Under the pieces are notes generated by a model. That model was not told where the DNA came from. It saw nothing but the letters and a program-made list of their open reading frames with translations, and made no database searches. Shown here in pieces: positions 1-64,000 of a DNA stretch of 64,000 nt. Source of the stretch: an uncultured Verrucomicrobiota bacterium (GTDB taxonomy: Bacteria > Verrucomicrobiota > Verrucomicrobiia > Limisphaerales > UBA9464); NCBI GenBank assembly GCA_903922605.1, contig CAIXUG010000083.1, positions 1 through 64,000 of the forward strand, in the 5' to 3' direction. Positions within the stretch are counted from its first letter, which is position 1, and each line of letters opens with the position of its first letter. The translations under genes and the position numbers were made by a program.

Positions 1-87
1 CCAACCACGCCGGGTCGGAGACCGGCGCTCCGATTCGTGGGCGAAATCCAAGCTGCGAAAACTATTTGGTCCGGTTTGAATCGAACC

Positions 88-417
88 ATGAAACGCACGT
101 CCCGACATGTCCTCGTGTTCATCACCGCGCCGGATTTGAAGACGGCCCGCGCCCTGGCCAAAGCGGCGTTGGAAGCCCGGCTGGTGGCCTGTGCCAACCT
201 GGTGCCGAAGATTGAGTCACACTACTGGTGGCAGGGAAAACTGGAGCGCAGCGCGGAGGTGCTGATGCTGATGAAGACCACCCGGCCGCAGCTGAAGGCC
301 TTGGAGGAAACCATTCTCACGCGACACCCCTATGACACGGCGGAGTTCGTGGTGGTGTCGCTCGATGCCGGTAGCGCCAAGTATCTGGCGTGGATTGATG
401 ACAGTGTGCGGGGATAA
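88..417 (+). CDS. cutA: CutA-family divalent-cation tolerance protein
   Basis: A small cytoplasmic protein of about 109 residues, the usual CutA length. CutA proteins form trimers and are linked to tolerance of copper and other divalent cations, although the biochemical role is still unclear. The family hallmarks are visible: an N-terminal beta strand (VLVFITAPD), the ARLVACANLVP segment, the ESHYWWQGK motif, and the MLMKTT and HPYDTAEFVV stretches. An in-frame ATG at 37 would add 17 residues that do not resemble the family, so I chose the ATG at 88. The gene stands alone, convergent with the small membrane-protein gene that follows. A GC-rich hairpin without a T-run lies right after the stop. 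Confidence 0.9.
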   Translation: MKRTSRHVLVFITAPDLKTARALAKAALEARLVACANLVPKIESHYWWQGKLERSAEVLMLMKTTRPQLKALEETILTRHPYDTAEFVVVSLDAGSAKYLAWIDDSVRG

Positions 418-452
418 GCCGGCGCGCCGCCGGCATAGGAGGGCCGGGCAGT

Positions 453-671
453 TTATGGCCTGGTGTTCATCTCGATCTGCACGGTGTCCCGTTTGATGGC
501 GGTGACCTGATCGTTCAGCTTCCGCAGTTCCTGGTGAAGTTTCGAGAGGTACGACCAGGCGATGAGCGGAAACAGCACCCAACCGACCGCCAGGATCGTA
601 AACAGGACAAGGCAGGCCACCCCGGCGGTGGACGAAAAGAAGTTCTCCAGGTTGTGATCTGAACCATTCAT
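453..671 (-). CDS. small single-span membrane protein with coiled-coil tail
   Basis: A 72-residue protein of unknown function. About 16 polar residues are followed by one long hydrophobic segment (roughly residues 17-40) and a charged C-terminal helix (about 41-66, KLHQELRKLNDQVTAIKRD) with heptad spacing that suggests a short coiled coil. This makes it a probable small inner-membrane protein. It lies on the same strand as and downstream of the dihydrouridine synthase gene, with about 60 bp between them. No family was recognised. Confidence 0.6.
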   Translation of the reverse strand: MNGSDHNLENFFSSTAGVACLVLFTILAVGWVLFPLIAWSYLSKLHQELRKLNDQVTAIKRDTVQIEMNTRP

Positions 672-732
672 CGCGCGAAAGACTGCGGGCTTCCTCGGGC
701 CGCTTCAACCTGTGCGCGGTTACGGATGAAGA

Positions 733-1845
733 TTACCAGACTTCCACCGGCCCCTTGGGCACCGGGATGGCCGTGCGGGTGGCCGAGGCGGGTTCGCTCT
801 CGCGCATGAAGCTGGCGACCATCGGGGGCGGCGTGAAGCGCGGCAGCAGCTCGCCACGTTCGTCACAGAACTGCGCGCGCCAGCGGAGGAAGTTCGCGAG
901 GATCTCGTGAAACTGCGCCCGCGTGGACATCAGCACGACCTTCTTGTTGAACTCGCTCACCGGGCCGAACCGCTTCGCGTACCACGGCGCAACCTTGCGG
1001 AACATCACGCAGCCGAGCTCCTCGCCGAAGACCTCGACCATCAGGTCGAGATGGCGGCACATCACCTGCACACGGTCGTTGAACGTGGGCTCCGGCGGCA
1101 GCACGCCCGTCGCGACGTATTGCTGCGTGCGGACAAAAATCCACGGATCGTAGAAGGCGCCGCGACCGATGCTGACGCCGGCGCAGCCGGTCTCGTCGAA
1201 CATGTGCTTCGCCGCGATCGGCGTGGTCACGTCGCCATTGCCGATGACCGGGATGCGCTTCACCGCCTGCACCACGGCCCGGATGCCGGCGAGGTTCACC
1301 GTCCCGTCGAAGCCCTGTTCGCGCGTGCGCCCGTGGACAAACACGGCGGCAATGCCCGCGTCCTCCAGTGTCCGGGCGAGGTCCGGCGCGGTGAGGTTGT
1401 CGTCGTCCCACCCGAGCCGCATTTTGGCCGTCACCGGAATTTTCAGGGCGTTCACCATCGTGCGGACGAGGTGCGCGGTCTTGTCCAGCTCGGTCATCAT
1501 TGCCGAGCCGCCGCCGACGCGGCAGACCTTCTTCACGGGGCAGCCCATGTTGATGTCCACTGAGCTGACCCCGAGCGATTCAAGCCACAGTGCCGCGTCG
1601 CGCATCTCCTCGGGCACCGCGCCAAAGAGCTGCACGGCGAGCGGCCGGTCACGCTCGTTGGTCTCGATGAGCTTCAGCGCCTTGCGGTTCCGCTCGATGA
1701 GCGAGCGCGCGTTGACCAGGTCGGTCGTGGCGAGGTCCAGCCCGCCGATCTCCCGCGCCACGATGCGAAAGGGCAGGTTGGTATAACCCGCCAGTGGCGA
1801 CAGAAAGAGATTGGAGCGCAAGGCCAGCGGCCCGAACGAAATCAC
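733..1845 (-). CDS. dusB: tRNA-dihydrouridine synthase (DusB-like)
   Basis: An FMN-dependent enzyme that reduces uridine to dihydrouridine in the tRNA D-loop. The 370 residues form a TIM barrel typical of Dus proteins. Family motifs are visible: an N-terminal LSPLAGYTNLPFR segment, DINMGCPVKKV carrying the catalytic Cys, GGGSAMM, the FMN-binding AKMRLGWDD strand, FVHGRTREQGF, and VIGNGDV followed by GVSIGRGAFYDPW in the phosphate-binding region. Together with the overall length these fit the DusB branch. The C-terminus extends past the usual helical domain by about 30 residues. The nearest upstream gene encodes the LRR protein. Confidence 0.9.
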   Translation of the reverse strand: MISFGPLALRSNLFLSPLAGYTNLPFRIVAREIGGLDLATTDLVNARSLIERNRKALKLIETNERDRPLAVQLFGAVPEEMRDAALWLESLGVSSVDINMGCPVKKVCRVGGGSAMMTELDKTAHLVRTMVNALKIPVTAKMRLGWDDDNLTAPDLARTLEDAGIAAVFVHGRTREQGFDGTVNLAGIRAVVQAVKRIPVIGNGDVTTPIAAKHMFDETGCAGVSIGRGAFYDPWIFVRTQQYVATGVLPPEPTFNDRVQVMCRHLDLMVEVFGEELGCVMFRKVAPWYAKRFGPVSEFNKKVVLMSTRAQFHEILANFLRWRAQFCDERGELLPRFTPPPMVASFMRESEPASATRTAIPVPKGPVEVW

Positions 1846-1933
1846 GCGGCGACCGTAGCGGCGAAAGGTCGCGGACGAAAGCCAGCAACGTAGCGTCGAT
1901 TACAGATCGGCGTTCCGAAATCCCACTCCAACC

Positions 1934-3310
1934 TCAGGGCATGCGGAGGCGGTAGAGGCGGGCGGGATAGTTCTGCCACTGCGGATCGCTGAAGTAGGCC
2001 GTGCCGGCGGCGAGGGTGTTCGTGCTCACGGGCGTCCAGACCGGTTGGGCAAGGTCTGTGATGGCTTCGACCACAAAAGTTAGGCCGCTGTTTCCGGTGA
2101 CGTTGAACCCAAACTGCCCGGCCTTCACCCCGAAGGCGGTGTTCCCGGGTTGCACACTTGGTTTCCATGTCACAACTGGAAGGCTGGCGAATGTGGCTCC
2201 CCAGCCTTTGGCTTCTGGTAGACGATAAACTTTTGCGTTTGAGACACCGCTAAATACATCGGAGCCAAAAGTGGGAGCATCGCCTGCAAAATAGATTCCG
2301 TTCAAACTAACGCAACCTTGGAATGCCTGTGGTTCAATGAAGGTAACGCCATTGCCGATCGTCACATTAGTCAGACTCGAACAGTTCTGAAAATCCACAT
2401 ATCCTATACTTGTAACGGTGTTTGGAATTCTAAAACTTGTAAGGGAGGAACAACCTTGGAAAATGTTCTCCCCCATGTTGGTGACAGGCGCAGTAATGGT
2501 AGCATGGACTAAGCCTGTGCAGTATTGGAATATGGCATCTCCCATATTGGTAACCGTGTTGGGAGTCGTGATGGCAGTCAGACTGCGGCATTGAGCGAAT
2601 GACTGAACGCGTATTGTCGTAACGCTATTTGGAATTGTATAGGTTCCGGACCAACCCCAAGGGCATTGGATAAGAGTGTCCTGACGCTTGTTAAATAGGA
2701 TGCCATCGGCGCTGCTATAAATAGAATTAAGCTCAGTCACATTAATTGATTTTAAACTTGTACAACCATAAAATGTATAATAATTTATGTTGGTCACGGC
2801 ATTTCCGATAATAATGTTCGTCTGGTTGGAGCAATTCTGGAACACCCCGACCCCGAGGCTGGTGACGCCATTGGGTATCGTAACGCTGGTCAGGTTGTTG
2901 CAATTTGCAAACGCACCACCACCAATACTGGCAACGCTGTTGGGAATTATGACCTCTGTCAAGGCGCACAAACCAAATGCATTATTCCCGATGGAAGTAA
3001 CCCCACTTGGAATTGTTATGCGCATGAGATTATAGCACAAAAAGAACCCGTTGTTGTCGATGCTGGTGACATTGTTGCCGATCGCAACACTGATCAGGTT
3101 GCGATTGCCTGAGAAGGTCTGGGCTGAAATCCGGGTAACTGGCAAGCCATCAATGGTGTCAGGAATAATCACTTCACCGTCAAAGCCGCTGTATCCCGTG
3201 ATGGTTATCTTACCACTAACGGCTCTATACGTGAATTGCGCCTGCGTCGCGACGGGCAATGCCAACAGCAGCCAGAGCAGCAGTCGCGCGACGTTCGTTT
3301 TGGCGTTCAT
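1934..3310 (-). CDS. secreted BspA-type leucine-rich-repeat protein
   Basis: A 458-residue exported protein. It starts with a Sec signal peptide (residues about 1-24, ending near ATQAQ). About a dozen tandem BspA/LRR_5 repeats of about 23 residues follow (about residues 35-350), with the pattern SIGxxAFxxCxxLTxVTIPNxVT. A C-terminal region (about 375-458) contains a FVVEAITDLAQPVWTPVST stretch like those common in verrucomicrobial surface proteins. Such repeats usually mediate protein-protein or surface interactions, and no enzyme motif is seen. The repeat part looks visibly more AT-rich than the flanking genes, which suggests a different evolutionary origin. No PEP-CTERM or LPXTG anchor is present. 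Confidence 0.8.
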   Translation of the reverse strand: MNAKTNVARLLLWLLLALPVATQAQFTYRAVSGKITITGYSGFDGEVIIPDTIDGLPVTRISAQTFSGNRNLISVAIGNNVTSIDNNGFFLCYNLMRITIPSGVTSIGNNAFGLCALTEVIIPNSVASIGGGAFANCNNLTSVTIPNGVTSLGVGVFQNCSNQTNIIIGNAVTNINYYTFYGCTSLKSINVTELNSIYSSADGILFNKRQDTLIQCPWGWSGTYTIPNSVTTIRVQSFAQCRSLTAITTPNTVTNMGDAIFQYCTGLVHATITAPVTNMGENIFQGCSSLTSFRIPNTVTSIGYVDFQNCSSLTNVTIGNGVTFIEPQAFQGCVSLNGIYFAGDAPTFGSDVFSGVSNAKVYRLPEAKGWGATFASLPVVTWKPSVQPGNTAFGVKAGQFGFNVTGNSGLTFVVEAITDLAQPVWTPVSTNTLAAGTAYFSDPQWQNYPARLYRLRMP

Positions 3311-3477
3311 GGATGGGGCGTTTTGTTCGGCCTGTGCTTCGGGTCGGGTTCAGTTTGCCGGTCGGCCTTGGCGTTATGGCTTGGAACCGGTTTCCTGTGC
3401 CCGTCTCGGCTCCGTTTGTCCAGACGCGAGTGGGGCTGGAAAGTTTATGAATGGTATCACGCACAAGGGTTGCGAGG

Positions 3478-3508
3478 TTGCCAGACCGGTTGCGCTTGAG
3501 TCTGGCAA
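3478..3508. other. perfect inverted repeat upstream of the HicB/HicA set
   Basis: TTGCCAGAC at 3478-3486 and GTCTGGCAA at 3500-3508 form a 9-bp perfect stem with a 13-nt spacer. It lies 29 bp before the ATG of the first HicB-like gene. It has no T-run, so it could be an operator (HicB and related antitoxins autoregulate by binding palindromes) or a structured 5' leader. The function is inferred from position only. Confidence 0.35.
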
Positions 3509-3536
3509 TCGTGCGGCGAGCGGATAAGCTTCCGCC

Positions 3537-3779
3537 ATGCAAGTTGACTACACCGTGCAGGTCTGGCGGGAAGACGGCCAATTCATCGCCCACGCGATGC
3601 CGCTGGATGTCGCGAGTTCCGGGGCATCGCCCGAGGCGGCCCGGTTGGCGGTGGACGAGGCGGTGAAACTTTTCCTGGGGACGGCCGCCGAGCACGGCAC
3701 GTTGAAGGAGGACTTGGAAGATGCCGGCTACCGGCGCGTCCGTCGCGAATGGAGCGGGCCAGCCTGCCAGCTTGTTTGA
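3537..3779 (+). CDS. HicB-like small protein (UPF0150-type fold)
   Basis: An 80-residue protein whose first half matches the short beta-beta-alpha HicB/UPF0150 pattern: a VDYTVQVWREDGQFIAHA hairpin, then a helix beginning GASPEAARLAVDEAVKLFL. It is more divergent than the next gene because the usual PGC motif is missing. It lies 27 bp upstream of a canonical hicB and 230 bp upstream of hicA on the same strand, so it may be a second antitoxin-like subunit or a decayed duplicate. No C-terminal DNA-binding domain is seen. Confidence 0.6.
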   Translation: MQVDYTVQVWREDGQFIAHAMPLDVASSGASPEAARLAVDEAVKLFLGTAAEHGTLKEDLEDAGYRRVRREWSGPACQLV

Positions 3780-3806
3780 ATCCAGTAATGAACGTATTTT
3801 TCACCC

Positions 3807-4010
3807 ATGAATTTTCGCCTCCTCATAGAGCCGGACGTCGAGACTGGACGCTGGTCTGCCGTCTTCCCTGAACTTCCTGGCTGCGCGACAGCGGGTGACA
3901 CCGAAGCCGAGGCCATTGCCAATGCCCGCGAGGCGCTGGCGCTCTGGTTTGACCCGGTGACGCTGACCTTGGATCCCCAGGCCAAGCTGTTGGAGCTGTC
4001 CCTGCCTTGA
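3807..4010 (+). CDS. hicB: HicB-family antitoxin (short form)
   Basis: A 67-residue protein matching the partial-RNase-H-fold domain of HicB antitoxins. It has an RLLIEPDVETGRWSAVFPEL hairpin, the PGCATAGDTEAEAIANA motif and a helix continuing into EALALW. HicB neutralises HicA by direct binding. Longer HicB proteins carry a C-terminal DNA-binding domain, which is absent here, so any transcriptional autoregulation would have to come from elsewhere. The stop codon overlaps the hicA start within a TTGA tetranucleotide, implying translational coupling. Confidence 0.8.
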   Translation: MNFRLLIEPDVETGRWSAVFPELPGCATAGDTEAEAIANAREALALWFDPVTLTLDPQAKLLELSLP

Positions 4011-4225
4011 GCCGTCATTTTCCAGTCTGCAATGCGCACGATGTCGTCCGCGTGTTGCGACGGAACGGCTTCATCCTGGTTAGGCAGGCTGGCAGCCACC
4101 AGAAGTGGCGGCACGCCGACGGACGGCAGGTCATCGTGGCGATGCACGGGAGCAAGCCGATTCCGGTCGGGACCATGAAGAGCATTGTTCAAGGCAGCGG
4201 CCTGTCGGTGGACGATTTCCGTTAA
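4007..4225 (+). CDS. hicA: HicA-family mRNA interferase toxin
   Basis: A 72-residue dsRBD-like HicA toxin, a ribosome-independent mRNase when free of HicB. Family features are visible: AHDVVRVLRRNGFILVRQAGSHQKWRH with the catalytic His in the GSH motif, then VIVAMHGSKPIPVGTMKSIVQGSGLS. The only suitable start in frame is TTG at 4007, overlapping the hicB stop by 4 bp. Length and order (antitoxin first) fit the less common hicBA arrangement. Upstream lies a second HicB-like gene. Confidence 0.82.
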   Translation: MSRHFPVCNAHDVVRVLRRNGFILVRQAGSHQKWRHADGRQVIVAMHGSKPIPVGTMKSIVQGSGLSVDDFR

Positions 4226-4324
4226 ATTACATTGTGGGAGTCGTCACACCACGAAGACACGCATAACGAATTGAAACCGTCCTTTCTCTGATGCGTCCCT
4301 AGCATCACTCTGCGTCTGCGAACG

Positions 4325-5011
4325 ATGCCCTTGCTCGAAATCAGCGATCTGAGGAAAGCCTTCACCGCGCCCGATGGGACGGCGCATGAGGTGGTCCGCA
4401 TTGCGCACTTCACTCTGGCGGCGAAGGCGCAGCTCGCCCTGAGCGGGCCGAGCGGCACCGGCAAAACTACCTTTCTCCACCTGATCGCGGGCATTCTGAC
4501 GCCGGATGCGGGCCACCTGACGCTGGATGGTGTGGAGATGTCGGCCTTGGCCGAATCGGCGCGGGACCGCCTGCGGGCGACTTCGATTGGTTACATTTTC
4601 CAGACCTTCAACCTGCTCCAGGGCTTTACGGTGCTGGAGAACGTGCTGCTCGGCATGTCCTTCGGTCCCGGAGCGGACCGGCCGCATGCCGAGGCGCTGC
4701 TCCGGCGGGTTGGGCTGGGCGACCGGCTGAACCATTTTCCGCGACAGCTTTCGACCGGGCAGCAGCAGCGCGTCGCGGTGGCACGGGCGCTGGCTAACCG
4801 GCCAAAGCTCGTGCTCGCAGACGAACCGACGGGCAATCTGGACACCGCGAACGCCCGCGCTTCGCTCGCCCTGATCCGCGAGGCTTGCACCGAGAATGGC
4901 GCGGCGTTGCTGCTCGTGAGCCACGATCCGGCGGTGCTCGCGAGCTTTGAGAGCCACGCGTCGCTCGCCGAGCTCAACGCGGCTTCGCGGCCGAACGGAG
5001 GTGCCCTGTGA
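4325..5011 (+). CDS. ABC transporter ATP-binding protein (LolD/MacB type)
   Basis: A cytoplasmic ATPase of 228 residues. Walker A is GPSGTGKTT (41-49), the Q-loop lies near residue 93 (IFQTFNLLQG), the signature is LSTGQQQRVA (142-151, a variant of LSGGQ), Walker B is LVLADEP (162-168) and the H-loop His is in LLLVSHDP (about 200). This subclass pairs with FtsX-fold permeases rather than classical importers. It overlaps the permease gene by 4 bp. The following lipoprotein and DUF3299-like gene suggest a metal-handling role, discussed in the findings. Confidence 0.9.
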   Translation: MPLLEISDLRKAFTAPDGTAHEVVRIAHFTLAAKAQLALSGPSGTGKTTFLHLIAGILTPDAGHLTLDGVEMSALAESARDRLRATSIGYIFQTFNLLQGFTVLENVLLGMSFGPGADRPHAEALLRRVGLGDRLNHFPRQLSTGQQQRVAVARALANRPKLVLADEPTGNLDTANARASLALIREACTENGAALLLVSHDPAVLASFESHASLAELNAASRPNGGAL

Positions 5012-6213
5012 CCCTCTGGCTGCTTGTCCGCCGCAGTCTGCGGCAGCATCTGCTCTCGACGATCGTCACCGCGCTGGCCATCGCGCTCGCGGGCGGCCTG
5101 CTGATGTCGGTGTGGGCCGTGAAGCGCCAGGCGCACGACACTTTCACCGGCCAGACCGGCGGTTGGGACGCGGTGCTGGGCGCGCGTGGTTCCAAGCTGC
5201 AGATCGTGTTGAACTCGATCTTCCACCTTGAGGCGTCGCCCGGAAACGTCCCGTGGGCCGACTACCTCGACCTCGCGTCAAACCGCGCCGTGTCGCTGGC
5301 GATCCCGATTGCCGTGGGGGACAACTATCGGGGTTATCGGCTGGTCGGTACGCTCACCAATTACTTCACGCAGGCCGATTACGCGCCGGGCAAGAAGTTC
5401 GCCGTCGCCCCGGGCGGGGACATCTTCGCGGATGGTTATCGGGAGGCGGTTGTCGGCAGCTTTGCGGCGCGCCGGCTTGGACTGAAGGTGGGCGATGAAT
5501 TTCATCCCTATCACGGGCTGAACTTCGATCCGAACGCCCAGCATCAGGAGACGTACAAGGTCGTCGGCATTCTGGAACCGTCGAACACCCCGGCGGACCG
5601 CGTGATCTGGATTCCGCTCGCCGGCCTGCAGAACATGTCGGGGCACGACCCAAACTCAGCGAACGACGTGAGCGCCGTGCTGGTGAAGCTGCGGACACCG
5701 GTCGCGGGCAAATCCCTGGAGCTGCTCTACAACCGGCAGGGCAACCGCTTCACGTTTGCCTGGCCCATCGCGGAGCAGGTGGCCTACCTCTTCGAGCGGT
5801 TCGGCTGGTTCGACCAGGTGCTCACGTTGGTGGCCTGGCTCGTCGCGTTGGTCGCGACCGGCTCGGTGCTGGCGAGCATCTACAACTCCATGAGCGCCCG
5901 GAAACGCGATCTGGCGATCCTGCGCGCGCTCGGGGCAAGGCGAGGAACGATCTTCGGGGCCATTGTGTTCGAGGCTGCGGCCATCGCGGCGTTGGGCATG
6001 CTGATCGGTTTCGTGATCTATTTCACGGTCGTGAGTGTTGTCGCGGCGGTGATTCGGGCGCAGACTGGGGTGGTGCTGAACCCATTTGCCTGGGACGCGG
6101 TGCTGGTCTGGGCTCCGGCGGCGATGATCGCGCTAAGCGCGTTGGCCGGCATCGTGCCGGCAATCAAGGCCTATCGGACAAACGTGGCGGAAGGGCTGGC
6201 ACCGGAGTCCTGA
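5008..6213 (+). CDS. FtsX-like ABC transporter permease
   Basis: A 401-residue inner-membrane protein with the MacB/LolC topology. One membrane span lies near the N-terminus (about residues 13-32), followed by a large extracytoplasmic domain (about 35-260) and three C-terminal spans (about 270-295, 325-350, 365-390) forming the FtsX domain, including SARKRDLAILRALGARR. The start is a GTG overlapping the ATPase stop. It partners the preceding ATPase. MacB/Lol-type transporters move periplasmic or membrane substrates instead of importing through the cytoplasm, but the substrate here is not defined by sequence. Confidence 0.88.
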   Translation: MTLWLLVRRSLRQHLLSTIVTALAIALAGGLLMSVWAVKRQAHDTFTGQTGGWDAVLGARGSKLQIVLNSIFHLEASPGNVPWADYLDLASNRAVSLAIPIAVGDNYRGYRLVGTLTNYFTQADYAPGKKFAVAPGGDIFADGYREAVVGSFAARRLGLKVGDEFHPYHGLNFDPNAQHQETYKVVGILEPSNTPADRVIWIPLAGLQNMSGHDPNSANDVSAVLVKLRTPVAGKSLELLYNRQGNRFTFAWPIAEQVAYLFERFGWFDQVLTLVAWLVALVATGSVLASIYNSMSARKRDLAILRALGARRGTIFGAIVFEAAAIAALGMLIGFVIYFTVVSVVAAVIRAQTGVVLNPFAWDAVLVWAPAAMIALSALAGIVPAIKAYRTNVAEGLAPES

Positions 6214-6311
6214 GCGAAAGCCAACCGCGCGTTGAATTTGCCCAGGCCTCTGCTACATCCAATTGGCGTCTGAAAACACCTCGTCCATGGCTTTGGCTGT
6301 CGGCCCAGCTC

Positions 6312-6764
6312 TTGGGGATGGCCGTTTTCTCTGCCGGTGGCTGTGGTGGCAGTGATACGCCCGCCAAGCCGGCCGAGGCGGCGCATCACCATGAGCATGT
6401 TCCGCCCCATGGCGGTACGGCGGTGGAGCTGGGCCATGAGGAGTTTCACGTCGAATTTGTGCTCGATGCGGCTGCCGGCCGGCTGACTGCCTATGTCATG
6501 GATGGCGAGCTGGAACAGTTCATCCGCGTTTCCGCCGTCTCATTCGAAGTGCAGGCCAAGGTGGATGGCGCCGACCAAAGCCTCACCTTTTCCCCGGTGG
6601 CCAATGCCGCCACGGGCGAAAAGGCGGGTGACACCTCGCAATTTGAGGCAACCGCCGCCTGGCTGAAGACCACGACAAACTTTGACGCCACGCTACGGGA
6701 ACTTACTGTCCGCACGCAGACCTATCGCGCGGTGAAATTCAATTTTCCAAAAGGCAACGAATGA
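6312..6764 (+). CDS. His-rich periplasmic (lipo)protein
   Basis: An exported-looking protein with a cluster of histidines just after a Cys (AHHHEHVPPHGGT) followed by a beta-rich domain (EFHVEFVLDAAAGRLTAYVMDG and onward). The His cluster suggests metal binding. The start is problematic: TTG 6312 and ATG 6318 leave only about 8-10 residues before the candidate lipobox Cys. The codons from CTG 6270 in the same frame encode a basic n-region (KTPRPR) and a hydrophobic core (WLWLSAQLLGMAVF) that look like a lipoprotein signal. Initiation at CTG 6270 is therefore possible. The stop overlaps the next gene's ATG (ATGA). Confidence 0.7.
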   Translation: MGMAVFSAGGCGGSDTPAKPAEAAHHHEHVPPHGGTAVELGHEEFHVEFVLDAAAGRLTAYVMDGELEQFIRVSAVSFEVQAKVDGADQSLTFSPVANAATGEKAGDTSQFEATAAWLKTTTNFDATLRELTVRTQTYRAVKFNFPKGNE

Positions 6765-7423
6765 AGACTTCCGTTCTGCTTCCCCGCCTGAAGACGGCCG
6801 GCGTGTTTGCCGCCGTGACCTTGGTGTCGTCGCTGTTCTTCCGCGTGCCCGAAACCGCGCTCGCGGCGGACAAGCCGGCTCGTGGCGAACCGATCAAGCC
6901 GCTGGCCGCTCCGACGCGCGGTGAGCCCATCAAACCGCTCGCGCCCGCTGCCGGTGAAGCGCCGGCCACGGCGAACGCCCCGGGGGGCACCGCCATGGAC
7001 GGCGAATTTTCGGTCGTGGGCTTCGACAAGCTGAGCACCTTCAAATACGACGTGCCGGACGATGCGGCGACCAACACGGTAGCGTCCGCCAAAAACCCGG
7101 ACGAGCAGATCCCGGCCCCGGTGAAGGCGTTCAGCGGCAAGCGGGTTTCGCTGAAGGGGTTCATGCTGCCGCTCAAGGTCGAGGGCGGCCTGGTGACCGA
7201 GCTGCTCATCATGCGCGACCAGTCCATGTGCTGCTACGGCGCGGTGCCGAAGATCAACGAATGGGTGGCGGTCAAGATGACCGGCAAGGGCGTGAAGCCG
7301 ATCATGGACCAGGCCGTGACGCTGTACGGCACGCTCAAGGTAGGCGCGATCCGCGAAAACGGCTACCTGGTGGGCATCTACCAGCTCGACGGTGAAAAAA
7401 TGAAAGATCCGGTGGGGATGTGA
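6761..7423 (+). CDS. exported DUF3299-like protein
   Basis: A 220-residue protein with a signal peptide (about 1-35, ending near ALAADKP). A low-complexity linker with a repeated RGEPIKPLA(A) unit follows (about 40-65), then a folded domain (about 100-220) with KRVSLKGFMLPL, ELLIMRDQSMCCYGAVPKIN and TLYGTLKVGAIRENGYLVGIYQL. This resembles DUF3299 domains, with the CCYG pair as possible metal ligands. It is translationally coupled to the His-rich protein and ends just before a strong terminator, closing the ABC operon. Function is inferred from context only. Confidence 0.7.
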   Translation: MKTSVLLPRLKTAGVFAAVTLVSSLFFRVPETALAADKPARGEPIKPLAAPTRGEPIKPLAPAAGEAPATANAPGGTAMDGEFSVVGFDKLSTFKYDVPDDAATNTVASAKNPDEQIPAPVKAFSGKRVSLKGFMLPLKVEGGLVTELLIMRDQSMCCYGAVPKINEWVAVKMTGKGVKPIMDQAVTLYGTLKVGAIRENGYLVGIYQLDGEKMKDPVGM

Positions 7424-7449
7424 CCGGGCGCACCATGCGCTTTGAAACG

Positions 7450-7480
7450 AAGGCCGGCCCAATGCCGGCCTTCTTTTTTT
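7450..7480 (+). terminator. Rho-independent terminator of the ABC/DUF3299 operon
   Basis: A 9-bp GC-rich stem (AAGGCCGGC / GCCGGCCTT) with a 5-nt loop is followed by C and a run of seven T. It sits 27 bp after the DUF3299-like stop codon, so it separates this operon from the metallophosphoesterase gene. Confidence 0.88.
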
Positions 7481-7522
7481 GAGCAGCCCTGAGCGGCCCC
7501 GGTCTGAAGCAGCAGTAACGAG

Positions 7523-8284
7523 ATGAATCTGAGCCGCCGCCGCTTTCTCTGCCATGCCCTGTGGGCCGCCCCCGTTGGGGTCATGGCGGATGCGGCGGTC
7601 GTGGAACCGCACTGGCTCAACATTAAGACCGTCTCACTGGCAAAGGGGGCAGTCCGCCACCGGTTCGTCCATCTCACCGACATCCATCACAAAGGGGATG
7701 AGGCCTATCTCCGGCGGGTCGTTGCGGAGGTCAACCGGCTCAAGCCGGACTTTGCATGCTTCACGGGTGACTTGGTCGAGGAGGCAAAATTTGTCCCGCC
7801 GGCCTTGGAAATTCTGCGCGAGTTGCAGGTGCCATTGTACGGCATTCCGGGCAATCACGACCACTGGAGTCGGGCAAATTTCGGTCCTATCCGGGCTGCG
7901 TTCGCCGCGACGGGCGGCGCCTGGCTTCAGGACCGCCAGATGCCGATCCGGGATGGCGCGATCAATCTCATGGCGCTGGACCGGCTGCCCGCCCGGCTGG
8001 TGGCAGATCCCACGCGATTCAATCTCCTGCTCATGCACTATCCGGAATGGGCCGACCGTCTCGCCGGCCTGCGCAGTGACCTGTTGCTGGCCGGCCATTC
8101 GCATGGCGGCCAAATACGGCTGCCAGGCATTGGCGCTATCCTTACGCCCTCCGAGACCGGGGCCTATGAGATGGGCCTGTTTGAAACGCCAGCCGGACCT
8201 CTCTACGTCAATCCTGGCATTGGCACGCTGGGCTACAGCATCCGGTTCAACTGTCGCCCGGAACTGACCGTGTTCGAAATCTGA
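7523..8284 (+). CDS. Tat-exported calcineurin-like metallophosphoesterase
   Basis: A 253-residue protein beginning with a twin-arginine signal (NLSRRRFLCHALWAAP). The five metallophosphoesterase blocks are present: TDIHHKGD (the Asp-x-His block), FTGDLVEE, IPGNHDHW, LLMHYPE and LAGHSHGGQIR. It resembles the YaeI/YkuE group, whose substrates are often cell-envelope phosphoesters (UDP-diacylglucosamine or lipids). It stands between a terminator and an intergenic repeat, so it is probably monocistronic. Confidence 0.85.
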   Translation: MNLSRRRFLCHALWAAPVGVMADAAVVEPHWLNIKTVSLAKGAVRHRFVHLTDIHHKGDEAYLRRVVAEVNRLKPDFACFTGDLVEEAKFVPPALEILRELQVPLYGIPGNHDHWSRANFGPIRAAFAATGGAWLQDRQMPIRDGAINLMALDRLPARLVADPTRFNLLLMHYPEWADRLAGLRSDLLLAGHSHGGQIRLPGIGAILTPSETGAYEMGLFETPAGPLYVNPGIGTLGYSIRFNCRPELTVFEI

Positions 8285-8350
8285 TACCAGTTCCCTGAAA
8301 GGAACAGTTGCTTGGTAAGGAACGACGAGCCGGCCAGTCGCCGAGCGCGT

Positions 8351-8472
8351 TAGTAGGTCGGGCCGCTGGCCCGACACTGTAGGACGGGCTGCCAGCCCGT
8401 CGGATGCTGCGCTGGCTTCTCAGCGGGCTGGCAGCCCGCCGTACTTGCCGGGCTGGCAGCCCGGCCTACTAC
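8351..8472. repeat. intergenic palindromic repeat (GGGCTGGCAGCCCG type)
   Basis: The gap between the phosphoesterase and the anti-sigma gene holds four related short palindromes in a row. Each has a GC-rich core like GGGCTGGCAGCCCG, and the outer edges read GTAGGTCGGGCC and GGCCTACTAC, so the whole unit is itself an imperfect inverted repeat of about 120 bp. No ORF or transposase is inside. It resembles REP/BIME-like elements common in verrucomicrobial intergenic DNA. Confidence 0.7.
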
Positions 8473-8527
8473 TGGATGGCGTGCCATACCCACCCAAATC
8501 AACGGTTATCATCAGGAAATGGTCTGA

Positions 8528-9130
8528 TCAGCCGCGCGCGGCGGCAAGGACTTCCTGCCGGGCCGGCTCGATGACGAGGGCGACACAGCCGTTGGGAGAA
8601 TACATCGCGTGATGATGGGTGCCGGGCTCGGCGTGGATGGAATCACCCGGCCCCAGCGTGCGCCCTTCGGTGACGAGATCGCCCGAAAGCATATATAGAT
8701 CCTCCGCCCCCTCATGGTCGTGCTCGGGAAACGATGTGCCGGGAGCCAGCTCCACGAGGACCGTCCAGTAGCCCTTTTCATGACAGATGGACAGCGGCTT
8801 GACCCGGAGCCCGGGAATCGGCGTCGGCTGCCATTCGCCCTCGTCGCGCCCGTGAAAGGTGAAGCCGGCCGGCGCATCGGCTGCGCCGGCGGGCCGTACT
8901 TGCGGCGTGTGGGCGATCTGTTCGAGCACGCGGGCACGCACTTCGGGCGATGGAGCGGGACCCGTGGGCAAGGAAACAGCGAGGGCGGTGGCGGCGTCAT
9001 GGAGGGAAGCCAGCTCGTCGCGCACGTCAGGATCGTGGGCCGCCAGGGCCTCGGCCCGGGCCAGTTCCGCGCGGTCGAGCGCACCGGCGGCATGGGCCGC
9101 GGCGAGTTCCTGCAGATCGGTGCACTTCAT
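8528..9130 (-). CDS. cupin-containing anti-sigma factor (ChrR/RskA-like)
   Basis: A 200-residue protein with an N-terminal helical anti-sigma region (about 1-75, CTDLQELAAAHAAGALD) and a C-terminal cupin (about 95-195). The cupin has a textbook motif 1, G-x5-HxH-x3-E-x6-G within GTSFPEHDHEGAEDLYMLSG, and a PGTHHHA second motif, so metal binding is likely. The layout is that of ChrR. However, the N-terminus lacks the HxxxCxxC zinc site of ChrR/ZAS proteins and looks more like RskA. It overlaps the upstream sigma gene by 4 bp (ATGA), so the two are co-translated. Confidence 0.82.
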   Translation of the reverse strand: MKCTDLQELAAAHAAGALDRAELARAEALAAHDPDVRDELASLHDAATALAVSLPTGPAPSPEVRARVLEQIAHTPQVRPAGAADAPAGFTFHGRDEGEWQPTPIPGLRVKPLSICHEKGYWTVLVELAPGTSFPEHDHEGAEDLYMLSGDLVTEGRTLGPGDSIHAEPGTHHHAMYSPNGCVALVIEPARQEVLAAARG

Positions 9131-9696
9131 AAATGTCCTTCCAAGGCGTCCCGCAGGGCCAGCATGCCCCGCCGGATTCGGGCTTTTACCGTTCCCAGGG
9201 GAACGCCCAGTTGTTCGGAAATCTCCAGCTGTGTCAGCCCGCCAAAGAAGGCCAGCTCAATGGCCCGGCGCTGCTCGACGGGCAGCACTTCGAGGGCGGT
9301 GCGCAGAAACGCGGCGGTCTCGCTGGTCATGGCCGCCTGCGGCGCTTCCGGCTCGGTGTCGGCGCCGAAACCTGCCTCGGTCGCCGCCGCGTCATGGACG
9401 ACCGCCTTGCGCTGCCTCGATCGCAGCCGGTCGATGGCCTTGTTGCGCGTCAGTGTGATGGCCCAGCTGAGGGGCTTGCCAAACATCGGGTCGTAAACGG
9501 GGGCGCGTTCCCAGAGCAGCACCGCCGCCTCGGCCAACGCGTCCTCGGCATCCTGCAGGTTGCCCAGCACACGCAGGGCGACGTTGAAAAGCAGCTGCGA
9601 GTGACGGTCGAAAAATTCCGCGAAGGCGGTCGCGTCACCCTGACGGACCTGTTCGAACAGCGCGGAATCGATCGCGGCGGAATCAGACGCATCCAT
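9127..9696 (-). CDS. ECF-family RNA polymerase sigma factor
   Basis: A 189-residue sigma factor of the SigK/RpoE type. Region 2 covers about residues 15-85, with the FDRHSQLLFNVALRVLG core, DAEDALAEA and the SWAITLTRNKAIDRLRSRQR -10-recognition helix. Region 4 covers about 125-185, with LPVEQRRAIELAFFGGLTQ and a helix-turn-helix reading EISEQLGVPLGTVKARI. A longer ORF to 9786 adds 30 residues unlike the family, so ATG 9696 is preferred. It is coupled to the cupin anti-sigma gene and divergent from DUF4331, which is a likely target. Confidence 0.88.
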   Translation of the reverse strand: MDASDSAAIDSALFEQVRQGDATAFAEFFDRHSQLLFNVALRVLGNLQDAEDALAEAAVLLWERAPVYDPMFGKPLSWAITLTRNKAIDRLRSRQRKAVVHDAAATEAGFGADTEPEAPQAAMTSETAAFLRTALEVLPVEQRRAIELAFFGGLTQLEISEQLGVPLGTVKARIRRGMLALRDALEGHL

Positions 9697-10036
9697 GGCA
9701 GATGGGAGCAGGACCAGCGCCGGCGCGGTCGGCGGCGGATCGTCGCAGAACACCTGCATCCATCCAGGAAAGGCGAAAGCTTCCATCCAAGGAAGAACGC
9801 CCGGCGTTGGAGTTCAGATGCATGATGTTCAGCAAAACTTGGGTGAACGATGGCAAATCCATTGTCGCGCATCCAACCGGATTTTTTCAATGCATCCAAA
9901 GGTCTGCGGCCGGCGTTAAAAAGGTCGACATGCCCATACGCCCATCAGATGGGTTCCCTGCATGGGGAGTTCACCCTATATCAAGGGCTTGGGCCATCGC
10001 CAATATGCGTGTCCAGTAAACATTACCATCCCCCCT
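9697..10036. promoter_or_regulatory. divergent intergenic region between the ECF operon and DUF4331
   Basis: A 340-bp non-coding gap that must hold the promoters for both the sigma/anti-sigma pair and the DUF4331 gene. GCATCCA occurs three times on the plus strand (9756-9762, 9869-9875, 9892-9898), and a short palindrome CTTCC-ATCCAA-GGAAG lies at about 9780-9795. No clear housekeeping -35/-10 pair was recognised, which would fit ECF-dependent promoters. These are candidate elements only. Confidence 0.35.
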
Positions 10037-11680
10037 ATGAATAAGCGGTACGCTACCTATCCGCCCGCCATCCTGGCCGGAGCCTTCCTCGCCGTCAGCG
10101 CGCTCGCCTCCAGCCATCGCGAGGCGCCGCTCATCACCAGCACGCCCAAGCTCGATGGTGCCGACTTCTATGCCTTCAACAGCTATGAGCCGGGGCGTGC
10201 CGGCTATGTCACGTTTGTCGCCGACTATCTGCCACTTCAGGACGCCTACGGCGGACCGAACTACTTCCAGCTGGACCCAAACGCGCTCTATGAGATCCAC
10301 GTGGACAACACCGGAGACGGGATCGAAGACCTGACCTTCCAGTTCCGCTTCGGCAGCGTCTCCAAGGACATTTCACTCGTCATCGGTTCGGGCGACAGCA
10401 AGCAGACCAACGCCATCCCGCTGCTGGCCGCCGGTCCGGTCACAGCGGGCAACACCGGCGCCCTCAACGTGGAGCAGAGCTACTCCCTCACGATCGTCAA
10501 GGGACCGCGCCGCACCGGCCCAGCGATACCCGTGGTGAATCCGAAGGACGGATCGACCAAGTTCATCAAGCCGCAGGACAACGTGGGCAACAAGACGTTC
10601 CCCGATTACGACGCCTACGCGGACATCTATCTCTATGAATTTGCCCTGCCCGGCACTGACAAGAAGGGCAAGGTCTTCGTCGGCCAGCGCAAGGATCCCT
10701 TCGTGGTGAACCTGGGTGAGACCTTCGACTTGGTGAACCTGAACCCGCTGGGGCCCGTGGACGGCGCGAAGGATACCCTCGCGGACAAAAACATCACCGC
10801 GCTGTGCCTTGAGGTGCCGACCGAGTTCCTGCTGGCCGGTGGCAGCGGCCCGGTCTTCGGCACCTGGACCACGGCGAGCACCGTGGTCAAAGGAACAGCC
10901 GGTGCTCCCGATCAGATCACGCAGGCTTCACGGCTCGGCATGCCCCTTGTGAACGAGCTTGTCATCGGCCTCAAGGACAAGGACGCCTTTAACGCGTCCG
11001 AACCCAAGAACGACGCCCAGTTTGCCGCCTATGTCACGCACCCGACACTGCCGGCGCTGCTGGAGCTGCTCTTCAATGTGCCCGCCCCGACCGCCTTCCC
11101 GCGCAATGACCTCATCGCCACGTTTGTCACGGGCATCGATGGGCTGAACAAGTTCGGCTTCGGTGAAATGCAGCGGCTCAACACCGCCGTGCCGGCCACC
11201 CCGCTCGCCCAGCAGAACAACCTTGGCGTCATCGCCGGCTTCGACAAGGGCGTGCTCACCGCGTCCAAGGCCGACCTCGCCGGCTATCCCAATGGTCGCC
11301 GTCCCGGTGATGACGTGGTGGACATCTCCCTGCGCGTCGTGATGGGCAAGCTGCTCACACCCGATGTGGCCCCGGTGGGCGATGCCCCGCTGACGGATGG
11401 TGCGAACGTGGATGCAAGCATGTTCCTGAACCGCTTCCCATATTTCACCTCCCCGCTGCCGGGTTCGCCGAACGATCCCACGATCACGTTCACGCCCCAG
11501 ACCGCGCCAGGTGCGGCCGGGCCGTTCAAGTCCGTGAAGGGCACCTTCGATCCCGCCACGAGCAAGCTGACAGTGCCCGCCGCCGGCGGGGCCGGATTCC
11601 TCCGCGTAAAATCCGACGCCAAGGTCGGCCTGGCCAGCCCTACGGCTGCCGATGGCACGATCAGCGCGACGGTGAAGTAA
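10037..11680 (+). CDS. secreted DUF4331 protein
   Basis: A 547-residue exported protein of unknown function. It has a signal peptide (about 1-24, ending ALAS). The DUF4331 core starts immediately with SSHREAPLITSTPKLDGADF and DFYAFNSYEPGR, and continues with PNALYEIHVDNTGDGIEDLTFQF and the C-terminal NRFPYFTSPLPGSPN block. The ATG at 10037 places the signal peptide correctly, whereas an upstream in-frame ATG at 9962 would add 25 polar residues. It is followed by a terminator, then TPR and HupE-like genes, and is divergent from an ECF sigma operon. This grouping suggests a regulated envelope or metal-related module. Confidence 0.85.
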   Translation: MNKRYATYPPAILAGAFLAVSALASSHREAPLITSTPKLDGADFYAFNSYEPGRAGYVTFVADYLPLQDAYGGPNYFQLDPNALYEIHVDNTGDGIEDLTFQFRFGSVSKDISLVIGSGDSKQTNAIPLLAAGPVTAGNTGALNVEQSYSLTIVKGPRRTGPAIPVVNPKDGSTKFIKPQDNVGNKTFPDYDAYADIYLYEFALPGTDKKGKVFVGQRKDPFVVNLGETFDLVNLNPLGPVDGAKDTLADKNITALCLEVPTEFLLAGGSGPVFGTWTTASTVVKGTAGAPDQITQASRLGMPLVNELVIGLKDKDAFNASEPKNDAQFAAYVTHPTLPALLELLFNVPAPTAFPRNDLIATFVTGIDGLNKFGFGEMQRLNTAVPATPLAQQNNLGVIAGFDKGVLTASKADLAGYPNGRRPGDDVVDISLRVVMGKLLTPDVAPVGDAPLTDGANVDASMFLNRFPYFTSPLPGSPNDPTITFTPQTAPGAAGPFKSVKGTFDPATSKLTVPAAGGAGFLRVKSDAKVGLASPTAADGTISATVK

Positions 11681-11712
11681 GGCAGATGATTGCGTCTCTT
11701 GGATGAGAGACC

Positions 11713-11765
11713 GCGGCGGGGTTTGCGGTTGGGAAAATGTGTGTGCGCGAACCCCGCCGCTTTTT
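11713..11765 (+). terminator. Rho-independent terminator after DUF4331
   Basis: A perfect 11-bp stem (GCGGCGGGGTT at 11713-11723 with AACCCCGCCGC at 11750-11760) is followed directly by TTTTT. The 26-nt loop is long, but the GC-rich stem and T-run fit an intrinsic terminator. It argues against the upstream start of the next ORF, which would span the hairpin. Confidence 0.72.
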
Positions 11766-11986
11766 GCTTCGGCAGCCTGTTAGAAGAATTTGCAAATCGT
11801 GTGAAACCAATTTTTGGCGCATGCCGTCTGCTGTTCTTGGCCGGCGCAAAATCTGCGTCACGAACTTACTCAACCAGCGAGTGGGCAGCCGTCCCCCACC
11901 GGTCGTGGGGGGCGGCGCCGGTCGGTCTTCCCTTTTCGTTTTCCTTTGATTTCCGGACGTCTGCGTTTTTTTTACGGCGCCTCGGC

Positions 11987-13153
11987 GTGGGTTTGCTCAC
12001 CTGTTTCTGGACTGCTTTTGGGTACGCCGCCGTCACGCCGACATTCGTTCCGACCGACGATGCGCAAATCGTGGCGCAACTTCGCCCTTCCGGGCTGAGC
12101 TCCAGCGAGCGCGAACTGCGCACGCTACGGGCCTCACTGGCGCAAAACCCGACGAATCTTCCGCTCGCGACCGACGTGGCGCGACGGCTGATCCAGCAGG
12201 CCCGGCGTGAATCGGACCCGCGCTATCTGGGGCAGGCGGAGGTGGCGCTGGGTCCGTGGTGGAATCAGGCTGTTCCGCCTGTCGAGGCGCTGGTGCTGAG
12301 GGCTACGATTCGCCAGAGCCTGCACGATTTCACTGCGGCCCTGACCGACCTGGATGCGGCGCTGGCAATCGACGGCCGAAATCTTCAAGCATGGCTGACC
12401 AAGTTCACGGTTCATACGGTCCGGGGAGAATATGAGTCCGCGCGTCGCGCCTGTGTGCCGCTGTTGCGGTTGGGGGACAACCTCACTGCCACGACGGCTG
12501 CGGCCACGCTGGCCAGCCTAACCGGGGATGCCAGTCGCAGTCTTCGCTTGCTGGAAACCGCCCTCGCCCGCGATGCCCAGGCCCCGGTGCCAACGCGGCT
12601 TTGGGCGCTCACCCAGCTGGCTGAGACTTTGGATCGGCTTGGTCGCGCGCCAGAGGCCGAGCGTCATTTCCAAGCCGCCCTTGCGCCGTCACCACACGAT
12701 CCCTATCTGCTCGGAGCCTATGCGGACTTTCTGCTGGATCAGCACCGTCCGGCCGAGGTTGCTGGCTTGCTGCGTGATTTTGCGCGCATGGATGGCCTGT
12801 TGCTGCGCTTGGCGGAAGCCCAGGCGGTTCTGCCGGCGGAAAGCTCAGCGCTGAAGTCCGAGGTGGCCGAGTTGACCGCCCGTTTTGCGAATGCGCGGGA
12901 CCGTGGCGACCGTGTTCACCTGCGCGAAGAGGCGCGGTTCAATCTGCGCCTACTAGGCCAGCCGGCCGCGGCACTGGCCCTCGCTCGGGAGAACTGGGGC
13001 ATCCAAAAGGAACCTGCCGATGCCCGCCTCCTGCTCGAAGCAGCACGGATGGCGAAGGATCGACCCACGGAAGACGCCGTGCTGGCCTGGGTCGCGACCA
13101 ACCGGCTTGAGGACATCCACCTGCAACCCCGCGCGCTGGCTTCCCTGCCATGA
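11987..13153 (+). CDS. exported TPR-repeat protein (start uncertain)
   Basis: The supported part is about 388 residues. A hydrophobic signal-like segment (GLLTCFWTAFGYAA) is followed by several tetratricopeptide repeats (about residues 50-330), for example DFTAALTDLDAALAIDGRNLQAW and LGRAPEAERHFQAALAPSPHDPYLLG. The frame stays open upstream to 11690, but that extension crosses a terminator and looks non-coding. No ATG exists near the signal sequence, and GTG 11987 is the best available start although it leaves out two arginines (FFLRRLG) that would make a good n-region. The gene overlaps the HupE-like gene by ATGA. TPR domains are protein-interaction scaffolds. Confidence 0.72.
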   Translation: MGLLTCFWTAFGYAAVTPTFVPTDDAQIVAQLRPSGLSSSERELRTLRASLAQNPTNLPLATDVARRLIQQARRESDPRYLGQAEVALGPWWNQAVPPVEALVLRATIRQSLHDFTAALTDLDAALAIDGRNLQAWLTKFTVHTVRGEYESARRACVPLLRLGDNLTATTAAATLASLTGDASRSLRLLETALARDAQAPVPTRLWALTQLAETLDRLGRAPEAERHFQAALAPSPHDPYLLGAYADFLLDQHRPAEVAGLLRDFARMDGLLLRLAEAQAVLPAESSALKSEVAELTARFANARDRGDRVHLREEARFNLRLLGQPAAALALARENWGIQKEPADARLLLEAARMAKDRPTEDAVLAWVATNRLEDIHLQPRALASLP

Positions 13154-14358
13154 CCTTCCTCCGACCGCTCCTGATTGGCTTGCTCTTTCTGGCGGCGCAT
13201 GCCGCGCGTGCCCACACGGCCAGCACCGCATGGCTCACGCTTTCCGTTTCCAACGCGACGGTTACCGGCCAATGGGAGATTTCCCTGCGCGATCTCGACG
13301 ACGCACTCGGTCTCGATGCCAACGACGACGGCCAGCTCACCTGGGGCGAACTTCGCGCGCGCCATGCCGACGTGGCTGCCTATGCCCTCAACCACCTCAC
13401 GTTGCGGGCTGACGGAGAACCCCTGACGGTACGGGTGCGGGAACACCGGCTGAGCGAGCGCGGCGGCGGGACTTGTGCCGTCTTGCGTTTCGAGGCTACG
13501 GCGACGGCTCCGGTTCGCGATCTGGCGCTCGACTACCGGCTCTTCTTCGACCGTGACCCGCTTCATCGTGGGCTCGTGAGTCAGACCGACGGCAGCGGTT
13601 CCCCGTCCTTGGGGAAAACGGCCGGGCCGGTGAACACCTCCGTGCTAAGTCCGGAACGTTCTTCGGTCACGTTTCATCTGGCGGAGCATAAGGCTGCCAG
13701 CTCTTTCACCCGTTTTGTGCGCGAAGGCATTCACCACATCTGGACCGGCTACGATCATCTGCTCTTCCTGCTCGCGCTGCTGCTGCCCGCCGTGCTGTGG
13801 CGGGATGCCACGGGCTGGCGACCGCAGGCTTCGTTTCGCCAGGCACTGGGACGGGTGTTGCAGGTGGTCACGGCGTTTACCGTGGCGCATTCGATCACGC
13901 TGGCCCTCGCCGCGTTTGACCTCGTGCGCCTGCCCTCCCGGCTCGTGGAAAGCACAATCGCCGCCAGCATCGCCGTTGCCGCCATTGGCAACCTATGGCG
14001 CGTAACCGACTGCGAAACCTCCGTCGGCACGGGCCAATCGCTGCTCGGCTGGCTGCTGGCGCGCCCCTGGGTGATGGCTTTCGCCTTTGGGCTGATTCAT
14101 GGTTTTGGCTTTGCCGGAGCCCTGAGCGAACTCGACCTGCACCGGGGATCGCTGGCGGTCCCCCTCGTGGGCTTTAATCTCGGGGTCGAAGCCGGCCAGC
14201 TTGCTTGTGTCGCGGTTTTTCTGCCGCTGGCTTTTGCACTGCGAGGTTCGCGCTTTTATCGCCTCGGCGCGCTGCCGTTTGCCTCGGTGGGAATTCTGCT
14301 GCTGGCTGGCGGCTGGTTCATCGAACGTGCCTGCGACGTCAAGTTCCTGCCGTTCTGA
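13150..14358 (+). CDS. HupE/UreJ-family membrane protein with EF-hand loop
   Basis: A 402-residue membrane protein. A signal peptide (1-21) precedes an extracytoplasmic domain (about 22-185) that includes a canonical EF-hand loop, DANDDGQLTWGE at residues 56-67. The HupE_UreJ_2 region (about 195-402) follows, with about seven membrane spans, the GIHHIWTGYDHLLFLLALLL motif and GLIHGFGFAGAL. Characterised HupE/UreJ proteins are nickel or cobalt permeases, while this longer branch is uncharacterised. It is coupled to the TPR gene and lies in the DUF4331 locus, so a metal-linked function is plausible. Confidence 0.85.
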   Translation: MTFLRPLLIGLLFLAAHAARAHTASTAWLTLSVSNATVTGQWEISLRDLDDALGLDANDDGQLTWGELRARHADVAAYALNHLTLRADGEPLTVRVREHRLSERGGGTCAVLRFEATATAPVRDLALDYRLFFDRDPLHRGLVSQTDGSGSPSLGKTAGPVNTSVLSPERSSVTFHLAEHKAASSFTRFVREGIHHIWTGYDHLLFLLALLLPAVLWRDATGWRPQASFRQALGRVLQVVTAFTVAHSITLALAAFDLVRLPSRLVESTIAASIAVAAIGNLWRVTDCETSVGTGQSLLGWLLARPWVMAFAFGLIHGFGFAGALSELDLHRGSLAVPLVGFNLGVEAGQLACVAVFLPLAFALRGSRFYRLGALPFASVGILLLAGGWFIERACDVKFLPF

Positions 14359-14496
14359 ATTCTGGGCCGGGGCAGTGATCTGTTTGGATAGCAGCCGCTT
14401 TCCTGGTGCTCCTTGTTTGGTGGTGCAAACACCGTTGGGCAGGCCATGGTGGCGACCGGGAACGCGATTGATGCTTTCTCCGCTGACGAACCGTCT

Positions 14497-14715
14497 ATGA
14501 AACGCGCGCCAATTCTCGGGCTGGCAGCCGTGGTGATGCTTGTTTTCACTTCCGGCTGCTCCACCACGAAGTCGGCTCCGGCCTGGATGGGTGATATCGA
14601 CTCAAGCTCCAGACCGGGATTAAAGCCTCAGAATGATGTTCCAAAATCTCCGCCCAAGGAGAATTGGAATCCAGTCACTTTCCTCGCCTATATGCTTTCC
14701 CCCCTCATCAGGTAA
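14497..14715 (+). CDS. small lipoprotein
   Basis: A 72-residue protein. It has a short basic start (MKRAP), a hydrophobic core and a lipobox FTSGC, giving a mature lipoprotein of about 50 residues that ends in a hydrophobic tail (VTFLAYMLSPLIR). The in-frame ATG at 14413 adds 28 residues with no signal character, so ATG 14497 is preferred. Function is unknown. Confidence 0.6.
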   Translation: MKRAPILGLAAVVMLVFTSGCSTTKSAPAWMGDIDSSSRPGLKPQNDVPKSPPKENWNPVTFLAYMLSPLIR

Positions 14716-14863
14716 GGGCGGACTCTTCATCGCTCCTGGGCACCACCTGCCGCCGTTCACAGGGGTCCTGTTCGCGCTGATTTGGCAGGCAGACCAACCC
14801 TATGTCGCCCCAGCTCGAAGATCGACAATCCCGTCCCCGGGCCAACACTCGAAAGGTTCCGAC

Positions 14864-16156
14864 ATGAACCCCGACCAATCCTCAGAAAGCGTCTCCGCAT
14901 CTGCGGCACCTCCGACGGGGCCGCGTCGCATCGTCTCTCTGGATGCCGTGCGGGGATTGGTGATGTTCACGATGATTTTTGTGAACGATCTCGCCGGGGC
15001 GCCGCATGAGATCGTGCCTTGGTGGATGCGCCATTTTAAGGGTGACGGCAACGGGATGACCTTCGTGGATCTCGTTTTCCCCGGGTTTCTTTTCATCATT
15101 GGGATGTCCGTTCCGCTCGCGTTGGGCGGGCGAATCGCGCGGGGCGAACCCGTCTGGAAAACCCTCGGTCATATTCTCGGTCGGACGCTGGCGCTGCTGC
15201 TCATCGGCATCCTCATGGTCAATGAGACCCCCAACACCGCCAAGCTGGGCTGGCCTGGCGACCTGTGGTGTACATTGATGTATCTCTCCGCAATCCTGGC
15301 TTTCTGTTCATGGTCAGGAGTGCGTGACCAGGCATCGTCCCAGCCACCCAAACCGGCGCTGAAACTCCTGAACGTTCTCGCCCGAACGATTGGCTTTGCT
15401 GCGCTCGCGTTTCTGGCCTTTGCGTTCCGGGGTGAGGATGGCCACCGGATCATCTCGCTCTCCCCGTTTTCCATTCACACGGAATGGTATGGGATTCTCG
15501 GTCTGAATGGCTGGGCCTATCTCGTCGCCGCGTCGGTGTTCCTGACGTTCGGCACCCGCCGGACGGCGCTGCTGGCGAGTGTGGTTCTCCTCATGTGCCT
15601 TTACCCGGCGGAGCGACACGGGGAGTTTGATCATTTCTGGCTGAATCGCATTGTCGGCATCGGTGGAACACTCGGATCACAGGGCGCCATCGCGGTCGCC
15701 GGCCTGTTGCTGGCCTCGATTCTGGTGACGCCGGAGACGGCCAGTCCCGCGGCGCGGATCCGGTTCACGGTCCTCTTCATCGCGGGCTTTGCGGTGGCGG
15801 CCCTGCTGACGTACGGGCTCTACGGCATCAACAAAAACTCGGCCACACCGTCCTGGTGTCTCTGGGCCTGCGCCATCACCGCGACGCTCTGGCTCGGTTT
15901 TTATCTCGTGGGCGATGTCGCCCGCCGGAGCAGCCTGATCCGTCCCTTTTCGATCGCCGGGCAGAACGTGTTGCTGGCCTATCTTCTCTCCGAGTGCCTG
16001 CCGTCCACCCTAACCGTGTTGCATCTGGATGGCTGGTACGACCGGCTTGGCTCGCCGGATCTGGCCCATGCGATTGGCCGCTCCATCGGCTGCAGTGTCG
16101 TGATCCTGAGCGTCACCAGCCTGCTGAACCGCCTCGGTTTCCGGCTCCGGCTTTAG
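14864..16156 (+). CDS. DUF5009/HGSNAT-like membrane acyltransferase
   Basis: A 430-residue polytopic membrane protein with 10-12 hydrophobic spans. The N-terminal signature RRIVSLDAVRGLVMFTMIFVN, followed by PWWMRHFKGDGNGMTFVDLVFPGFLFIIGMS, is typical of DUF5009 and heparan-alpha-glucosaminide N-acetyltransferase-like proteins, which transfer acetyl groups across membranes to sugars. The start at ATG 14864 puts the signature about 22 residues in. The upstream open frame to 14633 overlaps the lipoprotein gene and is rejected. The acceptor substrate is unknown. Confidence 0.85.
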   Translation: MNPDQSSESVSASAAPPTGPRRIVSLDAVRGLVMFTMIFVNDLAGAPHEIVPWWMRHFKGDGNGMTFVDLVFPGFLFIIGMSVPLALGGRIARGEPVWKTLGHILGRTLALLLIGILMVNETPNTAKLGWPGDLWCTLMYLSAILAFCSWSGVRDQASSQPPKPALKLLNVLARTIGFAALAFLAFAFRGEDGHRIISLSPFSIHTEWYGILGLNGWAYLVAASVFLTFGTRRTALLASVVLLMCLYPAERHGEFDHFWLNRIVGIGGTLGSQGAIAVAGLLLASILVTPETASPAARIRFTVLFIAGFAVAALLTYGLYGINKNSATPSWCLWACAITATLWLGFYLVGDVARRSSLIRPFSIAGQNVLLAYLLSECLPSTLTVLHLDGWYDRLGSPDLAHAIGRSIGCSVVILSVTSLLNRLGFRLRL

Positions 16157-16185
16157 GGCGGTTTCAGAAATGATGGAGCTGATAA

Positions 16186-16211
16186 AAGGGGCTTCTTGGA
16201 GAAGCCATTTT
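16186..16211 (+). terminator. probable terminator after the DUF5009 gene
   Basis: GGCTTCT / AGAAGCC form a 7-bp stem with a 3-nt loop at 16190-16206. It is preceded by AAAAG and followed by ATTTTG, and begins about 30 bp after the stop codon. The T-run is short, so confidence is moderate. Confidence 0.5.
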
Positions 16212-16243
16212 GCGAGCTGGATGCGCAGAGGCAGAGGCGAGCC

Positions 16244-16405
16244 TCCTTCCCCCTAACCCTCTCCCTTGGGGCGAGGGGACAGCCGGGCGGCTTCACCGGT
16301 GGTCGGAAGGCGATTCCGGCCATTCCCGCATCGGTCGTCCGCCAAAAGGCGGGCGATGGTTCTCCCTCTCCCCAAGGGAGAGGGCCGGGGTGAGGGGGAA
16401 GGGAG
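16244..16405. repeat. intergenic inverted repeat (CCCTCTCCC type)
   Basis: The left arm near 16244-16275 (CCTTCCCCCTAACCCTCTCC) and the right arm near 16371-16405 (GGGAGAGGGCCGGGGTGAGG and following) are imperfect reverse complements around a variable centre. Each arm also carries a nested CTCCCTTGGGGCGAG or CTCCCCAAGGGAGAG hairpin. The element fills most of the gap between two convergent genes. This type of non-coding palindrome is widespread in several GC-rich phyla. Confidence 0.6.
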
Positions 16406-16436
16406 CGAACGAGTCGCCGAGCCGACTGGAACACGG

Positions 16437-17618
16437 TCAGCGCACCGCCCGGTACCAGTTGTCGCGCTGGCGTGGTTCCTGGCCGAGATCGCTGATGAGC
16501 CGCTTCATGTCGGCGACGCCCATACGGAAGGTCGTACCGGCACTGCTCACCACGTTTTCCTCGATCATGATCGAGCCGAGATCGTTCGCGCCGTACTTCA
16601 GCGCGACCTGCCCGACCTCCTGGCCCTGCGTGACCCACGAGCTCTGGATGTTCGGGATGTTGTCGAGGTAGATGCGGCTCAGCGCCTGCATCCTCAGGTA
16701 TTCGTGCGCCCCCACGGTCGGGGCCTTGAGCACCGTGTTCTCCGGTTGGAACGTCCACGCGATGAACGCCGTGAACGCACCGCCATTGAGTGCGCCGCTT
16801 TCCAAAGCCACCGCGTACGCCACCGCCTTCTCAATTGGCAATTGGCAATCGGCAATTGGCAATCTCGCCAACGACCGGTCCTGCTGTGCGCGCACGACCT
16901 CGAGGTGCTCGATCCGTTCGTCCACCGTCTCGACGTGGCCGAACATCATCGTGGCCGTGCTCGCGAGGCCCAGCCGGTGCGCGGTGTCCATCACGCCCAT
17001 CCATTCCGCCGTGTCGGCCTTGAGGGGGGAGATCTTTTTCCGCACGCGGTCCACGAGGATTTCTCCGCCGCCGCCGGGCAGCGAACCGTAACCCGCCGCC
17101 ACGAAATCCCGGAGGATCTGCTCCACCGGTTCGTGGAAGAATTCCTGGAAGGCGATGAACTCGCTCGGGCTGAAGCCGTGGACGTTGAAGCCGGGGAACT
17201 TCTCGCGGACGTGGTGGAGCAGGTCGAGGTACCACTGCTTCGTCAGCTTCGGATGGTGCCCGCCCTGCATGAGCATCTGGGTGCCGCCGAGCGCGATGGT
17301 CTCCTCGATCTTGCGGTCGAGCTGGTCCAGCGTGATCACGTAGCTGTCGGCGTCCTTCTCCGTGCGCCAGAATGCGCAGAACTTGCAGTACACGTTGCAG
17401 ACGTTCGTGTAGTTCACGTTGCGATCCACGATGTACGTGACAACGTCGGCGCCGCGCCCGCCGAAGGCCGCCGCCTTCACGAGCTGCCGCCGCCGGTCCG
17501 CGAGCGCGCCCAGCTCCTCCAGCGGCAGGGCGTAGAGCCGCCGCGCCTCGGCCGCGTCGATGCGTCCGCCGTCCCAGACTTTCTGGAGCAGCGTGTCGGT
17601 GGAAGGATCGTAAACCAC
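16437..17618 (-). CDS. mqnC: cyclic dehypoxanthinyl futalosine synthase (radical SAM)
   Basis: The radical SAM enzyme that cyclises dehypoxanthine futalosine in the futalosine route to menaquinone. The cluster-binding motif is C74-x3-C78-x2-C81 in YTNVCNVYCKFCAFWR. The family segments GGTQMLMQGGHHPKL, GSLPGGGGEILVDRVR, the WTFQPENT block and NIQSSWVTQG separate MqnC from MqnE. The start is GTG at 17618. Residues about 249-279 are an insertion before the AFTAFIAWTFQPEN strand. Part of it (LPIADCQLPIEK, 253-264) is a translated tandem heptamer DNA repeat. The enzyme may still be active because the insert lies in a loop. No other futalosine gene is in the window. Confidence 0.9.
   Translation of the reverse strand: MVYDPSTDTLLQKVWDGGRIDAAEARRLYALPLEELGALADRRRQLVKAAAFGGRGADVVTYIVDRNVNYTNVCNVYCKFCAFWRTEKDADSYVITLDQLDRKIEETIALGGTQMLMQGGHHPKLTKQWYLDLLHHVREKFPGFNVHGFSPSEFIAFQEFFHEPVEQILRDFVAAGYGSLPGGGGEILVDRVRKKISPLKADTAEWMGVMDTAHRLGLASTATMMFGHVETVDERIEHLEVVRAQQDRSLARLPIADCQLPIEKAVAYAVALESGALNGGAFTAFIAWTFQPENTVLKAPTVGAHEYLRMQALSRIYLDNIPNIQSSWVTQGQEVGQVALKYGANDLGSIMIEENVVSSAGTTFRMGVADMKRLISDLGQEPRQRDNWYRAVR
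16827..16866. repeat. tandem heptamer (TTGGCAA) repeat inside mqnC
   Basis: Four to five copies of a TTGGCAA-like heptamer in a row, translated in frame as LPIADCQLPIEK on the minus strand. Similar AATTGGC-type arrays are usually intergenic. Its coding location makes it a recent insertion or expansion in mqnC. Confidence 0.8.
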
Positions 17619-17670
17619 GCCGGGAGCTTACCGGCTGCCCGCGCCGGGACAAGCCCGCCCGCGCCGCCGA

Positions 17671-18228
17671 TCATTGGCGTGACCGCCGGCACTGCCACCA
17701 GAGAGCGACCACGCCCAGTCCAAGCAAAGCATACGTGGACGGCTCGGGAACGAGCGGCGACAGGCTGAAGGATTTCAGGCCGATAACCGGAAACGGAACA
17801 ATAAAAGGTCCGCCAGCTGCCTCTTCGGCAATGTTGGACTCACCCACACCACCCCGTCCCTGGGCTACCGCATCAGCATAGGTGGATCCTAGGCTCGCAT
17901 CCCAAGCCCTAATCTGATATTGGTAGATAATAGTCCCACTCCAACCATCAACACGGATTGTGGAAGGCAGAATGTAGCCTGCGAACGCACCTGTAAAGAA
18001 TGATTTCACCGGGAGCAAAGGTTGCAGCGAGTTCTGGTCTAAGCCCACATATAACTGGGCCAGATAGGCGGTCCCAGCCAGCAGATTCCCTTCCGCATCG
18101 TAGATCGGCGCGGTCGTGGTCAGCCCGTCACCCCGATTACTGAATGCAAAGCTTGCAAATTGCGCTTGGGTTGTCGTGGTGGCGATTGCGATCAGCGCCA
18201 AACTAATGAGGGGAATCCGTATTTTCAT
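17671..18228 (-). CDS. PEP-CTERM secreted protein, array copy 1
   Basis: A 185-residue exported protein. The signal peptide (1-22, ending TQAQ) precedes a central domain with GDGLTTTAPIYDAEGNLLAG, YLAQLYVGLDQNSLQPL and a QIRAWDASLGSTYADAVAQ segment. The sorting tail is VPEPSTYALLGLGVVALWW followed by QCRRSRQ: a PEP motif, a hydrophobic span and a basic end. PEP-CTERM proteins are processed by an exosortase (EpsH-like; none in this window) and exported in connection with exopolysaccharide or biofilm matrix. It is the first of five tandem paralogues and lies 52 bp beyond the mqnC start. Confidence 0.85.
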   Translation of the reverse strand: MKIRIPLISLALIAIATTTTQAQFASFAFSNRGDGLTTTAPIYDAEGNLLAGTAYLAQLYVGLDQNSLQPLLPVKSFFTGAFAGYILPSTIRVDGWSGTIIYQYQIRAWDASLGSTYADAVAQGRGGVGESNIAEEAAGGPFIVPFPVIGLKSFSLSPLVPEPSTYALLGLGVVALWWQCRRSRQ

Positions 18229-18231
18229 GAT

Positions 18232-18297
18232 TGGAGCGTGTCGGGGGAAGAATCGTAAACCACGCCGGGAGCTTACCGGCTGGCCGTGCCGTAACAA
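18232..18297 (-). repeat. copy of the mqnC 5' end between PEP-CTERM copies 1 and 2
   Basis: The segment matches the first codons of mqnC and its upstream flank (compare 17592-17660). It would still read GTG GTT TAC GAT then Ser-Ser-Pro-Asp-Thr-Leu in the mqnC frame before running into the PEP-CTERM start region. It is a remnant showing that the duplicated unit carried the mqnC start together with a PEP-CTERM gene. Confidence 0.75.
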
Positions 18298-18315
18298 GCC
18301 CGCCCGCGCCGCCGG

Positions 18316-18885
18316 TCATTGGCGTGACCGCCGGCACTGCCACCAGAGTGCGACCACGCCCACGCCACACAGGGCGTAGGTGGAGGGTTCCGGAACGAGC
18401 GGGGAGAGACTGAAGGATTGCAGACCGGATACGTCACCCGGTAGCGAGGGCACACCACCGCGGCCACCAGTTAGCTCTCGCCCGATGCTCGATTCGCCAA
18501 CGCCGCCCATCCCCTTTGAGGCGGCGATCTGCCAAGTTGCCCCCAAATCCGCATCCCAGACGCGAATCTGAATGAAATATCCAGTGTTCGGAGAAAAGGC
18601 ACCTGAAAAGTCATGAATTGCGGTTTGCGCCAGATATCCGGCAAGGGTGCCGGTTAAAAAGGGAGCAGACGGACTCAGCGGCGTCAGGGAGTTCTGGTCT
18701 GATCCCGCATAAAGCTGGGCCAGATATTGACTGCCAGACAACGGGTTTCCGTCGGCATTATAGATTCGAGCCGGCACAGCCATTCCATACCCATGATTCG
18801 TCAGAATAAATATCGTATCAGCATGGCATTGGGCACAACCAAATGAACAGGCTATCCAGGTGCCTATTGCGATTGTTTTTCTCAT
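18316..18885 (-). CDS. PEP-CTERM secreted protein, array copy 2
   Basis: A 189-residue paralogue of copy 1. The signal peptide (1-24) has a Cys-rich end (CSFGCAQCHADT). The core shows ARIYNADGNPLSGSQYLAQL, DQNSLTPLSPSAPFLTGTLAGY and FIQIRVWDADLGATWQIAASKG, then GLQSFSLSPLVPEPSTYAL and a WWQCRRSRQ tail. ATG 18885 is preferred because the longer frame to 19137 reads antisense-like sequence of the next unit. It lies 32 bp downstream of copy 3, and this spacer is nearly identical to the one between copies 3 and 4. Confidence 0.83.
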   Translation of the reverse strand: MRKTIAIGTWIACSFGCAQCHADTIFILTNHGYGMAVPARIYNADGNPLSGSQYLAQLYAGSDQNSLTPLSPSAPFLTGTLAGYLAQTAIHDFSGAFSPNTGYFIQIRVWDADLGATWQIAASKGMGGVGESSIGRELTGGRGGVPSLPGDVSGLQSFSLSPLVPEPSTYALCGVGVVALWWQCRRSRQ

Positions 18886-18917
18886 AAATGCGTCCCGTGT
18901 CGTCAGCTCCCACAAGA

Positions 18918-19487
18918 TCACGCGGATTTTCGGCGTGATTGCCACCAAAGCATTGCTCCACCAACGCCGATCAGGGCATACGTGGACGGTTCCGGAACGA
19001 GCGGGGAGAGACTGAAGGAATGCAAACCTGACAACCCGCTTGGCAGCGAGGGCACCCCGCCCGAACCACCGGTTTGCTCCCGCCCGGTGCTCGACTCCCC
19101 CACGCCCCCCAAGCCCTTTGAAGCCGCGATCTGCCAAGTTGATCCCAAGCTCGTATCCCAGACCCGGAGCTGAACGAAGTACTCGGAATTCTTTAGAAAG
19201 TTGCCGGAACGGTCCGTAATAAGCGTTGATTGCAGATATCCGGCGAGAGCGCCGGTCAAAAAGGGCGCAGATGGACTCAGCGGCGTCAGGGAGTTCTGGT
19301 CTGATCCCGCATAAAGCTGGGCCATATATTGGTTGCCGGCCAGCAGGTGTCCGTCGGCATCATAGACCGGAGCCAACACTGTAAGGCCATACCCACTATT
19401 CGACAGGGCAAATATCGCATCCGCGTGGCATTGGGCACAGCCAAATGAACAGGCTATCCAAGCGCCAATTGCGATATTCCTTATCAT
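18918..19487 (-). CDS. PEP-CTERM secreted protein, array copy 3
   Basis: A 189-residue paralogue most similar to copy 2, with almost the same signal peptide (IACSFGCAQCHAD) and a matching core. Its tail is VPEPSTYALIGVGGAMLWW then QSRRKSA. Start-to-start and stop-to-stop distances from copy 2 are both exactly 602 bp, indicating a recent tandem duplication. The sorting tail is closer to copy 4 than to copy 2, which suggests recombination within the array. Confidence 0.83.
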   Translation of the reverse strand: MIRNIAIGAWIACSFGCAQCHADAIFALSNSGYGLTVLAPVYDADGHLLAGNQYMAQLYAGSDQNSLTPLSPSAPFLTGALAGYLQSTLITDRSGNFLKNSEYFVQLRVWDTSLGSTWQIAASKGLGGVGESSTGREQTGGSGGVPSLPSGLSGLHSFSLSPLVPEPSTYALIGVGGAMLWWQSRRKSA

Positions 19488-19519
19488 AAATGCGTCCCGT
19501 GTCGTCAGGTCCCACAAGA

Positions 19520-20077
19520 TTACGCGGATTTTCGGCGTGATTGCCACCAAAGCATTGCTCCACCAACGCCGAACAGGGCATACGTGGACGGTTCCGGAAC
19601 CAGCGGCGATAGGCTGAAAGAATGCAAATCCCAAGGTGCTCCCGGTAGCGAGGGCACCCCGCCGGAACCACCGGCAGTCTGCAGGGTGACGTTGGATTCG
19701 CCGACTCCGCCCAGCCCCCGGGCGGCCGCTATGGCGTAACTTGACCCCAGGCTGGCGTCCCACGCCCTGATCTGATAAGCGAAAGTTCCGGGCTGCCAGG
19801 AACTGTAGTTTATATACATTGCTTTCACGTATCCAGCAAAGGCTCCAGTGCTGAATGTCGTCGTGGCGTCCAACGGCAGCAATGATCCCTGATCCACTCC
19901 GACATACAGCTGCGCCAAGTAACCCGGCCCGGCCAGCAGGTTTCCGGATGAATCGTAAATCGGAGCGTCCACCTGTCCCGGAACCCGGTTAACCAGCTGA
20001 AACGTGGCGTAACCGAACGCGGAAAATGAAGGCGCAAGGCACATCATTATAATAGATAGTCTATAATACAGATTCAT
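19520..20077 (-). CDS. PEP-CTERM secreted protein, array copy 4
   Basis: A 185-residue paralogue with a different signal peptide (MNLYYRLSIIMMCLAPSFS, about 1-22). Its core is ATFQLVNRVPGQVDAPIYDS, YLAQLYVGVDQGSLLPLDA and FAYQIRAWDASLGSSYAIAA. Its tail (ALFGVGGAMLWW, QSRRKSA) resembles copy 3. The two internal methionines could serve as later starts. The region just upstream is AT-rich. Confidence 0.82.
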   Translation of the reverse strand: MNLYYRLSIIMMCLAPSFSAFGYATFQLVNRVPGQVDAPIYDSSGNLLAGPGYLAQLYVGVDQGSLLPLDATTTFSTGAFAGYVKAMYINYSSWQPGTFAYQIRAWDASLGSSYAIAAARGLGGVGESNVTLQTAGGSGGVPSLPGAPWDLHSFSLSPLVPEPSTYALFGVGGAMLWWQSRRKSA

Positions 20078-20167
20078 GCAGCGTTAATGTTTAGGATGCT
20101 TAATGAGGCCATGAGACATTACTGAAGTGGACATTGGCTTCATGGCGACTACCGCGCGAATCGTGGA

Positions 20168-20743
20168 TCATTGGCGTGACCGCCGGCACTGCCACCAGAG
20201 GGCGACTGCCCCTACGCCAAACAGAGCATACGTGGACGGTTCCGGAACGAGCGGCGACAGGCTGAAGGATTGCAGGCCAATCACCGGGCCAGGGAGAAGA
20301 GGCGGACCACCTCGAGAAATGCCAGCAGCTTCCATGGCGATGTTAGACTCCCCGACGCCACCGCGCCCTTGTGCCAGCGCCTCGGCGTAAGTGGAGCCCA
20401 AGCTGGCGTCCCACGCCCGAATCTGAAATGCAAATAAGTCAGTACTGCCCCCTAGCCCTTCGGCTTCGATGGACGAAGGCAACAAATAGCCTGCCAAAGC
20501 ACCGGTCAAGAACGACTTGACCGGCAGCAGCGGCTGCAACGAATCCTGATCCTGCCCCACGTAGAGCTGAGCAAGATATCCAGTACCGGCTAGTAGATTG
20601 CCTTCAGAATCATAGATCGGTGCTTTGGTGGTCAGGCCATCCCCACGGTTTGTGAAGTCGAATGTCCTCGTAATTTGCGCTTGTGCAACAGCTCTGACGA
20701 TTGCGATCAGCGCCAAGCCAATCAGGGGAGACGGTATCTTCAT
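20168..20743 (-). CDS. PEP-CTERM secreted protein, array copy 5
   Basis: A 191-residue paralogue very similar to copy 1 (RGDGLTTKAPIYDSEGNLLA, YLAQLYVGQDQDSLQPLLPV, YAEALAQGRGGVGESNIA), ending in VPEPSTYALFGVGAVALWW and QCRRSRQ. ATG 20743 starts a good signal peptide (MKIPSPLIGLALIAI, to about residue 23). Like copy 1 it is preceded by a copy of the mqnC 5' end (20749 onward), so copies 1 and 5 share both gene and flank. Confidence 0.84.
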   Translation of the reverse strand: MKIPSPLIGLALIAIVRAVAQAQITRTFDFTNRGDGLTTKAPIYDSEGNLLAGTGYLAQLYVGQDQDSLQPLLPVKSFLTGALAGYLLPSSIEAEGLGGSTDLFAFQIRAWDASLGSTYAEALAQGRGGVGESNIAMEAAGISRGGPPLLPGPVIGLQSFSLSPLVPEPSTYALFGVGAVALWWQCRRSRQ

Positions 20744-21195
20744 GGCCGCAGCGTGTCGGTGGAAGGATCGTAAACCACGCCGGGAGCTTACCGGCTGGCT
20801 GCGCCGGAACAAGTACCGGAGCAAAGGGGTGCATCTTTTCACGGTGGCTGACGACCGGGCGAAGCTTATTGAATTGCGCGACTCAACGGAGGCGCTTGGT
20901 CGCTGGAGGAACCTCCGGCCGCCGGAGCCCTCTGGGGTAGCGCAGATTTTCAATCTGCTGTATCGCAGGTTTGCTACCTGCACCGGCAACAGGATTTCAC
21001 GGGCGCGTCCGAGCATTCCACCCCGTGCAGATAGAAAATCTGCGATACAGCAGGTTACAAACCTGCGCTACGTCCGCGCCGCGCCTCTCTGTCGAATGGG
21101 CGGACACCAGCCACAGTGAAAAGATGCGCCTTGAGCAAAGGCGCGGTCAGATTTAGCTCGCTCCCGGGCGTGGGTTGGCGTCTGCTCAGTTGACG
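20744..21195. other. gap with an mqnC 5' remnant and a palindromic repeat
   Basis: This 452-bp stretch has no convincing gene. Positions 20749-20818 repeat the mqnC start region (GCGTGTCGGTGGAAGGATCG and following). Between 20820 and 20937 I see nothing recognisable. From 20938 to 21071 there is a long inverted repeat, listed separately. The rest leads into the TPR gene. Confidence 0.6.
20938..21071. repeat. long inverted repeat, GTAGCGCAG family (copy A)
   Basis: The outer arms begin GTAGCGCAGATTTTCAATCT and end CAGGTTACAAACCTGCGCTAC. Inside each arm lie the modules CTGTATCGCAGGTTTG and CTGCGATACAGCAGG, so the element folds into a long imperfect hairpin of about 134 bp. A second copy of nearly equal length is at 56137-56272. 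No coding content is seen. Confidence 0.8.
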
Positions 21196-22053
21196 ATGTG
21201 GCTTTGCCGCGGCATATGTTTCCTGCTGTGTTTAAGCTTGTTCTCCGGTGCCGTGCGTGCCGCCGAGAGCAAGGCGGACGCGCATGAACGCATCCTGGAG
21301 ATCTGGCACAAGGGGCAGTACACCAACGCCCTGACCGCCGCCAACGAGGCGATCGCCGCTGCGCCCAAGGAAGCCCGGCTCTGGCACTTGCGGGCCCAGA
21401 TGCGGGCCATCCTGCACGACGACACGAACGCCCTGGCCGACCTTTCCGCCGCCCTCAAGCTGGAACCGGACTCGACCTTCCTGATCCGAGAACGCGCGGT
21501 GGAATACTTCCGCCTGGGACGTTTCACCGACTCCGTCGCCGATTTTGACCGGCTCAACGAGCTGCTGCCCACGAACGCACCGCAGAACTGGCAGCGCGGC
21601 ATTTCGCTCTACTATGCCAACCGCTTTGCCGAGGGGCGCAAGCAGTTCGAGCTGCACCAGACCGTGAATCCCGACGATGTCGAGAATGCCGTCTGGCATT
21701 TCCTCTGTACGGCGCGCGAACAGGGCGTCGAGGCGGCCCGCAAGCAGCTCATCCCGATCGCCGGAGACACCCGCGTGCCGATGAAGGAGATCCACGACCT
21801 CTTCGCCGGCAAGGCCAAGCCCGAGGACGTGCTGGCCGCCGCCAAGGCCAATGACACTTCGCCGGAAGGCCAGCGGTACCAAAATTTCTACGCGCACCTG
21901 TACCTCGGACTCTATTTCGAGGCGACGGGGAACCAGAGCCTTGTCCGCGAACACATCCTGGCGGCCCTGCCGCTGGGTTCCCCGGAGGACTACATGACCG
22001 ATGTGGCCCGGGTTCACGCGCAGCGCCTGCTGGCATCTGCCCAATCCAAATAA
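21196..22053 (+). CDS. exported TPR-repeat protein
   Basis: A 285-residue protein. ATG 21196 gives a signal peptide (MWLCRGICFLLCLSLFSGAV, cleavage near residue 23). A TTG at 21175 is in frame but would put polar residues first. About three TPR units follow (residues about 30-165): GQYTNALTAANEAIAAAPKE, DTNALADLSAALKLEPDS and GRFTDSVADFDRLNELLP. The remainder is helical without a known domain. A role as an envelope or secreted scaffold is likely. It ends 8 bp before the rRNA methyltransferase gene, so the two may be co-transcribed. Confidence 0.8.
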   Translation: MWLCRGICFLLCLSLFSGAVRAAESKADAHERILEIWHKGQYTNALTAANEAIAAAPKEARLWHLRAQMRAILHDDTNALADLSAALKLEPDSTFLIRERAVEYFRLGRFTDSVADFDRLNELLPTNAPQNWQRGISLYYANRFAEGRKQFELHQTVNPDDVENAVWHFLCTAREQGVEAARKQLIPIAGDTRVPMKEIHDLFAGKAKPEDVLAAAKANDTSPEGQRYQNFYAHLYLGLYFEATGNQSLVREHILAALPLGSPEDYMTDVARVHAQRLLASAQSK

Positions 22054-22061
22054 GCTTTTCC

Positions 22062-24128
22062 ATGAACTCCCGACCCGGCGGCGATCGCCGTCCCTCTTTC
22101 CGTCCTCCCTTCCGTGGCCCCCGTGATGGTGCCGGTCCTGCGCAAGATGGCCCGCGCCCATACCGTGGCCCCGCCGGGCCGCGCGACAACTTCGGCCCGC
22201 CCCGCGATGGCCCCGGCCCGGGTGCACGTCCCTACCGCGGTCAGCCTTCGCGGGATAATTCCGGCCCCTCCCAAGGCGCGCCGCGTCCCTATGGGGCGCC
22301 GGCCCCGCGAGATGATTTTGGCGGCCCGCCGCGCGAGATGAAGGAACGGCTGAGCTTCCGTCCGGACGGTTCGAGCGACAGCCAGTGGCGCGAACAGCGC
22401 GGCCCGCGTCCCGGCCGGCAGGAGCGCGACGCGATCAAGCGCGGCGAACGTCCGTTCTGGCGCGGCCAGTCCGAGGCCGGCCCGGCGGCTGGTCCTCAGG
22501 GAGCTTCCCAAGGCGGTCCGCCCGCCAGCCCGCAGCCCCGCTATCCGCGCCAGGAGAGGGCTGATTATGGGCATCGTCCGCCGCCGGCCCGCCGTGACGA
22601 TGGTGGCTACCGCCAGGAGGCACCCCGGCCCTCGGACCAGCGCCCGGCCCGCCCATTCCAACCCCGGCAAAACGAGGGCCTTGCGCCGGAACCGCGTCCC
22701 CCGTCGAAATTCTCCGCCCCGCCGACGGGACCGCGCCCCTTTTACGACCGCTTCGCCCAGGGCCGGCCCATCCGGGCAAAAAGTGCGGCTAAGCCACCGC
22801 GCCCCCAGCCGGTGGAATCGGAAGCGGACGAGGATGACGACGTGATTGCCGACGAAACGCCCGTGGCACCGAAAGCGTCCAAGGCGGCGGCCAAGTCCAA
22901 GCCCGCGAAAAAAGTTTCGCGCGAAAACCGCATCCCGCGCTCCGCGAAGAGCACCTATCAGGGCCCGGCCCCCACCGAAACGCAGAAAACCGTACCGGAG
23001 CTGGTCGCCCGCATCATCAAGAAGGCGGGCACCGAGGTGGCCGCCGATCTCGCATTGCGGCAGGAGCTGAAGCGCCGCCGCACGATTTCGCAGGAGGCCG
23101 CCGCGCAGGTATCGCGGGGTGTGTTCCGCCATTTCCGCTGGCTCGGCTGGCTCAACAAGGATGCCGAGCCGGAATTGCAGATGGCCCAGGCCAACGGGCT
23201 TGAAGAGGCTTTCCGCACCCGGCCCAACGAGATTACCGACGCCGAGCTGCGCGCCAAGGCCGTGCCGGCGTGGACGTGGGACGTGCTTTCCGCCGATGCC
23301 CAGTGGCTGCGGGCGCTCCAGACGGAGCCGCAGCTGTGGCTGCGCGCCCGTCCGGGCCATCGCGATGCGCTGGCCGCGAAGCTGAATGTCACCCGGCCCG
23401 GCCCGCTGCCGGACAGCCTCGTCTATGACGGGGGCGAGAACCTCTTCAAGAACCGCGCCTTTCAGAGCGGCGAATTTGAAATCCAGGACCTTGGCTCGCA
23501 GGCGGTCGGCCTGCTTTGCGCGCCCGAACCGGGCCAGTTCTGGTGGGATGCCTGCGCTGGTGAAGGCGGCAAGACGCTGCACCTCGCCGATCTCATGCAG
23601 GGCAAGGGGCTGGTGTACGCGAGTGATCGCGCCGAGTGGCGGCTCGAACGTCTGCGGATGCGGGCCAGCCGCGCCCAGTGCTTCAACTTCCGCGCCGTCA
23701 CCTGGCAGGGCGGCTCCAAGCCGCCGACGAAGACGGCCTTCGACGGCATCCTGGTGGATGCCCCGTGTTCCGGCCTCGGTACCTGGTCGCGCAATCCGCA
23801 CGCCCGCTGGACCACGACCCCGAAGGACGTGACTGAGCTGGCGGTGCTCCAGCGCAGCCTGCTGGAAAATGTCGCTCCTTCACTGAAGCCGGGTGGCCGG
23901 CTGTTTTACGCGGTCTGCACACTCACCCGCGCCGAGACCACGGAGGTGGCCGACGCCTTCACGGCGCAGCATCCGGAATTTGAGCCGCTGCCGATGGTGA
24001 ATCCGTTCGCCCCGGATTCGGCTCCCAGCGCGCAGCTCACCTTCTGGCCGCAGCAGACCGCCGGCAACGGCATGTTTGTCGCCGCGTGGCGGAAGAAAGC
24101 TGCCGAGCCTACTTTACCGTCGGCGTAG
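22062..24128 (+). CDS. RsmB/Nop2-like RNA m5C methyltransferase with disordered N-terminus
   Basis: A 688-residue protein. The C-terminal part (about 300-688) is a SAM-dependent RNA cytosine-C5 methyltransferase: an FQSGEFEIQDLGSQAV lead-in, SAM-binding WWDACAGEGGKTLHLA, motif IV DAPCSGLGT (Cys569) and motif VI YAVCTLTRAE (Cys619), the two cysteines used by this fold. The expected target is an rRNA cytosine, though the exact site is unknown. The first 290 residues are Pro/Arg/Gly-rich low complexity with repeated RPYRG/PRDNF-like units, resembling RGG-type RNA-binding tails, and end in a Lys/Ala-rich stretch. The stop lies 20 bp inside the convergent neighbour's 3' end. Confidence 0.85.
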   Translation: MNSRPGGDRRPSFRPPFRGPRDGAGPAQDGPRPYRGPAGPRDNFGPPRDGPGPGARPYRGQPSRDNSGPSQGAPRPYGAPAPRDDFGGPPREMKERLSFRPDGSSDSQWREQRGPRPGRQERDAIKRGERPFWRGQSEAGPAAGPQGASQGGPPASPQPRYPRQERADYGHRPPPARRDDGGYRQEAPRPSDQRPARPFQPRQNEGLAPEPRPPSKFSAPPTGPRPFYDRFAQGRPIRAKSAAKPPRPQPVESEADEDDDVIADETPVAPKASKAAAKSKPAKKVSRENRIPRSAKSTYQGPAPTETQKTVPELVARIIKKAGTEVAADLALRQELKRRRTISQEAAAQVSRGVFRHFRWLGWLNKDAEPELQMAQANGLEEAFRTRPNEITDAELRAKAVPAWTWDVLSADAQWLRALQTEPQLWLRARPGHRDALAAKLNVTRPGPLPDSLVYDGGENLFKNRAFQSGEFEIQDLGSQAVGLLCAPEPGQFWWDACAGEGGKTLHLADLMQGKGLVYASDRAEWRLERLRMRASRAQCFNFRAVTWQGGSKPPTKTAFDGILVDAPCSGLGTWSRNPHARWTTTPKDVTELAVLQRSLLENVAPSLKPGGRLFYAVCTLTRAETTEVADAFTAQHPEFEPLPMVNPFAPDSAPSAQLTFWPQQTAGNGMFVAAWRKKAAEPTLPSA

Positions 24129-25383
24129 GATTCTCCGCGACCAGCTTCAGCGCCTCGTCGATCAGTATCTCGCCGGTCCGTTCGCCGAGGCACGTGCGGC
24201 TGACGTACTCGTAGCGTTTGAAGCTCTGCCAATCCACCTCGGTGAGGATGTAGCCGAAAGCATCGTTGGTGAGCCCGAACAGGCAGTTCTGCTGCCCATG
24301 CATCTTGCGCTTGAGGTAGTAGCCGATGTTCGGCAGCGCCTCGCCGGGGATGCTCAGAATCTGCGCGGTGCCCAGGTTTACGAGGTTGATCCGCGTCGTC
24401 ACCTTGCCGTCGGCATCTGCCGGATAGCCGAGCGGTGAACCGCGCATGATCGCGAGCAGCAGGGGGGACTCGACCGGGAACTTCACCATCCGCGATGCGA
24501 CGTGCAGCTTGGGATCGGCCTGGGCGGGTGCGTCCTGGATCACGCGCAACGATTCCTCGGCCAGCAGCCGCCCGATGCGCTGGCATTCCTCGTAGGTGCG
24601 CGCCTCTTTGCCGCCGGGGCGGCGGTTGTCGGCGGTGACCATGCCGCCCTGCGCGGAGTTCAAGAAAATGCCCGTGCCCGCGCCCAGCTCGGCCAACCGG
24701 TCGTACAGCGGCCCAATGAGATCGGGCGAACAGATGCCAGCATCGGAGCCGATCACCTCGGGGTGGACGGCGTAGTTCACCAGCGTGGCGATGGGCTTGC
24801 CATCGGCCCCGATGGCCTGGAAGACGTTCACGCGCGGGTCATAGAGCTCGGGCGCGTAGTAGTTGTAGGCGATCTGTCCGTGAGCCTCGCCCGTCGCAAT
24901 CTTGAGGGAAGCCGGGGCGAGTTTGGCGACCGCCTCGTTCACGGCTGTCGCCGCCTGCGTGACCACGAAGTCGAGATACTTCAGGTCGCCGCTCGTGCCG
25001 CCCTTGCCGTCGGGGAAGCAGTAGGCATCGGGCGCGCTGTGCGTGTGCGTGGCCCCGATGAGGATGTTCTCGGCAGGAATGTCCTTCACCTGTTTCCGAA
25101 TGCGGTCGCCGAGCACGGCGGGGAAGCCGAGGAAATCCACGCTGACAAAGGCGACGCGCGTACCGTCCTGCTCCAGCACCAACGCGCGCACGCTCAGTTC
25201 GCCCTGCTTCTCCTTCACCGGGTTTCCGGGCCCGATGCCGCCGCTGACCGGCAGCAACGGGTCAGGGGTGACCTGACGCGTGGCGATGCCCGCACGAAAG
25301 GCGGCGTGGGCCGGCCAGGTGAAAAGCGTGACCAGCAGCAGGGACAGCAACGGGGATTTCACGCGCAAAGGGTGGCTGGCCAT
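24109..25383 (-). CDS. exported neutral/alkaline ceramidase-like protein
   Basis: A 424-residue protein with a signal peptide (about 1-26, ending PAHA). The N-terminal fold is that of neutral ceramidase-like enzymes: AGIATRQVTPDPLLPVSGG, LVLEQDGTRVAFVSVDFLGF and the metal-ligand segment ILIGATHTHSAPD. NYAVHPEVIG and the NSAQGGMVTADNRR loop follow. Such proteins are often annotated only as hypothetical in Verrucomicrobia and Planctomycetes, and the substrate may not be ceramide. ATG 25383 is preferred because the longer frame to 25521 runs through a palindromic repeat. Its 3' end overlaps the convergent methyltransferase gene by 20 bp. Confidence 0.8.
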   Translation of the reverse strand: MASHPLRVKSPLLSLLLVTLFTWPAHAAFRAGIATRQVTPDPLLPVSGGIGPGNPVKEKQGELSVRALVLEQDGTRVAFVSVDFLGFPAVLGDRIRKQVKDIPAENILIGATHTHSAPDAYCFPDGKGGTSGDLKYLDFVVTQAATAVNEAVAKLAPASLKIATGEAHGQIAYNYYAPELYDPRVNVFQAIGADGKPIATLVNYAVHPEVIGSDAGICSPDLIGPLYDRLAELGAGTGIFLNSAQGGMVTADNRRPGGKEARTYEECQRIGRLLAEESLRVIQDAPAQADPKLHVASRMVKFPVESPLLLAIMRGSPLGYPADADGKVTTRINLVNLGTAQILSIPGEALPNIGYYLKRKMHGQQNCLFGLTNDAFGYILTEVDWQSFKRYEYVSRTCLGERTGEILIDEALKLVAENPTPTVK

Positions 25384-25417
25384 CGGTGGAAAAGTCCACG
25401 CCCGTTTCGATGACAAC

Positions 25418-25521
25418 GTGCTGCCGGCATCTTGCCGGCAGGGGCTTGCCGAAGCCCGCGTCGGGAGAGTTTTCCCGCAAATGTCCCTCCGCACCCTCTG
25501 CCGGTGGGACGCCGGCAGCAC
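25418..25521. repeat. inverted repeat, GTGCTGCCGGC family (copy A)
   Basis: It starts GTGCTGCCGGCATCTTGCCG and ends GACGCCGGCAGCAC, so it can form a long imperfect hairpin with a nested CCGGCATCTTGCCGG palindrome. It fills the gap between the ceramidase-like gene and the ftsZ stop codon, ending 3 bp from it, and may help terminate the dcw operon. A related copy is at 59204-59313. Confidence 0.75.
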
Positions 25522-25523
25522 AT

Positions 25524-26870
25524 TCAGTTCAGCGCGATGCCGCGGCGGGCGTAGGTCGGCTCGTCGAGGTTTTCACCGTTGCGCTTCACCGGTTCGGTCT
25601 TTTCGAAACGGCTGACGGATACGACGTCGAAGTTGAACAGCGTCTGCTTGGCCTTGTTCCGTCGGAGTGGGTTCCGGACCTGCTTGCCGACGAGCGCACG
25701 CTTTTGCGTTTCGCTGATCTCCGGTGCGGGCGGGACAAACTTGGAACTGCTGCGGTTCGCGGCGGCGTCTTCCGCCGTGGGGTTCTCAAACTGCATCAGC
25801 GGCTCCGACTCGCTCTCGGACACGGCCGTGCGGTTCTGCACCGGCTCGGCAGGTGATGAGGCCGATGACGGTGCGGATGCGGCCGGGGGCATGGCGCCGC
25901 CCCGGGTGGCGATCACGGTGACCACCAGCCGGCCGTCCAGGTCGGGATCGACCGCGGAGCCGGTGATGACCTGGGCATGGTCGCAGAGGCGCTGAAACTG
26001 GTTCTGCACCTCCTGCAATTCGTCGAAACGCAGGTCGGTTCCGCCCGCAATGGCGAGCAACGCGGCATCGGCCTCCTCCAGCATCTGCCGGGTCTGCAGG
26101 AAGGGATGCGCCTGAAGCTTCTCCAAGGCTTCCCGCACGCGGTTTGGCCCGCGCGCCTCCACGGTCGCGAAAACGCTCTCCGCGTGGCGACCGCGCAGGA
26201 GGCGTTCCAGATCGGCGAAGCCGAGCGGGTTGAGCGAGGGACGGTGCAGCAGCCGCCACAGGCTGGCCACGCTCTGGGCCACGAGATCGTTGGCGGCGGC
26301 GAAGATCTCGGTGACGAGCGTCTTGTCGTCGAGCATCTGGGCGACGCCCTGGTTGGGCACACAGATCACGGCATCAGCAGCCTTGCGCAGGCTCTGCAGG
26401 CCCTCGGAGGCGTTGTTGTGGCGGAGCTGGCCCTCGTACTGGAAGGGCAGCACCGCCACCGCCAGCACCAGCGCACCGGCTTCGCGGGCCAGGCGGGCGA
26501 TGACCGGACCGGAACCACCGCCCACGCCACCGCCCACGCCCGCGATCACGCAGACGAGACGGACATTGCCGAAGCGCTCCTTGAGCAGTGCGGCATCCCC
26601 TTCGGCCGCCTGGGTGCCCCGGGGGAGGTCGTTGCCACAGCCTTCGCGCCGGGTGGATTTCACGCCGAAGTTCACCCGGTCGGGCACGGCCAGGCGGCCC
26701 AGCGAGCCCGCATCCGTGTCGGCGATCAGGAACCGGGCGTTGCTGAGGCCGATGGCGGCGAGCCGTTCCACGATGGCGCCGCCGGCGTGGCCGACGCCGG
26801 CCACGAGGAACTCGGTGACGGGCACTTCGGGCGTCGCGTCGGGCGGAAGCGGGTCAGAATCGGGGTTCAT
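25524..26870 (-). CDS. ftsZ: cell-division GTPase FtsZ (divergent)
   Basis: A tubulin-family GTPase that polymerises into the division ring. It is 448 residues long. The N-terminal nucleotide-binding start FLVAGVGHAGGAIVERL (21-37) is clear. The tubulin signature normally read as GGGTGTG is GGGVGGG (113-119), so both threonines are lost. The T7 synergy loop, normally N-x-D-F-A-D, is PLGFAD (215-220), losing the first acidic residue but keeping FAD. The C-terminal domain continues to about 325, followed by a linker and a tail ending LDEPTYARRGIALN, comparable to the FtsA-binding peptide of other FtsZ. It is the last gene of the dcw operon. Confidence 0.9.
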   Translation of the reverse strand: MNPDSDPLPPDATPEVPVTEFLVAGVGHAGGAIVERLAAIGLSNARFLIADTDAGSLGRLAVPDRVNFGVKSTRREGCGNDLPRGTQAAEGDAALLKERFGNVRLVCVIAGVGGGVGGGSGPVIARLAREAGALVLAVAVLPFQYEGQLRHNNASEGLQSLRKAADAVICVPNQGVAQMLDDKTLVTEIFAAANDLVAQSVASLWRLLHRPSLNPLGFADLERLLRGRHAESVFATVEARGPNRVREALEKLQAHPFLQTRQMLEEADAALLAIAGGTDLRFDELQEVQNQFQRLCDHAQVITGSAVDPDLDGRLVVTVIATRGGAMPPAASAPSSASSPAEPVQNRTAVSESESEPLMQFENPTAEDAAANRSSSKFVPPAPEISETQKRALVGKQVRNPLRRNKAKQTLFNFDVVSVSRFEKTEPVKRNGENLDEPTYARRGIALN

Positions 26871-26888
26871 GGGGCGGGCGGTTGGGAT

Positions 26889-28100
26889 TCAGAGGCGGAA
26901 AATGTTTTGCAGCGTGCTTTTCAGGCCGAAGCGCGAGCGGGGGCGGGTCTGGAGCCGCATGGCACCATAGCGCACCAGGCCGATGGCGGTGGCAAACTCG
27001 GGGTTGGCCAGCACATCCGCCGGACCGGAGACGTTGTGCGTGTGAGCACGGCCGACGGCCAGTTGGAAGGTGCGTTCGACGAGCGTCTCGATGCCGTTGG
27101 TCCGCGCGCCGCCGCCGCAGAGCACCACGCCCGCCCGGGCCAGCGCAAAGGCCTCGGAATTCACGAGGTCCCGGGCGATGAGATCAAGCGTCTCCTCCAG
27201 CCGGAGCGACATGATGCGGTGCATTTTTTCCACGCTGATGGTCTTGGAGGACTGCCCGGTCTCGCCGGGCAGCGTGTGCGTCGCGCCCTTGACCGCCGGA
27301 TCAAAGATCGCGCAGCCATGTTCGCGTTTCAGCTTTTCCGCCTGGTCAATCGGGATGTTCAGGCCGCAGGCGAGGTCGTTGGAAACGTGGTCACCGCCGA
27401 CGGCGAGCACACCGGAGTGCCGCAGAATGCCGCCGTGGAAGAAGGCGTATTCGGTCGTGCCCGCGCCGAGGTCAAGCAGCACGACGCCCTGCTTTTTCTG
27501 GTCCGGCGTGAGCACCGCCAGCGAGGAGGCCAGACCGTTGAACACGGGCTTTACCACGGAGATCTGCATGCCCTGTACCACGCGCCGCGCGGTCTCAATG
27601 CGGGAGGAGCGGCCCTGGATGACATGCACGCTGGCTTCCAGCACCCCGCCGACGAGGCCGAACGGGTGCTCGACGCCGGCCATGTCGTCCACCTTGAAAT
27701 CCTGGCGCACGCTGTCGATGACCTCGTGCTCCGCCGGGCAGTTGAACTGTTTGGCGTTGTTGACCGCGTCCACGACATCCTCGTGGGTGATGGTACGGTC
27801 AAAGGAGGCGATGGGATGCACGCCCCGGCTGTCCACGCAGCGGATGTGGTTGCCGCTGATGCCGAGGTAAACCTCCTCGATCTCCACGTTGGCCTGCTGC
27901 TCGGCCTCGGCGAGCGCGACGCGGATGTCATCGCCGGCCTTGACCGTGTCGGTGATCTCGCCCTTGCGGACGCCGCGCGAGGTGCACTGGCCGATGCCGA
28001 GGATGGTCAGCTCGCCCTTCGCGCCGGCCTCACCGACGGCGGCGCAGACTTTGTGGGTGCCGATCTCGAGACCGACAATGATTTGGCCGGGATCAAACAT
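26889..28100 (-). CDS. ftsA: cell-division actin homologue FtsA
   Basis: A 403-residue actin-fold ATPase that anchors FtsZ to the membrane. It has phosphate-1 VGLEIGTHKVCAAVG (9-23), the 1C domain (about 85-165), phosphate-2 VVLLDLGAGTTEYAFF (about 214-230) and the adenosine loop VVLCGGGARTNGI (about 335-347). The last residues (RSRFGLKSTLQNIFRL) form the amphipathic membrane-targeting helix. The gene overlaps ftsQ by 8 bp and lies 18 bp upstream of ftsZ. Confidence 0.94.
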   Translation of the reverse strand: MFDPGQIIVGLEIGTHKVCAAVGEAGAKGELTILGIGQCTSRGVRKGEITDTVKAGDDIRVALAEAEQQANVEIEEVYLGISGNHIRCVDSRGVHPIASFDRTITHEDVVDAVNNAKQFNCPAEHEVIDSVRQDFKVDDMAGVEHPFGLVGGVLEASVHVIQGRSSRIETARRVVQGMQISVVKPVFNGLASSLAVLTPDQKKQGVVLLDLGAGTTEYAFFHGGILRHSGVLAVGGDHVSNDLACGLNIPIDQAEKLKREHGCAIFDPAVKGATHTLPGETGQSSKTISVEKMHRIMSLRLEETLDLIARDLVNSEAFALARAGVVLCGGGARTNGIETLVERTFQLAVGRAHTHNVSGPADVLANPEFATAIGLVRYGAMRLQTRPRSRFGLKSTLQNIFRL

Positions 28101-29061
28101 GGCGGGTGGGCTTTCGTTTGGGGCGGACAGTCTTGGGTATGGGGTCGGGAGCGGAGGCGGGCGCGGCGCTGGCCTCGATCCATTTCAAGGGCGCATTGCC
28201 GCGCACGCTGAGGTCGAGCGTGCCGATGGCATGGCCGCGGGCGATGGCCTGCTCATGCACGGCGCGCCATTCGCGGAGCTGCCGGTCGAAGTCCTCGCCC
28301 GCGAGCGTCACCCGGGCGCCCTGGTTGCTCAGCACGACCAGCACGCCGGGCGAGGCGATGTCCACGGACAGAAGCTCGGTGACTCCGGCCATGGCCGAGG
28401 CGTCAAAGCCGGCGATCAGCTTCAGGGCGGCCAGCACGCGCTGATCCATCACGGTCTGGCCCGCCGAGAAGGTCACGGCGGTCATGCCGTTGAGCAGCGG
28501 CAGCGCGGCTTCGGCCTCGACGATTTCCACCGGGGCGTGGCCGCGCTCGAAGGGAATGAGCACATGGCCCGTGTCATCGAGCAGGAAGTAGCCCTGGACA
28601 TCGCCCGCCGACGGCAGGAGCACCCGGGCCACCGGCACCCGCTCGCGAACGCCGATCCGCAGCGTGTCGGGAAATTCGAGCCGCACGGTCGCCTCCTCGA
28701 TGCGCGGATGCCGCAGCAGCCGCTGGCGCAGCACGTAGAGGTCGATGGTGAGGACGTTGCGTCCGGGCTGCACGCCCGCGAGCCGCCGGATCTCCTCCTC
28801 GGTCAGCACGCCGTCGCGCGTCACGATCAGCTGCCGGAGGGCGAGGGCATCGATCTGGTTGAGCCAGCGATCTCGGGCCGTCTGCCAGACGAGATTGCCG
28901 CCGAACCAGAGCGTGGCCAGCAGGGCCATGCTCAGGAGCGGCTTGAACCACCACGGGCGGCGCGTGCGCGGCACCAGCGCGCCCTCACCGGTCTCGGCAA
29001 ACAGCCTGTAACCGGCGTCACGGCGCCGGTTGCGGGAGGAGTTTTGGAAGAGGCGGAACAT
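28093..29061 (-). CDS. ftsQ: cell-division protein FtsQ/DivIB
   Basis: A bitopic inner-membrane protein of 322 residues that links cytoplasmic and periplasmic division proteins. It has a basic cytoplasmic tail (1-36), one membrane span (about 38-60, WWFKPLLSMALLATLWFGG), a POTRA domain (about 72-145, QLIVTRDGVLTEEEIRRLAG) and the FtsQ beta domain (about 150-290). A Pro/Lys-rich tail closes the protein. Position between ddl and ftsA is canonical. Confidence 0.88.
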   Translation of the reverse strand: MFRLFQNSSRNRRRDAGYRLFAETGEGALVPRTRRPWWFKPLLSMALLATLWFGGNLVWQTARDRWLNQIDALALRQLIVTRDGVLTEEEIRRLAGVQPGRNVLTIDLYVLRQRLLRHPRIEEATVRLEFPDTLRIGVRERVPVARVLLPSAGDVQGYFLLDDTGHVLIPFERGHAPVEIVEAEAALPLLNGMTAVTFSAGQTVMDQRVLAALKLIAGFDASAMAGVTELLSVDIASPGVLVVLSNQGARVTLAGEDFDRQLREWRAVHEQAIARGHAIGTLDLSVRGNAPLKWIEASAAPASAPDPIPKTVRPKRKPTRHV

Positions 29062-29067
29062 GGCATG

Positions 29068-29976
29068 CTAGGTCCGGGGGGAGCGCGCGAGCGCAAGTTC
29101 GATCATGCGCTGGCAAAGCTGGGGGAAACCGAGGCCGGCGGCGGCGGCGGCCTTGGGCAGCAGGCTGGTCTCGGTCATGCCCGGCAGGGTGTTGACCTCG
29201 AGCACGACCGGTGAGCCGTTGGCCCGCACCATCACGTCCACGCGTCCGTAATCGCGGCCGCCCACCGCCTGAAAGGCACCGAGCGCGGCGGCCTGGATGC
29301 GGGCGGTCGTCGCTTCGTCAAACGGGGCGGGGCACAGGTACTCGGTGCGCCCGGCGGTATATTTGTTCGTGTAGTCGTAGGCCCCCTCGCGCGGGCGGAC
29401 TTCCACGATCGGCAGCGCTTTGCCATCGAGGATGCCCACCGTGGTCTCGCGACCGACGATGCGCTCCTCCATCACCACCTCGCCGCCGAAGCGCAGCGAT
29501 TCGGCGAGGGCGACCGGAAACTCCTCGACGCGGTCCACGAACTGCAGCCCCACGCTGCTGCCTTGACGGGTCGGCTTGAGCACGACCGGCGGCTGCCAGC
29601 CTTCGGGCCAGGGCACCACGGAATTGAAGACCGCGAACCGCGCTGTCGGCACGCCGGCGGCCAGGCAGCGGCGCTTCGTCACGACCTTGTCAAAAGCGAA
29701 CAGGCTCGCGGCCACCCCACAGCCGGTGTAGGGCACGCCGAGCTGTTCCAGCTCCGCCTGCACGGTGCCGTCCTCGCCATAGGTTCCGTGCAGCGCCAGC
29801 AGGACGGCCTCCGTTCCGGTGCCGAGTTTCAACGCGCCCGGCAGCGGGTCCACCTCGTCCACTGTGTGACCGAGCGAACGCAGCGCCTTGGCGACCGCCG
29901 CGCCGGAGCGGAGCGAAACCTCGCGTTCGGCGGAAGGTCCGCCGAGCAGGACAGTGAGATGAAGCGGCGCGCTCAT
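29068..29976 (-). CDS. ddl: D-alanine--D-alanine ligase
   Basis: An ATP-grasp enzyme that makes the D-Ala-D-Ala dipeptide for peptidoglycan. It is 302 residues long, the usual short Ddl length. Motifs include VLLGGPSAEREVSLRSG (8-24), LLALHGTYGEDGTVQ, the ATP-grasp LKPTRQGSSVGLQ and the metal-binding VLEVNTLPGMTETSL. The long open frame to 30357 is a shadow of murB. ATG 29976 overlaps the murB stop by ATGA. Confidence 0.93.
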   Translation of the reverse strand: MSAPLHLTVLLGGPSAEREVSLRSGAAVAKALRSLGHTVDEVDPLPGALKLGTGTEAVLLALHGTYGEDGTVQAELEQLGVPYTGCGVAASLFAFDKVVTKRRCLAAGVPTARFAVFNSVVPWPEGWQPPVVLKPTRQGSSVGLQFVDRVEEFPVALAESLRFGGEVVMEERIVGRETTVGILDGKALPIVEVRPREGAYDYTNKYTAGRTEYLCPAPFDEATTARIQAAALGAFQAVGGRDYGRVDVMVRANGSPVVLEVNTLPGMTETSLLPKAAAAAGLGFPQLCQRMIELALARSPRT

Positions 29977-30953
29977 GACGGGTCTTCGCCGACGATTTCC
30001 ACCTCGGTCTCCAGTTCGATGCCGCGCGCCTCGCGGGCGCGGGTCTTCACCAGCTCGATCAGCGCGAGCACGTCGCTCGCGGTGGCGTTGCCGAGGTTCA
30101 CGAAGAAATTGGCGTGCACGTCGCTCACCATCGCGCCGCCGACGCGGGTGCCCTTGAGGCCCAGTTCGTCGATGAGTTTGCCGGCGGGCTGCGTGGGCGA
30201 GGGATTCTTGAACGTGCAGCCGGCGCTCGGCTGGTTCGGCTGGGAATCCCACCGCTTGCGGCTGTAGGTGTCCATGCGGGCCTTCACCGTTTCCGCGTCG
30301 GTCACGGTGCCGCGCAGCACCGCACCCACGGCAATGGCCTCGCGCAGCAGTGGGCACGAACGGTAGGTGAACGGAACCTCGGCGACGGGCACGTCGCGCA
30401 CCGTGGCGTCCCGCGTGACATAGCGCAGGCGCTCAACGACGTCGAAGGTCCAGCTCTGCATCGCGCCCGCGTTCATGCGGAGCGCACCGCCCAGCGAGCC
30501 GGGGATGCCCTCGAGAAATTCCAGTCCGCCCAGCCCCGTGCGTCGTGCCTCGGTAGCGATGAGCTTGAGCTTCGCGCCCGCGCCGGCGTGGATGCGATCT
30601 TCCTTCACCTCGATGGCGGAGAAGGCGGTGTGGGCGAGGGAGATCACGACTCCGCGGATGCCACCGTCACGGATCAGCAGGTTCGAGCCGCGACCAAGCA
30701 CGAAGAAGGGGACCTCCATCTGCCCGCAGATTTCGATCACCGTGCAGAGCGCGTGTTCGCAATCTGGCTCGACGTAGATGTCCGCCGGGCCGCCCACGCG
30801 CAGGGTGGTGCGTTTGGCGAGCGGCTCGTCGCGGCGCAACAGTGTTTCCAACGGCAGCGCGCCCTGCAGCTCCTCGAACAGGTCGAGCACGCGGATGGAT
30901 CGCTCCGCCAGGGATTCGGCCGCATTCGTGGGGTTGAACGGAACGAGATTCAT
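29973..30953 (-). CDS. murB: UDP-N-acetylenolpyruvoylglucosamine reductase MurB
   Basis: A flavoenzyme that reduces UDP-GlcNAc-enolpyruvate to UDP-MurNAc. It is 326 residues long. The FAD-binding region includes RVGGPADIYVEP and VLGRGSNLLIRDGGIRG (about 85-105), then LEFLEGIPGSLGGALRMNAG. The substrate domain carries the SAGCTFKNP motif, with Cys where E. coli MurB has Ser, as in the type II group. It overlaps murG upstream and ddl downstream, each by 4 bp. murC, usually next to murB, is absent. Confidence 0.93.
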   Translation of the reverse strand: MNLVPFNPTNAAESLAERSIRVLDLFEELQGALPLETLLRRDEPLAKRTTLRVGGPADIYVEPDCEHALCTVIEICGQMEVPFFVLGRGSNLLIRDGGIRGVVISLAHTAFSAIEVKEDRIHAGAGAKLKLIATEARRTGLGGLEFLEGIPGSLGGALRMNAGAMQSWTFDVVERLRYVTRDATVRDVPVAEVPFTYRSCPLLREAIAVGAVLRGTVTDAETVKARMDTYSRKRWDSQPNQPSAGCTFKNPSPTQPAGKLIDELGLKGTRVGGAMVSDVHANFFVNLGNATASDVLALIELVKTRAREARGIELETEVEIVGEDPS

Positions 30954-32134
30954 CGCGCGCCCTCCGGTTTGCCGGTGGTCATGACGTGGCCCGGCCGTGA
31001 CACCGCCGGGGTTGAGGAGGCGAGACCACGGTCCTTCACGTGTGCCAGAATGCGGTCGGCGATTTCGGCGGCGGCGTTGGGGCGGTGGTTCCGCGCCATG
31101 GCGGCGGACATGAGCTGCAACTGGCCGGGGTTATCGCAAAGTTCCGTCACCAGGCCGGCCAGCGACTGCGCGCTGGCCGACGTCTGCTCGAGCAGCACCG
31201 CGCCGCCGGTCTCGACGATGGCGTTGGCGTTGTGCAGCTGGTGATTGTCCGTAGCGGCGGGGAAGGGGACCAGAATCGCGGGCACCTGCATCGCGGCCAG
31301 TTCGGCGAGCGAAGACGCCCCACTGCGGCTGACGGTCAGCGTGGCCGCGCCGAGCGGCAGCTCCATCTCGGAGCAGAAAGGCTGCACTCGGGCACGGCGG
31401 CCCAACGGTTCGTAAGCGGCCTTCACCTCGTCGTAATCTTGTGTGCCGGTGAGGTGGAAGAACTGGAGCTCCGGCAGCGCCGCCGACAACTGCGGCAGCG
31501 CGCCAACCATGAGCCGGTTGAGCCCGCTGGCACCCTGGCTTCCGCCCACGATGAGCAGCAGCGGCTTGGCGGCGTTGAAACCCAGGGCAGCCCGCGCCCC
31601 GACCACATCCATCGGGGAAAATTGCGGACGCACCGGCGTGCCCGTGACGGTCGCGCGTTTCTGACGGAGCCTCCGGGTGGCGGCGGCGAAGCCGACGAAG
31701 CATTCGTCCACCCACGGGGCAAGCCAACGGTTGGCGCGCCCAGGAATCGTGTTCGACTCGTGGAGGAAAGTGACAGCCCCGGCATTTTTTCCGGCGAAGA
31801 CCGGCGGAGCGCTGGTGAAACCGCCCATGGCGAGGACCGCCTGCGGCGGCTGCGGCTGGAACGCGCGCCGGGCGGCGCGCCAGGAGCGGAAGCTGGCCGC
31901 GAGGAATTGCAGATAGTTGCGCCCGCTCAGGCCCACCGCCGGCAGCGTGATGATGTCAAAGTCATTCGCCAGGCCACGAACCGCCTGCTGGTCCACTTCC
32001 TTGGGAGAAATGAGCAGGGTCACCAGGCTGCCGCGCGCGATCAGTTCGTGACCGACCGCGAGACCGGGAAAGAGGTGGCCGCCGGTGCCGCCGCAGGCGA
32101 TGGCCACTCGCAGGGCTGGCCGTTCCGGGTTCAT
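30950..32134 (-). CDS. murG: lipid II synthase MurG (GT28 glycosyltransferase)
   Basis: A membrane-associated transferase that adds GlcNAc from UDP-GlcNAc to lipid I. It is 394 residues long. The N-terminal glycine-rich loop is ACGGTGGHLFPGLAVG (13-28), followed by VLAMGGFTSAPPVFAG. The C-terminal UDP-GlcNAc site contains LIVGGSQGASGLNRL, AATLTVSRSGASSLAELAA and VPFPAATDNHQLHNA. It overlaps ftsW by 4 bp. Confidence 0.94.
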   Translation of the reverse strand: MNPERPALRVAIACGGTGGHLFPGLAVGHELIARGSLVTLLISPKEVDQQAVRGLANDFDIITLPAVGLSGRNYLQFLAASFRSWRAARRAFQPQPPQAVLAMGGFTSAPPVFAGKNAGAVTFLHESNTIPGRANRWLAPWVDECFVGFAAATRRLRQKRATVTGTPVRPQFSPMDVVGARAALGFNAAKPLLLIVGGSQGASGLNRLMVGALPQLSAALPELQFFHLTGTQDYDEVKAAYEPLGRRARVQPFCSEMELPLGAATLTVSRSGASSLAELAAMQVPAILVPFPAATDNHQLHNANAIVETGGAVLLEQTSASAQSLAGLVTELCDNPGQLQLMSAAMARNHRPNAAAEIADRILAHVKDRGLASSTPAVSRPGHVMTTGKPEGAR

Positions 32135-33255
32135 TCGGGCAGGTCGGTATCGAGGGTGTCGAAAGGATTGGTGCCGGACCGCTGGGACGAGGTCTCGGTC
32201 GCGCCCTGACGGGCCACGCTGACCAGCAGGCCGACCAGCGCCAGCATCAGCACCACGCCGGTGCCGCCACGGCTGACAAACGGCAGGGGCATGCCCTTGT
32301 TGGGCAGCAGGTCGGTCACCACCCCCAGATTCACGGCGGCCTGCGCGGCGATCACGAAGGTGATGCTTCCGGCCAGCAGCGTGCCAAAGGCATCGGGCGC
32401 GGCATGGGTGATCATCGCCCCGCAGATGAGGATGACGACGAACACGCCCACGACGGCGAGGGTGAAGCCGAGCCCCAGTTCCTCGCCGACCACGGGGAAG
32501 ATGAAGTCGGTGTGCTGTTCGGGAATGTTAAATTTGAAAGCGCCCCGGCCCAGCCCGGCACCGTCCACGCCGCCCTCGCCAAAGGCGTAGAGCGACTCCT
32601 GCACCTGCTGGTAGTCGTCCTTGTTCTGTTCGGGATGCCGGAAGGCGTTCACGCGCTTCATCGCGTAGTCGCTGTTCATCACCAGGGCGGCAAAACCCGC
32701 GGCGCAGAGCAGCGCCGGCAGCGTCACGTGCCACCAGCGGACGCCGGCCACGAGCATCAGGAGGAAGGTCACCAGTCCGAGCAGCAGCGTGGTGCCCTTG
32801 TCCGGCTCGACCAGGACAAGTGCAAGCGGCGGCACGGCGATGGCGGCCATGCCGAGCACGCCGGAGAAAAAGTGGCCCATCCGGTGCGGGAACCTGGCCC
32901 CGAACCAGGCCAGCGCAACCACCAGCCCGAGCTTGGCGAACTCGGAGGGCTGGATGCCGAAGAGCCAGCGCTGTGCACCCTTCATGCTCGTGCCCAGGGG
33001 GGTGAGCGTGAGCAGCAGCAGCAGCACGCAGGCCCCGTAGAGCGGCCAGGCGAAGCGCTGCAGCAGGTGGTAGTCAATCCGCGCCATCACCCACAGCGCC
33101 ACGAAGCCGACCCCGCAGGCGATGGCCTGCTTCAGCACCCAGGTGTGGAGCAGAGAGTCGCCACCCTTGAGCATGGTGGCGCTCGCGAGCATCACCACGC
33201 TGAGGGCGACCAGCGAGCCGACGGCCAGCAGCAGGGTCGTGATGATGCGGTTCAT
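32131..33255 (-). CDS. ftsW: SEDS glycosyltransferase FtsW
   Basis: A polytopic inner-membrane protein of 374 residues and about ten spans. SEDS signatures are visible: KGAQRWLFGIQPSEFAKLGL, the EPDKGTTLLLGLVTFLLM loop region, ERxx-like NDYAMKRVNAFRHPEQNKDDYQ and the C-terminal LPFVSRGGTGVVLMLALVGL. It polymerises septal glycan strands together with FtsI. Location directly upstream of murG in the dcw operon identifies it as FtsW rather than RodA. Confidence 0.93.
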   Translation of the reverse strand: MNRIITTLLLAVGSLVALSVVMLASATMLKGGDSLLHTWVLKQAIACGVGFVALWVMARIDYHLLQRFAWPLYGACVLLLLLTLTPLGTSMKGAQRWLFGIQPSEFAKLGLVVALAWFGARFPHRMGHFFSGVLGMAAIAVPPLALVLVEPDKGTTLLLGLVTFLLMLVAGVRWWHVTLPALLCAAGFAALVMNSDYAMKRVNAFRHPEQNKDDYQQVQESLYAFGEGGVDGAGLGRGAFKFNIPEQHTDFIFPVVGEELGLGFTLAVVGVFVVILICGAMITHAAPDAFGTLLAGSITFVIAAQAAVNLGVVTDLLPNKGMPLPFVSRGGTGVVLMLALVGLLVSVARQGATETSSQRSGTNPFDTLDTDLPE

Positions 33256-33323
33256 GGTTTTAAAAAATCGGGCCGGTGCGCGCGCCGGCTGAGGTAGCCG
33301 GCGCGCGACCGGAAGTTACGTCA

Positions 33324-34181
33324 TTACTTGGGCAGGCCCCCGGTTGCGGGAGGCAGGGTCACCGTCGTGGGGGTCGCGACCGGAGCGGTCGTGGTCGGGG
33401 TTGCGGCCGGAGTGGCTTCGGTCGCCTTGCCGGGGATCTTCAGCTTCTGGCCAACCTTGATGTCATTTGATTTGAGACCGTTGGCGGCGCGGATCGCCTT
33501 CACGGTGGTGCCGTGCCGCTTCGCGATCTTGGTGAGGTTGTCACCGCCCTTGACCGTGTAGGTCGAGGTCTCGCCCATGGCGGCGGGCTCGCCGGCGGCG
33601 GCGACTTCGTTGCCGGGCTTATGAATAGCGGAAGCCGTGGCGGAGCCGCTGCCGCCTGGAATCTGGATGGTCTGGCCGACCTTCAGCTTGCCGAGATCCA
33701 CGTTCGGGTTGGCCTCCTTCAGGGCCTTCAGCGTGACGCCATGCTTGTGGGCGAGGTTGTAGGCGATGTCGCCCTTCTGGATCTTGTATTCCGAGGCGGA
33801 CGTGGACGCCGGCGTCGAATCAGGCGTCGTGGCCGGGACTGCGGTGATGGGCGCCGGCTCAAAATTGGTGCCGGTGGCCAGCGGCGGCAGGTTGGTGCCT
33901 CCGATGGGACCGCCGACGAGCCCGACGCCGTTGGTCGAAAGCCCGCCGATGATGGGCCCATTTGTGTCGCTCAGGATCGGGGACGCGTTGGTGAGGGCGT
34001 CGGACAGGCCCGTCGTGTCGGTGGCCTTGTTCTCCTCGCGCTTGCAGCCGAGGATCAGGAAACCGCCGAGGACGAAGACGTGCAGGCCAACGATCAGGGC
34101 CGCAATCTGGAGGGATGATTTGCTCTTGGCCTGCGTTTCCAGCAGCGAGCCTTGGGGTGCGAGTGGGTTCGGAGTGCTCAT
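33324..34181 (-). CDS. membrane-anchored double-LysM protein in the dcw operon
   Basis: A 285-residue protein. It has a cytoplasmic N-terminus (1-23), one membrane span (about 24-45, ending GC) and a Thr/Gly/Pro-rich linker. Two LysM domains follow (about 131-175, EYKIQKGDIAYNLAHKHGVT; about 207-250, TYTVKGGDNLTKIAKRHGTT) and then a Thr/Pro-rich tail with many APVATPTT-like units. LysM binds GlcNAc in peptidoglycan, so the protein probably tethers the membrane to the wall at division sites. It sits where murD normally lies, between mraY and ftsW. Confidence 0.82.
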   Translation of the reverse strand: MSTPNPLAPQGSLLETQAKSKSSLQIAALIVGLHVFVLGGFLILGCKREENKATDTTGLSDALTNASPILSDTNGPIIGGLSTNGVGLVGGPIGGTNLPPLATGTNFEPAPITAVPATTPDSTPASTSASEYKIQKGDIAYNLAHKHGVTLKALKEANPNVDLGKLKVGQTIQIPGGSGSATASAIHKPGNEVAAAGEPAAMGETSTYTVKGGDNLTKIAKRHGTTVKAIRAANGLKSNDIKVGQKLKIPGKATEATPAATPTTTAPVATPTTVTLPPATGGLPK

Positions 34182-34630
34182 GGTATTTCAGCGCCGCCTG
34201 GCGGCAGTATTCGAGGAATGGGTTGGTGAGGATTGACGCCGTGGTGGCTCCTCAAGCCACCACGACGCCAAAAATAAAGCTGCACAAACAGGGGCAGTCC
34301 CGCCGCTCCCACCACACGTGGAAGCCACAGCCCGACCACGACGCATCCGGCGCATGCCGGGCATCGTGGAATAACAGGCTGGAACAAAGGGGAATTCGCA
34401 CCGACCGCCGCCGCCGCCGCGTCCATTGCCAACATGACGGCCCGTATCGCCGCCAACGCGACGCATTAAACCGGGGTCGGACCGGGGTGCAAGGGGCGAA
34501 ACGAGCCCAGATGCGGAAGCGGGGACGACAAAGCGCGGAGCGGGGAGCGCGGAAAGGGGAGCTGAAAGCAGGGGAGCACTGCCGGCAGCGGGCTGGCCAA
34601 TTCGGAATTTGGAATTTGGAATTCGAAATT
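34182..34630. other. intergenic gap within the dcw operon
   Basis: This 449-bp gap is the only sizeable break in the operon. It contains a perfect 9-bp hairpin (GTGGTGGCT / AGCCACCAC, 34241-34263) 59 bp before the LysM start on the minus strand. Next to the mraY stop codon is a heptamer array (34597-34632) with TTTGGAA units. A 92-codon ORF (34178-34456, minus) overlaps the LysM start by ATGA but has unconvincing composition. A second promoter for the downstream half of the operon could be here. Confidence 0.5.
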
Positions 34631-34632
34631 TC
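34597..34632. repeat. tandem heptamer (TTTGGAA) repeat at the mraY 3' end
   Basis: Tandem TTTGGAA-like heptamers, flanked by GGCCAATTCGGAA and ATTCGAAATTTC, abut the mraY stop codon. The period of 7 bp matches the array inside mqnC, although the unit sequence differs. Confidence 0.65.
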
Positions 34633-35758
34633 ATCGGACCTTCAGCGTGCTCAGCGCGACCACCGCGCAGAGGATTGCGGCGATGTAAAACCGCGCCACA
34701 ATCTTGGACTCGGCCAGACCCTTTTTCCGGAAATGGTGATGCAGCGGCGACATCAGGAAGATGCGCCGGCCCTGCCCGTACTTCCGCTTGGTGATCTTGA
34801 ACCAGCCCACCTGCAGCATCACGCTCACGGCTTCCGCCACGAAGACGCCGCCGGCGATGAACAGCACAAACGGCTGATGTATGAGCACCGCCATGAGGCC
34901 GAGCAACCCGCCGATGGCCAGGGAGCCGGTGTCGCCCATGAACACCTCGGCGGGATGGCAGTTGAACCAGAGGAACCCGAGACACGCCCCGACAAGGGCG
35001 GCGCACACGACTGTGAGTTCCGACGCGCCGGTCACGTGCGGCACGAGCAGATACTTCGCAAACACCGCGTTGCCCGCGATGTAGGTCATCACGAGAAACA
35101 CCAGCGTGCAGATCAGCGTGCAGCCGATGGCAAGGCCGTCCATGCCGTCCGTGAGGTTCACGGCATTGCTGCTGCCTACAATTGTAAACACCGTCAGCAG
35201 CCCGCCGAGGATCGGCAGCCCCACGAGCAGCGGCGCCTTGAGGAAGGGCACCTGGATCTCGTTGATCAGGGCCGTGGTGGAGGGCAGCCGCCAGAGGTAC
35301 ACCGCGATGAAGGCGGCCAGGAGGAACTGCGTGCAGAGCTTCACGCGCGATTTTGCGCCCTCGGCGTCCTGCTTCGTCACCTTCAGCCAGTCGTCATAGA
35401 AACCGAGGCCCGCGAGCACGATGGTGGTCAGCGCGGTGAGGAGCACGAGCGGGTTCCACTGCGCCCAGAGCAGCACCGAGAGGTCCAGCGCCAGCACGAT
35501 CAGGATTCCGCCCATCGTGGGCGTGCCGCGCTTCGCGGTGTCGGCGGCGGCGGCCGAGGAGTCGGTCTGCCCCTCCTTCACATCCTTGGGCCGGTAATCC
35601 TGCCGGTACTTGAGGTCGCTCAGCCAGGCGATGAGCCTGGGTCCGAGCAGCATCGAGAGCAGCAGCGCCGTGACGGCCGCGCCGGCGCTGCGGAAGGTGA
35701 CGTAGCGGAACACCGACCACGGCGCAAACGGGAACAGTTCTGACAGGCGGTAAAGCAT
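34631..35758 (-). CDS. mraY: phospho-MurNAc-pentapeptide transferase MraY
   Basis: A polytopic membrane enzyme of 375 residues that makes lipid I from UDP-MurNAc-pentapeptide and undecaprenyl phosphate. It has about ten spans. Catalytic and substrate motifs include GTPTMGGILIV, GFYDDWLKVT (the DD pair), NLTDGMDGLAIG and FMGDTGSLAIGG, followed by the HHHF-like HHHFRKKGLAESKIV. It lies 3 bp after murF. Confidence 0.94.
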   Translation of the reverse strand: MLYRLSELFPFAPWSVFRYVTFRSAGAAVTALLLSMLLGPRLIAWLSDLKYRQDYRPKDVKEGQTDSSAAAADTAKRGTPTMGGILIVLALDLSVLLWAQWNPLVLLTALTTIVLAGLGFYDDWLKVTKQDAEGAKSRVKLCTQFLLAAFIAVYLWRLPSTTALINEIQVPFLKAPLLVGLPILGGLLTVFTIVGSSNAVNLTDGMDGLAIGCTLICTLVFLVMTYIAGNAVFAKYLLVPHVTGASELTVVCAALVGACLGFLWFNCHPAEVFMGDTGSLAIGGLLGLMAVLIHQPFVLFIAGGVFVAEAVSVMLQVGWFKITKRKYGQGRRIFLMSPLHHHFRKKGLAESKIVARFYIAAILCAVVALSTLKVR

Positions 35759-35761
35759 GGT

Positions 35762-37171
35762 TCAGGCGGCGAGCAGGTCCCTCCGCAACCCGGTCTGTTT
35801 GATGATCACATCCACCAGCCGCTCGAGCCGGCTGGAACGCGAGGCCTTCACCAGCACCGCGTCCCCGGCGCGCAGATAATGCAGCAGCGCGGGGGCCGCC
35901 AGCTCCACGCCCGGGAAGGCGCAGGCGCGGTCGGTGCCGGCGGATTCGGCGGTGAGCACCGACCAGCGGCCCACGGCAAACACGGCGTCGATCCCCAGGC
36001 GGGCGGCCGCTCGACCGACCTCCGCGTGCGCGGTCTCGGAGTGGCGGCCCAGTTCCGCCATATCGCCAAGCACCGCCACACGGCGGCCCGCACACGGGAG
36101 GTCGGAGAGCGTTTGCAGCGCCGCCAACATGGAGTCGGCATTCGCGTTGTAAGTGTCGTCCAGTATCCGGATGCCCGCGACCTCGCGGACATTGAGACGC
36201 TGTTTTGCAGGGACAGAAACCGCCAGGCCGTCGCGGGCGTCGCCAGGCGACATGCCCAGCTCACAGACGACCGCCAGTCCTAACAGCGCGTTGGGAACTG
36301 AATGACGGCCTGGCAAAGGGATCGTAAATTCGCCGCACCAATCGGGTCGGGGTGCGGTCACGGAAAAGGTCGTGGCTTCCCACGTCATCTGGCGGATTTC
36401 GGCGCGCCATTCGTTGGCGGGGCCGAAGCCGACCCGCACGACGCGGGCGCGGGTGCGGCCCGCGAGATGCTTCTGGAAGGAGCATTCGCCGTTCAGCACC
36501 AGCAGCCCGCCTTCCGCAGCGGTCGGCAGCTGCTGGGCCAGTGTGCCTTCCTCGGCGGCCACCCCGGCAAGGTCGCCGAAGAATTCCAGATGCTCGCGGC
36601 CAATGCTCGTGACGATGCCGATGCGCGGCGCGATCATCTCCACCAGCGGAGCCAGTTCGCCCGGATGATTGGTGCCTGCCTCGAGCACGGCGGCACCATG
36701 CGTCGGCTCCAGCCGCAGCAGCGTGGCGGGCACGCCGATGTCGTTGTTGAAGCTCGCCTCGCTCTTTAGGGTGGAGCACTTGCGGGCCAGCAGGCTGGCA
36801 AGAATCTCCTTCGTGGTGGTTTTGCCGTTGGAGCCGCCGACGCAGATCACCGGCAGGTCGAACTGCCGCCGATACGCCGCGGCGATCCGGCCATAGGCGG
36901 ACCGGGTCTCCTCCACGATGATGGCCGGCGTCTGTGGCGGCATTTTCGCCAGCTGGCTGCGCGCGATGACCACTGCCACCGCCCCTTTGGAGCGGACTTC
37001 CGCCAGAAAGTCGTGGCCGTCGAACCGTTCACCGGCCACGGCCACAAACAGGTCACCGGACCGCACGTCTCGGGAGTCCGTGACCACGCGCAACACCGTG
37101 ATGGCGGGAGAAATCAGGAGAGATTCCCCGCCCGTGGCGGTAACAAAGAAGCTGAGGGGGCGCGGGTCCAT
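35762..37171 (-). CDS. murF: UDP-MurNAc-tripeptide--D-Ala-D-Ala ligase MurF
   Basis: An ATP-dependent Mur ligase of 469 residues. The N-terminal domain begins with TDSRDVRSGDLFVAVAGERF. The P-loop is intact (GGSNGKTTT, 112-120), and the central domain includes EASFNNDIGVPATLLRLE, AVLEAGTNHPGELAPL and GREHLEFF. The C-terminal domain has LDDTYNANADSMLAAL and VAVLGDMAELG. The intact P-loop contrasts with the MurE-like protein of the same operon. It lies 1 bp from the SIMPL gene. Confidence 0.93.
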   Translation of the reverse strand: MDPRPLSFFVTATGGESLLISPAITVLRVVTDSRDVRSGDLFVAVAGERFDGHDFLAEVRSKGAVAVVIARSQLAKMPPQTPAIIVEETRSAYGRIAAAYRRQFDLPVICVGGSNGKTTTKEILASLLARKCSTLKSEASFNNDIGVPATLLRLEPTHGAAVLEAGTNHPGELAPLVEMIAPRIGIVTSIGREHLEFFGDLAGVAAEEGTLAQQLPTAAEGGLLVLNGECSFQKHLAGRTRARVVRVGFGPANEWRAEIRQMTWEATTFSVTAPRPDWCGEFTIPLPGRHSVPNALLGLAVVCELGMSPGDARDGLAVSVPAKQRLNVREVAGIRILDDTYNANADSMLAALQTLSDLPCAGRRVAVLGDMAELGRHSETAHAEVGRAAARLGIDAVFAVGRWSVLTAESAGTDRACAFPGVELAAPALLHYLRAGDAVLVKASRSSRLERLVDVIIKQTGLRRDLLAA

Positions 37172-37172
37172 G

Positions 37173-37940
37173 TTACCTCATCGTGAACGCCGCGTTGACC
37201 ACTGCGGTGATGGTCTTCTCGCGGCTCGTGGTGTCGTTGCGGCCTTCCCAGCTCGTCTCGCTGGAATAAAGCGGCGTAATCTGGAAAACACCCATCTTGG
37301 CCGAGCGCAGCCCGCCGATGCTGCGTCCACCCTGGACCGAAATCTGGTCGGCCCGCGCGCGGGCGTCCTTCGTCGCCTCGGCGAGCATTTCGACCTTGGC
37401 ATCGCCGGCCTTGGTGTAAACGAATTCCGGCGCGGCGGGCGCAAGCTGCACGCCCTGCTCGACCAGCGTGGCGGAGTCGCGGTCCAGCTGCATCAGGCGG
37501 TCCACGTCGGCCGAGCGGATCTCGACCTTCTGCTCCAGCTTGTAGCCGACGATGTGCGTGCTGGAGGTTTCCCCGCCGTTGTTCTTGAGGGTCTGGAGTC
37601 CTTCCATCTCGTTGATCACGATCGGGGTGAACGTGTGGTTGGTGATGCCGCCGGCGGCGAAGAAGGCGGCCACTTTCGAGCGGTCCTCCTTCAGCCGCTG
37701 CTGCGCCTCGAGCAGCGTGCCTGCGGTCACGTTGAACGTGGCCCGCCACACGATGAAATCCGCCATGACATTGCGGCGCGCGGAGCCGGTGACCGCGATG
37801 GAGTCGGAGTCCGCAATCTTGAGCCATGTGCGTGTGAAGAGCATCGCCGAAAGCACGAGGCCGGCGGCCAGAAACAGCCCGGCCAGCACCCCGAAGAGCT
37901 GGGGCCGGTAGGTGGCGTTCATGGGCTGGGCGGCGTTCAC
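37173..37940 (-). CDS. SIMPL-domain (DUF541) membrane-anchored protein
   Basis: A 255-residue protein. It has a short cytoplasmic start, one span (about 13-33, GVLAGLFLAAGLVLSAMLF) and a DUF541/SIMPL domain (about 45-250). Characteristic stretches are SIAVTGSARRNVMADFIVWR, the TLKNNGGETSSTHIVGYKLEQK core and the ATKDARARADQISVQGG helix. SIMPL proteins are secreted or periplasmic and are linked to stress, with no defined biochemical activity. It is placed unusually between the MurE-like gene and murF, 1 bp from murF. Confidence 0.82.
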   Translation of the reverse strand: MNAAQPMNATYRPQLFGVLAGLFLAAGLVLSAMLFTRTWLKIADSDSIAVTGSARRNVMADFIVWRATFNVTAGTLLEAQQRLKEDRSKVAAFFAAGGITNHTFTPIVINEMEGLQTLKNNGGETSSTHIVGYKLEQKVEIRSADVDRLMQLDRDSATLVEQGVQLAPAAPEFVYTKAGDAKVEMLAEATKDARARADQISVQGGRSIGGLRSAKMGVFQITPLYSSETSWEGRNDTTSREKTITAVVNAAFTMR

Positions 37941-37947
37941 AGGCGGT

Positions 37948-38037
37948 TCAGAGCATGGCCAGCAGGCAGAGCGCGCACAGCAGCACCTTGGCGGTGAATT
38001 CCCAGTTCCAATGGTGCGGGATCGGGTTGGTGCTCAT
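37948..38037 (-). CDS. 29-codon hydrophobic ORF in the dcw operon
   Basis: The ORF encodes MSTNPIPHHWNWEF, then a hydrophobic stretch TAKVLLCALCLLAML, a plausible one-span micropeptide. The stop is 7 bp before the SIMPL ATG, and the start is 49 bp after the MurE-like stop codon. No Shine-Dalgarno is obvious, but few genes in this operon have one. It is supported by its position and by amphipathic-then-hydrophobic design only. Confidence 0.4.
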   Translation of the reverse strand: MSTNPIPHHWNWEFTAKVLLCALCLLAML

Positions 38038-38086
38038 GGTTTGTGGTCCGGTTTGAAGTTGGGCGCTGGCAGCCCGAGGATTTCCG

Positions 38087-39406
38087 TTACAACTCAGTTC
38101 CTCCGTCTCCATGGCCTCGGGCTGCCAGCGCTAAAATTGCGGTCGCATGGTCGTCACAGGGCAGGACGGCACCGCCGACCTCCTGGACGCGCCGGTGCGC
38201 CTTGCCCGCGATCACCACCACGTCGTCCGGTCCGGCGATCCGGATGGCGGCGTGCACGGCGCGCTCGCGGTTCGGTTCAAAGATGAACCGGGCAGCGGGG
38301 GCGGAACTCATCATCTGGGCGGACAGCGCCATGACTGACTCGTGACGTGGGTTGTCGGCGGTCACAAAAATGCGGTCGGCCGCCGAGGCGACCCGCCCCA
38401 GCTCGATCCGGGTGGTGGCGTCAAACTCGGCGGGAGCGCCGGTGACGAGCAGCAGGCGGCCCGGGCCGCGCACCAGTTCGCGCGCTTCGGCCAGCGCCGT
38501 CGCCAGCTCCGCCGGCGTATGTGCCGCGTCAAGAAAGACACCGAACGGCTGTCCCGCGTGAACGGGTTCCAGAAAGCCGGAGGTGGTCCGCAGAGTCTTC
38601 AGCGAGGCCAGCAACGGTTTGCGCGCCGCCCCGGCGGCCAGCGCCGCCTCAAACGCCTCGCGCAACGCGAGGGCGTTGCCCCGGCCGGCCAGCGGTGCCA
38701 GCAAAAATCCATCGGGCAGCGGCAGGCGCAGGCCGCGCCAAGTCAGCACGGTGTCCGGAGCCAGCGGACGGGCTTCGGTCAGGGCGACCGCCCCGGCAAA
38801 CTTGGTGCCGGCCAGATTCGTGCTGGTATTGCCGGTGAGTTCGATGACGGCAGAATTGCCACCGGCGCGCTCGTGCTGGGCAAGGAAAGAGTGGAGTTCC
38901 AGCGCGTCCATCTTGGACACGGGCCGGGGCAGGCGGCGGTCGCCGGCCTCGCAGCCGAGTTCCCCCAGCAGTGCGACGTCACGTCCCGTGGCACGCAGCA
39001 GCCGGGCGAGCAGGTTCGCGACATTCGAGGAATGACGGCGGGTTCCCGGGGCCGCGCTGTCGGGCGCTTGGACGATGAACAGTTCAAGCCGCTGCGCGGC
39101 GTTGCCAAAGAGAGCCGAAGCCGCCTCGGCGTAGGCCGCGTGGGCGTCCGCAACTTCCAGGCGCGGCAGGTTCGGCGGCAGCATCGTGTCCGGCTCGCAG
39201 ATGATGGCCGCAGCCCCGCGCTCGGCGGCGGCAAACACCTGATACGGGTTGGCCCCACGCGATTCCGGCAGCAGGCAGAAGACGAAGCCGGGCTCGACGG
39301 TGCGCGCATCGTGCGTGACGCCGTGCACCAGCCGCTCGCCCACGCCCCGTGCGGCGAGGCGGGCGTTGCTCAATTTGCGGGCGAAACTGGAGAGGGGCAG
39401 TTGCAT
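38087..39406 (-). CDS. MurE-like protein lacking the ATP-binding loop
   Basis: A 439-residue homologue of UDP-MurNAc-tripeptide synthetase, shorter than the usual 480-500. The N-terminal domain fits MurE (HGVTHDARTVEPGFVFCLLP), and the C-terminal domain keeps FLDAAHTPAELATAL, TADNPRHES (the MurE DNPR motif, 350-354 region) and VIAGKAHRRVQEVGG. However, the central P-loop expected near residue 115-125 (GTNGKTTT) is replaced by QAPDSAAPGTRRHSSN. The metal-binding EVSSH helix reads ELTGNTST, and the DHLDYH segment is missing. No other frame restores these. It is probably a non-catalytic paralogue. It lies 1 bp from ftsI and starts at ATG 39406. Confidence 0.8.
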   Translation of the reverse strand: MQLPLSSFARKLSNARLAARGVGERLVHGVTHDARTVEPGFVFCLLPESRGANPYQVFAAAERGAAAIICEPDTMLPPNLPRLEVADAHAAYAEAASALFGNAAQRLELFIVQAPDSAAPGTRRHSSNVANLLARLLRATGRDVALLGELGCEAGDRRLPRPVSKMDALELHSFLAQHERAGGNSAVIELTGNTSTNLAGTKFAGAVALTEARPLAPDTVLTWRGLRLPLPDGFLLAPLAGRGNALALREAFEAALAAGAARKPLLASLKTLRTTSGFLEPVHAGQPFGVFLDAAHTPAELATALAEARELVRGPGRLLLVTGAPAEFDATTRIELGRVASAADRIFVTADNPRHESVMALSAQMMSSAPAARFIFEPNRERAVHAAIRIAGPDDVVVIAGKAHRRVQEVGGAVLPCDDHATAILALAARGHGDGGTEL

Positions 39407-39407
39407 T

Positions 39408-41486
39408 TCAGGGACGGGCGGCGAGGTGAGTAGCGCCACCGGCTGGCAGGGCCAGGGCGGTGGCGTCGTTGGTGCGGGGCGTTGGAGGCAGAGCGAGATA
39501 GCTGCCGACTTCCTGGCCGATCTTGGCGAAAAGCGGGGCGCAGGCCTTGCCGCCATAGCCGGCCTTGCCTTTCAGGATCGGATCATCGGCGGCCAGCATG
39601 ATGCAGACCTCGGGGTTTTCCGCCGGGAAGAAGCCGACGAACGAGGCGTAGTAATGGTCGGCCGCATACACTTTCCGGACCGGATCCCATTTCTTGGCCG
39701 TGCCGGTTTTGCCGGCCACGTCGAAGTCCGCCAGCGCCGCCAGCTTGCCGGTGCCGACCAGCACCACCCGGCGCATGGCCCGGATCATCTGGTGGGCGGT
39801 TTCCGGCCGGATGACCTGCCGCACCGCGTGGGGTTCAAACTGGCGTACGGTTTTACCGTCCGCAGTCGTGAGCCGGCGGACCAGGTGCGGCTCCATCAGC
39901 ATTCCCTCGTTCGCGATGGCGGCGGCGGCCATCGCCGTCTGCAGTGGGGTCGCATAAAGGCCGTACCCGAAGGGCAAACTGCTGGAGGTGAGCCCGTCCC
40001 AGCGGGGGATGCCGCCACCGTGTTCACCGCCACACTCGATGCCGGTGCGGGCGAGGAAGCCGAAATTGCGGATGTAGGGCAGAAGCGAATTGGTGCCGAC
40101 CTGCAGACCGAGCTTCACGGCCCCCACGTTGCTGGAGTGGGCAAAGGCATCTTCCACCGTCGTGAGGCCGATGTTTTCACCCTGATCGTCGCGGATGATG
40201 CGGCGGGTGCCGGGCACGTTCCAGTGGCCACCTTCGCAGTTGATCGGCTGCTCCAGACTGACCAGCCCCAGATCCAGCGCCGCAGAATAGGTGACCATCT
40301 TGAAGGTCGAGCCGGGTTCGGAAGGCTGCATGATCGCGCGGTTCTGCAGCACCTCGAGCGAGGAGACATGGCGGGTGTTCGGGTTCCACGTCGGCCGGTT
40401 GGCCAGGGCGAGGATTTCACCCGTGCGAGGCCGCAGGACAATGGCGCTGATGCTCTTCGGGTTGAGCGTGCGCATGGCGTCGTCCAGCACGTCCTCGACG
40501 ATCGCCTGGATGTTCGCATCCAGGGTCAGCACGACGTTGAGACCGTCCGTGGGCGGGATTTCCTGCTGTCGCAGCGGCACCAGCTCACGGCCGCCGGCAC
40601 GGCGCGTTTCGATCATGCCATGCGAACCCTGCAGCTCGCGGTCGAACCGCTGCTCAATGCCGGAGGCTCCCAGCAGTTTGACCGGCAGGCGCACGCCGGG
40701 AGCGGGAACTTCGCTGCTGTTGGTGGCGTAACCGAGGACGTGGGCGGCCCGGTGGTCGAGGGTGTAGCGCCGCAGCTCCACGATCTCGGGATACAGGCCG
40801 GCGACGCGGCATTCGTTCGCATTGCTGCGCACGAGCGCGATCTCCGTGTTCAGCGCCTTGAACTGTGCCTTGGTCTGGCGCGACAGGCGCAGGCGCTCGG
40901 GCAGGTTCCACCAGGGCAGCGCCTTCTTGGCCGCGTCTCTGGCCGTGATCAGATTGCTCTTGGTCGTGGCCAGCTCGATTTCACGCTGATAACGGTTGGT
41001 CGTGAAGAAGGCCTCCAGCGCCATCCACCGCTCCATCGGCAGATTGGTGAAGACGCCGTTGTTGTGCCGCATGCGCTCGCGCTGGGCGAGCTGCAGCGAG
41101 ACGATGCTGTGGTTGGTCACCCGGTTGGTGACCGCCTGAAGATAGAGCGAGGGCTGCAGCCGGGTGAGCACCTCGGACTCGGGCAGGCCCACATAGGGTG
41201 CGACGATCCGGGCCACCTCCGGCGAGAACTGGCCCACCTTCAGGGGGTCGGCCCGGACCGTGACCGCAAACTCCGAGAGCAGGAGCGGAACCCCGTTGGC
41301 ATCCAGCACCGAACCGCGCCGCGCCGGGCGCATCACCCGGCGCAACGTGGCGTCGGCCGAATGCTCCGAAGGATGCGCGGGCTGGATCGCCTGCACAAAC
41401 ACGAGCCGACCGGCGAGCACGGCAAAGCCCACACAGTACAGGGCAACAATGCCCCATAGGCGTCGGGTCTGGCTGGTCGGGTTCAT
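39408..41486 (-). CDS. ftsI: septal transpeptidase FtsI (PBP3, class B)
   Basis: A class B penicillin-binding protein of 692 residues that cross-links septal peptidoglycan. It has one N-terminal span (about 11-31), a pedestal domain (about 50-290, with RRGSVLDANGVPL) and a transpeptidase domain. The active-site motifs are STFK (393-396), SSN (451-453) and KTGT (593-596). No PASTA domain is present. The pedestal is longer than in E. coli FtsI because of an extra helical insertion at about 150-220. It lies between ftsL and the MurE-like gene. Confidence 0.93.
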   Translation of the reverse strand: MNPTSQTRRLWGIVALYCVGFAVLAGRLVFVQAIQPAHPSEHSADATLRRVMRPARRGSVLDANGVPLLLSEFAVTVRADPLKVGQFSPEVARIVAPYVGLPESEVLTRLQPSLYLQAVTNRVTNHSIVSLQLAQRERMRHNNGVFTNLPMERWMALEAFFTTNRYQREIELATTKSNLITARDAAKKALPWWNLPERLRLSRQTKAQFKALNTEIALVRSNANECRVAGLYPEIVELRRYTLDHRAAHVLGYATNSSEVPAPGVRLPVKLLGASGIEQRFDRELQGSHGMIETRRAGGRELVPLRQQEIPPTDGLNVVLTLDANIQAIVEDVLDDAMRTLNPKSISAIVLRPRTGEILALANRPTWNPNTRHVSSLEVLQNRAIMQPSEPGSTFKMVTYSAALDLGLVSLEQPINCEGGHWNVPGTRRIIRDDQGENIGLTTVEDAFAHSSNVGAVKLGLQVGTNSLLPYIRNFGFLARTGIECGGEHGGGIPRWDGLTSSSLPFGYGLYATPLQTAMAAAAIANEGMLMEPHLVRRLTTADGKTVRQFEPHAVRQVIRPETAHQMIRAMRRVVLVGTGKLAALADFDVAGKTGTAKKWDPVRKVYAADHYYASFVGFFPAENPEVCIMLAADDPILKGKAGYGGKACAPLFAKIGQEVGSYLALPPTPRTNDATALALPAGGATHLAARP

Positions 41487-41487
41487 G

Positions 41488-41895
41488 TCAACGGGTGGCC
41501 GTGGCCAGGGTCGGCCCGGTACGGACCGGAGTGCGCCGCTCGTTTTCCACCGGCACGGGAGCCGGCAGCGGCAAGGGGCCGGAGGCCGGCAGGGTGACGA
41601 AAAGACGCTGGGATGGGCTGACGTTCACCAGGCCCAGATCCAGTTCCTGCATGCGCTGGCGGAGCTGCGCGGGTGACGAGAGCTGCGCCTGCAGCACACG
41701 CTGCTGCTGGACGGCGGTCGCCAGTTCCTGCGCGCGGTGCTCCAGCACCACGACCTGCTCGCCCAGGCGCTGATGCGCCTTGCGTTGCAGCACATAGCCC
41801 AGGGTCATGCCCGCCACCGCGCAGACCGCGAAGAGCACGAACCCGAAGGTCTGCCAGCGGAGCGCCCGGACATCGCGTTTTTGGTTCTTGGCCAT
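41488..41895 (-). CDS. ftsL: FtsL-like division protein
   Basis: A 135-residue bitopic protein. A basic tail (MAKNQKRDVRALRWQ) is followed by one span (about 16-37), a coiled coil (about 38-85, LGEQVVVLEHRAQELATAVQ) and a Pro-rich C-terminus. Sequence conservation is low, as usual for FtsL, but size, topology and position between rsmH and ftsI are diagnostic. The frame is open upstream to 42282, overlapping rsmH, so ATG 41895 is used. Confidence 0.82.
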   Translation of the reverse strand: MAKNQKRDVRALRWQTFGFVLFAVCAVAGMTLGYVLQRKAHQRLGEQVVVLEHRAQELATAVQQQRVLQAQLSSPAQLRQRMQELDLGLVNVSPSQRLFVTLPASGPLPLPAPVPVENERRTPVRTGPTLATATR

Positions 41896-41897
41896 GG

Positions 41898-42845
41898 TCA
41901 GAGTTTGGTGATCACCCGGAGCTGGGCGCTGCGGGAGCGGGGGTTGGCGGCGAGTTCTTCTTCGGTCGGCAGGATGGGTTTGCGGGTGACTAGCTGCGCC
42001 CGGGGTGGGCGGGGGATGCGCACGTGCGGCAAGTCTTCCTCGCCCGCCGGCACATCGTAGTCGCGCGCCTCGTTGCGCATGAAATCCTTCACGATCCGGT
42101 CCTCGCCGGAATGAAAGGTAATGACGGCGAACACGCTGCCGGGAGCCAGCATCTGCAGGACGCCGGCCAGGCCGCGCTGCAATACCACCGTCTCGTCGTT
42201 GACCGTGATGCGCAGCGCCTGGAACGGCTTGGTCGCGGGGTCGGCCTTGCGCCCATGGCGCGGGCATTCCCGCGCAATACACGCCGCCAGCTGCTTCGTT
42301 GTCTCAAACTTCCGCATCTTCCGCTCCCGTTCAATGGCCCGCGCGATCCGCCGCGCGTCCCGCTCACCGTTTTCCCAAAAAATCCGGGCCAGTTCCTCGA
42401 CCGGCCACTCGTTCACCACCTGCGCCGCCGTCACCGGGTTGTCCGGCGACATCCGCATGTCGAGCGGCCCGTCCTGCTGGAAGCTGAACCCGCGCGCCGC
42501 CGTATCGAGCTGGTGGGAACTGACGCCCAGATCCAGCAGCGCGCCGGCACAGCTTCCCGCCGGCACCCAGTCCGCCGCCGCGGCGAAATTCATCTGCCGC
42601 AGCTCAAAACGCCCCGCGTAGGCCTGCAGCCGTTCAGCCGCCGCCGCGATGGCGCTCGGATCCTGATCGCAGGCGTAAAGGCGACCCGTCGGGGAACTGG
42701 CCTCCAGTATCGCCGCGCTGTGCCCAGCTCCACCACAGGTGCCGTCGAAATAGCTCGCGCCGTCCCGGGGACGCAGCGCCGCCAGGGTTTCGGCCAGCAA
42801 CACTGGGCGGTGGGCAAAGGGTGGGGTTGGGTTCACGCATGGCAC
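41898..42845 (-). CDS. rsmH: 16S rRNA m4C1402 methyltransferase RsmH (MraW)
   Basis: A SAM-dependent enzyme of 315 residues that N4-methylates 16S rRNA C1402. Motifs are HRPVLLAETLAALRP, YFDGTCGGAGHSAAILE (SAM site, about 33-49), GALLDLGVSSHQLD and GFSFQQDGPLDMRM. FHSGEDRIVKDFMR lies in the C-terminal part. Second or third position after mraZ is typical for the dcw operon. Confidence 0.94.
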   Translation of the reverse strand: MPCVNPTPPFAHRPVLLAETLAALRPRDGASYFDGTCGGAGHSAAILEASSPTGRLYACDQDPSAIAAAAERLQAYAGRFELRQMNFAAAADWVPAGSCAGALLDLGVSSHQLDTAARGFSFQQDGPLDMRMSPDNPVTAAQVVNEWPVEELARIFWENGERDARRIARAIERERKMRKFETTKQLAACIARECPRHGRKADPATKPFQALRITVNDETVVLQRGLAGVLQMLAPGSVFAVITFHSGEDRIVKDFMRNEARDYDVPAGEEDLPHVRIPRPPRAQLVTRKPILPTEEELAANPRSRSAQLRVITKL

Positions 42846-42850
42846 CGGGG

Positions 42851-43363
42851 TCAGTCGAGTTTAACCACTTGGCCGGCTTTGTTCCGGTCCCGCAGCCGCC
42901 GCCAGGCATGATCCTGGTTGTCATTGGTCGGTGCGGCCGGAGGGGTTTGAAAAAGCACTTTGGGGTCGCGGCGCTCGACCACGGTCAGGCTGTCGTCATC
43001 GCGCAGGCTGTTTTGCAAGGGGCGGACGTTTTGCAGCCGGAATTCGCCCTGGACCAGCCGTCCATCCACACGTCGTCGGTTGCCGCCCAGCAGCCAGCCA
43101 AAAAAACTGTGCTTCGGTTTGAAAACCGACTTAGCAAACGTTAACGTTGAGGTGGGCTTAGTCGGTGCCGCTTGGCTGGCGGGCTTCGCCGGGTCTGTTG
43201 CCTCTTTGGCGTTGGCCGAGGAAAACAAGCCCGCATCGGCGGTGTTATCGGTAACGGACGGTTTAAACTTGGGCACTAGGCCAGGTTCAGCCGCTCGATA
43301 GGCGGGCTTGCGGCCCAAGCCCACCATGCTGCGACCCACTGCGAATAGATTGGACAAGCCCAT
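42851..43363 (-). CDS. unknown protein between mraZ and rsmH
   Basis: A 170-residue protein of unknown function. The N-terminus (MGLSNLFAVGRSMVGLGRK) is amphipathic and could touch the membrane. The middle is Ala/Lys/Thr/Pro-rich and probably disordered (about 40-80), and the C-terminal part (about 85-165, RVDGRLVQGEFRLQNVRPLQ) is polar with beta-like stretches. No signal peptide or known domain was recognised. It is separated from mraZ by 3 bp and from rsmH by 5 bp, so it is firmly part of the operon. Confidence 0.75.
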   Translation of the reverse strand: MGLSNLFAVGRSMVGLGRKPAYRAAEPGLVPKFKPSVTDNTADAGLFSSANAKEATDPAKPASQAAPTKPTSTLTFAKSVFKPKHSFFGWLLGGNRRRVDGRLVQGEFRLQNVRPLQNSLRDDDSLTVVERRDPKVLFQTPPAAPTNDNQDHAWRRLRDRNKAGQVVKLD

Positions 43364-43366
43364 AGG

Positions 43367-43900
43367 TCAGAACATGTTTTCGTATCCCTCGGCGGCGAGA
43401 GCGTCGTCCGCCTTGGTGCACTTCTCGAAGATAGCCGGATCCCAGATTTCGAAATGAGTGCCTGCCCCGACAAAGTGGGCCTCCTTATCCAGGCCGGTTT
43501 GCGCGGCCATCTTGGGCGGCAGGCACAGCCGGCCGGCGGGATCGACACTCAGCTCGAACGTATTATGGAAAAGCTTGCGACGCACGGCTCCCGCTTGGCG
43601 GTTGCCGAGGTTCTGACGATCCATCCTTTCGAGCATCGCCTCAAACTGCCGGCGCGTGAGCCCCATGACGTAGGCGAACTCGCGTTCCGACTGCATGTGG
43701 GAGTGCGGCATCATCACGAGCATGTACTTGGTTTCAGGATCCTGCGGACGCCAGTTGGCCGGAAACTGCACGCGCTTCTGGCCGTCGAGCTTATGGTCAA
43801 AATTCCACGTAAACCGCTGTTCGCCCGACGGCACCAACGCAGACGCCGAGACCCCTGTGGAGGGGGAACTCTCGCTGGCGTTGTTGGTCGATTCGGACAT
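43367..43900 (-). CDS. mraZ: transcriptional regulator MraZ
   Basis: A 177-residue DNA-binding protein with two SpoVT/AbrB-like (MraZ) repeats. The first is near residues 30-75 (FDHKLDGQKRVQFPANWRPQ), the second near 115-155 (FELSVDPAGRLCLPPKMAAQTG). A polar N-terminal extension of about 25 residues and a C-terminal tail are extra compared with the usual 140-150. ATG 43900 is preferred over the open frame to 44029 because a three-repeat operator lies directly upstream. MraZ represses its own dcw operon in other bacteria. Confidence 0.9.
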   Translation of the reverse strand: MSESTNNASESSPSTGVSASALVPSGEQRFTWNFDHKLDGQKRVQFPANWRPQDPETKYMLVMMPHSHMQSEREFAYVMGLTRRQFEAMLERMDRQNLGNRQAGAVRRKLFHNTFELSVDPAGRLCLPPKMAAQTGLDKEAHFVGAGTHFEIWDPAIFEKCTKADDALAAEGYENMF

Positions 43901-43913
43901 GAGCGTCGTGACT

Positions 43914-43943
43914 ATTTTCCACTGAACGCCCCTTTTTTCCACT
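43914..43943 (-). promoter_or_regulatory. MraZ operator: three 10-bp direct repeats
   Basis: On the coding strand, three contiguous decamers read AGTGGAAAAA, AGGGGCGTTC and AGTGGAAAAT. They share AGNGG at a strict 10-bp period. This is the geometry of known MraZ boxes (three TGGG-type repeats, each 5 bp apart). They begin 14 bp upstream of the mraZ ATG, just downstream of a predicted promoter, which fits repression by MraZ itself. Confidence 0.75.
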
Positions 43944-43960
43944 AGTGGCCGGAAACTGCA

Positions 43961-43989
43961 ATAATTTTCGTGTTTTTTGAGCTTGCCAA
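43961..43989 (-). promoter_or_regulatory. predicted promoter of the dcw operon
   Basis: On the minus strand, TTGGCA (43984-43989) and AATTAT (43961-43966) are spaced by 17 bp, matching a sigma70-type -35 (5 of 6) and -10 (4 of 6). The transcription start would fall just upstream of or within the MraZ decamers. No better match was seen in the 333-bp gap to queA. Confidence 0.55.
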
Positions 43990-44233
43990 CTTGCTCACAA
44001 TACGCGGCTTCGTACCTGTGAGTAACCATTCCAGCAAAAGCCAGCCAAGCAAATCAACCTGCTGAATCGCAACATGAAGCGCGCTTTTTATGGAACATAT
44101 TCAGGCGGTGAATAACTGGTGGATATCTGCTTTCCGAAGCGTACTGGGGTAAATTGGGGTGGAACCGTCGGCCTGGCGCGTCTCACTAAGCTTTGCTAGT
44201 CGCTCCGGTGCCAAAGGCTTAGTTTCGGGCGTC
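43990..44233. other. remaining intergenic DNA between mraZ and queA
   Basis: The whole mraZ-queA gap is 333 bp. Besides the mraZ promoter and operator, two TGGGGT hexamers with a 10-bp period occur on the plus strand at 44145-44150 and 44155-44160. They may be a weaker MraZ-like site or chance. The queA ORF is open upstream to 44159 but that part looks non-coding. Confidence 0.35.
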
Positions 44234-45313
44234 GTGCTGACTGCTGATTTCGACTATTTGCTGCCCCAGGAGCTGATCGCCCAGCATCCCGCCTCCCGCC
44301 GGGATGGCTCCCGGTTGCTGGTATTGAAACGCCCGGCCGGTACCATTGAGCATCATGCCTTTAGCGCTTTTTCCAGTTTTCTGAAGTCGGGGGACTTGCT
44401 GGTGCTGAACAACTCGCGGGTGATTCCCGCTCGGCTCCGGGGCTTCAAACCCGATACCGGGGGCGAGATCGAAATCCTGCTCTTGGAAGAAAATGGCCCG
44501 CTCGACTGGTGGGTCATGCTGCGTCCGGGCAAACGCGTCCGACCGGGAACGAAAATCATCTTCCGCAGCCCCGATGGTCAGATATCGCCACTGCAAGCCG
44601 TGGTTCTGGCCAAGAACGAAGAAGGGCATTGCCGCCTGCGGTTTTCGGGGGTGACCGATTTTCCCGCGACGCTTTCCGCGCTGGGGGAGATGCCGTTGCC
44701 GCCCTACATCAGCCGCAACCCGCCCGCCACCGGCGCGGAAGATCGTTCCCGTTATCAGACCGTGTTTGCCCGGCATGACGGTTCGGTGGCCGCCCCCACG
44801 GCGGGCCTGCATTTCACCGAGGAGCTGCTCGCCTCGTTACGTGCCGGTGGCATCGGCGTCGAGTTTGTCACCCTGCACGTCGGGCACGGGACGTTTGCGC
44901 CGGTGAAGGCCGGGCGGGTCGAGGAACATGTCATGCATGAGGAGCGGTTCGAGGTCCCGCCCGAAACGGCCGCCGCCGTGAATCTCGCCCGGGCGGAAGG
45001 CCGCCGGGTCATTGCGGTTGGCACGACCAGCGTGCGCGTGCTCGAAAGTGTGGCCCGGGAACACGGCGGCAAACTCGTCGCCGGACCCGGCCGGACCCGC
45101 ATTTTTCTGTATCCGCCGACGAAGCTCACAGTGGTGGATGCCCTGCTGACCAATTTTCACCTGCCCCAAAGCACGTTGCTGATGCTCGTGAGCGCCCTCG
45201 TCGCACCCGGGGAGCATCCCCGAGGCCGCGATCTTCTGCTGGCGGCCTATGCGGAGGCCGTGCGTGAGCGCTACCGGTTTTTCAGCTACGGCGACGCGAT
45301 GCTGATCTTATGA
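44234..45313 (+). CDS. queA: S-adenosylmethionine:tRNA ribosyltransferase-isomerase QueA
   Basis: An enzyme of queuosine synthesis that builds epoxyqueuosine on tRNA from SAM. It is 359 residues from GTG 44234, which aligns with the usual family start (LTADFDYLLPQELIAQHP). Signatures include LLVLNNSRVIPARLRG, YQTVFARHDGSVAAPTAGLHF, VTLHVGHGTFAPV and the C-terminal LTNFHLPQSTLLMLVSA. The stop overlaps the next gene by ATGA. Confidence 0.93.
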   Translation: MLTADFDYLLPQELIAQHPASRRDGSRLLVLKRPAGTIEHHAFSAFSSFLKSGDLLVLNNSRVIPARLRGFKPDTGGEIEILLLEENGPLDWWVMLRPGKRVRPGTKIIFRSPDGQISPLQAVVLAKNEEGHCRLRFSGVTDFPATLSALGEMPLPPYISRNPPATGAEDRSRYQTVFARHDGSVAAPTAGLHFTEELLASLRAGGIGVEFVTLHVGHGTFAPVKAGRVEEHVMHEERFEVPPETAAAVNLARAEGRRVIAVGTTSVRVLESVAREHGGKLVAGPGRTRIFLYPPTKLTVVDALLTNFHLPQSTLLMLVSALVAPGEHPRGRDLLLAAYAEAVRERYRFFSYGDAMLIL

Positions 45314-46017
45314 GCGCTGCGCCCGACCGCCCCTTTGTCTTGATAAACATGGCCATGACGGCGGATGGCAAGATCGCCACGGCCAACCGCGCCGTGACCA
45401 CCTTTGGCAGCGCCCGGGATGCGCGGCATCTCTATGAACTCCGTGCCACGGCGGATGCGATCCTGTGCGGCGCACGCACAGTCGAGGAAACTGGCGCCAC
45501 GCTGGGCAACGGGGGCGAAGTCCACCGACGCTCCCGATTGCGGCGCGGACTGGCCGAATATCCGGTCCGGGTCATCGCCAGCGCGTCCGCGTCGATTTCA
45601 TCTTCGGCGGCGATCTGGCAGAAGAAATTCTCACCGCTAATCGTGCTGGTCGGAGCCAAAGCCACGAAACGGAACGTCAAGCGGCTCGAAAAGCTCGGCG
45701 CGCTCGTGTGGGTTTCATCGGGTGCGGACGTCGATTTGGCGATGATGCTGGGCCGGTTGCGCTCCGAGTTTGGCGTGCAACGGCTCCTGTGTGAGGGCGG
45801 CGGCGGGCTGAACGACGCGCTCTTCCGGGCGGGCTTGGTGGATGAGCTACACCTCACGCTCTGTCCGCGCATTTTCGGCGGACGCCAATCCCCGACCATT
45901 GCCGATGGCCTCGGATTTCAACGGCTGGGCGATGCCGCGTTGTTCGAGCTGAGCTCCGCCAAGCGTCACGGCGACGAGCTGTTTCTGGTCTATCGCGCCG
46001 TGCGCCCGACGGGCTGA
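45310..46017 (+). CDS. RibD C-terminal-type NADPH-dependent reductase
   Basis: A 235-residue protein of the dihydrofolate reductase-like RibD_C family. Motifs are NMAMTADGKIATANRAVTTFG (13-33), LRATADAILCGARTVEETG and the C-terminal LLCEGGGGLNDALFRAGLVDE with CPRIFGG. Standalone members reduce diaminoribosylamino-pyrimidinone in riboflavin biosynthesis, but others have unrelated substrates. It is translationally coupled to queA. Confidence 0.85.
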   Translation: MSAAPDRPFVLINMAMTADGKIATANRAVTTFGSARDARHLYELRATADAILCGARTVEETGATLGNGGEVHRRSRLRRGLAEYPVRVIASASASISSSAAIWQKKFSPLIVLVGAKATKRNVKRLEKLGALVWVSSGADVDLAMMLGRLRSEFGVQRLLCEGGGGLNDALFRAGLVDELHLTLCPRIFGGRQSPTIADGLGFQRLGDAALFELSSAKRHGDELFLVYRAVRPTG

Positions 46018-46023
46018 GCGCGA

Positions 46024-46926
46024 CTACTTTTTCAGTCCGCGCAACTGCTCGTCGAACCAGTCGGCGAACACCACCACATCTTTGTCCAAGCCGGGCCAGC
46101 CGTGATCCAGGCCGGGCTTGCGGATGAGTTTCACCGGAGCCTTCACGCCCACCTCTTCGCACTTCTTCATGAAAATCTCGGCCTGATAGATGGGCACGAG
46201 CTTGTCGGCCTCGCCGTGGATGATGAGCGTCGGCGGCATGTCCGCCTTCACGAAATTGATCGGCGAGATTTCCTTTCCGTACACCGCCCGGCTCTCCGCC
46301 GTGTCGCTGCGCGGCCCGAAGGCGGGCTTGAAATTGGCCAGTACGCCCACGCCCACCGCATCGTCGCCCGGCGCGCGCCAGTTGAGGTAATCGGTCGGCG
46401 GGAAGAAGCAGGCCACGGCCTGCACCGCACTGGATTCGCGGTCAATGGGATCGGCAGCATCGGTCTTTCCCGGACCGCCCTGCGTGCCCATCGTCAGGGA
46501 CAGATGTCCGCCCGCGCTGGCCCCGAAGATGCCGAACCCGTCGGGCTTCACGCCGTATTCCGCCGCGTGGTGACGCACGAAGCGGATGGCGCGATGGATG
46601 TCCTGGGTGATCTCCGGAATGGTGAACTTCGGCTGCGACCCATGCACCACGCCGAAGACAGTATAGCCACGGTCCAGCACCGGACTGAGGAGCCCGCCCT
46701 TGAGCGAGCCATCCAGTGACTCATGGCTGGAGAAAAATCCGCCTGACACCATGAAAATCACCCCATAACCATTGGGCTTGGCGGGCCGGATGACATCCAG
46801 CGTCAGCGCGACGCCCGATTTGCGTCCGTAGATGACCTCCGTGCGGTTATAGGCGGACTGGTCTTCCGCATGGACGGCGAAAAGGCCCAGAAACAAAACG
46901 CAACAGGCGAGACGGAGGGAGCGCAT
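46024..46926 (-). CDS. exported alpha/beta-hydrolase (esterase/dienelactone-hydrolase type)
   Basis: A 300-residue protein with a signal peptide (1-20, MRSLRLACCVLFLGLFAVHA). The hydrolase fold has GVIFMVSGGFFSS, the nucleophile elbow GIFGASAGGHLSL, an acid residue in IHGEADKLVPI and the catalytic His in PGLDHGWPG. It resembles BD-FAE-like carbohydrate esterases. ATG 46926 is chosen for the signal peptide. It is convergent with the RibD-type gene. Confidence 0.83.
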   Translation of the reverse strand: MRSLRLACCVLFLGLFAVHAEDQSAYNRTEVIYGRKSGVALTLDVIRPAKPNGYGVIFMVSGGFFSSHESLDGSLKGGLLSPVLDRGYTVFGVVHGSQPKFTIPEITQDIHRAIRFVRHHAAEYGVKPDGFGIFGASAGGHLSLTMGTQGGPGKTDAADPIDRESSAVQAVACFFPPTDYLNWRAPGDDAVGVGVLANFKPAFGPRSDTAESRAVYGKEISPINFVKADMPPTLIIHGEADKLVPIYQAEIFMKKCEEVGVKAPVKLIRKPGLDHGWPGLDKDVVVFADWFDEQLRGLKK

Positions 46927-46968
46927 GGGCAGAGGATGCCGGCCTGAACCTTCGCCGCAAGTCCGGGC

Positions 46969-47050
46969 TCCCAATCTTGCTCCTGCTCTTGTTCTTGCTC
47001 TGCCTCCACTAACAGCGACCGAGAGAGCAAGAGCAGGAGCAAGATTGGGA
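46969..47050. repeat. 23-bp perfect hairpin repeat
   Basis: The left arm TCCCAATCTTGCTCCTGCTC begins at 46969, and its perfect 23-bp reverse complement ends at 47050. Between them are further CTCTTG/CAAGAG units. The arms are built of TTGCTC-like hexamers. It lies upstream of the esterase and downstream of the S41 gene, both on the minus strand, so it may act as a terminator or processed RNA hairpin. Confidence 0.8.
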
Positions 47051-47087
47051 CGAGGCGCCTTCGCTAGTTCTGACGCCTCGCTTCACA

Positions 47088-48110
47088 TCAAGGCGCGCGA
47101 ACGACGCTCAGCCCCTTCAGCAAATCCACCGCCCGGGCCAGTACCGGGTCGCGGATGACCCGGGGCAATTCCACCGGTGCGCCCGAAGCATTGGTCACGG
47201 CTTCCACCGATTTGCCCTCCTGACGGGCGCGGACCAGGTCGGCCTCGGTCAGCTTTTTCCGGACCTTGGGCGCGGCGGCCACCCGGTTCGTGCCGAGGTT
47301 GGCGCTGCCTAACGCGAGCGCAAACGGATCGGCGAGATACGACCGCTCCGTTTCGGTCCGGACCGTCACCGGGATGTCGGGCACCACACCACCGGCCGGC
47401 AGGGGCACTCCATCACCGCTCAGCACGGGCGTTACGGCAAGGCGAAGTCGGCGGCCATTGGAGAGGGCAAATTCGCGATAAAGGCTGGCCTCGCCCGCCG
47501 TGGTGCCCCCGAGCACCAGCGCGACGCCTGCATGGCGCAAGCCGGCCGCCACCGCCTCGGCCGCGCCGCGCGTTTCGCGGTTCACGAGCACGGCCAGCGG
47601 CTGGCTGAACGCATTGGTCTTGGCGGTGGAGACGAAGGGGCCTTCACCCCAGTCGAGCACCTTCTGCCCACCGGGCAGGAACTGGTCCATCACCTGCGCC
47701 GCCGTGGCAAAATCTCGTCCGCCGGCGAAGCGCAGATCGATCACGAGGCCTTTGAGCTGATTGGTGGCGGCCGCCTTGGCGAGCGCTGAAGCCAGCCGTG
47801 TCGCCACGTCGCCGCTCACCTCACCGAGCCGCACGTAGCCGTAGCCGCCCTCAAACGTGGTGGCGACGGGCAGCAGGTCCGTCGGAGCCTCGTTGGTCAC
47901 CGGCTGGTCGGTGAACTGGGCCCGTCCGCCGAGCTGCTGGACGAGGCCTTCGATGGCCATTTCGTTCAGTTTGGCGGCGTCGAGCGTGAGATTGGTGCGA
48001 ATCAGCTCGAACACCTCGCTGAACGGCGGAGCCTCCGCTGCCCGGGTGGACGGGAGCGGGTGCGCCAGCAACGCCAGCAGAACGGGGAGCCATCGGAACC
48101 GGATCGTCAT
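47088..48110 (-). CDS. S41 (CtpA/Tsp)-family protein without catalytic residues
   Basis: A 340-residue exported protein with a signal peptide (about 1-25, ending TRAAEA). The S41 core is recognisable: GYGYVRLGEVSGDVATRL, LKGLVIDLRFAGGRDFATAA, LAVLVNRETRGAAEAVAAGL and LVLGGTTAGEASLY. In active enzymes the Ser and Lys lie 25 residues apart in S-A-S-x-S-E and T-F-G-K-G. Here the equivalents are Gly182 and Glu207. No PDZ domain is seen. It is probably a pseudo-protease with a binding role. ATG 48110 is the start, as the long frame to 49418 is a shadow. Confidence 0.82.
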   Translation of the reverse strand: MTIRFRWLPVLLALLAHPLPSTRAAEAPPFSEVFELIRTNLTLDAAKLNEMAIEGLVQQLGGRAQFTDQPVTNEAPTDLLPVATTFEGGYGYVRLGEVSGDVATRLASALAKAAATNQLKGLVIDLRFAGGRDFATAAQVMDQFLPGGQKVLDWGEGPFVSTAKTNAFSQPLAVLVNRETRGAAEAVAAGLRHAGVALVLGGTTAGEASLYREFALSNGRRLRLAVTPVLSGDGVPLPAGGVVPDIPVTVRTETERSYLADPFALALGSANLGTNRVAAAPKVRKKLTEADLVRARQEGKSVEAVTNASGAPVELPRVIRDPVLARAVDLLKGLSVVRAP

Positions 48111-48236
48111 CGCGCGAAGGTTATCGGCCACGGCCCGCCGTCGCGCAACGAAACTTCGCCATGTCTCCCTGCCAACCGAATGTTTGTGCCGGGATGCAGG
48201 GAGGGCCCGGGTCGGATTGCTGGCGGTTGACCAACG

Positions 48237-50093
48237 GTGGTTTCCCCCGCAGCTTGGGCACGCTTGCCTCGTCCTGTTATCTTCCTGCTGCTGGTCCTCG
48301 CGGTTCTCGCGGGGCGTGCTGACGTTTCCACCCCTAAACCGACCAACGCCGTCCCGGCGGACGCCTTTGTGCTCCACCGGTTCGAACTGCTGCCGCCGTT
48401 TGTCGCACCCCGCCTGAGCGGGGCGCAGTTTCCGCCGAACATCCCGATGGCTTCCGTGGAGGCGATGGCTTTCAGCGAGGGGCGGCTCTGGCTGAGTGCG
48501 CGCCCGCGCGGGGCCACCGCTCTGCCGGCGGGGGCTGGCAAGCTGTGGGTCTTCACGCTCGACTCCAATCTGCTCGAACCGGTCGGTGGTGTGCTGGAGC
48601 CGCGCATCATCAATGCGCTGCACGCCACGGGTGGCCGTCTGTGGCTTGCGCTGGATGGCGGGGCGGCCCGCTTCAATCCGGACACACGGGGGGTGGACAC
48701 CTTCGGCACGGCACGCGGGCTCAGCGCCACGAACCTTCTCGGCTTCGCCGACATGGATGCCGGTCTGTTGACGCTTGGCCAATCCGGCGGGCTCTACAGC
48801 CTGGCACGCGGGGCGGCCAACTTCACGCGGCTGAGTTCCCCCGCGCCCACCGAGAACCTGCGCGAGTCCGAGCCGTGGCGTTTCTTCGACGGCTCCCGCG
48901 ACTGGCTGCTGGCCGCCACTGATCACGCGGTCGCCAACCGGAACATCCGGGGGACTCAATGGCTGCCGCTGAAGGATGAGCTGGGACGCAATTCGCCGCG
49001 ACTGGAGCCACCGACCGTCCGCTGCGTGGCCGGGGATGGCGACGGCGGTTTCTGGCTGGGCAGCGATGCCGGCCTGCATTGGCTGAACCCGGACAACGGC
49101 GGCGTGGAGAACCGTTTTGCCCCCGTCGGGGTCACCGTGCCAGGCGGCCTGGGGATTGCGCTGGCGCCAGGCTTTCAGGTCTCGGCCGCTGGCTATGCCA
49201 TGGCCCGTACGCGGGTCATGGCCGGGGTGCGCGACCGCATGCGCCAGCGCGCACGGCTGGCCCGCGCCGGTGCCGATGCGGGACTCACCCTCAGTCCGGT
49301 GGTGCCCATGAGCCGGCTGCCGGGCGGTGTGACCGCGCTCCTGCAGGACAATGCCTTTCTCTGGGTGGCCACGACCGACGGCGCCAACACCAACCGTGCC
49401 CGCGTGCTGCTGCTGCACACGCCCAGCCGGCGCTGGGTCGGCTGGTTTCTGGTCGGTTCGCCGGTGCGAAGCCTCGCGGCCAATGACCGCTTCCTCTGGC
49501 TCGGGCTCGATGTGACCCGCGCCCCCGCAGCCACGCCCCTGATCGCGTTGGAGAAGCTGCCCCTGACCGGCGTGCCGCCGGTCCGTTGGACGCCCGATGC
49601 GCTGAAACCCGAGGAACTCGGCACCAAACTGGCGTCCCTGTCGGTAAAGGAGCGGGCCGTCTATGCCTTCTTCGGCGGCGAACCGGCCAAGGTCGTCGAG
49701 CTGCTGGCGCCGGACGGCCAGGCGCGTGAGGGGATCGATGCGGAATCACTGTTCCTCCTCGCGTTCGCGCACGATGCCACCGGGCTGGGGCAGCCGGAGC
49801 GGCTCGACCAGTTCCTGACGCAACTGCGGACCCAATTCCCCGACAGCCTGTTCACGGAGATTGCCGACAGCGTGCGTCCCGCTGCGCGGGCGGCGGTCAT
49901 AGCCAAGGAGCCCACCGGTGAAACGGTGGCGGAAATCATCGCGCGCCGTGATCTGGACGGCGACGGCAAGCTCAACCCGATCGAGTTCAAGCTGTGGCGC
50001 GGCCCCGATGCGGATTTCAAGGCCGCCGACAAAAACGGCGATGGGCAGATAGATGCGACGGAATTGGGGGCGTTGCTGAAGGTGGCGAAGTAG
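48237..50093 (+). CDS. secreted beta-propeller-like protein with two EF-hands
   Basis: A 618-residue protein starting at GTG 48237 with a signal peptide (about 1-28, ending LAGRA). The middle (about 60-430) has repeated beta blades with motifs such as LRLSARPRG-like and GGFWLGSDAGLHWLNPDNGG, typical of two-component-type periplasmic propellers. The C-terminus has two perfect EF-hand loops (DLDGDGKLNPIE, 572-583; DKNGDGQIDATE, 598-609). It probably binds calcium. The TAG stop is inside a palindromic repeat. Confidence 0.78.
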   Translation: MVSPAAWARLPRPVIFLLLVLAVLAGRADVSTPKPTNAVPADAFVLHRFELLPPFVAPRLSGAQFPPNIPMASVEAMAFSEGRLWLSARPRGATALPAGAGKLWVFTLDSNLLEPVGGVLEPRIINALHATGGRLWLALDGGAARFNPDTRGVDTFGTARGLSATNLLGFADMDAGLLTLGQSGGLYSLARGAANFTRLSSPAPTENLRESEPWRFFDGSRDWLLAATDHAVANRNIRGTQWLPLKDELGRNSPRLEPPTVRCVAGDGDGGFWLGSDAGLHWLNPDNGGVENRFAPVGVTVPGGLGIALAPGFQVSAAGYAMARTRVMAGVRDRMRQRARLARAGADAGLTLSPVVPMSRLPGGVTALLQDNAFLWVATTDGANTNRARVLLLHTPSRRWVGWFLVGSPVRSLAANDRFLWLGLDVTRAPAATPLIALEKLPLTGVPPVRWTPDALKPEELGTKLASLSVKERAVYAFFGGEPAKVVELLAPDGQAREGIDAESLFLLAFAHDATGLGQPERLDQFLTQLRTQFPDSLFTEIADSVRPAARAAVIAKEPTGETVAEIIARRDLDGDGKLNPIEFKLWRGPDADFKAADKNGDGQIDATELGALLKVAK

Positions 50094-50216
50094 GACGGGG
50101 CGTCTCGCCCGTCCTCTGGAATTTCTGCCCTCAAGCGCTTGCCCACCTCAAAACGCGAAGGAAACAGGCCTCGACGAGGGAAAAGTCAGAAGACGGGCGG
50201 GACGCCCGTCCTACTT
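50089..50216. repeat. inverted repeat overlapping the EF-hand gene stop
   Basis: Left arm AAGTAGGACGGGGCGTCTCG and right arm AGACGGGCGGGACGCCCGTC...CTACTT are imperfect reverse complements. The first TAG is the stop codon of the preceding gene. A central segment (about 50116-50188) is not palindromic. Confidence 0.75.
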
Positions 50217-50230
50217 GGGAGGCTGCGCCA

Positions 50231-50668
50231 TCATGGCGGAAACCGAACGTGGGTCGCCAGGCACGCGCTGACCGTCGAGGTGGGATTTCCTTTGGCCGTG
50301 ATCTCATCGAGCTGCTCCTTGGACAGACTGTATTCTCCCGCCGGCATCTGTTTGTAATACGGGCGGCTTTTGGGATTGAGCATGATCCGGAGCCGTTTGC
50401 CCGAGAGTGAGGGCAGGCAAACGATTGAGCGTTCGTCGAGGTTGGTGAATTCGAGGTTCGAAATGGCGGAGCTGCGGCTGATCAGTTCGAGGCGTTGGAG
50501 GGTGGCCCACTCGCGCTTCTCACCGAAGGACTCGGGTTCGTCGTCCATTCCCATATACCAGGAATGCAGAAACCAGCCGCCGAGAGCCCCCAAGACGACC
50601 GCTATCGTCACCAGAGCGTTTCGCGTTCCAGAACCGCACATTTTAATCACGGAAGGGATTGCCTTCAT
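50231..50668 (-). CDS. small membrane-anchored protein of unknown function
   Basis: A 145-residue protein. An N-terminal membrane span (about 18-36, LVTIAVVLGALGGWFLHSW) is followed by a soluble extracytoplasmic domain (about 40-145, RLELISRSSAISNLEFTNLD, and KSRPYYKQMPAGEYSLSKEQ). No domain was recognised. It is the only gene in the stretch between the palindromic repeat and the monooxygenase-like gene. Confidence 0.62.
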   Translation of the reverse strand: MKAIPSVIKMCGSGTRNALVTIAVVLGALGGWFLHSWYMGMDDEPESFGEKREWATLQRLELISRSSAISNLEFTNLDERSIVCLPSLSGKRLRIMLNPKSRPYYKQMPAGEYSLSKEQLDEITAKGNPTSTVSACLATHVRFPP

Positions 50669-50683
50669 AAAGTCTGAAACAGT

Positions 50684-50998
50684 TCAAAGTGTTCCGGCTT
50701 CGAGCGCTTCCAAATAAATGAATTCCGGCGCTTTCACGCCGGCCTCGGCGCGAATCTTCACGAGCCGGGGCGATTCGAAGAAACGGCGCGCATCATCGTG
50801 CGAGGTCCACACGGAAAAATGGATAATCCGGTTGGGATCACCCGCATAGCGGAGAACCTGGTACGAACGTTCACCCGCCTCCCCGCGAATGCCCGCTGCG
50901 GCGTCGAAGATTTTCTTCCAGGCTTCATAATCCTGGACTTCATGGATGATCAGGACGTGGGGCATAAGAGGTGTGCACGCGACGACCCTGTCGCTCAT
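50684..50998 (-). CDS. antibiotic-biosynthesis-monooxygenase-like small protein
   Basis: A 104-residue protein with a dimeric alpha/beta-barrel pattern: VLIIHEVQDYEAWKKIF (strand-helix), RSYQVLRYAGDPNRIIHFSVW and ARRFFESPRLVKIRAEAG. The motif matches short ABM/EthD-type proteins of unknown substrate. The start at ATG 50998 overlaps the preceding gene stop by ATGA. ATG 50965 is an alternative matching the usual family start. It is co-transcribed with the next gene. Confidence 0.7.
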   Translation of the reverse strand: MSDRVVACTPLMPHVLIIHEVQDYEAWKKIFDAAAGIRGEAGERSYQVLRYAGDPNRIIHFSVWTSHDDARRFFESPRLVKIRAEAGVKAPEFIYLEALEAGTL

Positions 50999-51591
50999 TG
51001 TTTCGCCTCGGGCCGTGAGGTTTTGTCCGTCGATCTCAACGGTCGGCTTATCTGTTTCCCTGTCACCTTTTCTGGCCCGGGTCGGGGGCCGGCTTGGTCT
51101 TTCATTATCTTCATCGCTTTTCTGATCGCGGCCGGGGGACGGCGCGGGATCTTCTCGCCCACAATCCCCTCCCAATCGGAAGGGGCCGGCCAGACCGACC
51201 ACTCGATATCCATTCCCAAGGCAGCGATCAGGCACAGCAAGCTGGCTGGGATGGTATCCCATTGAATCCCCTCAGTGCGCCGGTAGCTGACAAACTCAAT
51301 CTGAAAGCCGGTCATGCCCGGGGCACGTCGCAGTCGGCGCAACTCACGGGAGTGCTTGATCAGGAATTCCTCCACCCGTTTCATGTGCCAGGAAGACCGG
51401 CGATCCACGTCGGCGATAAAAAGGGAGAAACCCGAGAGCCGGGGCTTGCGTCGGCGCTTGGTGCCGCGGAGCAGTGGCGGGTCATCCCGACGCCACACGG
51501 TTTCCGCTTCCAGGCTGCTCTGGAGCAGGAACCGGTCGACATCGATGTCCCGGCCGCGCGCGCTTAGCACGCTATATTGACAACCAGGCAT
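50995..51591 (-). CDS. unknown protein with Arg/Lys-rich tail
   Basis: A 198-residue protein of unknown function. The N-terminus (MPGCQYSVLSARGRDIDVDR) and the middle (SGFSLFIADVDRRSSWHMKR, GMTGFQIEFVSYRRTEGIQW) look globular. From about 150 it is a basic, Pro-rich, probably disordered tail. It might be a divergent DUF4279-like fold, but I cannot confirm this. It overlaps the next gene by 4 bp. Confidence 0.55.
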   Translation of the reverse strand: MPGCQYSVLSARGRDIDVDRFLLQSSLEAETVWRRDDPPLLRGTKRRRKPRLSGFSLFIADVDRRSSWHMKRVEEFLIKHSRELRRLRRAPGMTGFQIEFVSYRRTEGIQWDTIPASLLCLIAALGMDIEWSVWPAPSDWEGIVGEKIPRRPPAAIRKAMKIMKDQAGPRPGPEKVTGKQISRPLRSTDKTSRPEAKQ

Positions 51592-51623
51592 ATATTAAGA
51601 GGGGCACCTGGTTGACAGGTTGT

Positions 51624-53342
51624 TCAGGCCGAAGGCCGCCAGTCCAGAAACTTCAGACGCACGTTGCGGCGGCCGTTGAATTCGTCCACCTGCGGCACGG
51701 CGGCGATGTCAAAAGTGCCCTTTGGGGGCGCTTCCTTCACGGCACCCCACCACAGCGCATCGGCCTGCGCGACGCCATCGGTGAGGCGGAACTTCCAGTG
51801 CTGCTGCTCGCGGCCGAGCTTCTGGGGCGGCTGGGTGAGCGTGAGGCGCGGGATCACAAACTGCAGCGGCGCATTCTGCTGGCCGTAAGGTTCCAGCCGG
51901 GCGAGTTCGTCGAGGCGCTCGAAGGTCAGCTCGCGCAGCGGCACCTCGGCGTCGAGCCTTAGTTCGGGCACGAGCAGATCCGGCGGCAGAGCGGTGCGGG
52001 CGGCGGCGTTGAGCCGGTCGCGAAAGGCGTCCACATTGGTCGGAGCGAGTGTCACGCCGGCGGCCATGGCGTGTCCGCCATGCCGGACCAGCAGGTCGGA
52101 GCAGTCGCGCAGCGCGGCGGCGAGATCGAAGCCCGCGATGCTCCGGCCCGAGCCGCGCCAGAGCTCGTTGTCCCCCCCGAGGATGATCGTGGGCCGGTAG
52201 AACTCGCGCAGCACGCGCGAGGCGACGATGCCGACCACGCCGATGTGCCAGAGCAACTGGCCTTCCACGATGACGAAGTCGCGGACCGGGTCGAACCGGG
52301 CGCGGACCTGCGCGATCACGTCGTCGGCCATCCGCTTCTCAATGGACTGTCGTTCGCGGTTGGTCGAGTCCAGCGCCTGTGCCAGCGGCATCGCGGTTTC
52401 CAGGTCGGGGGCAAGCAGCAGTTCCAACGCGGCCTCGGCAGTTTCGAGGCGGCCGGCCGCATTGAGCCGGGGCGCAAGCTGGAAGCCGACCTCGTACACC
52501 CCGACGGGTGACTTGGTCTGGGCAATTTCCTTGAGCGCAACCAGCCCGGGGCGCGTGGTCACGTCGAGGCGTTCGAGCCCGACACTGACGAGGATACGGT
52601 TCTCGCCGACGAGCGGAACGAGGTCGGCCACCGTGCCGAGTGCGACGAGATCAAGGAACGGTTTCAGGTCGAACTTCGCGAAACCGTCCAAGCCGAGTTC
52701 GCGACCGTGCTTGACGATCCCGTGCAGGAACTTGAAGGCCAGCCCGGCGGAACAAAGTTCGCGGAAGTTGGGTTCGCTCGGCGCGGACAGGTGCGGGTTG
52801 ACGAGCGCATACGCCGCCGGCGCGGGCGAGCTGACCTGATGGTGGTCGAGCACCACCACATCCACATCGCGTTCTTGCAGCCAGCGGATCTGCTCGGTGG
52901 CGGTGGAACCGCAATCCACCGCGACGAGCAGGGAGATGTTGAAACGGTCGAGGCAGTTTTCCACTCCCGTCTGGCTCAGGCCGTAGCCCTCGTCCATCCG
53001 GTGTGGCAGATAGTGGCAGACCTTCCAGCCGAGTTCGGAAAGGCCGGTTTCCAGGATGGTCGTGGCGGTCACGCCATCCACGTCGTAATCGCCGAAGATC
53101 AGGAAAGTTTCCCCGGCCTCGCGGGCCGCAAAGAGGCGCTCGACCGCGCGGGCGAGGTTCGGCAGCAGGAACGGATCGGCGAGCGACTTCAGGCGCGGAT
53201 CGAGAAAGGTCCGCGTCTCCCCGGGTTCCGTGTGGCCCCGGTTCACGAGACACTGGGCCAGCAGTGCGCTGATGCCCAGTTCGGCAATGAGTGGTGCGGT
53301 GAGCAGGGGACGTGGGGGCGCGAGCAGCCAGCGGTTCTTCAT
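51624..53342 (-). CDS. recJ: single-stranded-DNA exonuclease RecJ
   Basis: A 5'-3' exonuclease of 572 residues acting in recombination and mismatch repair. The DHH motifs are FLIFGDYDVDGVTATTIL (with the Asp pair), LLVAVDCGS and VVVLDHHQ. The DHHA1 domain has SGRSIAGFDLAAALRDCSDLL and LLVRHGGHAMAAGVTL, and a C-terminal OB fold follows. The start overlaps the TerC-like gene by ATGA. Confidence 0.93.
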   Translation of the reverse strand: MKNRWLLAPPRPLLTAPLIAELGISALLAQCLVNRGHTEPGETRTFLDPRLKSLADPFLLPNLARAVERLFAAREAGETFLIFGDYDVDGVTATTILETGLSELGWKVCHYLPHRMDEGYGLSQTGVENCLDRFNISLLVAVDCGSTATEQIRWLQERDVDVVVLDHHQVSSPAPAAYALVNPHLSAPSEPNFRELCSAGLAFKFLHGIVKHGRELGLDGFAKFDLKPFLDLVALGTVADLVPLVGENRILVSVGLERLDVTTRPGLVALKEIAQTKSPVGVYEVGFQLAPRLNAAGRLETAEAALELLLAPDLETAMPLAQALDSTNRERQSIEKRMADDVIAQVRARFDPVRDFVIVEGQLLWHIGVVGIVASRVLREFYRPTIILGGDNELWRGSGRSIAGFDLAAALRDCSDLLVRHGGHAMAAGVTLAPTNVDAFRDRLNAAARTALPPDLLVPELRLDAEVPLRELTFERLDELARLEPYGQQNAPLQFVIPRLTLTQPPQKLGREQQHWKFRLTDGVAQADALWWGAVKEAPPKGTFDIAAVPQVDEFNGRRNVRLKFLDWRPSA

Positions 53343-54316
53343 CGGGAAGGACCGCCTTCCCGCCGCCGTTCAATCCAGCCGATTATCAGGGATGCAACCA
53401 CCGACGTGAAGATGATGCCGGCGACAAGGGCGAGCGAGACATTCGTCAGCGATTCGCCCAGCCACGCCTTGAGCCAGGGTGCGGCCAGCATCTTCAGGCC
53501 GATCAGAACGAGCACCAGCGACAGGCCGTACTTCAGCAGCCGGAAGTAACCGAGCGCGCTGGCAAGCACGAAGTAGAGCGAGCGCAGGCCAAGGAGCGCG
53601 AAGACGTTCGACGTGAAGATGAGGAATGCGTCGCTGGTGACGCCGAAGATCGCCGGGATGGAATCCATCGCGAACACGACGTCGGTCGTCTCCACCATCA
53701 CGAGCACCAGCGTCAGCGGCGTGAACAGGCGGCGTCCGCCCAGGAACGTGACGAAGCGCTCGCCGGCGAACTGGTCCGTCATCGGGCAGAACTTGCGCAC
53801 GAGCTGCACCGCCGGATTGTGCTCCGGGTCCACCGCCGGGTCCTCGCCCGCCCGCATCATCTTGACCCCGGAATAGACGAGAAACACGCCCATCGCATAC
53901 AGCAGCCAGTGGAACTGGTGGATCAGCACCGCCCCGGTGGTGATCAGCACGCCGCGCATGATCAGGGCGCCGAGGATGCCCCAGAACAGCACGCGGTGCT
54001 GCCATTCCTGTGGCACCGCGAAATAGCGGAAGATGAGCGCGATGACGAAGACGTTGTCCATCGACAGCGACAGCTCGACCAGGTAGCCGGTCGTGAACGT
54101 GGCTGTGTCACCGGGCTTCCAGCCGTCGATGAAACGTGGGGCGATCTCGAAGGCGAAGGCGAAGGCCGCCAGCGCCCACAGGGCGGTCCAGGCCAGCGCC
54201 TCGCGGAGAACGACTCGCCGGCCCGACTTGTGAAGCACGCCGAGATCCACCGCCAGTGCGACGAGCACAAATGCGGTGAAAGCGATCCAATGCCAGTGGG
54301 TGACCAACGCCAACAC
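53339..54316 (-). CDS. TerC/Alx-family integral membrane protein
   Basis: A 325-residue protein with about eight membrane spans. The TerC blocks are GYLVELSLSMDNVFVIALIF and VMVETTDVVFAMDSIPAIF, whose Asp residues are thought to bind a metal. Members such as Alx and MeeF/TerC export manganese. The best start is GTG at 54316, since the frame extends to 54622 with no membrane character. It overlaps recJ. Confidence 0.87.
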   Translation of the reverse strand: MLALVTHWHWIAFTAFVLVALAVDLGVLHKSGRRVVLREALAWTALWALAAFAFAFEIAPRFIDGWKPGDTATFTTGYLVELSLSMDNVFVIALIFRYFAVPQEWQHRVLFWGILGALIMRGVLITTGAVLIHQFHWLLYAMGVFLVYSGVKMMRAGEDPAVDPEHNPAVQLVRKFCPMTDQFAGERFVTFLGGRRLFTPLTLVLVMVETTDVVFAMDSIPAIFGVTSDAFLIFTSNVFALLGLRSLYFVLASALGYFRLLKYGLSLVLVLIGLKMLAAPWLKAWLGESLTNVSLALVAGIIFTSVVASLIIGWIERRREGGPSR

Positions 54317-54390
54317 GGGCGGGACGATACTGGTGAAGCGGCTGGTTTCCAGTAGAGCCGTGCGGAAATTTTCCCCCCGGTCGCGCCGGA

Positions 54391-55143
54391 CTATTCGTCG
54401 CGATCCTCGTCCTCGCCCGATTCCACCGTCTCCTGCTGGAGCAGGATTTCGCTGGCGACCACCGGATCGATGCTCCAGCGCCGGGCGAGCAGGATTACGC
54501 GTTCGGTATTGTGCAGCTCGGGCGGGATGTCGCCGTAGCGCATCGGTTCCGGCTCCTCCGCATAGGCCCGGCAGCGGAGGCCGAGGAGTTTTTCCTCCAG
54601 CGTCATCCGGCCCTCGTTCCACAGGGTTTCGCCCGCCCAGCCGTAAGCGCGCGTGACCCGCCCGTCATCGAGCCGGGCCCACGTGTGGACGTTCAGCACG
54701 CGATCCGCCGAATAGAAATGCAGCTCGCCCAGGGCCGTGCTGGCGCGCGTGAGAAAGCGGTACGCCGCGTCCACATCCTGCGCGGGGTCGGGCACGTTGG
54801 CACCGATCACCAGTGTCCAGCCATCCACTGGCGGCGAGACGAACAGGTTGCGGCTCCGGCAGTGGGCCAGGGCGTCGGACCACGGAAAGAGCGGCAGGTT
54901 CGCCACCCTGAAGACCTCCCGGACCAGCGCCGTGTTGGTGGTGCGTACCGCCAGCCAGCGGGGCGGCATGGGAAAGGGGACAGGACGTCGGCGGGCGGTA
55001 GTGAGGGGGACAAGGGGATCGAGCTGACGGCTCTGGCGCCGGACACGGCGACGGTCGAAGCGGTAGAGGACGAAAAAGGCCAGGCCCACTACCAAGACCA
55101 GCAGCACCAAGAGCAACAGCAGCCAGACGACCACCTGATCCAT
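54391..55143 (-). CDS. membrane-anchored protein of unknown function
   Basis: A 250-residue protein. One N-terminal span (about 5-28, VVVWLLLLLVLLVLVVGLAF) is followed by a basic segment and a soluble domain (about 60-235) with NLFVSPPVDGWTLVIGANVP, AYRFLTRASTALGELHFYS and WAGETLWNEGRMTLEEKLLG. An acidic C-terminus (ETVESGEDEDRDE) ends it. No family was recognised. Confidence 0.65.
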   Translation of the reverse strand: MDQVVVWLLLLLVLLVLVVGLAFFVLYRFDRRRVRRQSRQLDPLVPLTTARRRPVPFPMPPRWLAVRTTNTALVREVFRVANLPLFPWSDALAHCRSRNLFVSPPVDGWTLVIGANVPDPAQDVDAAYRFLTRASTALGELHFYSADRVLNVHTWARLDDGRVTRAYGWAGETLWNEGRMTLEEKLLGLRCRAYAEEPEPMRYGDIPPELHNTERVILLARRWSIDPVVASEILLQQETVESGEDEDRDE

Positions 55144-55188
55144 GGACCTCTCCTAAACCTGATCGGCCCGGACCGCAACCGCCATTTG

Positions 55189-56124
55189 TCAGGGGAGCGG
55201 TGTCGTCCGGGCCGCCGCGAAGAGCCGATACCATTCCTCGCGGCTCAATCGGATATCCTCCGACCGGGCCAGCGCCTGGATGTCGGCATGGTTCGTCGAG
55301 CCCACGACGGGAAGGATTTCGGCGGGATGCTTCAGCAGCCAGGCCAGCGCGACGGCAGCGCGTGTCGTCCCGTGTTCCTGTGCCAGGACGTCCAGCATCC
55401 TGATGACGGCGGCCGGCTGGTAAACCCGCTGAGAAGGCAGCAGCCCGTGGACGCGGTCGCCCAGCAGGCCGCCGGCGAGGGGGCTCCACGCCATCGGTGT
55501 CATGCCTTGGGCGAGGCACTGATCGAGCGTGCTGTTTTCGAGCGCCACCGTCTGTAGCAGGCTGATCTCGACCTGGTTCACCACCAGTGGCAGCGGGCAG
55601 AGCGCCTGCAACAGCTCCACCTGGGCCGGGCTGAAGTTGCTGACACCGAACTCACGCACCTTGCCCGCATCGCGGAGCTGCAGGAATGCGCCCGCGACCT
55701 CGTGCGGGTTCATCAGGTAATCCGGCCGGTGAAGCATCAGCAGGTCAATGGTCTCGACGCCGAGCCGGCGCAGCGAGCCCTCGACACTGGACACGATGTA
55801 GTCGCCGCTGAAGTCGTAGTGGTACGGCGCACCCGGCGGCGAATCGGGCAGCCGGATGCCGCACTTCGTTGCGATCAGCAGCCGTGCGCGCAGACCGGGT
55901 GTCTCGCGCAACGCCTCGCCAAAGATTTGCTCACTGCGTCCGCCGCAGTAGATGTCCGCGAGATCAAACAGCGTGTACCCAGCCTCGACGGCGGCGTGGA
56001 TCGCGCGTTTACCCGGCTCGCTGGAGGTGAGGGGCGGCTGGCCTTCCGAGCCACCCAGCCGCCAGCACCCATAGGCCAGGCGGGAACTGATGAGCGAACT
56101 GCGACCAAGGCGGAGAGTTTTCAT
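55189..56124 (-). CDS. aldo/keto reductase
   Basis: A NADPH-dependent TIM-barrel oxidoreductase of 311 residues. The catalytic tetrad appears as Asp and Tyr in DLADIYCGGRSEQIFGEAL, Lys in LLIATKCGI and His in DLLMLHRPDYL. The cofactor region includes LAWLLKHPAEILPVVGSTNH. It belongs to the YdhF/Tas-like subgroup, with an unknown substrate. It is preceded on the opposite side by a palindromic repeat. Confidence 0.88.
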   Translation of the reverse strand: MKTLRLGRSSLISSRLAYGCWRLGGSEGQPPLTSSEPGKRAIHAAVEAGYTLFDLADIYCGGRSEQIFGEALRETPGLRARLLIATKCGIRLPDSPPGAPYHYDFSGDYIVSSVEGSLRRLGVETIDLLMLHRPDYLMNPHEVAGAFLQLRDAGKVREFGVSNFSPAQVELLQALCPLPLVVNQVEISLLQTVALENSTLDQCLAQGMTPMAWSPLAGGLLGDRVHGLLPSQRVYQPAAVIRMLDVLAQEHGTTRAAVALAWLLKHPAEILPVVGSTNHADIQALARSEDIRLSREEWYRLFAAARTTPLP

Positions 56125-56136
56125 GGCGGAATGAGG

Positions 56137-56272
56137 GTAGCGCAGAATTGCATTCTGCTGTATCGCCGATTTTCAATCGGCAGGGGGTTGGAATACCCAG
56201 ACGCGTACTGGAAAACCCGATGCCGGTGCAGGTTCCAAACCTGCGATACAGCAGAGTGCAACTCTGCGCTAC
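56137..56272. repeat. long inverted repeat, GTAGCGCAG family (copy B)
   Basis: Outer arms GTAGCGCAGAATTGCATTCT and CAACTCTGCGCTAC, with inner CTGTATCGCCGATTTTCAAT and CCAAACCTGCGATACAG. It is 136 bp long, and its modules match copy A at 20938-21071. It lies directly upstream of the aldo/keto reductase start. Confidence 0.8.
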
Positions 56273-56854
56273 TTCCAACCGCCTTCAGCAACGTGCGGCC
56301 CACTCGTCGGCTCAGGGTCTGCGTAGAGTCGAGCCATTCAGGACAGTGACGGAAGCATTCCATCCGCTTATCGTAGCGCTCGATTCAGAACTGGTTTTGG
56401 TTCTCCCAACTCCTGAACCCATTGGGGTTTGGTTGAGGAGCGGGACGGTGCGTTTCTTGAAGAATAAGTGCTATGACGCTTTGCAGCACTCGCAAGCTCC
56501 ATCATACGTCGGAACTCCGCCTTCCCTGCCATTTGCGTTGAAAGTTTGGTCTGCTGCGTCTTTGAAGGTATCTTCGCATTCTGCTTATTATTATTGGCAG
56601 TACTTGGCGAAGCTCCATTGAGACCGCAAGAATTGGCGTACTCAGTCGACGATTGAGCGCGAGGTGTGCTGACTAACTCCACGCGTGTTGGGCAATTCGC
56701 CGGTGGATAATTATTCAGCGAGTGACTGCGAACTTGAGTCGGCCAAATTTTGCCTAGATTTTGCGTACGACTATATGGCTGCTTTGCCTTAACGAAAGCT
56801 CGCCATCACCAGATTTTACTGGCTAGAAGAAAAGCGTCTTCATTTCTTCACCCT
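56273..56854. other. AT-rich gap without a convincing gene
   Basis: A 582-bp stretch clearly lower in GC than its surroundings. The longest ORFs are short (104 codons on the minus strand, 56368-56682; 68 codons on the plus strand, 56750-56956) and lack protein-like composition or known motifs. No RNA gene or mobile-element end was recognised. It may be a decayed insertion. Confidence 0.4.
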
Positions 56855-57334
56855 TCAGCTCACCGACACCACAGTGAACTCCCGTTTCGCCCCACCGAAT
56901 TCGAGTTTGAGCCGTTCGCCCGCCTTGTGGCCCATCAGTTGTCCGCCCAGCGGTGAATGGGGTGTCATCACGGTGATCTCGTGGCCGTCGTGTTCGACCT
57001 CAGTGCCGCCGGCCCGGGGGCCGATGAGGTAGAAGCTGCGGTCCTTGCCGGCAAGCAGTTCGACCAGCGCGCCCACGTCGATCGGGGCTGTCGGGATGAA
57101 ATTGCGGCCCACGAGCGCGCGGAACTCATGCAGCGACAGCTCGAGCTCGATCACCTGCTTGGCCTGGCCGCGCGCGAGGTACGAGGCCTCCAACCCGCGG
57201 GTGTCGTATTTGTTCTCCGCCTTGCTGTGTGGGTCGGTCGCTTCGGAGTGTGCAGAACGGGCGGCCCGGCGGTAGAGCTTCAGCTCTTCGGTGAGCTTCG
57301 CGAGGATCAGGTTGATGACGGTGTCTTTGTTCAC
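56855..57334 (-). CDS. GreA/GreB-family transcription-elongation-factor-like protein
   Basis: A 159-residue protein. An N-terminal helical hairpin (about 1-75, KAENKYDTRGLEASYLARGQ) is followed by a Gre-type FKBP-like C-terminal domain (about 85-159) with TEVEHDGHEITVMTPHSPLGGQLMGHKAGE. Gre factors stimulate RNAP transcript cleavage. Here the N-terminal hairpin has the acidic/Tyr pattern of a divergent GreAB subgroup, so activity is uncertain. Confidence 0.78.
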   Translation of the reverse strand: MNKDTVINLILAKLTEELKLYRRAARSAHSEATDPHSKAENKYDTRGLEASYLARGQAKQVIELELSLHEFRALVGRNFIPTAPIDVGALVELLAGKDRSFYLIGPRAGGTEVEHDGHEITVMTPHSPLGGQLMGHKAGERLKLEFGGAKREFTVVSVS

Positions 57335-57413
57335 GGCAAAATTTTCGGGCGCGGATGAAAGCCCCAGCCATCGGCCGGGTGCAATCGCGCGTCACAGGTT
57401 TCGGGAATATGGC

Positions 57414-57971
57414 TCAGAGCTTCCGGATCAGGTCACCGAGCCGGACGCCTCCGGCCTGCACCACCATTGCGTTCACGCCGCGCAGGCGCAATGCGCGCCC
57501 CTCGGGCGAGTTCACAAATTTCAGCGCATCGGGACCGAAGCGCCGGGAAAATTTCGAGCATCCGGTGTGCGGTTCCTCGGTGATCTCGATGACGGCATTG
57601 CCAATTTGCAGCCGCCGACCGGCTGGCAGATTGGTCATGCTGAGATCCAGATCGACCACCAGGTTGTCCCCGGCCAGCGGCCAGCGTTCCTGGGGACCGG
57701 CGATGAGCGCGGCCGTGCGGGCGTTGAGCAGCGTGAGCTGGGTGTCGGGATTGTTCCGTCCGTCCGGCAGCTTGCGGGTGACATGCTTCAACCAGCGGTC
57801 GCCCACCAGGCCGGCCTCGGGCGAGAGTTCGGCGCGGTCGGGCAGCTGCCGCAGCTCCCGGTCAGGGCGGATGACGATCATCAACAGCGGCCCTTCATGT
57901 GCGGGGGCCTGCCGGACTTCGGCGAGGCCGGCGACCAGCTCGGTAGTGGACAGATGACGTTCCAGAGTCAC
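57414..57971 (-). CDS. MOSC-domain protein
   Basis: A protein of about 185 residues from GTG 57971 (TTG 57998 adds nine). It has the MOSC domain of molybdenum-cofactor sulfurase-type proteins, which are thought to carry sulfur or metal-sulfur groups on a conserved Cys. The landmarks are AGLVGDRWLKHV, TLLNARTAALIAG, the strand AGDNLVVDLDLS and the conserved Cys in EPHTGCSKFSRRFG. No partner molybdenum gene is nearby. Confidence 0.82.
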   Translation of the reverse strand: MTLERHLSTTELVAGLAEVRQAPAHEGPLLMIVIRPDRELRQLPDRAELSPEAGLVGDRWLKHVTRKLPDGRNNPDTQLTLLNARTAALIAGPQERWPLAGDNLVVDLDLSMTNLPAGRRLQIGNAVIEITEEPHTGCSKFSRRFGPDALKFVNSPEGRALRLRGVNAMVVQAGGVRLGDLIRKL

Positions 57972-58177
57972 AGCGCGGAATGGTCCATGCCCACCCAAGA
58001 AATGCCAGCGTTGGCTGGTGGCGAAGGGCGAAGGCTCAATCGGGGCGACGGGGGCGGATCTGAATTTGGGAGCACGGATGGCGTCTGCCTTGACCTGCCG
58101 TCCTGTTATCCAAATCAGATCACCGCCGCTTTTCCCAAAGATTGTCTTCGGCCAATTCCTGCTCCATCCTCAATCCG

Positions 58178-59194
58178 ATGAAACCACTGCGCCTGCTTTT
58201 CAGCCTCGTCGCGTCCTCGCTGCTGCTCCAAGCCGGGGACTGGGTCACCTACAATCCGCCCGCCGGCAAGGCCAACGGCAAGTCCGTCGTCCTGATCAGC
58301 GGTGACGAGGAATATCGCTCGGAGGAAGGCCTGCCGCAGCTGGCCAAGATCCTCAGCCAGCACAACGGGTTCAAATGCACCGTCGTTTTCTCAGTGGGCA
58401 AGTCTGGCGAGATCGAGCCGAACCTGCACAACAATGAACCGGGCCTCGAGGCGCTCGATTCCGCCGACCTGTGCATCATGCTCCTGCGCTTCCGCGAATG
58501 GCCGGATGACCAGATGAAGCACTTCGTGGACTACTACCTCGCGGGCAAACCCATCATCGCGCTGCGCACGAGCACCCACGCCTTCAGCTACGACGGCAAG
58601 AGCACGAGCGCCTACAAGAAGTTCTCCTGGTCCTCGGGCGAATGGAAGGGCGGCTTTGGCAAGCAGGTGCTCGGTGAGACGTGGGTGAACCACTGGGGCA
58701 ACCACAAGCACGAGGCCACGCGCGGCGTTATCGATGAGGCGGCCAAGAAGCTGCCCATCTTCAATGGCGTCGATGACATCTTCGGCACCACTGACGTGTA
58801 CGAGGCGTATCCGCCGGCCGACGCCACCATCCTCGTGCGCGGCCAGGTGCTGAAAGGCATGGAGCCGGCCGATGCGCCCGCCGATTACAAGAAGAAGACG
58901 GCTTCCGGCGTGGAGCAGGGCATCAATGATCCCATGCAGGTCATCGCCTGGTTGCGCGAGCCGAAGAACGAGGCCGGCAAGGTGAACAAGACCTTCACGA
59001 CCACCATGGGCGCGGCGACGGACCTGCAGAGCGAGGGGCTGCGCCGCCTGATCGTCAACACGTCCTATTCCTTCGTCGGCCTCAAGGTACCGGCCAAGGC
59101 CGACGTGAGCATCGTGGGCGAATTCAAGCCCACGATGTACGGCTTCGACGGGTACGTGAAGGGCGTGAAACCCTCCGACCACGAGCTGAAGTAA
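58178..59194 (+). CDS. exported ThuA-domain protein
   Basis: A 338-residue protein with a signal peptide (1-20, MKPLRLLFSLVASSLLLQAG). The ThuA fold (about 40-320, class-I glutamine-amidotransferase-like) shows VVLISGDEEYRSEEGLPQLA, ADLCIMLLRFREWPDDQMKH, IALRTSTHAFSYDG and a TSYSFVGLKVPAKADVS stretch. ThuA proteins are tied to trehalose or other sugar catabolism, but many exported members in Verrucomicrobia and Planctomycetes have unknown roles. ATG 58178 is preferred over 58142. Confidence 0.85.
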   Translation: MKPLRLLFSLVASSLLLQAGDWVTYNPPAGKANGKSVVLISGDEEYRSEEGLPQLAKILSQHNGFKCTVVFSVGKSGEIEPNLHNNEPGLEALDSADLCIMLLRFREWPDDQMKHFVDYYLAGKPIIALRTSTHAFSYDGKSTSAYKKFSWSSGEWKGGFGKQVLGETWVNHWGNHKHEATRGVIDEAAKKLPIFNGVDDIFGTTDVYEAYPPADATILVRGQVLKGMEPADAPADYKKKTASGVEQGINDPMQVIAWLREPKNEAGKVNKTFTTTMGAATDLQSEGLRRLIVNTSYSFVGLKVPAKADVSIVGEFKPTMYGFDGYVKGVKPSDHELK

Positions 59195-59203
59195 TCCGAG
59201 GCC

Positions 59204-59313
59204 AATGTGCTGCCGGCATCCTGCCGGCAGGGGCCGTCGATGGACCGGTATGGGAAAATTTTCACGGCGCAGGCTTCGGCAAGCCCCTGCCAGCAGGATG
59301 CTGGCAGCACATT
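59204..59313. repeat. inverted repeat, GTGCTGCCGGC family (copy B)
   Basis: AATGTGCTGCCGGCATCCTG on the left and CAGGATGCTGGCAGCACATT on the right are close reverse complements, with an inner CCGGCAGGGG / CCCCTGCC pair. The centre contains GTATGGGAAAATTTTC. It separates the ThuA gene from the convergent hrpA and matches copy A at 25418-25521. Confidence 0.78.
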
Positions 59314-59317
59314 GAAA

Positions 59318-62300
59318 TCAGCCAGCGTGGCGGATGCGGGTGAGCAGTTCATCCAGCCGTTTGGCTGAGGCGGGCTGGGCAGTGCCTAGTTCCTGCGCGA
59401 AGAGCGACACTTTGAACTCTTCCAGCAGCCAGCGGTACTCCGCTGCCGTACGGCGGCCCTCGTCCGATTTCGGCGGCGCGGCCTGCAATCGCGACCACGC
59501 CTCCTGATACGGCGCGATCTGCCGGGCGCGCTCCTTTTCCTTCGGCGGGTTCGCCTCCGCGCGCTCGGCCCGCAGCAGGAGCGCCTTGAGGTAGCGGGAA
59601 AGATGATGCAGGCGGGCGAAGGGCGTCGCTTCGAGAAAGCGCCGGGGTACCAGAGCCACGAGTTCGGCGGCGAGGGGATTGGTGCTCGCACCCGCTGGTG
59701 TTTGTCCGAGCTGACGCAGGTCACTCAGAGTGCGCGGTTTGGCTACCGGCGTGGCCGCGGGCGTCGTGGAGCCCACCCGTTGTCGCACCTGCCGCCGCAA
59801 TTCTAGGATACCTCCGACCCGGTCAATCAGCTGCATGGCGAGCCCCGCCAATTGCTGGCGTGTCTCCTCGACGGCCGCGCGGAACTTCGCCTCGGTCAGC
59901 GGCGTGGGTGCCGCTTCGGGTAGGACGTGCCGCTTGAGGCAAAGTAGTGCCGTCTCACGCAGCTCGTCGCCGGCGCCGCCGCATTCCGCGTAGAGTGAAT
60001 CATGGCGGACGAGCGCGCGCAGATCACGCTCCAGCCAGGCGAAATCCTTCAGCAGCGCAAGTTCCACCAGCCGTCCCACGCCGCCGATGCTGGCCTCGCG
60101 CGCGGCGGCCTGACTGCGGAAGAGCCGCACGCAAACGCCACCGTCCTCGAGCACCAGTCCCGGCCACGCGTACACGGGCAGGCTGGTGTCCGCATTCACG
60201 GTGATGCGTTCGGGGAGATCACCGAAGTTCCACCCGGTCACCGCCGGCCGTTCCCACTGCTGGGCAGCCTTTCGCCAGGCCGGGTCTTGAGTGGCGGTGG
60301 GTGGAGCTTGCACCGCCGCCTTGGCGACCTTGTCGCGCAGTTCTCCCAGGTCGCGCCCGGAGACGATGGTCTTGCGGTCCGCACCGACGAGTTCGTAGCG
60401 CGGCCGAAGATGTGCAGGCAACGCCTCGGGCCGCCACGAGGTTACCGGCACTTCGACCGCGTAGCGTTCGTGGATGAAGCGGCTGAGCGCCTGCGTCAGC
60501 GAGGCGGCTCCGATCGGCAGCTCGCGGACGATCTCCGCGACCTTCGGCCCGAAAGGCTGCAACTCCCGGCGCAAGGCCTTGGGCAGCGAGCCAAGCAGCT
60601 CGGTGATCTGCTCGGTGCGAAGGCCGGGTACGGACCACTCCAAGCTCGCACCGGGCGTCGAGCGGACCATTTCGGCCGGTAGCTTGATCGTCACGCCATC
60701 CCAATCCTCGCCTGGCGCGTAGGCATAGGTGAGCGCGATGGGCTGGCCGCCGACCGCGACCGCATCCGGAAACGCGTGTGCGTCGTAATGCAGCGCAAGA
60801 TCCCCCACGAGATCCGTCTCCTCGGCGAAGAGCGCCGCCGCGGCCTTCGCGTCGTGCAGGAAGCGGTTCAGCTCGTCACGCGACGACACCTGCTCGAGCT
60901 GCTTCGCGTAAAATTTGAACAGCGCCTCGTCGAGGTCGCCGAGATCGTAGCGGCGCACCCGTGTCTGCCAGTTCTCGATCTTCTGGCGCACGGCCCGGTT
61001 GTGCTCGAGAAAACGATACTGGGGTGGAAAGGCCACCGGACTGGGCGCGGCGGGCGTTAGCAGGCTCCGGCGCATCTCCGCGCGCTCGTCCTTGGCGTCG
61101 CCTTCGTCGTCGGTGTGCCGGCCCCCGGAGCCGGCCATCAGTTCCTCCTCGACCAGGGCCGCACGGATGAAGATCGCCGTGGCCTCCTTGGGATAGAGAT
61201 TGCCGAACGCCACCTTCCGCCGGCGCACGTCGAGGCCGTGCAGCGTGGTCACTTCCTCGGCGAGCACGCGGCCGGCGGTCGCGCTCCATTGCGGATTGAG
61301 TAGTGTTATCTTGCAGAGGTGCGGGGCGAGTTCGGCGATCCACTCCGGATCGATGCCTCCGAGGGTCCGCGCGAAGAGCTGCGAGGTCTCGACGATCTCG
61401 CCAGCCACGATCCATTCCGGCTGCGAGGACTTGGGCTTGGGTGGGGCACCTTTCTCCGCCCGGGCCTGGCGTCCCTTTACCGGCCGCTCGCCGCGTTCAT
61501 AGAGGGCCGAGCCGGGGAAGACCGCCAGCAGTCGATTACCCGAGGTCTTGAAGACATTGCGTTCCTCATGCCTGGCGACGTGTCCGAGCAGGCCGGTGAG
61601 GATCGAGCGGTGGATGGCCGCGTAATCGGCGTTGCTCTCGTTGAGCTTCACCGTCGCGACGTTCTCCAGTGCGCCGTGGAGCTGCGCGTGCAGGTCCTGC
61701 CACTCGCGCATGCGGGTGTAGCTGAGGAAGTGCTGTCGGCAGAACTTCCGCCGAGCACCCTGCGTGCGGATGGATTCCCACTGGTCGTGGACGGCGTCCC
61801 AGATGTTCAGGAGCGCGAGGAAATCCGACTGCGGATTGCTGAAGCGCTTGTGGGCGGCATCCGCCGCTTCGCGCTGATCGAGCGGGCGTTCGCGCGGGTC
61901 CTGGATGCTCAGACCGGCGGCGATGATCAGCAGTTCGCGCGTGGCGTGCTCGTGCTGCGACTGGAGCAGCATCCGACCGAGCGTCGGATCGATCGGCAGC
62001 CGTGCGAGCTGCTGGCCCAGCGCGGTCATCTCGCGCCGCTCGTCGAGCGCGCCCAGCTCCTGCAACAGCACAAAGCCGCTCGCGATGGCGGTGGGTGTGG
62101 GCGGGTTGACGAAGGGGAATGTCTCAATGTCGCCGAGCCGGAAGGCCATCATCCGCAGGATCACCTCCGCGAGATTGGACCGCTGGATTTCCGGCTGCGT
62201 GTAAGGCGGACGCGCGTTGAAATCCTCCTCGGAATAGAGGCGGATGCAGATGCCATCCGACACGCGGCCGGCGCGGCCCTTGCGCTGGTTCGCGCTGCTC

Positions 62301-63490
62301 TGCGAGACGGGCTCCACCGGCAGGCGCTTGGTGCGGGTGCGCGGATTATAGCGGCTGATGCGGGCGAGGCCGGCATCCACGACGTAGCGGATGCCGGGGA
62401 TCGTCAGCGAGGTCTCCGCGATGTTGGTCGCGATGATCACCTTGCGGAGGGAAGAGGAGGCGAAGACCCGCTGCTGGTCGCCCGCGCTCAGTCGGCCGTA
62501 AAGCGGAATGATCTCAGCGTCGCCGCCGAAGCGTCCCTGCAGCAGGTCGCCCGTTTCGCGGATGTCGCGCTCGCCCGGCATGAAGATGAGCACGTCACCT
62601 TCGGAGGACTCGTAGAGGATGCGTTCGACGGCGCGTGCGGCTGCTTCGATGAAAGTGACGTCGCCTTCATTGGCATCGTCCTCGTCCTCGCCGGCCTTGC
62701 CCTGACCGAACGGCGAGTAAACAACCTCCACGGGGAACATCCGGCCTGACACCTCGATGATCGGCGCGTCGTCGAAGTGTCGCGAGAATGCCGCCGTATC
62801 GATCGTGGCCGAGGTGACAATGAGCTTCAGGTCGGCCCGGCGCTTCAGGAGGCCCTTCAGGTAGCCGAGCAGGAAGTCGATGTTCAGGCTGCGCTCGTGG
62901 GCCTCGTCGATGATGAGAGCGTTATAGTCCGACAGATCCGGGTCACCCTGCGTCTCCGCGAGCAGGATGCCGTCGGTCATCAGCTTGATGTACGTCTCCG
63001 GGCTCGACCGGTCGTCGAAGCGTATCTTGCAGCCGACTTCGCGGCCCCAGTTCACCCCGAGTTCCTCCGCGATACGCTGGGAGATGGACAGGGCGGCAAC
63101 GCGGCGCGGCTGGGTGCAGCCGATCTTCGCCTCAATGCCCAGGCCGGCCTCAAGGCACATCTTGGGGATCTGGGTCGTCTTGCCCGAACCGGTCTCGCCC
63201 GCGATGACCACGACCTGATGGGCGCGGATGGCGGCGATGATGTCGTCCTTGCGCGCCGTGATGGGCAGGTCCGGCGCGTAGGTGACCGCCGGCACATGCA
63301 CGCGCCGCAGCTCACGCATTTCGGCCGACTGCCGGGCCTGCACCAACAAGCGCTCCAGCACCGCATCGTGGCGTTCCGCGTGGTGGTGGTCGCGCAACAG
63401 CCGCACCAGCCGCGAGCCCAGGCGCACCCAGTCGTGCGTCAGGCAGCGCGGCAGGAGCGCCTTCAGTTCATCAATGCGTGCGTCAACCAT
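59318..63490 (-). CDS. hrpA: ATP-dependent RNA helicase HrpA (DEAH-box)
   Basis: A 1390-residue helicase, slightly longer than the 1300 of E. coli HrpA, implicated in ribosome rescue and RNA processing. Motif I is GETGSGKTTQ (98-107), motif II DEAH (195-198), motif III SAT (about 227) and motif VI QRKGRAGRVSDG. The helicase-associated winged-helix and OB domains and the long C-terminal HrpA region (DUF3418) follow from about 650. ATG 63490 gives a normal N-terminus. It is the largest gene of the window, downstream of the partial gene at the right edge. Confidence 0.93.
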   Translation of the reverse strand: MVDARIDELKALLPRCLTHDWVRLGSRLVRLLRDHHHAERHDAVLERLLVQARQSAEMRELRRVHVPAVTYAPDLPITARKDDIIAAIRAHQVVVIAGETGSGKTTQIPKMCLEAGLGIEAKIGCTQPRRVAALSISQRIAEELGVNWGREVGCKIRFDDRSSPETYIKLMTDGILLAETQGDPDLSDYNALIIDEAHERSLNIDFLLGYLKGLLKRRADLKLIVTSATIDTAAFSRHFDDAPIIEVSGRMFPVEVVYSPFGQGKAGEDEDDANEGDVTFIEAAARAVERILYESSEGDVLIFMPGERDIRETGDLLQGRFGGDAEIIPLYGRLSAGDQQRVFASSSLRKVIIATNIAETSLTIPGIRYVVDAGLARISRYNPRTRTKRLPVEPVSQSSANQRKGRAGRVSDGICIRLYSEEDFNARPPYTQPEIQRSNLAEVILRMMAFRLGDIETFPFVNPPTPTAIASGFVLLQELGALDERREMTALGQQLARLPIDPTLGRMLLQSQHEHATRELLIIAAGLSIQDPRERPLDQREAADAAHKRFSNPQSDFLALLNIWDAVHDQWESIRTQGARRKFCRQHFLSYTRMREWQDLHAQLHGALENVATVKLNESNADYAAIHRSILTGLLGHVARHEERNVFKTSGNRLLAVFPGSALYERGERPVKGRQARAEKGAPPKPKSSQPEWIVAGEIVETSQLFARTLGGIDPEWIAELAPHLCKITLLNPQWSATAGRVLAEEVTTLHGLDVRRRKVAFGNLYPKEATAIFIRAALVEEELMAGSGGRHTDDEGDAKDERAEMRRSLLTPAAPSPVAFPPQYRFLEHNRAVRQKIENWQTRVRRYDLGDLDEALFKFYAKQLEQVSSRDELNRFLHDAKAAAALFAEETDLVGDLALHYDAHAFPDAVAVGGQPIALTYAYAPGEDWDGVTIKLPAEMVRSTPGASLEWSVPGLRTEQITELLGSLPKALRRELQPFGPKVAEIVRELPIGAASLTQALSRFIHERYAVEVPVTSWRPEALPAHLRPRYELVGADRKTIVSGRDLGELRDKVAKAAVQAPPTATQDPAWRKAAQQWERPAVTGWNFGDLPERITVNADTSLPVYAWPGLVLEDGGVCVRLFRSQAAAREASIGGVGRLVELALLKDFAWLERDLRALVRHDSLYAECGGAGDELRETALLCLKRHVLPEAAPTPLTEAKFRAAVEETRQQLAGLAMQLIDRVGGILELRRQVRQRVGSTTPAATPVAKPRTLSDLRQLGQTPAGASTNPLAAELVALVPRRFLEATPFARLHHLSRYLKALLLRAERAEANPPKEKERARQIAPYQEAWSRLQAAPPKSDEGRRTAAEYRWLLEEFKVSLFAQELGTAQPASAKRLDELLTRIRHAG

Positions 63491-63724
63491 TTCGGGCCGC
63501 GCAGCATGACCGAAAAAACGGCCGAGGGAAATCCGGCAATGTGCCGCCGAACGGCGGGACCGTTGGCTGGCCGGGCCAGGTCGGTTGAAATTAGCCCTGC
63601 GCTCCAGCGTCGGGTGTGCTCAGTCATTCACGGAATGCCGACCGGGACGGCAGAACTCGCCGTCCCTTGCAACCCGTGATTGTCGTTTGAATCCCTCCGC
63701 AAGGCCGGACACGAGAGGTGCCGC
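63491..63724. other. gap between hrpA and the partial right-edge gene
   Basis: This 234-bp stretch has no gene that I can support. It would carry the hrpA promoter. It contains CGGCGGGACCGTTGGCTGGCCGGG-type GC-rich sequence without a clear hairpin or T-run. Confidence 0.4.
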
Positions 63725-64000
63725 CTATTTGAACATGACCTCGGCCTTGGGGTCGTCGTGGTAGACGGCGGTGTGGCCGGGTTCCCATTTGCCCTTCTTC
63801 AGATACTCCGCAGCAACCCCATAAGTGCCATCGGCGCGGATGATGGTGGTGGCCTTCACCTCGGTCACGCCGTCGGCCTCGCCCGTGACCCGTTCCAAGG
63901 TGGCGAACCTGTTTCCCGTAATGGTCAGGGTGCCTTCGGTTTCGTAACCGGACGTGGTAAAGTAGCGGTAGACGAGGCTGTTCTTTTCCTTGCTCCAGTA
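63725..64000 (-). CDS. C-terminal part of an unknown small soluble protein (5' end outside window)
   Basis: The final 91 codons and TAG stop of a minus-strand gene, cut by the window edge. The translated tail runs from YWSKEKNSLVYRYFTTSGYE to KWEPGHTAVYHDDPKAEVMF, with a TLTITGNRFATLERVTGEAD strand pattern, suggesting a small beta-rich (lipocalin-like or DUF1579-type) domain. The reading frame is open to the edge and codon use looks coding. The start and full domain are not visible. Confidence 0.7.
   Translation of the reverse strand, partial: YWSKEKNSLVYRYFTTSGYETEGTLTITGNRFATLERVTGEADGVTEVKATTIIRADGTYGVAAEYLKKGKWEPGHTAVYHDDPKAEVMFK

Follow-up and report, generated by a model that had tools for sequence, protein, structure and literature searches.

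An apparent MurE-derived pseudoenzyme in the dcw cluster of Verrucomicrobiota in which MurC and MurD are not found

Introduction

Textbooks count MurC, MurD and MurE among the essential enzymes, and all three are drug targets. In 2025 the dcw genes of the superphylum were surveyed; the available text of that survey describes them as highly conserved in Verrucomicrobiota, and reports that some Planctomycetia have lost mur genes (PMC12283558).

Several described systems offer points of comparison for a lineage that departs from this pattern. Mpl is a recycling ligase that operates beside MurC to MurE; in the accessible part of PMC3060825 a series of regions of the enzyme (P-loop, AFFDKRSK, RRM, HHP, SNGG, EPRSNT) is tied to its substrates, and PaMpl is reported to have low activity with L-Ala and L-Ala-D-Glu. 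The MurD2/MurL system of Xanthomonas, as excerpted from PMC8788868 and PMC5808125, belongs to a MurI-less lineage and sets the D-Glu centre after the peptide bond has been made, acting on the UDP-linked peptide produced by MurC and a MurD-like ligase. The L-Ala-D/L-Glu epimerases are usually assigned to peptidoglycan degradation, according to the available portion of PMC5808125. Finally, PAP11, the MurE-like subunit of the plastid RNA polymerase (8r6s, 8xzv, 8w9z, 9epc), is a MurE homologue that serves as a subunit of a larger complex. We found no description, in open-licence PMC papers, of a loss of MurC to MurE with Mpl kept.

Here we analyse a stretch of 64,000 nucleotides (the window) from an uncultured Verrucomicrobiota bacterium (Limisphaerales; UBA9464; assembly GCA_903922605.1, contig CAIXUG010000083.1, positions 1-64,000, forward strand), and compare its dcw cluster, and the MurE homologue pMurE encoded within it, with a sample of 58 genomes from the same order. 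Of these, 35 belong to the same family; the genome of the window is 96% complete and the other 34 family genomes are 54-97% complete.

Results

The dcw cluster lacks murD and murC

The first-pass annotation had placed pMurE inside a complete dcw operon. The gene order does not bear this out, as mraY is followed by the LysM gene with no murD in between, and murG by murB with no murC (Table 1). The adjacency of mraY and the LysM gene without murD recurs in all nine family clusters that span the site, and the LysM gene keeps its place, between mraY or murD and ftsW, in MurC-positive and MurC-less clusters alike. A tblastn search for a murD remnant in the gap between mraY and the LysM gene, a tiny search, gave only weak matches, the best of which (E 0.004) overlaps the end of mraY, and we claim no remnant there. 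As far as the cluster shows, the synthesis of UDP-MurNAc and the steps that follow it look intact (murB, murF, mraY, murG, ftsW, ftsI). The start of pMurE was placed at the ATG at 39406; a longer in-frame ATG is also present at 39556. Upstream of rsmH, at the spot where mraZ would be expected, lies an ORF (42851-43363, 170 aa) without a Pfam match.

Table 1. Genes and sites of the dcw cluster in the window
Feature	Position	Strand	Details and evidence
pMurE (apparent MurE-derived pseudoenzyme)	38087..39406	-	439 aa; Pfam, alignment, AlphaFold2, Foldseek, dN/dS
ftsI (transpeptidase)	39408..41486	-	Stop codon one base before pMurE start
SIMPL/DUF541 protein	37173..37940	-	Between pMurE and murF; PF04402 1.5e-19
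murF, intact	35762..37171	-	TIGR01143 376.6 bits vs cut-off 288.6
mraY	34631..35758	-	PF00953 + PF10555
murD site of MurC-positive relatives, here without a murD gene	34182..34630	.	Gene order
LysM protein	33324..34181	-	PF01476; gene order
ftsW	32131..33255	-	PF01098
murG	30950..32134	-	PF04101 + PF03033
murB	29973..30953	-	Overlaps murG end, murC not between; Pfam + gene order
ddl (start approximate)	29068..29990	-	PF07478 + PF01820
ftsQ	28093..29061	-	PF08478
ftsA	26889..28100	-	PF14450
rsmH (mraW), near cluster head	41898..42845	-	PF01795

pMurE keeps a Mur fold without the ATP site

pMurE resembles canonical MurE in its fold, its place between ftsI and murF, and its C domain (PF02875; Pfam 3.9e-20). 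No middle domain (PF08245) was found in it by Pfam at E-values up to 1, and the NCBIfam MurE models match best in its C half, with scores of up to 190 bits that are far under the cut-offs. When pMurE is aligned with canonical MurE the middle domain is alignable but gutted: the segment APDSAAPGTRRHSSN (residues 114-128) occupies the position of the P-loop GTNGKTT, ELTGN stands at the position of EVSSH, and a deletion takes DHLDYH together with the next segment, which in MurE contains the carbamoylated lysine. The loss of P-loop, EVSSH and DHLDYH claimed in the first-pass annotation is thus real, and the landmarks that it listed as retained (DNPRHES, AAHTP, GKAHR) are indeed present in the window protein.

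The same motifs are missing from 31 distinct orthologues, none of which has a P-loop at this position. Twenty-five of these, from 24 family genomes and locus L083, form alignment A1, from which the window copies L001 and L005, L089 and a second, short L020 match were left out. The P-loop, EVSSH, DHLDYH, the lysine segment and the PGR arginine are lost in all 25 rows; the Glu of GKGHE is found in none and DNPR in 10. The remaining six copies, from named MAGs (L076, L077, L079-L082) and examined separately outside A1, also lack the ATP-site motifs, and all six have DNPR. Five full-length canonical MurE rows from the same order keep every motif, with one residue of DHLDYH varied in two of them. 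By its P-loop, by its EVSSH, DHLDYH and lysine segment, and by the combination of DNPR with the GKGHE site, pMurE does not group with catalytic MurE. The pMurE rows also have residues in common that are foreign to canonical MurE, for example P54, P77, G183 and G259. The N domain is unrecognisable in six of the 25 A1 rows; in L030-L034 and L083 it is replaced by other sequence, perhaps disordered. A separate case is the MurE of L028 (G050, frame 1264-2715), outside the 25 rows and otherwise canonical, which keeps P-loop, EVSSH and DHLDYH and, past the last of these, has lost about 81 residues in frame; G050 has a MurC above cut-off and no MurI match.

An AlphaFold2 model of pMurE built from 31 aligned rows is confident by its average scores (pLDDT 90.6, pTM 0.89). 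By E-value, Foldseek ranks first in the PDB the MurE-like subunit of the plastid RNA polymerase, with a TMq of 0.77; MurE structures come next, at TMq 0.65-0.82. A Mur fold nearest to MurE, in the syntenic place, makes pMurE a MurE by descent and fold.

pMurE is under purifying selection, with dN/dS of 0.056-0.33 in 10 pairs, where the relatives' frames, delimited by stop codons on both sides, may include a few codons before the start. Seven neighbouring genes gave 0.036-0.36 for a near pair and 0.18-0.43 for a distant pair (murF, ftsI and murG, 0.11-0.12 and 0.28-0.32, respectively), the distant-pair values being from G002 for the neighbour controls and from G003, 94% alike to it in pMurE, for pMurE. 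Since the constraint on pMurE resembles that on its neighbours, we regard it as a retained pseudoenzyme. The first-pass annotation had asked whether close relatives share the loss under purifying selection; they do, the loss being common to all orthologues examined, and this excludes a frameshift or sequencing error as the cause of the missing motifs. Its description of the protein as non-catalytic is likewise supported as far as sequence goes, in that the protein has the fold but not the ATP-site motifs, and is under constraint like that on its neighbours. pMurE is apparently this locus's own MurE gone dead, and conserved as a pseudoenzyme.

The gene is present in 24 of the 35 family genomes. 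Among named Verrucomicrobia MAGs it occurs at 14 loci, several with titles that point to lakes or ponds; one of the MAG records with pMurE, L082, is titled Akkermansia muciniphila, a label that looks wrong. pMurE had no match in the other 11 family genomes and is therefore not required. In five clusters without it (L126, L128-L131) the SIMPL gene or murF directly follows ftsI.

Stem-peptide ligases and glutamate racemase across the order

The first-pass annotation had proposed that pMurE is a paralogue with the true MurE elsewhere. For the genome of the window this is refuted: a PF08245 search, run on this genome alone, found three intact middle domains, which are those of MurF, Mpl and FolC, and a PF02875 search added only pMurE to these, so that neither search found a second, canonical murE, a murC or a murD. 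Unlike organisms with canonical MurE, this one thus pairs a MurE devoid of ATP and Mg motifs with a genome that has no second copy.

The family as a whole presents a similar picture. MurC scores above cut-off in 12 of the 58 genomes and in none of the 35 from the family. Matches to the MurC model number at most two in 29 family genomes (Mpl and MurF where both were found) and three or four in the remaining six, whose weakest ones are not among the matches listed. Searches with pMurE as query, which did pick up canonical MurE in other families, turned up no intact MurE in the remaining 34 genomes of the family. In eight MurC-positive genomes murE and murD are in place with their motifs intact, within the stretch fetched. 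Four genomes (G036, G040, G053, G057) have a MurC frame of 787-904 aa and no separate murB was seen in them, as in a MurC-MurB fusion. G049, scored as MurC-less, has an intact MurE and is only 75% complete; its MurC may therefore simply be unassembled, and we treat it as a doubtful case.

MurI was not found in the genome of the window. Across the order it scores above cut-off in eight genomes, all of them MurC-positive, and in none of the 46 MurC-less genomes (Fisher p 2.6e-7, uncorrected for kinship). Matches below cut-off occur in G012, G013, G018 and G024; in G013 the match is a fragment, scored at 107 bits, that lies at the edge of a contig. Four MurC-positive genomes are also without MurI, so loss of MurI is no proof of a bypass.

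Mpl is kept

The Mpl of the window's genome scores 442.4 bits against TIGR01081 (cut-off 388.7), and thus falls within the equivalog family. In the relatives, Mpl was told from MurC by score band in the MurC-model search. By this measure 44 of the 46 MurC-less genomes have an Mpl-like match, which is partial in three of them (G026, G029, G031); G021 (76% complete) and G032 (70% complete) have none. MurC-positive G053 has no Mpl among the matches listed, and Mpl is therefore not universal in the order.

The sequence features of the recycling enzyme, as given in the available part of PMC3060825, are largely preserved. The window's own Mpl has every motif named there, and so carries the Mpl-specific residues, with Ala375 read as Gly. 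Among 27 distinct Mpl copies the P-loop, AFFDKRSK, RRM, HHP and SNGG are each missing from at most one (GTHGKTTT in G051, EYD.AFFDKRSK in G002, SNGG in G027), and EPRSNT is unmatched in four (G039, G051, G054, G055). In its score above the TIGR01081 cut-off and in most of its peptide-site motifs this enzyme is like recycling Mpl; unlike the Mpl of PMC3060825 (as far as the available text describes it), which recycles beside MurC to MurE, it is, MurF apart, the sole enzyme found here that ligates peptide to UDP-MurNAc. Mpl being the only such ligase found, with its motifs mostly kept, the stem would most simply be loaded whole.

Gradation in MurD and MurE among relatives

Judged by sequence, murD and murE are at graded stages of change among the relatives. 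Where MurC and MurE are gone, MurD has an intact P-loop in G054 (GTNGKTTT) and altered ones in G055 (GTNGKGTT), G035 (GTNGKTPA), G039 (GTSGKSST) and G046 (GAGGKSTT), with GK retained in all four; the MurD middle domain of G046 lies just below the Pfam cut-off. In G043 a murD fragment near mraY (L135, 7492-7713; about 50% identity over 70-80 residues) is, by its sequence and position, a pseudogene remnant in the dcw cluster, and in G048, which belongs to another family, no middle domain is detectable in the genome's own MurE.

A quick tree (LG+G4) was built from seven dcw proteins of 19 MurC-less and 8 MurC-positive genomes, 27 of the 58 in all. It shows five changes of MurC state, of which starred branches force at least three. 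A single ancient loss of MurC is disfavoured, in that a single MurC-less clade is rejected on this tree (p-AU 0.022). Independent-pairs tests, with three supported pairs, had no power.

A dipeptide epimerase and the search for a free-peptide ligase

A dipeptide epimerase of at least 50% identity is present in 37 of the 46 MurC-less and four of the 12 MurC-positive genomes (p 0.003, uncorrected for kinship). It is missing from nine MurC-less genomes, including all three of genus g2, so an epimerase step cannot be general. The best structural match of the window genome's own epimerase is 3iji, labelled muconate cycloisomerase, which we take to be a dipeptide epimerase; 1jpd, an L-Ala-D/L-Glu epimerase, is third. 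The protein aligns lengthwise with 3iji, and KxK, DAN, EQP, DE, K and DLD, presumably the catalytic residues, all align, so that it has the catalytic residues and DxD of the enolase superfamily. It lies under the NCBIfam cut-offs for DgcA (193 of 400) and the YcjG type (122 of 343). A partial epimerase with an internal TGA (G009:C16:39590-39862) is perhaps a decaying copy.

In a search for candidate ligases beside the epimerase and Mpl genes, no conserved neighbour was seen beyond genus level in the compared loci, bar folC, which in 11 family genomes sits no more than 1.2 kb from the epimerase gene, in divergent or tandem orientation. FolC forms an amide to the Glu amine and then one from the Glu gamma carboxylate, and both bond types are needed here. 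As the one further Mur-superfamily ligase that the genome of the window has, FolC is a speculative candidate for the free-peptide ligase. We hold it to be only an idea because it has no second copy (no genome has two matches above cut-off) and its motifs are canonical by eye; FolC above cut-off is absent from G008, G028 and G042, and is partial in G021.

Other ligase families gave no fitting candidate. The window's genome has no L-amino-acid-ligase type ATP-grasp protein (PF13535). Searches of 25 of the 58 genomes found RimK in seven, the window's own genome being without it; GCS2 in one; and the glutamine-synthetase type (Gln-synt_C) in all 25, with a weak (54.6 bits) and in no way distinctive match in the window's genome. 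The search for a Ddl paralogue, likewise over 25 genomes, gave no suitable protein; in the window's genome it found only the dcw Ddl and three weak matches in carboxylase-size frames. No ligase for a free tripeptide was thus identified among PF13535, RimK, Ddl, Gln-synt_C, GCS2 or a second FolC. The sole GCS2 match lies directly after a RimK-like ATP-grasp ORF at L184 (G046:C82).

Discussion

We have described a lineage in which MurC is not found, MurE is dead or gone and MurD is gone or altered, and which differs in these respects from Xanthomonas. As in that MurI-less lineage (PMC8788868, PMC5808125, in their available parts), the D-Glu centre would here be set after a peptide bond has been made. 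The best reading of our data, to which we give moderate credence, is that Mpl loads the tripeptide whole, that MurC, MurD, MurE and MurI became dispensable, and that the dead MurE stays as a scaffold. The lineage would have abandoned stepwise building of the stem peptide, with MurC and MurD gone and MurI not found, and pMurE could have lost its chemistry because the stem was no longer made stepwise. Mpl would then carry the whole flux by attaching to the nucleotide a ready-made tripeptide, itself made as a free peptide, in which the D-Glu would come from L-Ala-L-Glu by way of the conserved dipeptide epimerase. That this epimerase may supply D-Glu is a proposal that gives a biosynthetic role to an enzyme usually assigned to degradation.

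The role of pMurE within this scheme is a more evenly balanced question. Its place, fold and constraint suggest, at about even chances, that it is kept to act, without catalysis, as a scaffold or adaptor for FtsI, MurF and further Mur proteins of the cytoplasm. PAP11, its top structural match by E-value, is a precedent for a MurE homologue within a larger complex; unlike pMurE, it is a plant transcription-complex protein, at about 20% identity, and the tie between the two is common descent from MurE alone. More tentatively still, a putative second route to UDP-MurNAc-tripeptide (putative ligases joining L-Ala to L-Glu and, after epimerisation to L-Ala-D-Glu, adding mDAP, and Mpl loading the free product in one step) may be older than the losses, and may have made MurC, MurD, MurE and MurI dispensable several times in the order.

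Because a free-peptide ligase was not identified, scavenging and an altered stem both keep some weight. Obligate scavenging, in which tripeptide from the peptidoglycan of other bacteria and from the cell's own turnover is loaded by Mpl and pMurE is a relic or a sensor, would fit the retention of Mpl, the failure to find a replacement ligase in the families searched, and repeated losses whose graded changes resemble auxotrophy. It is nevertheless unlikely, since supply would need to meet all wall growth, and these genomes, mostly 3.4-6.7 Mb with an otherwise well-kept dcw cluster, are unlike those of dependants. Rather less probable is a stem without D-Glu and mDAP, with Mpl acting like MurC or adding another short peptide before MurF. 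Such a stem would account for the joint loss of MurI, MurD and MurE with no missing ligase, and would draw on the low activity of PaMpl noted above; however, the tripeptide-site motifs of Mpl are mostly kept, and in the window's genome both Mpl and MurF score above their equivalog cut-offs (TIGR01081 and TIGR01143, respectively).

Two further readings concern pMurE and the data themselves. Retention of the fold and C domain under constraint, and of the operon place where the gene is present, might be explained if pMurE were a catalytic MurE of a new kind, either P-loop-free or with a partner that supplies ATP. We consider this highly improbable given the uniform loss of the ATP and Mg motifs and of the GKGHE Glu across A1, the patchy DNPR, and the absence of any match in 11 family genomes that otherwise look alike. 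An assembly or binning artefact, with the missing genes on unbinned contigs or the loop lost by sequence error, might be suspected because the family genomes are, by contig number, draft assemblies, and incomplete to varying degrees. This reading is refuted for practical purposes: murD and murC are missing from within an unbroken dcw cluster in the window, mraY adjoins the LysM gene in every family cluster that spans the site, no family genome has a MurC above cut-off, and pMurE is under purifying selection.

In these bacteria the wall and division cluster is kept, whilst three of the four stem ligases are gone or, in the case of pMurE, apparently dead, and a glutamate racemase is not found. 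If our reading is correct, a stem can be assembled away from the nucleotide; if scavenging is, bacteria can take their wall peptide from their surroundings. We have seen no precedent for either. Attachment of a ready-made stem by Mpl, if true, would be a new way of building the bacterial wall.
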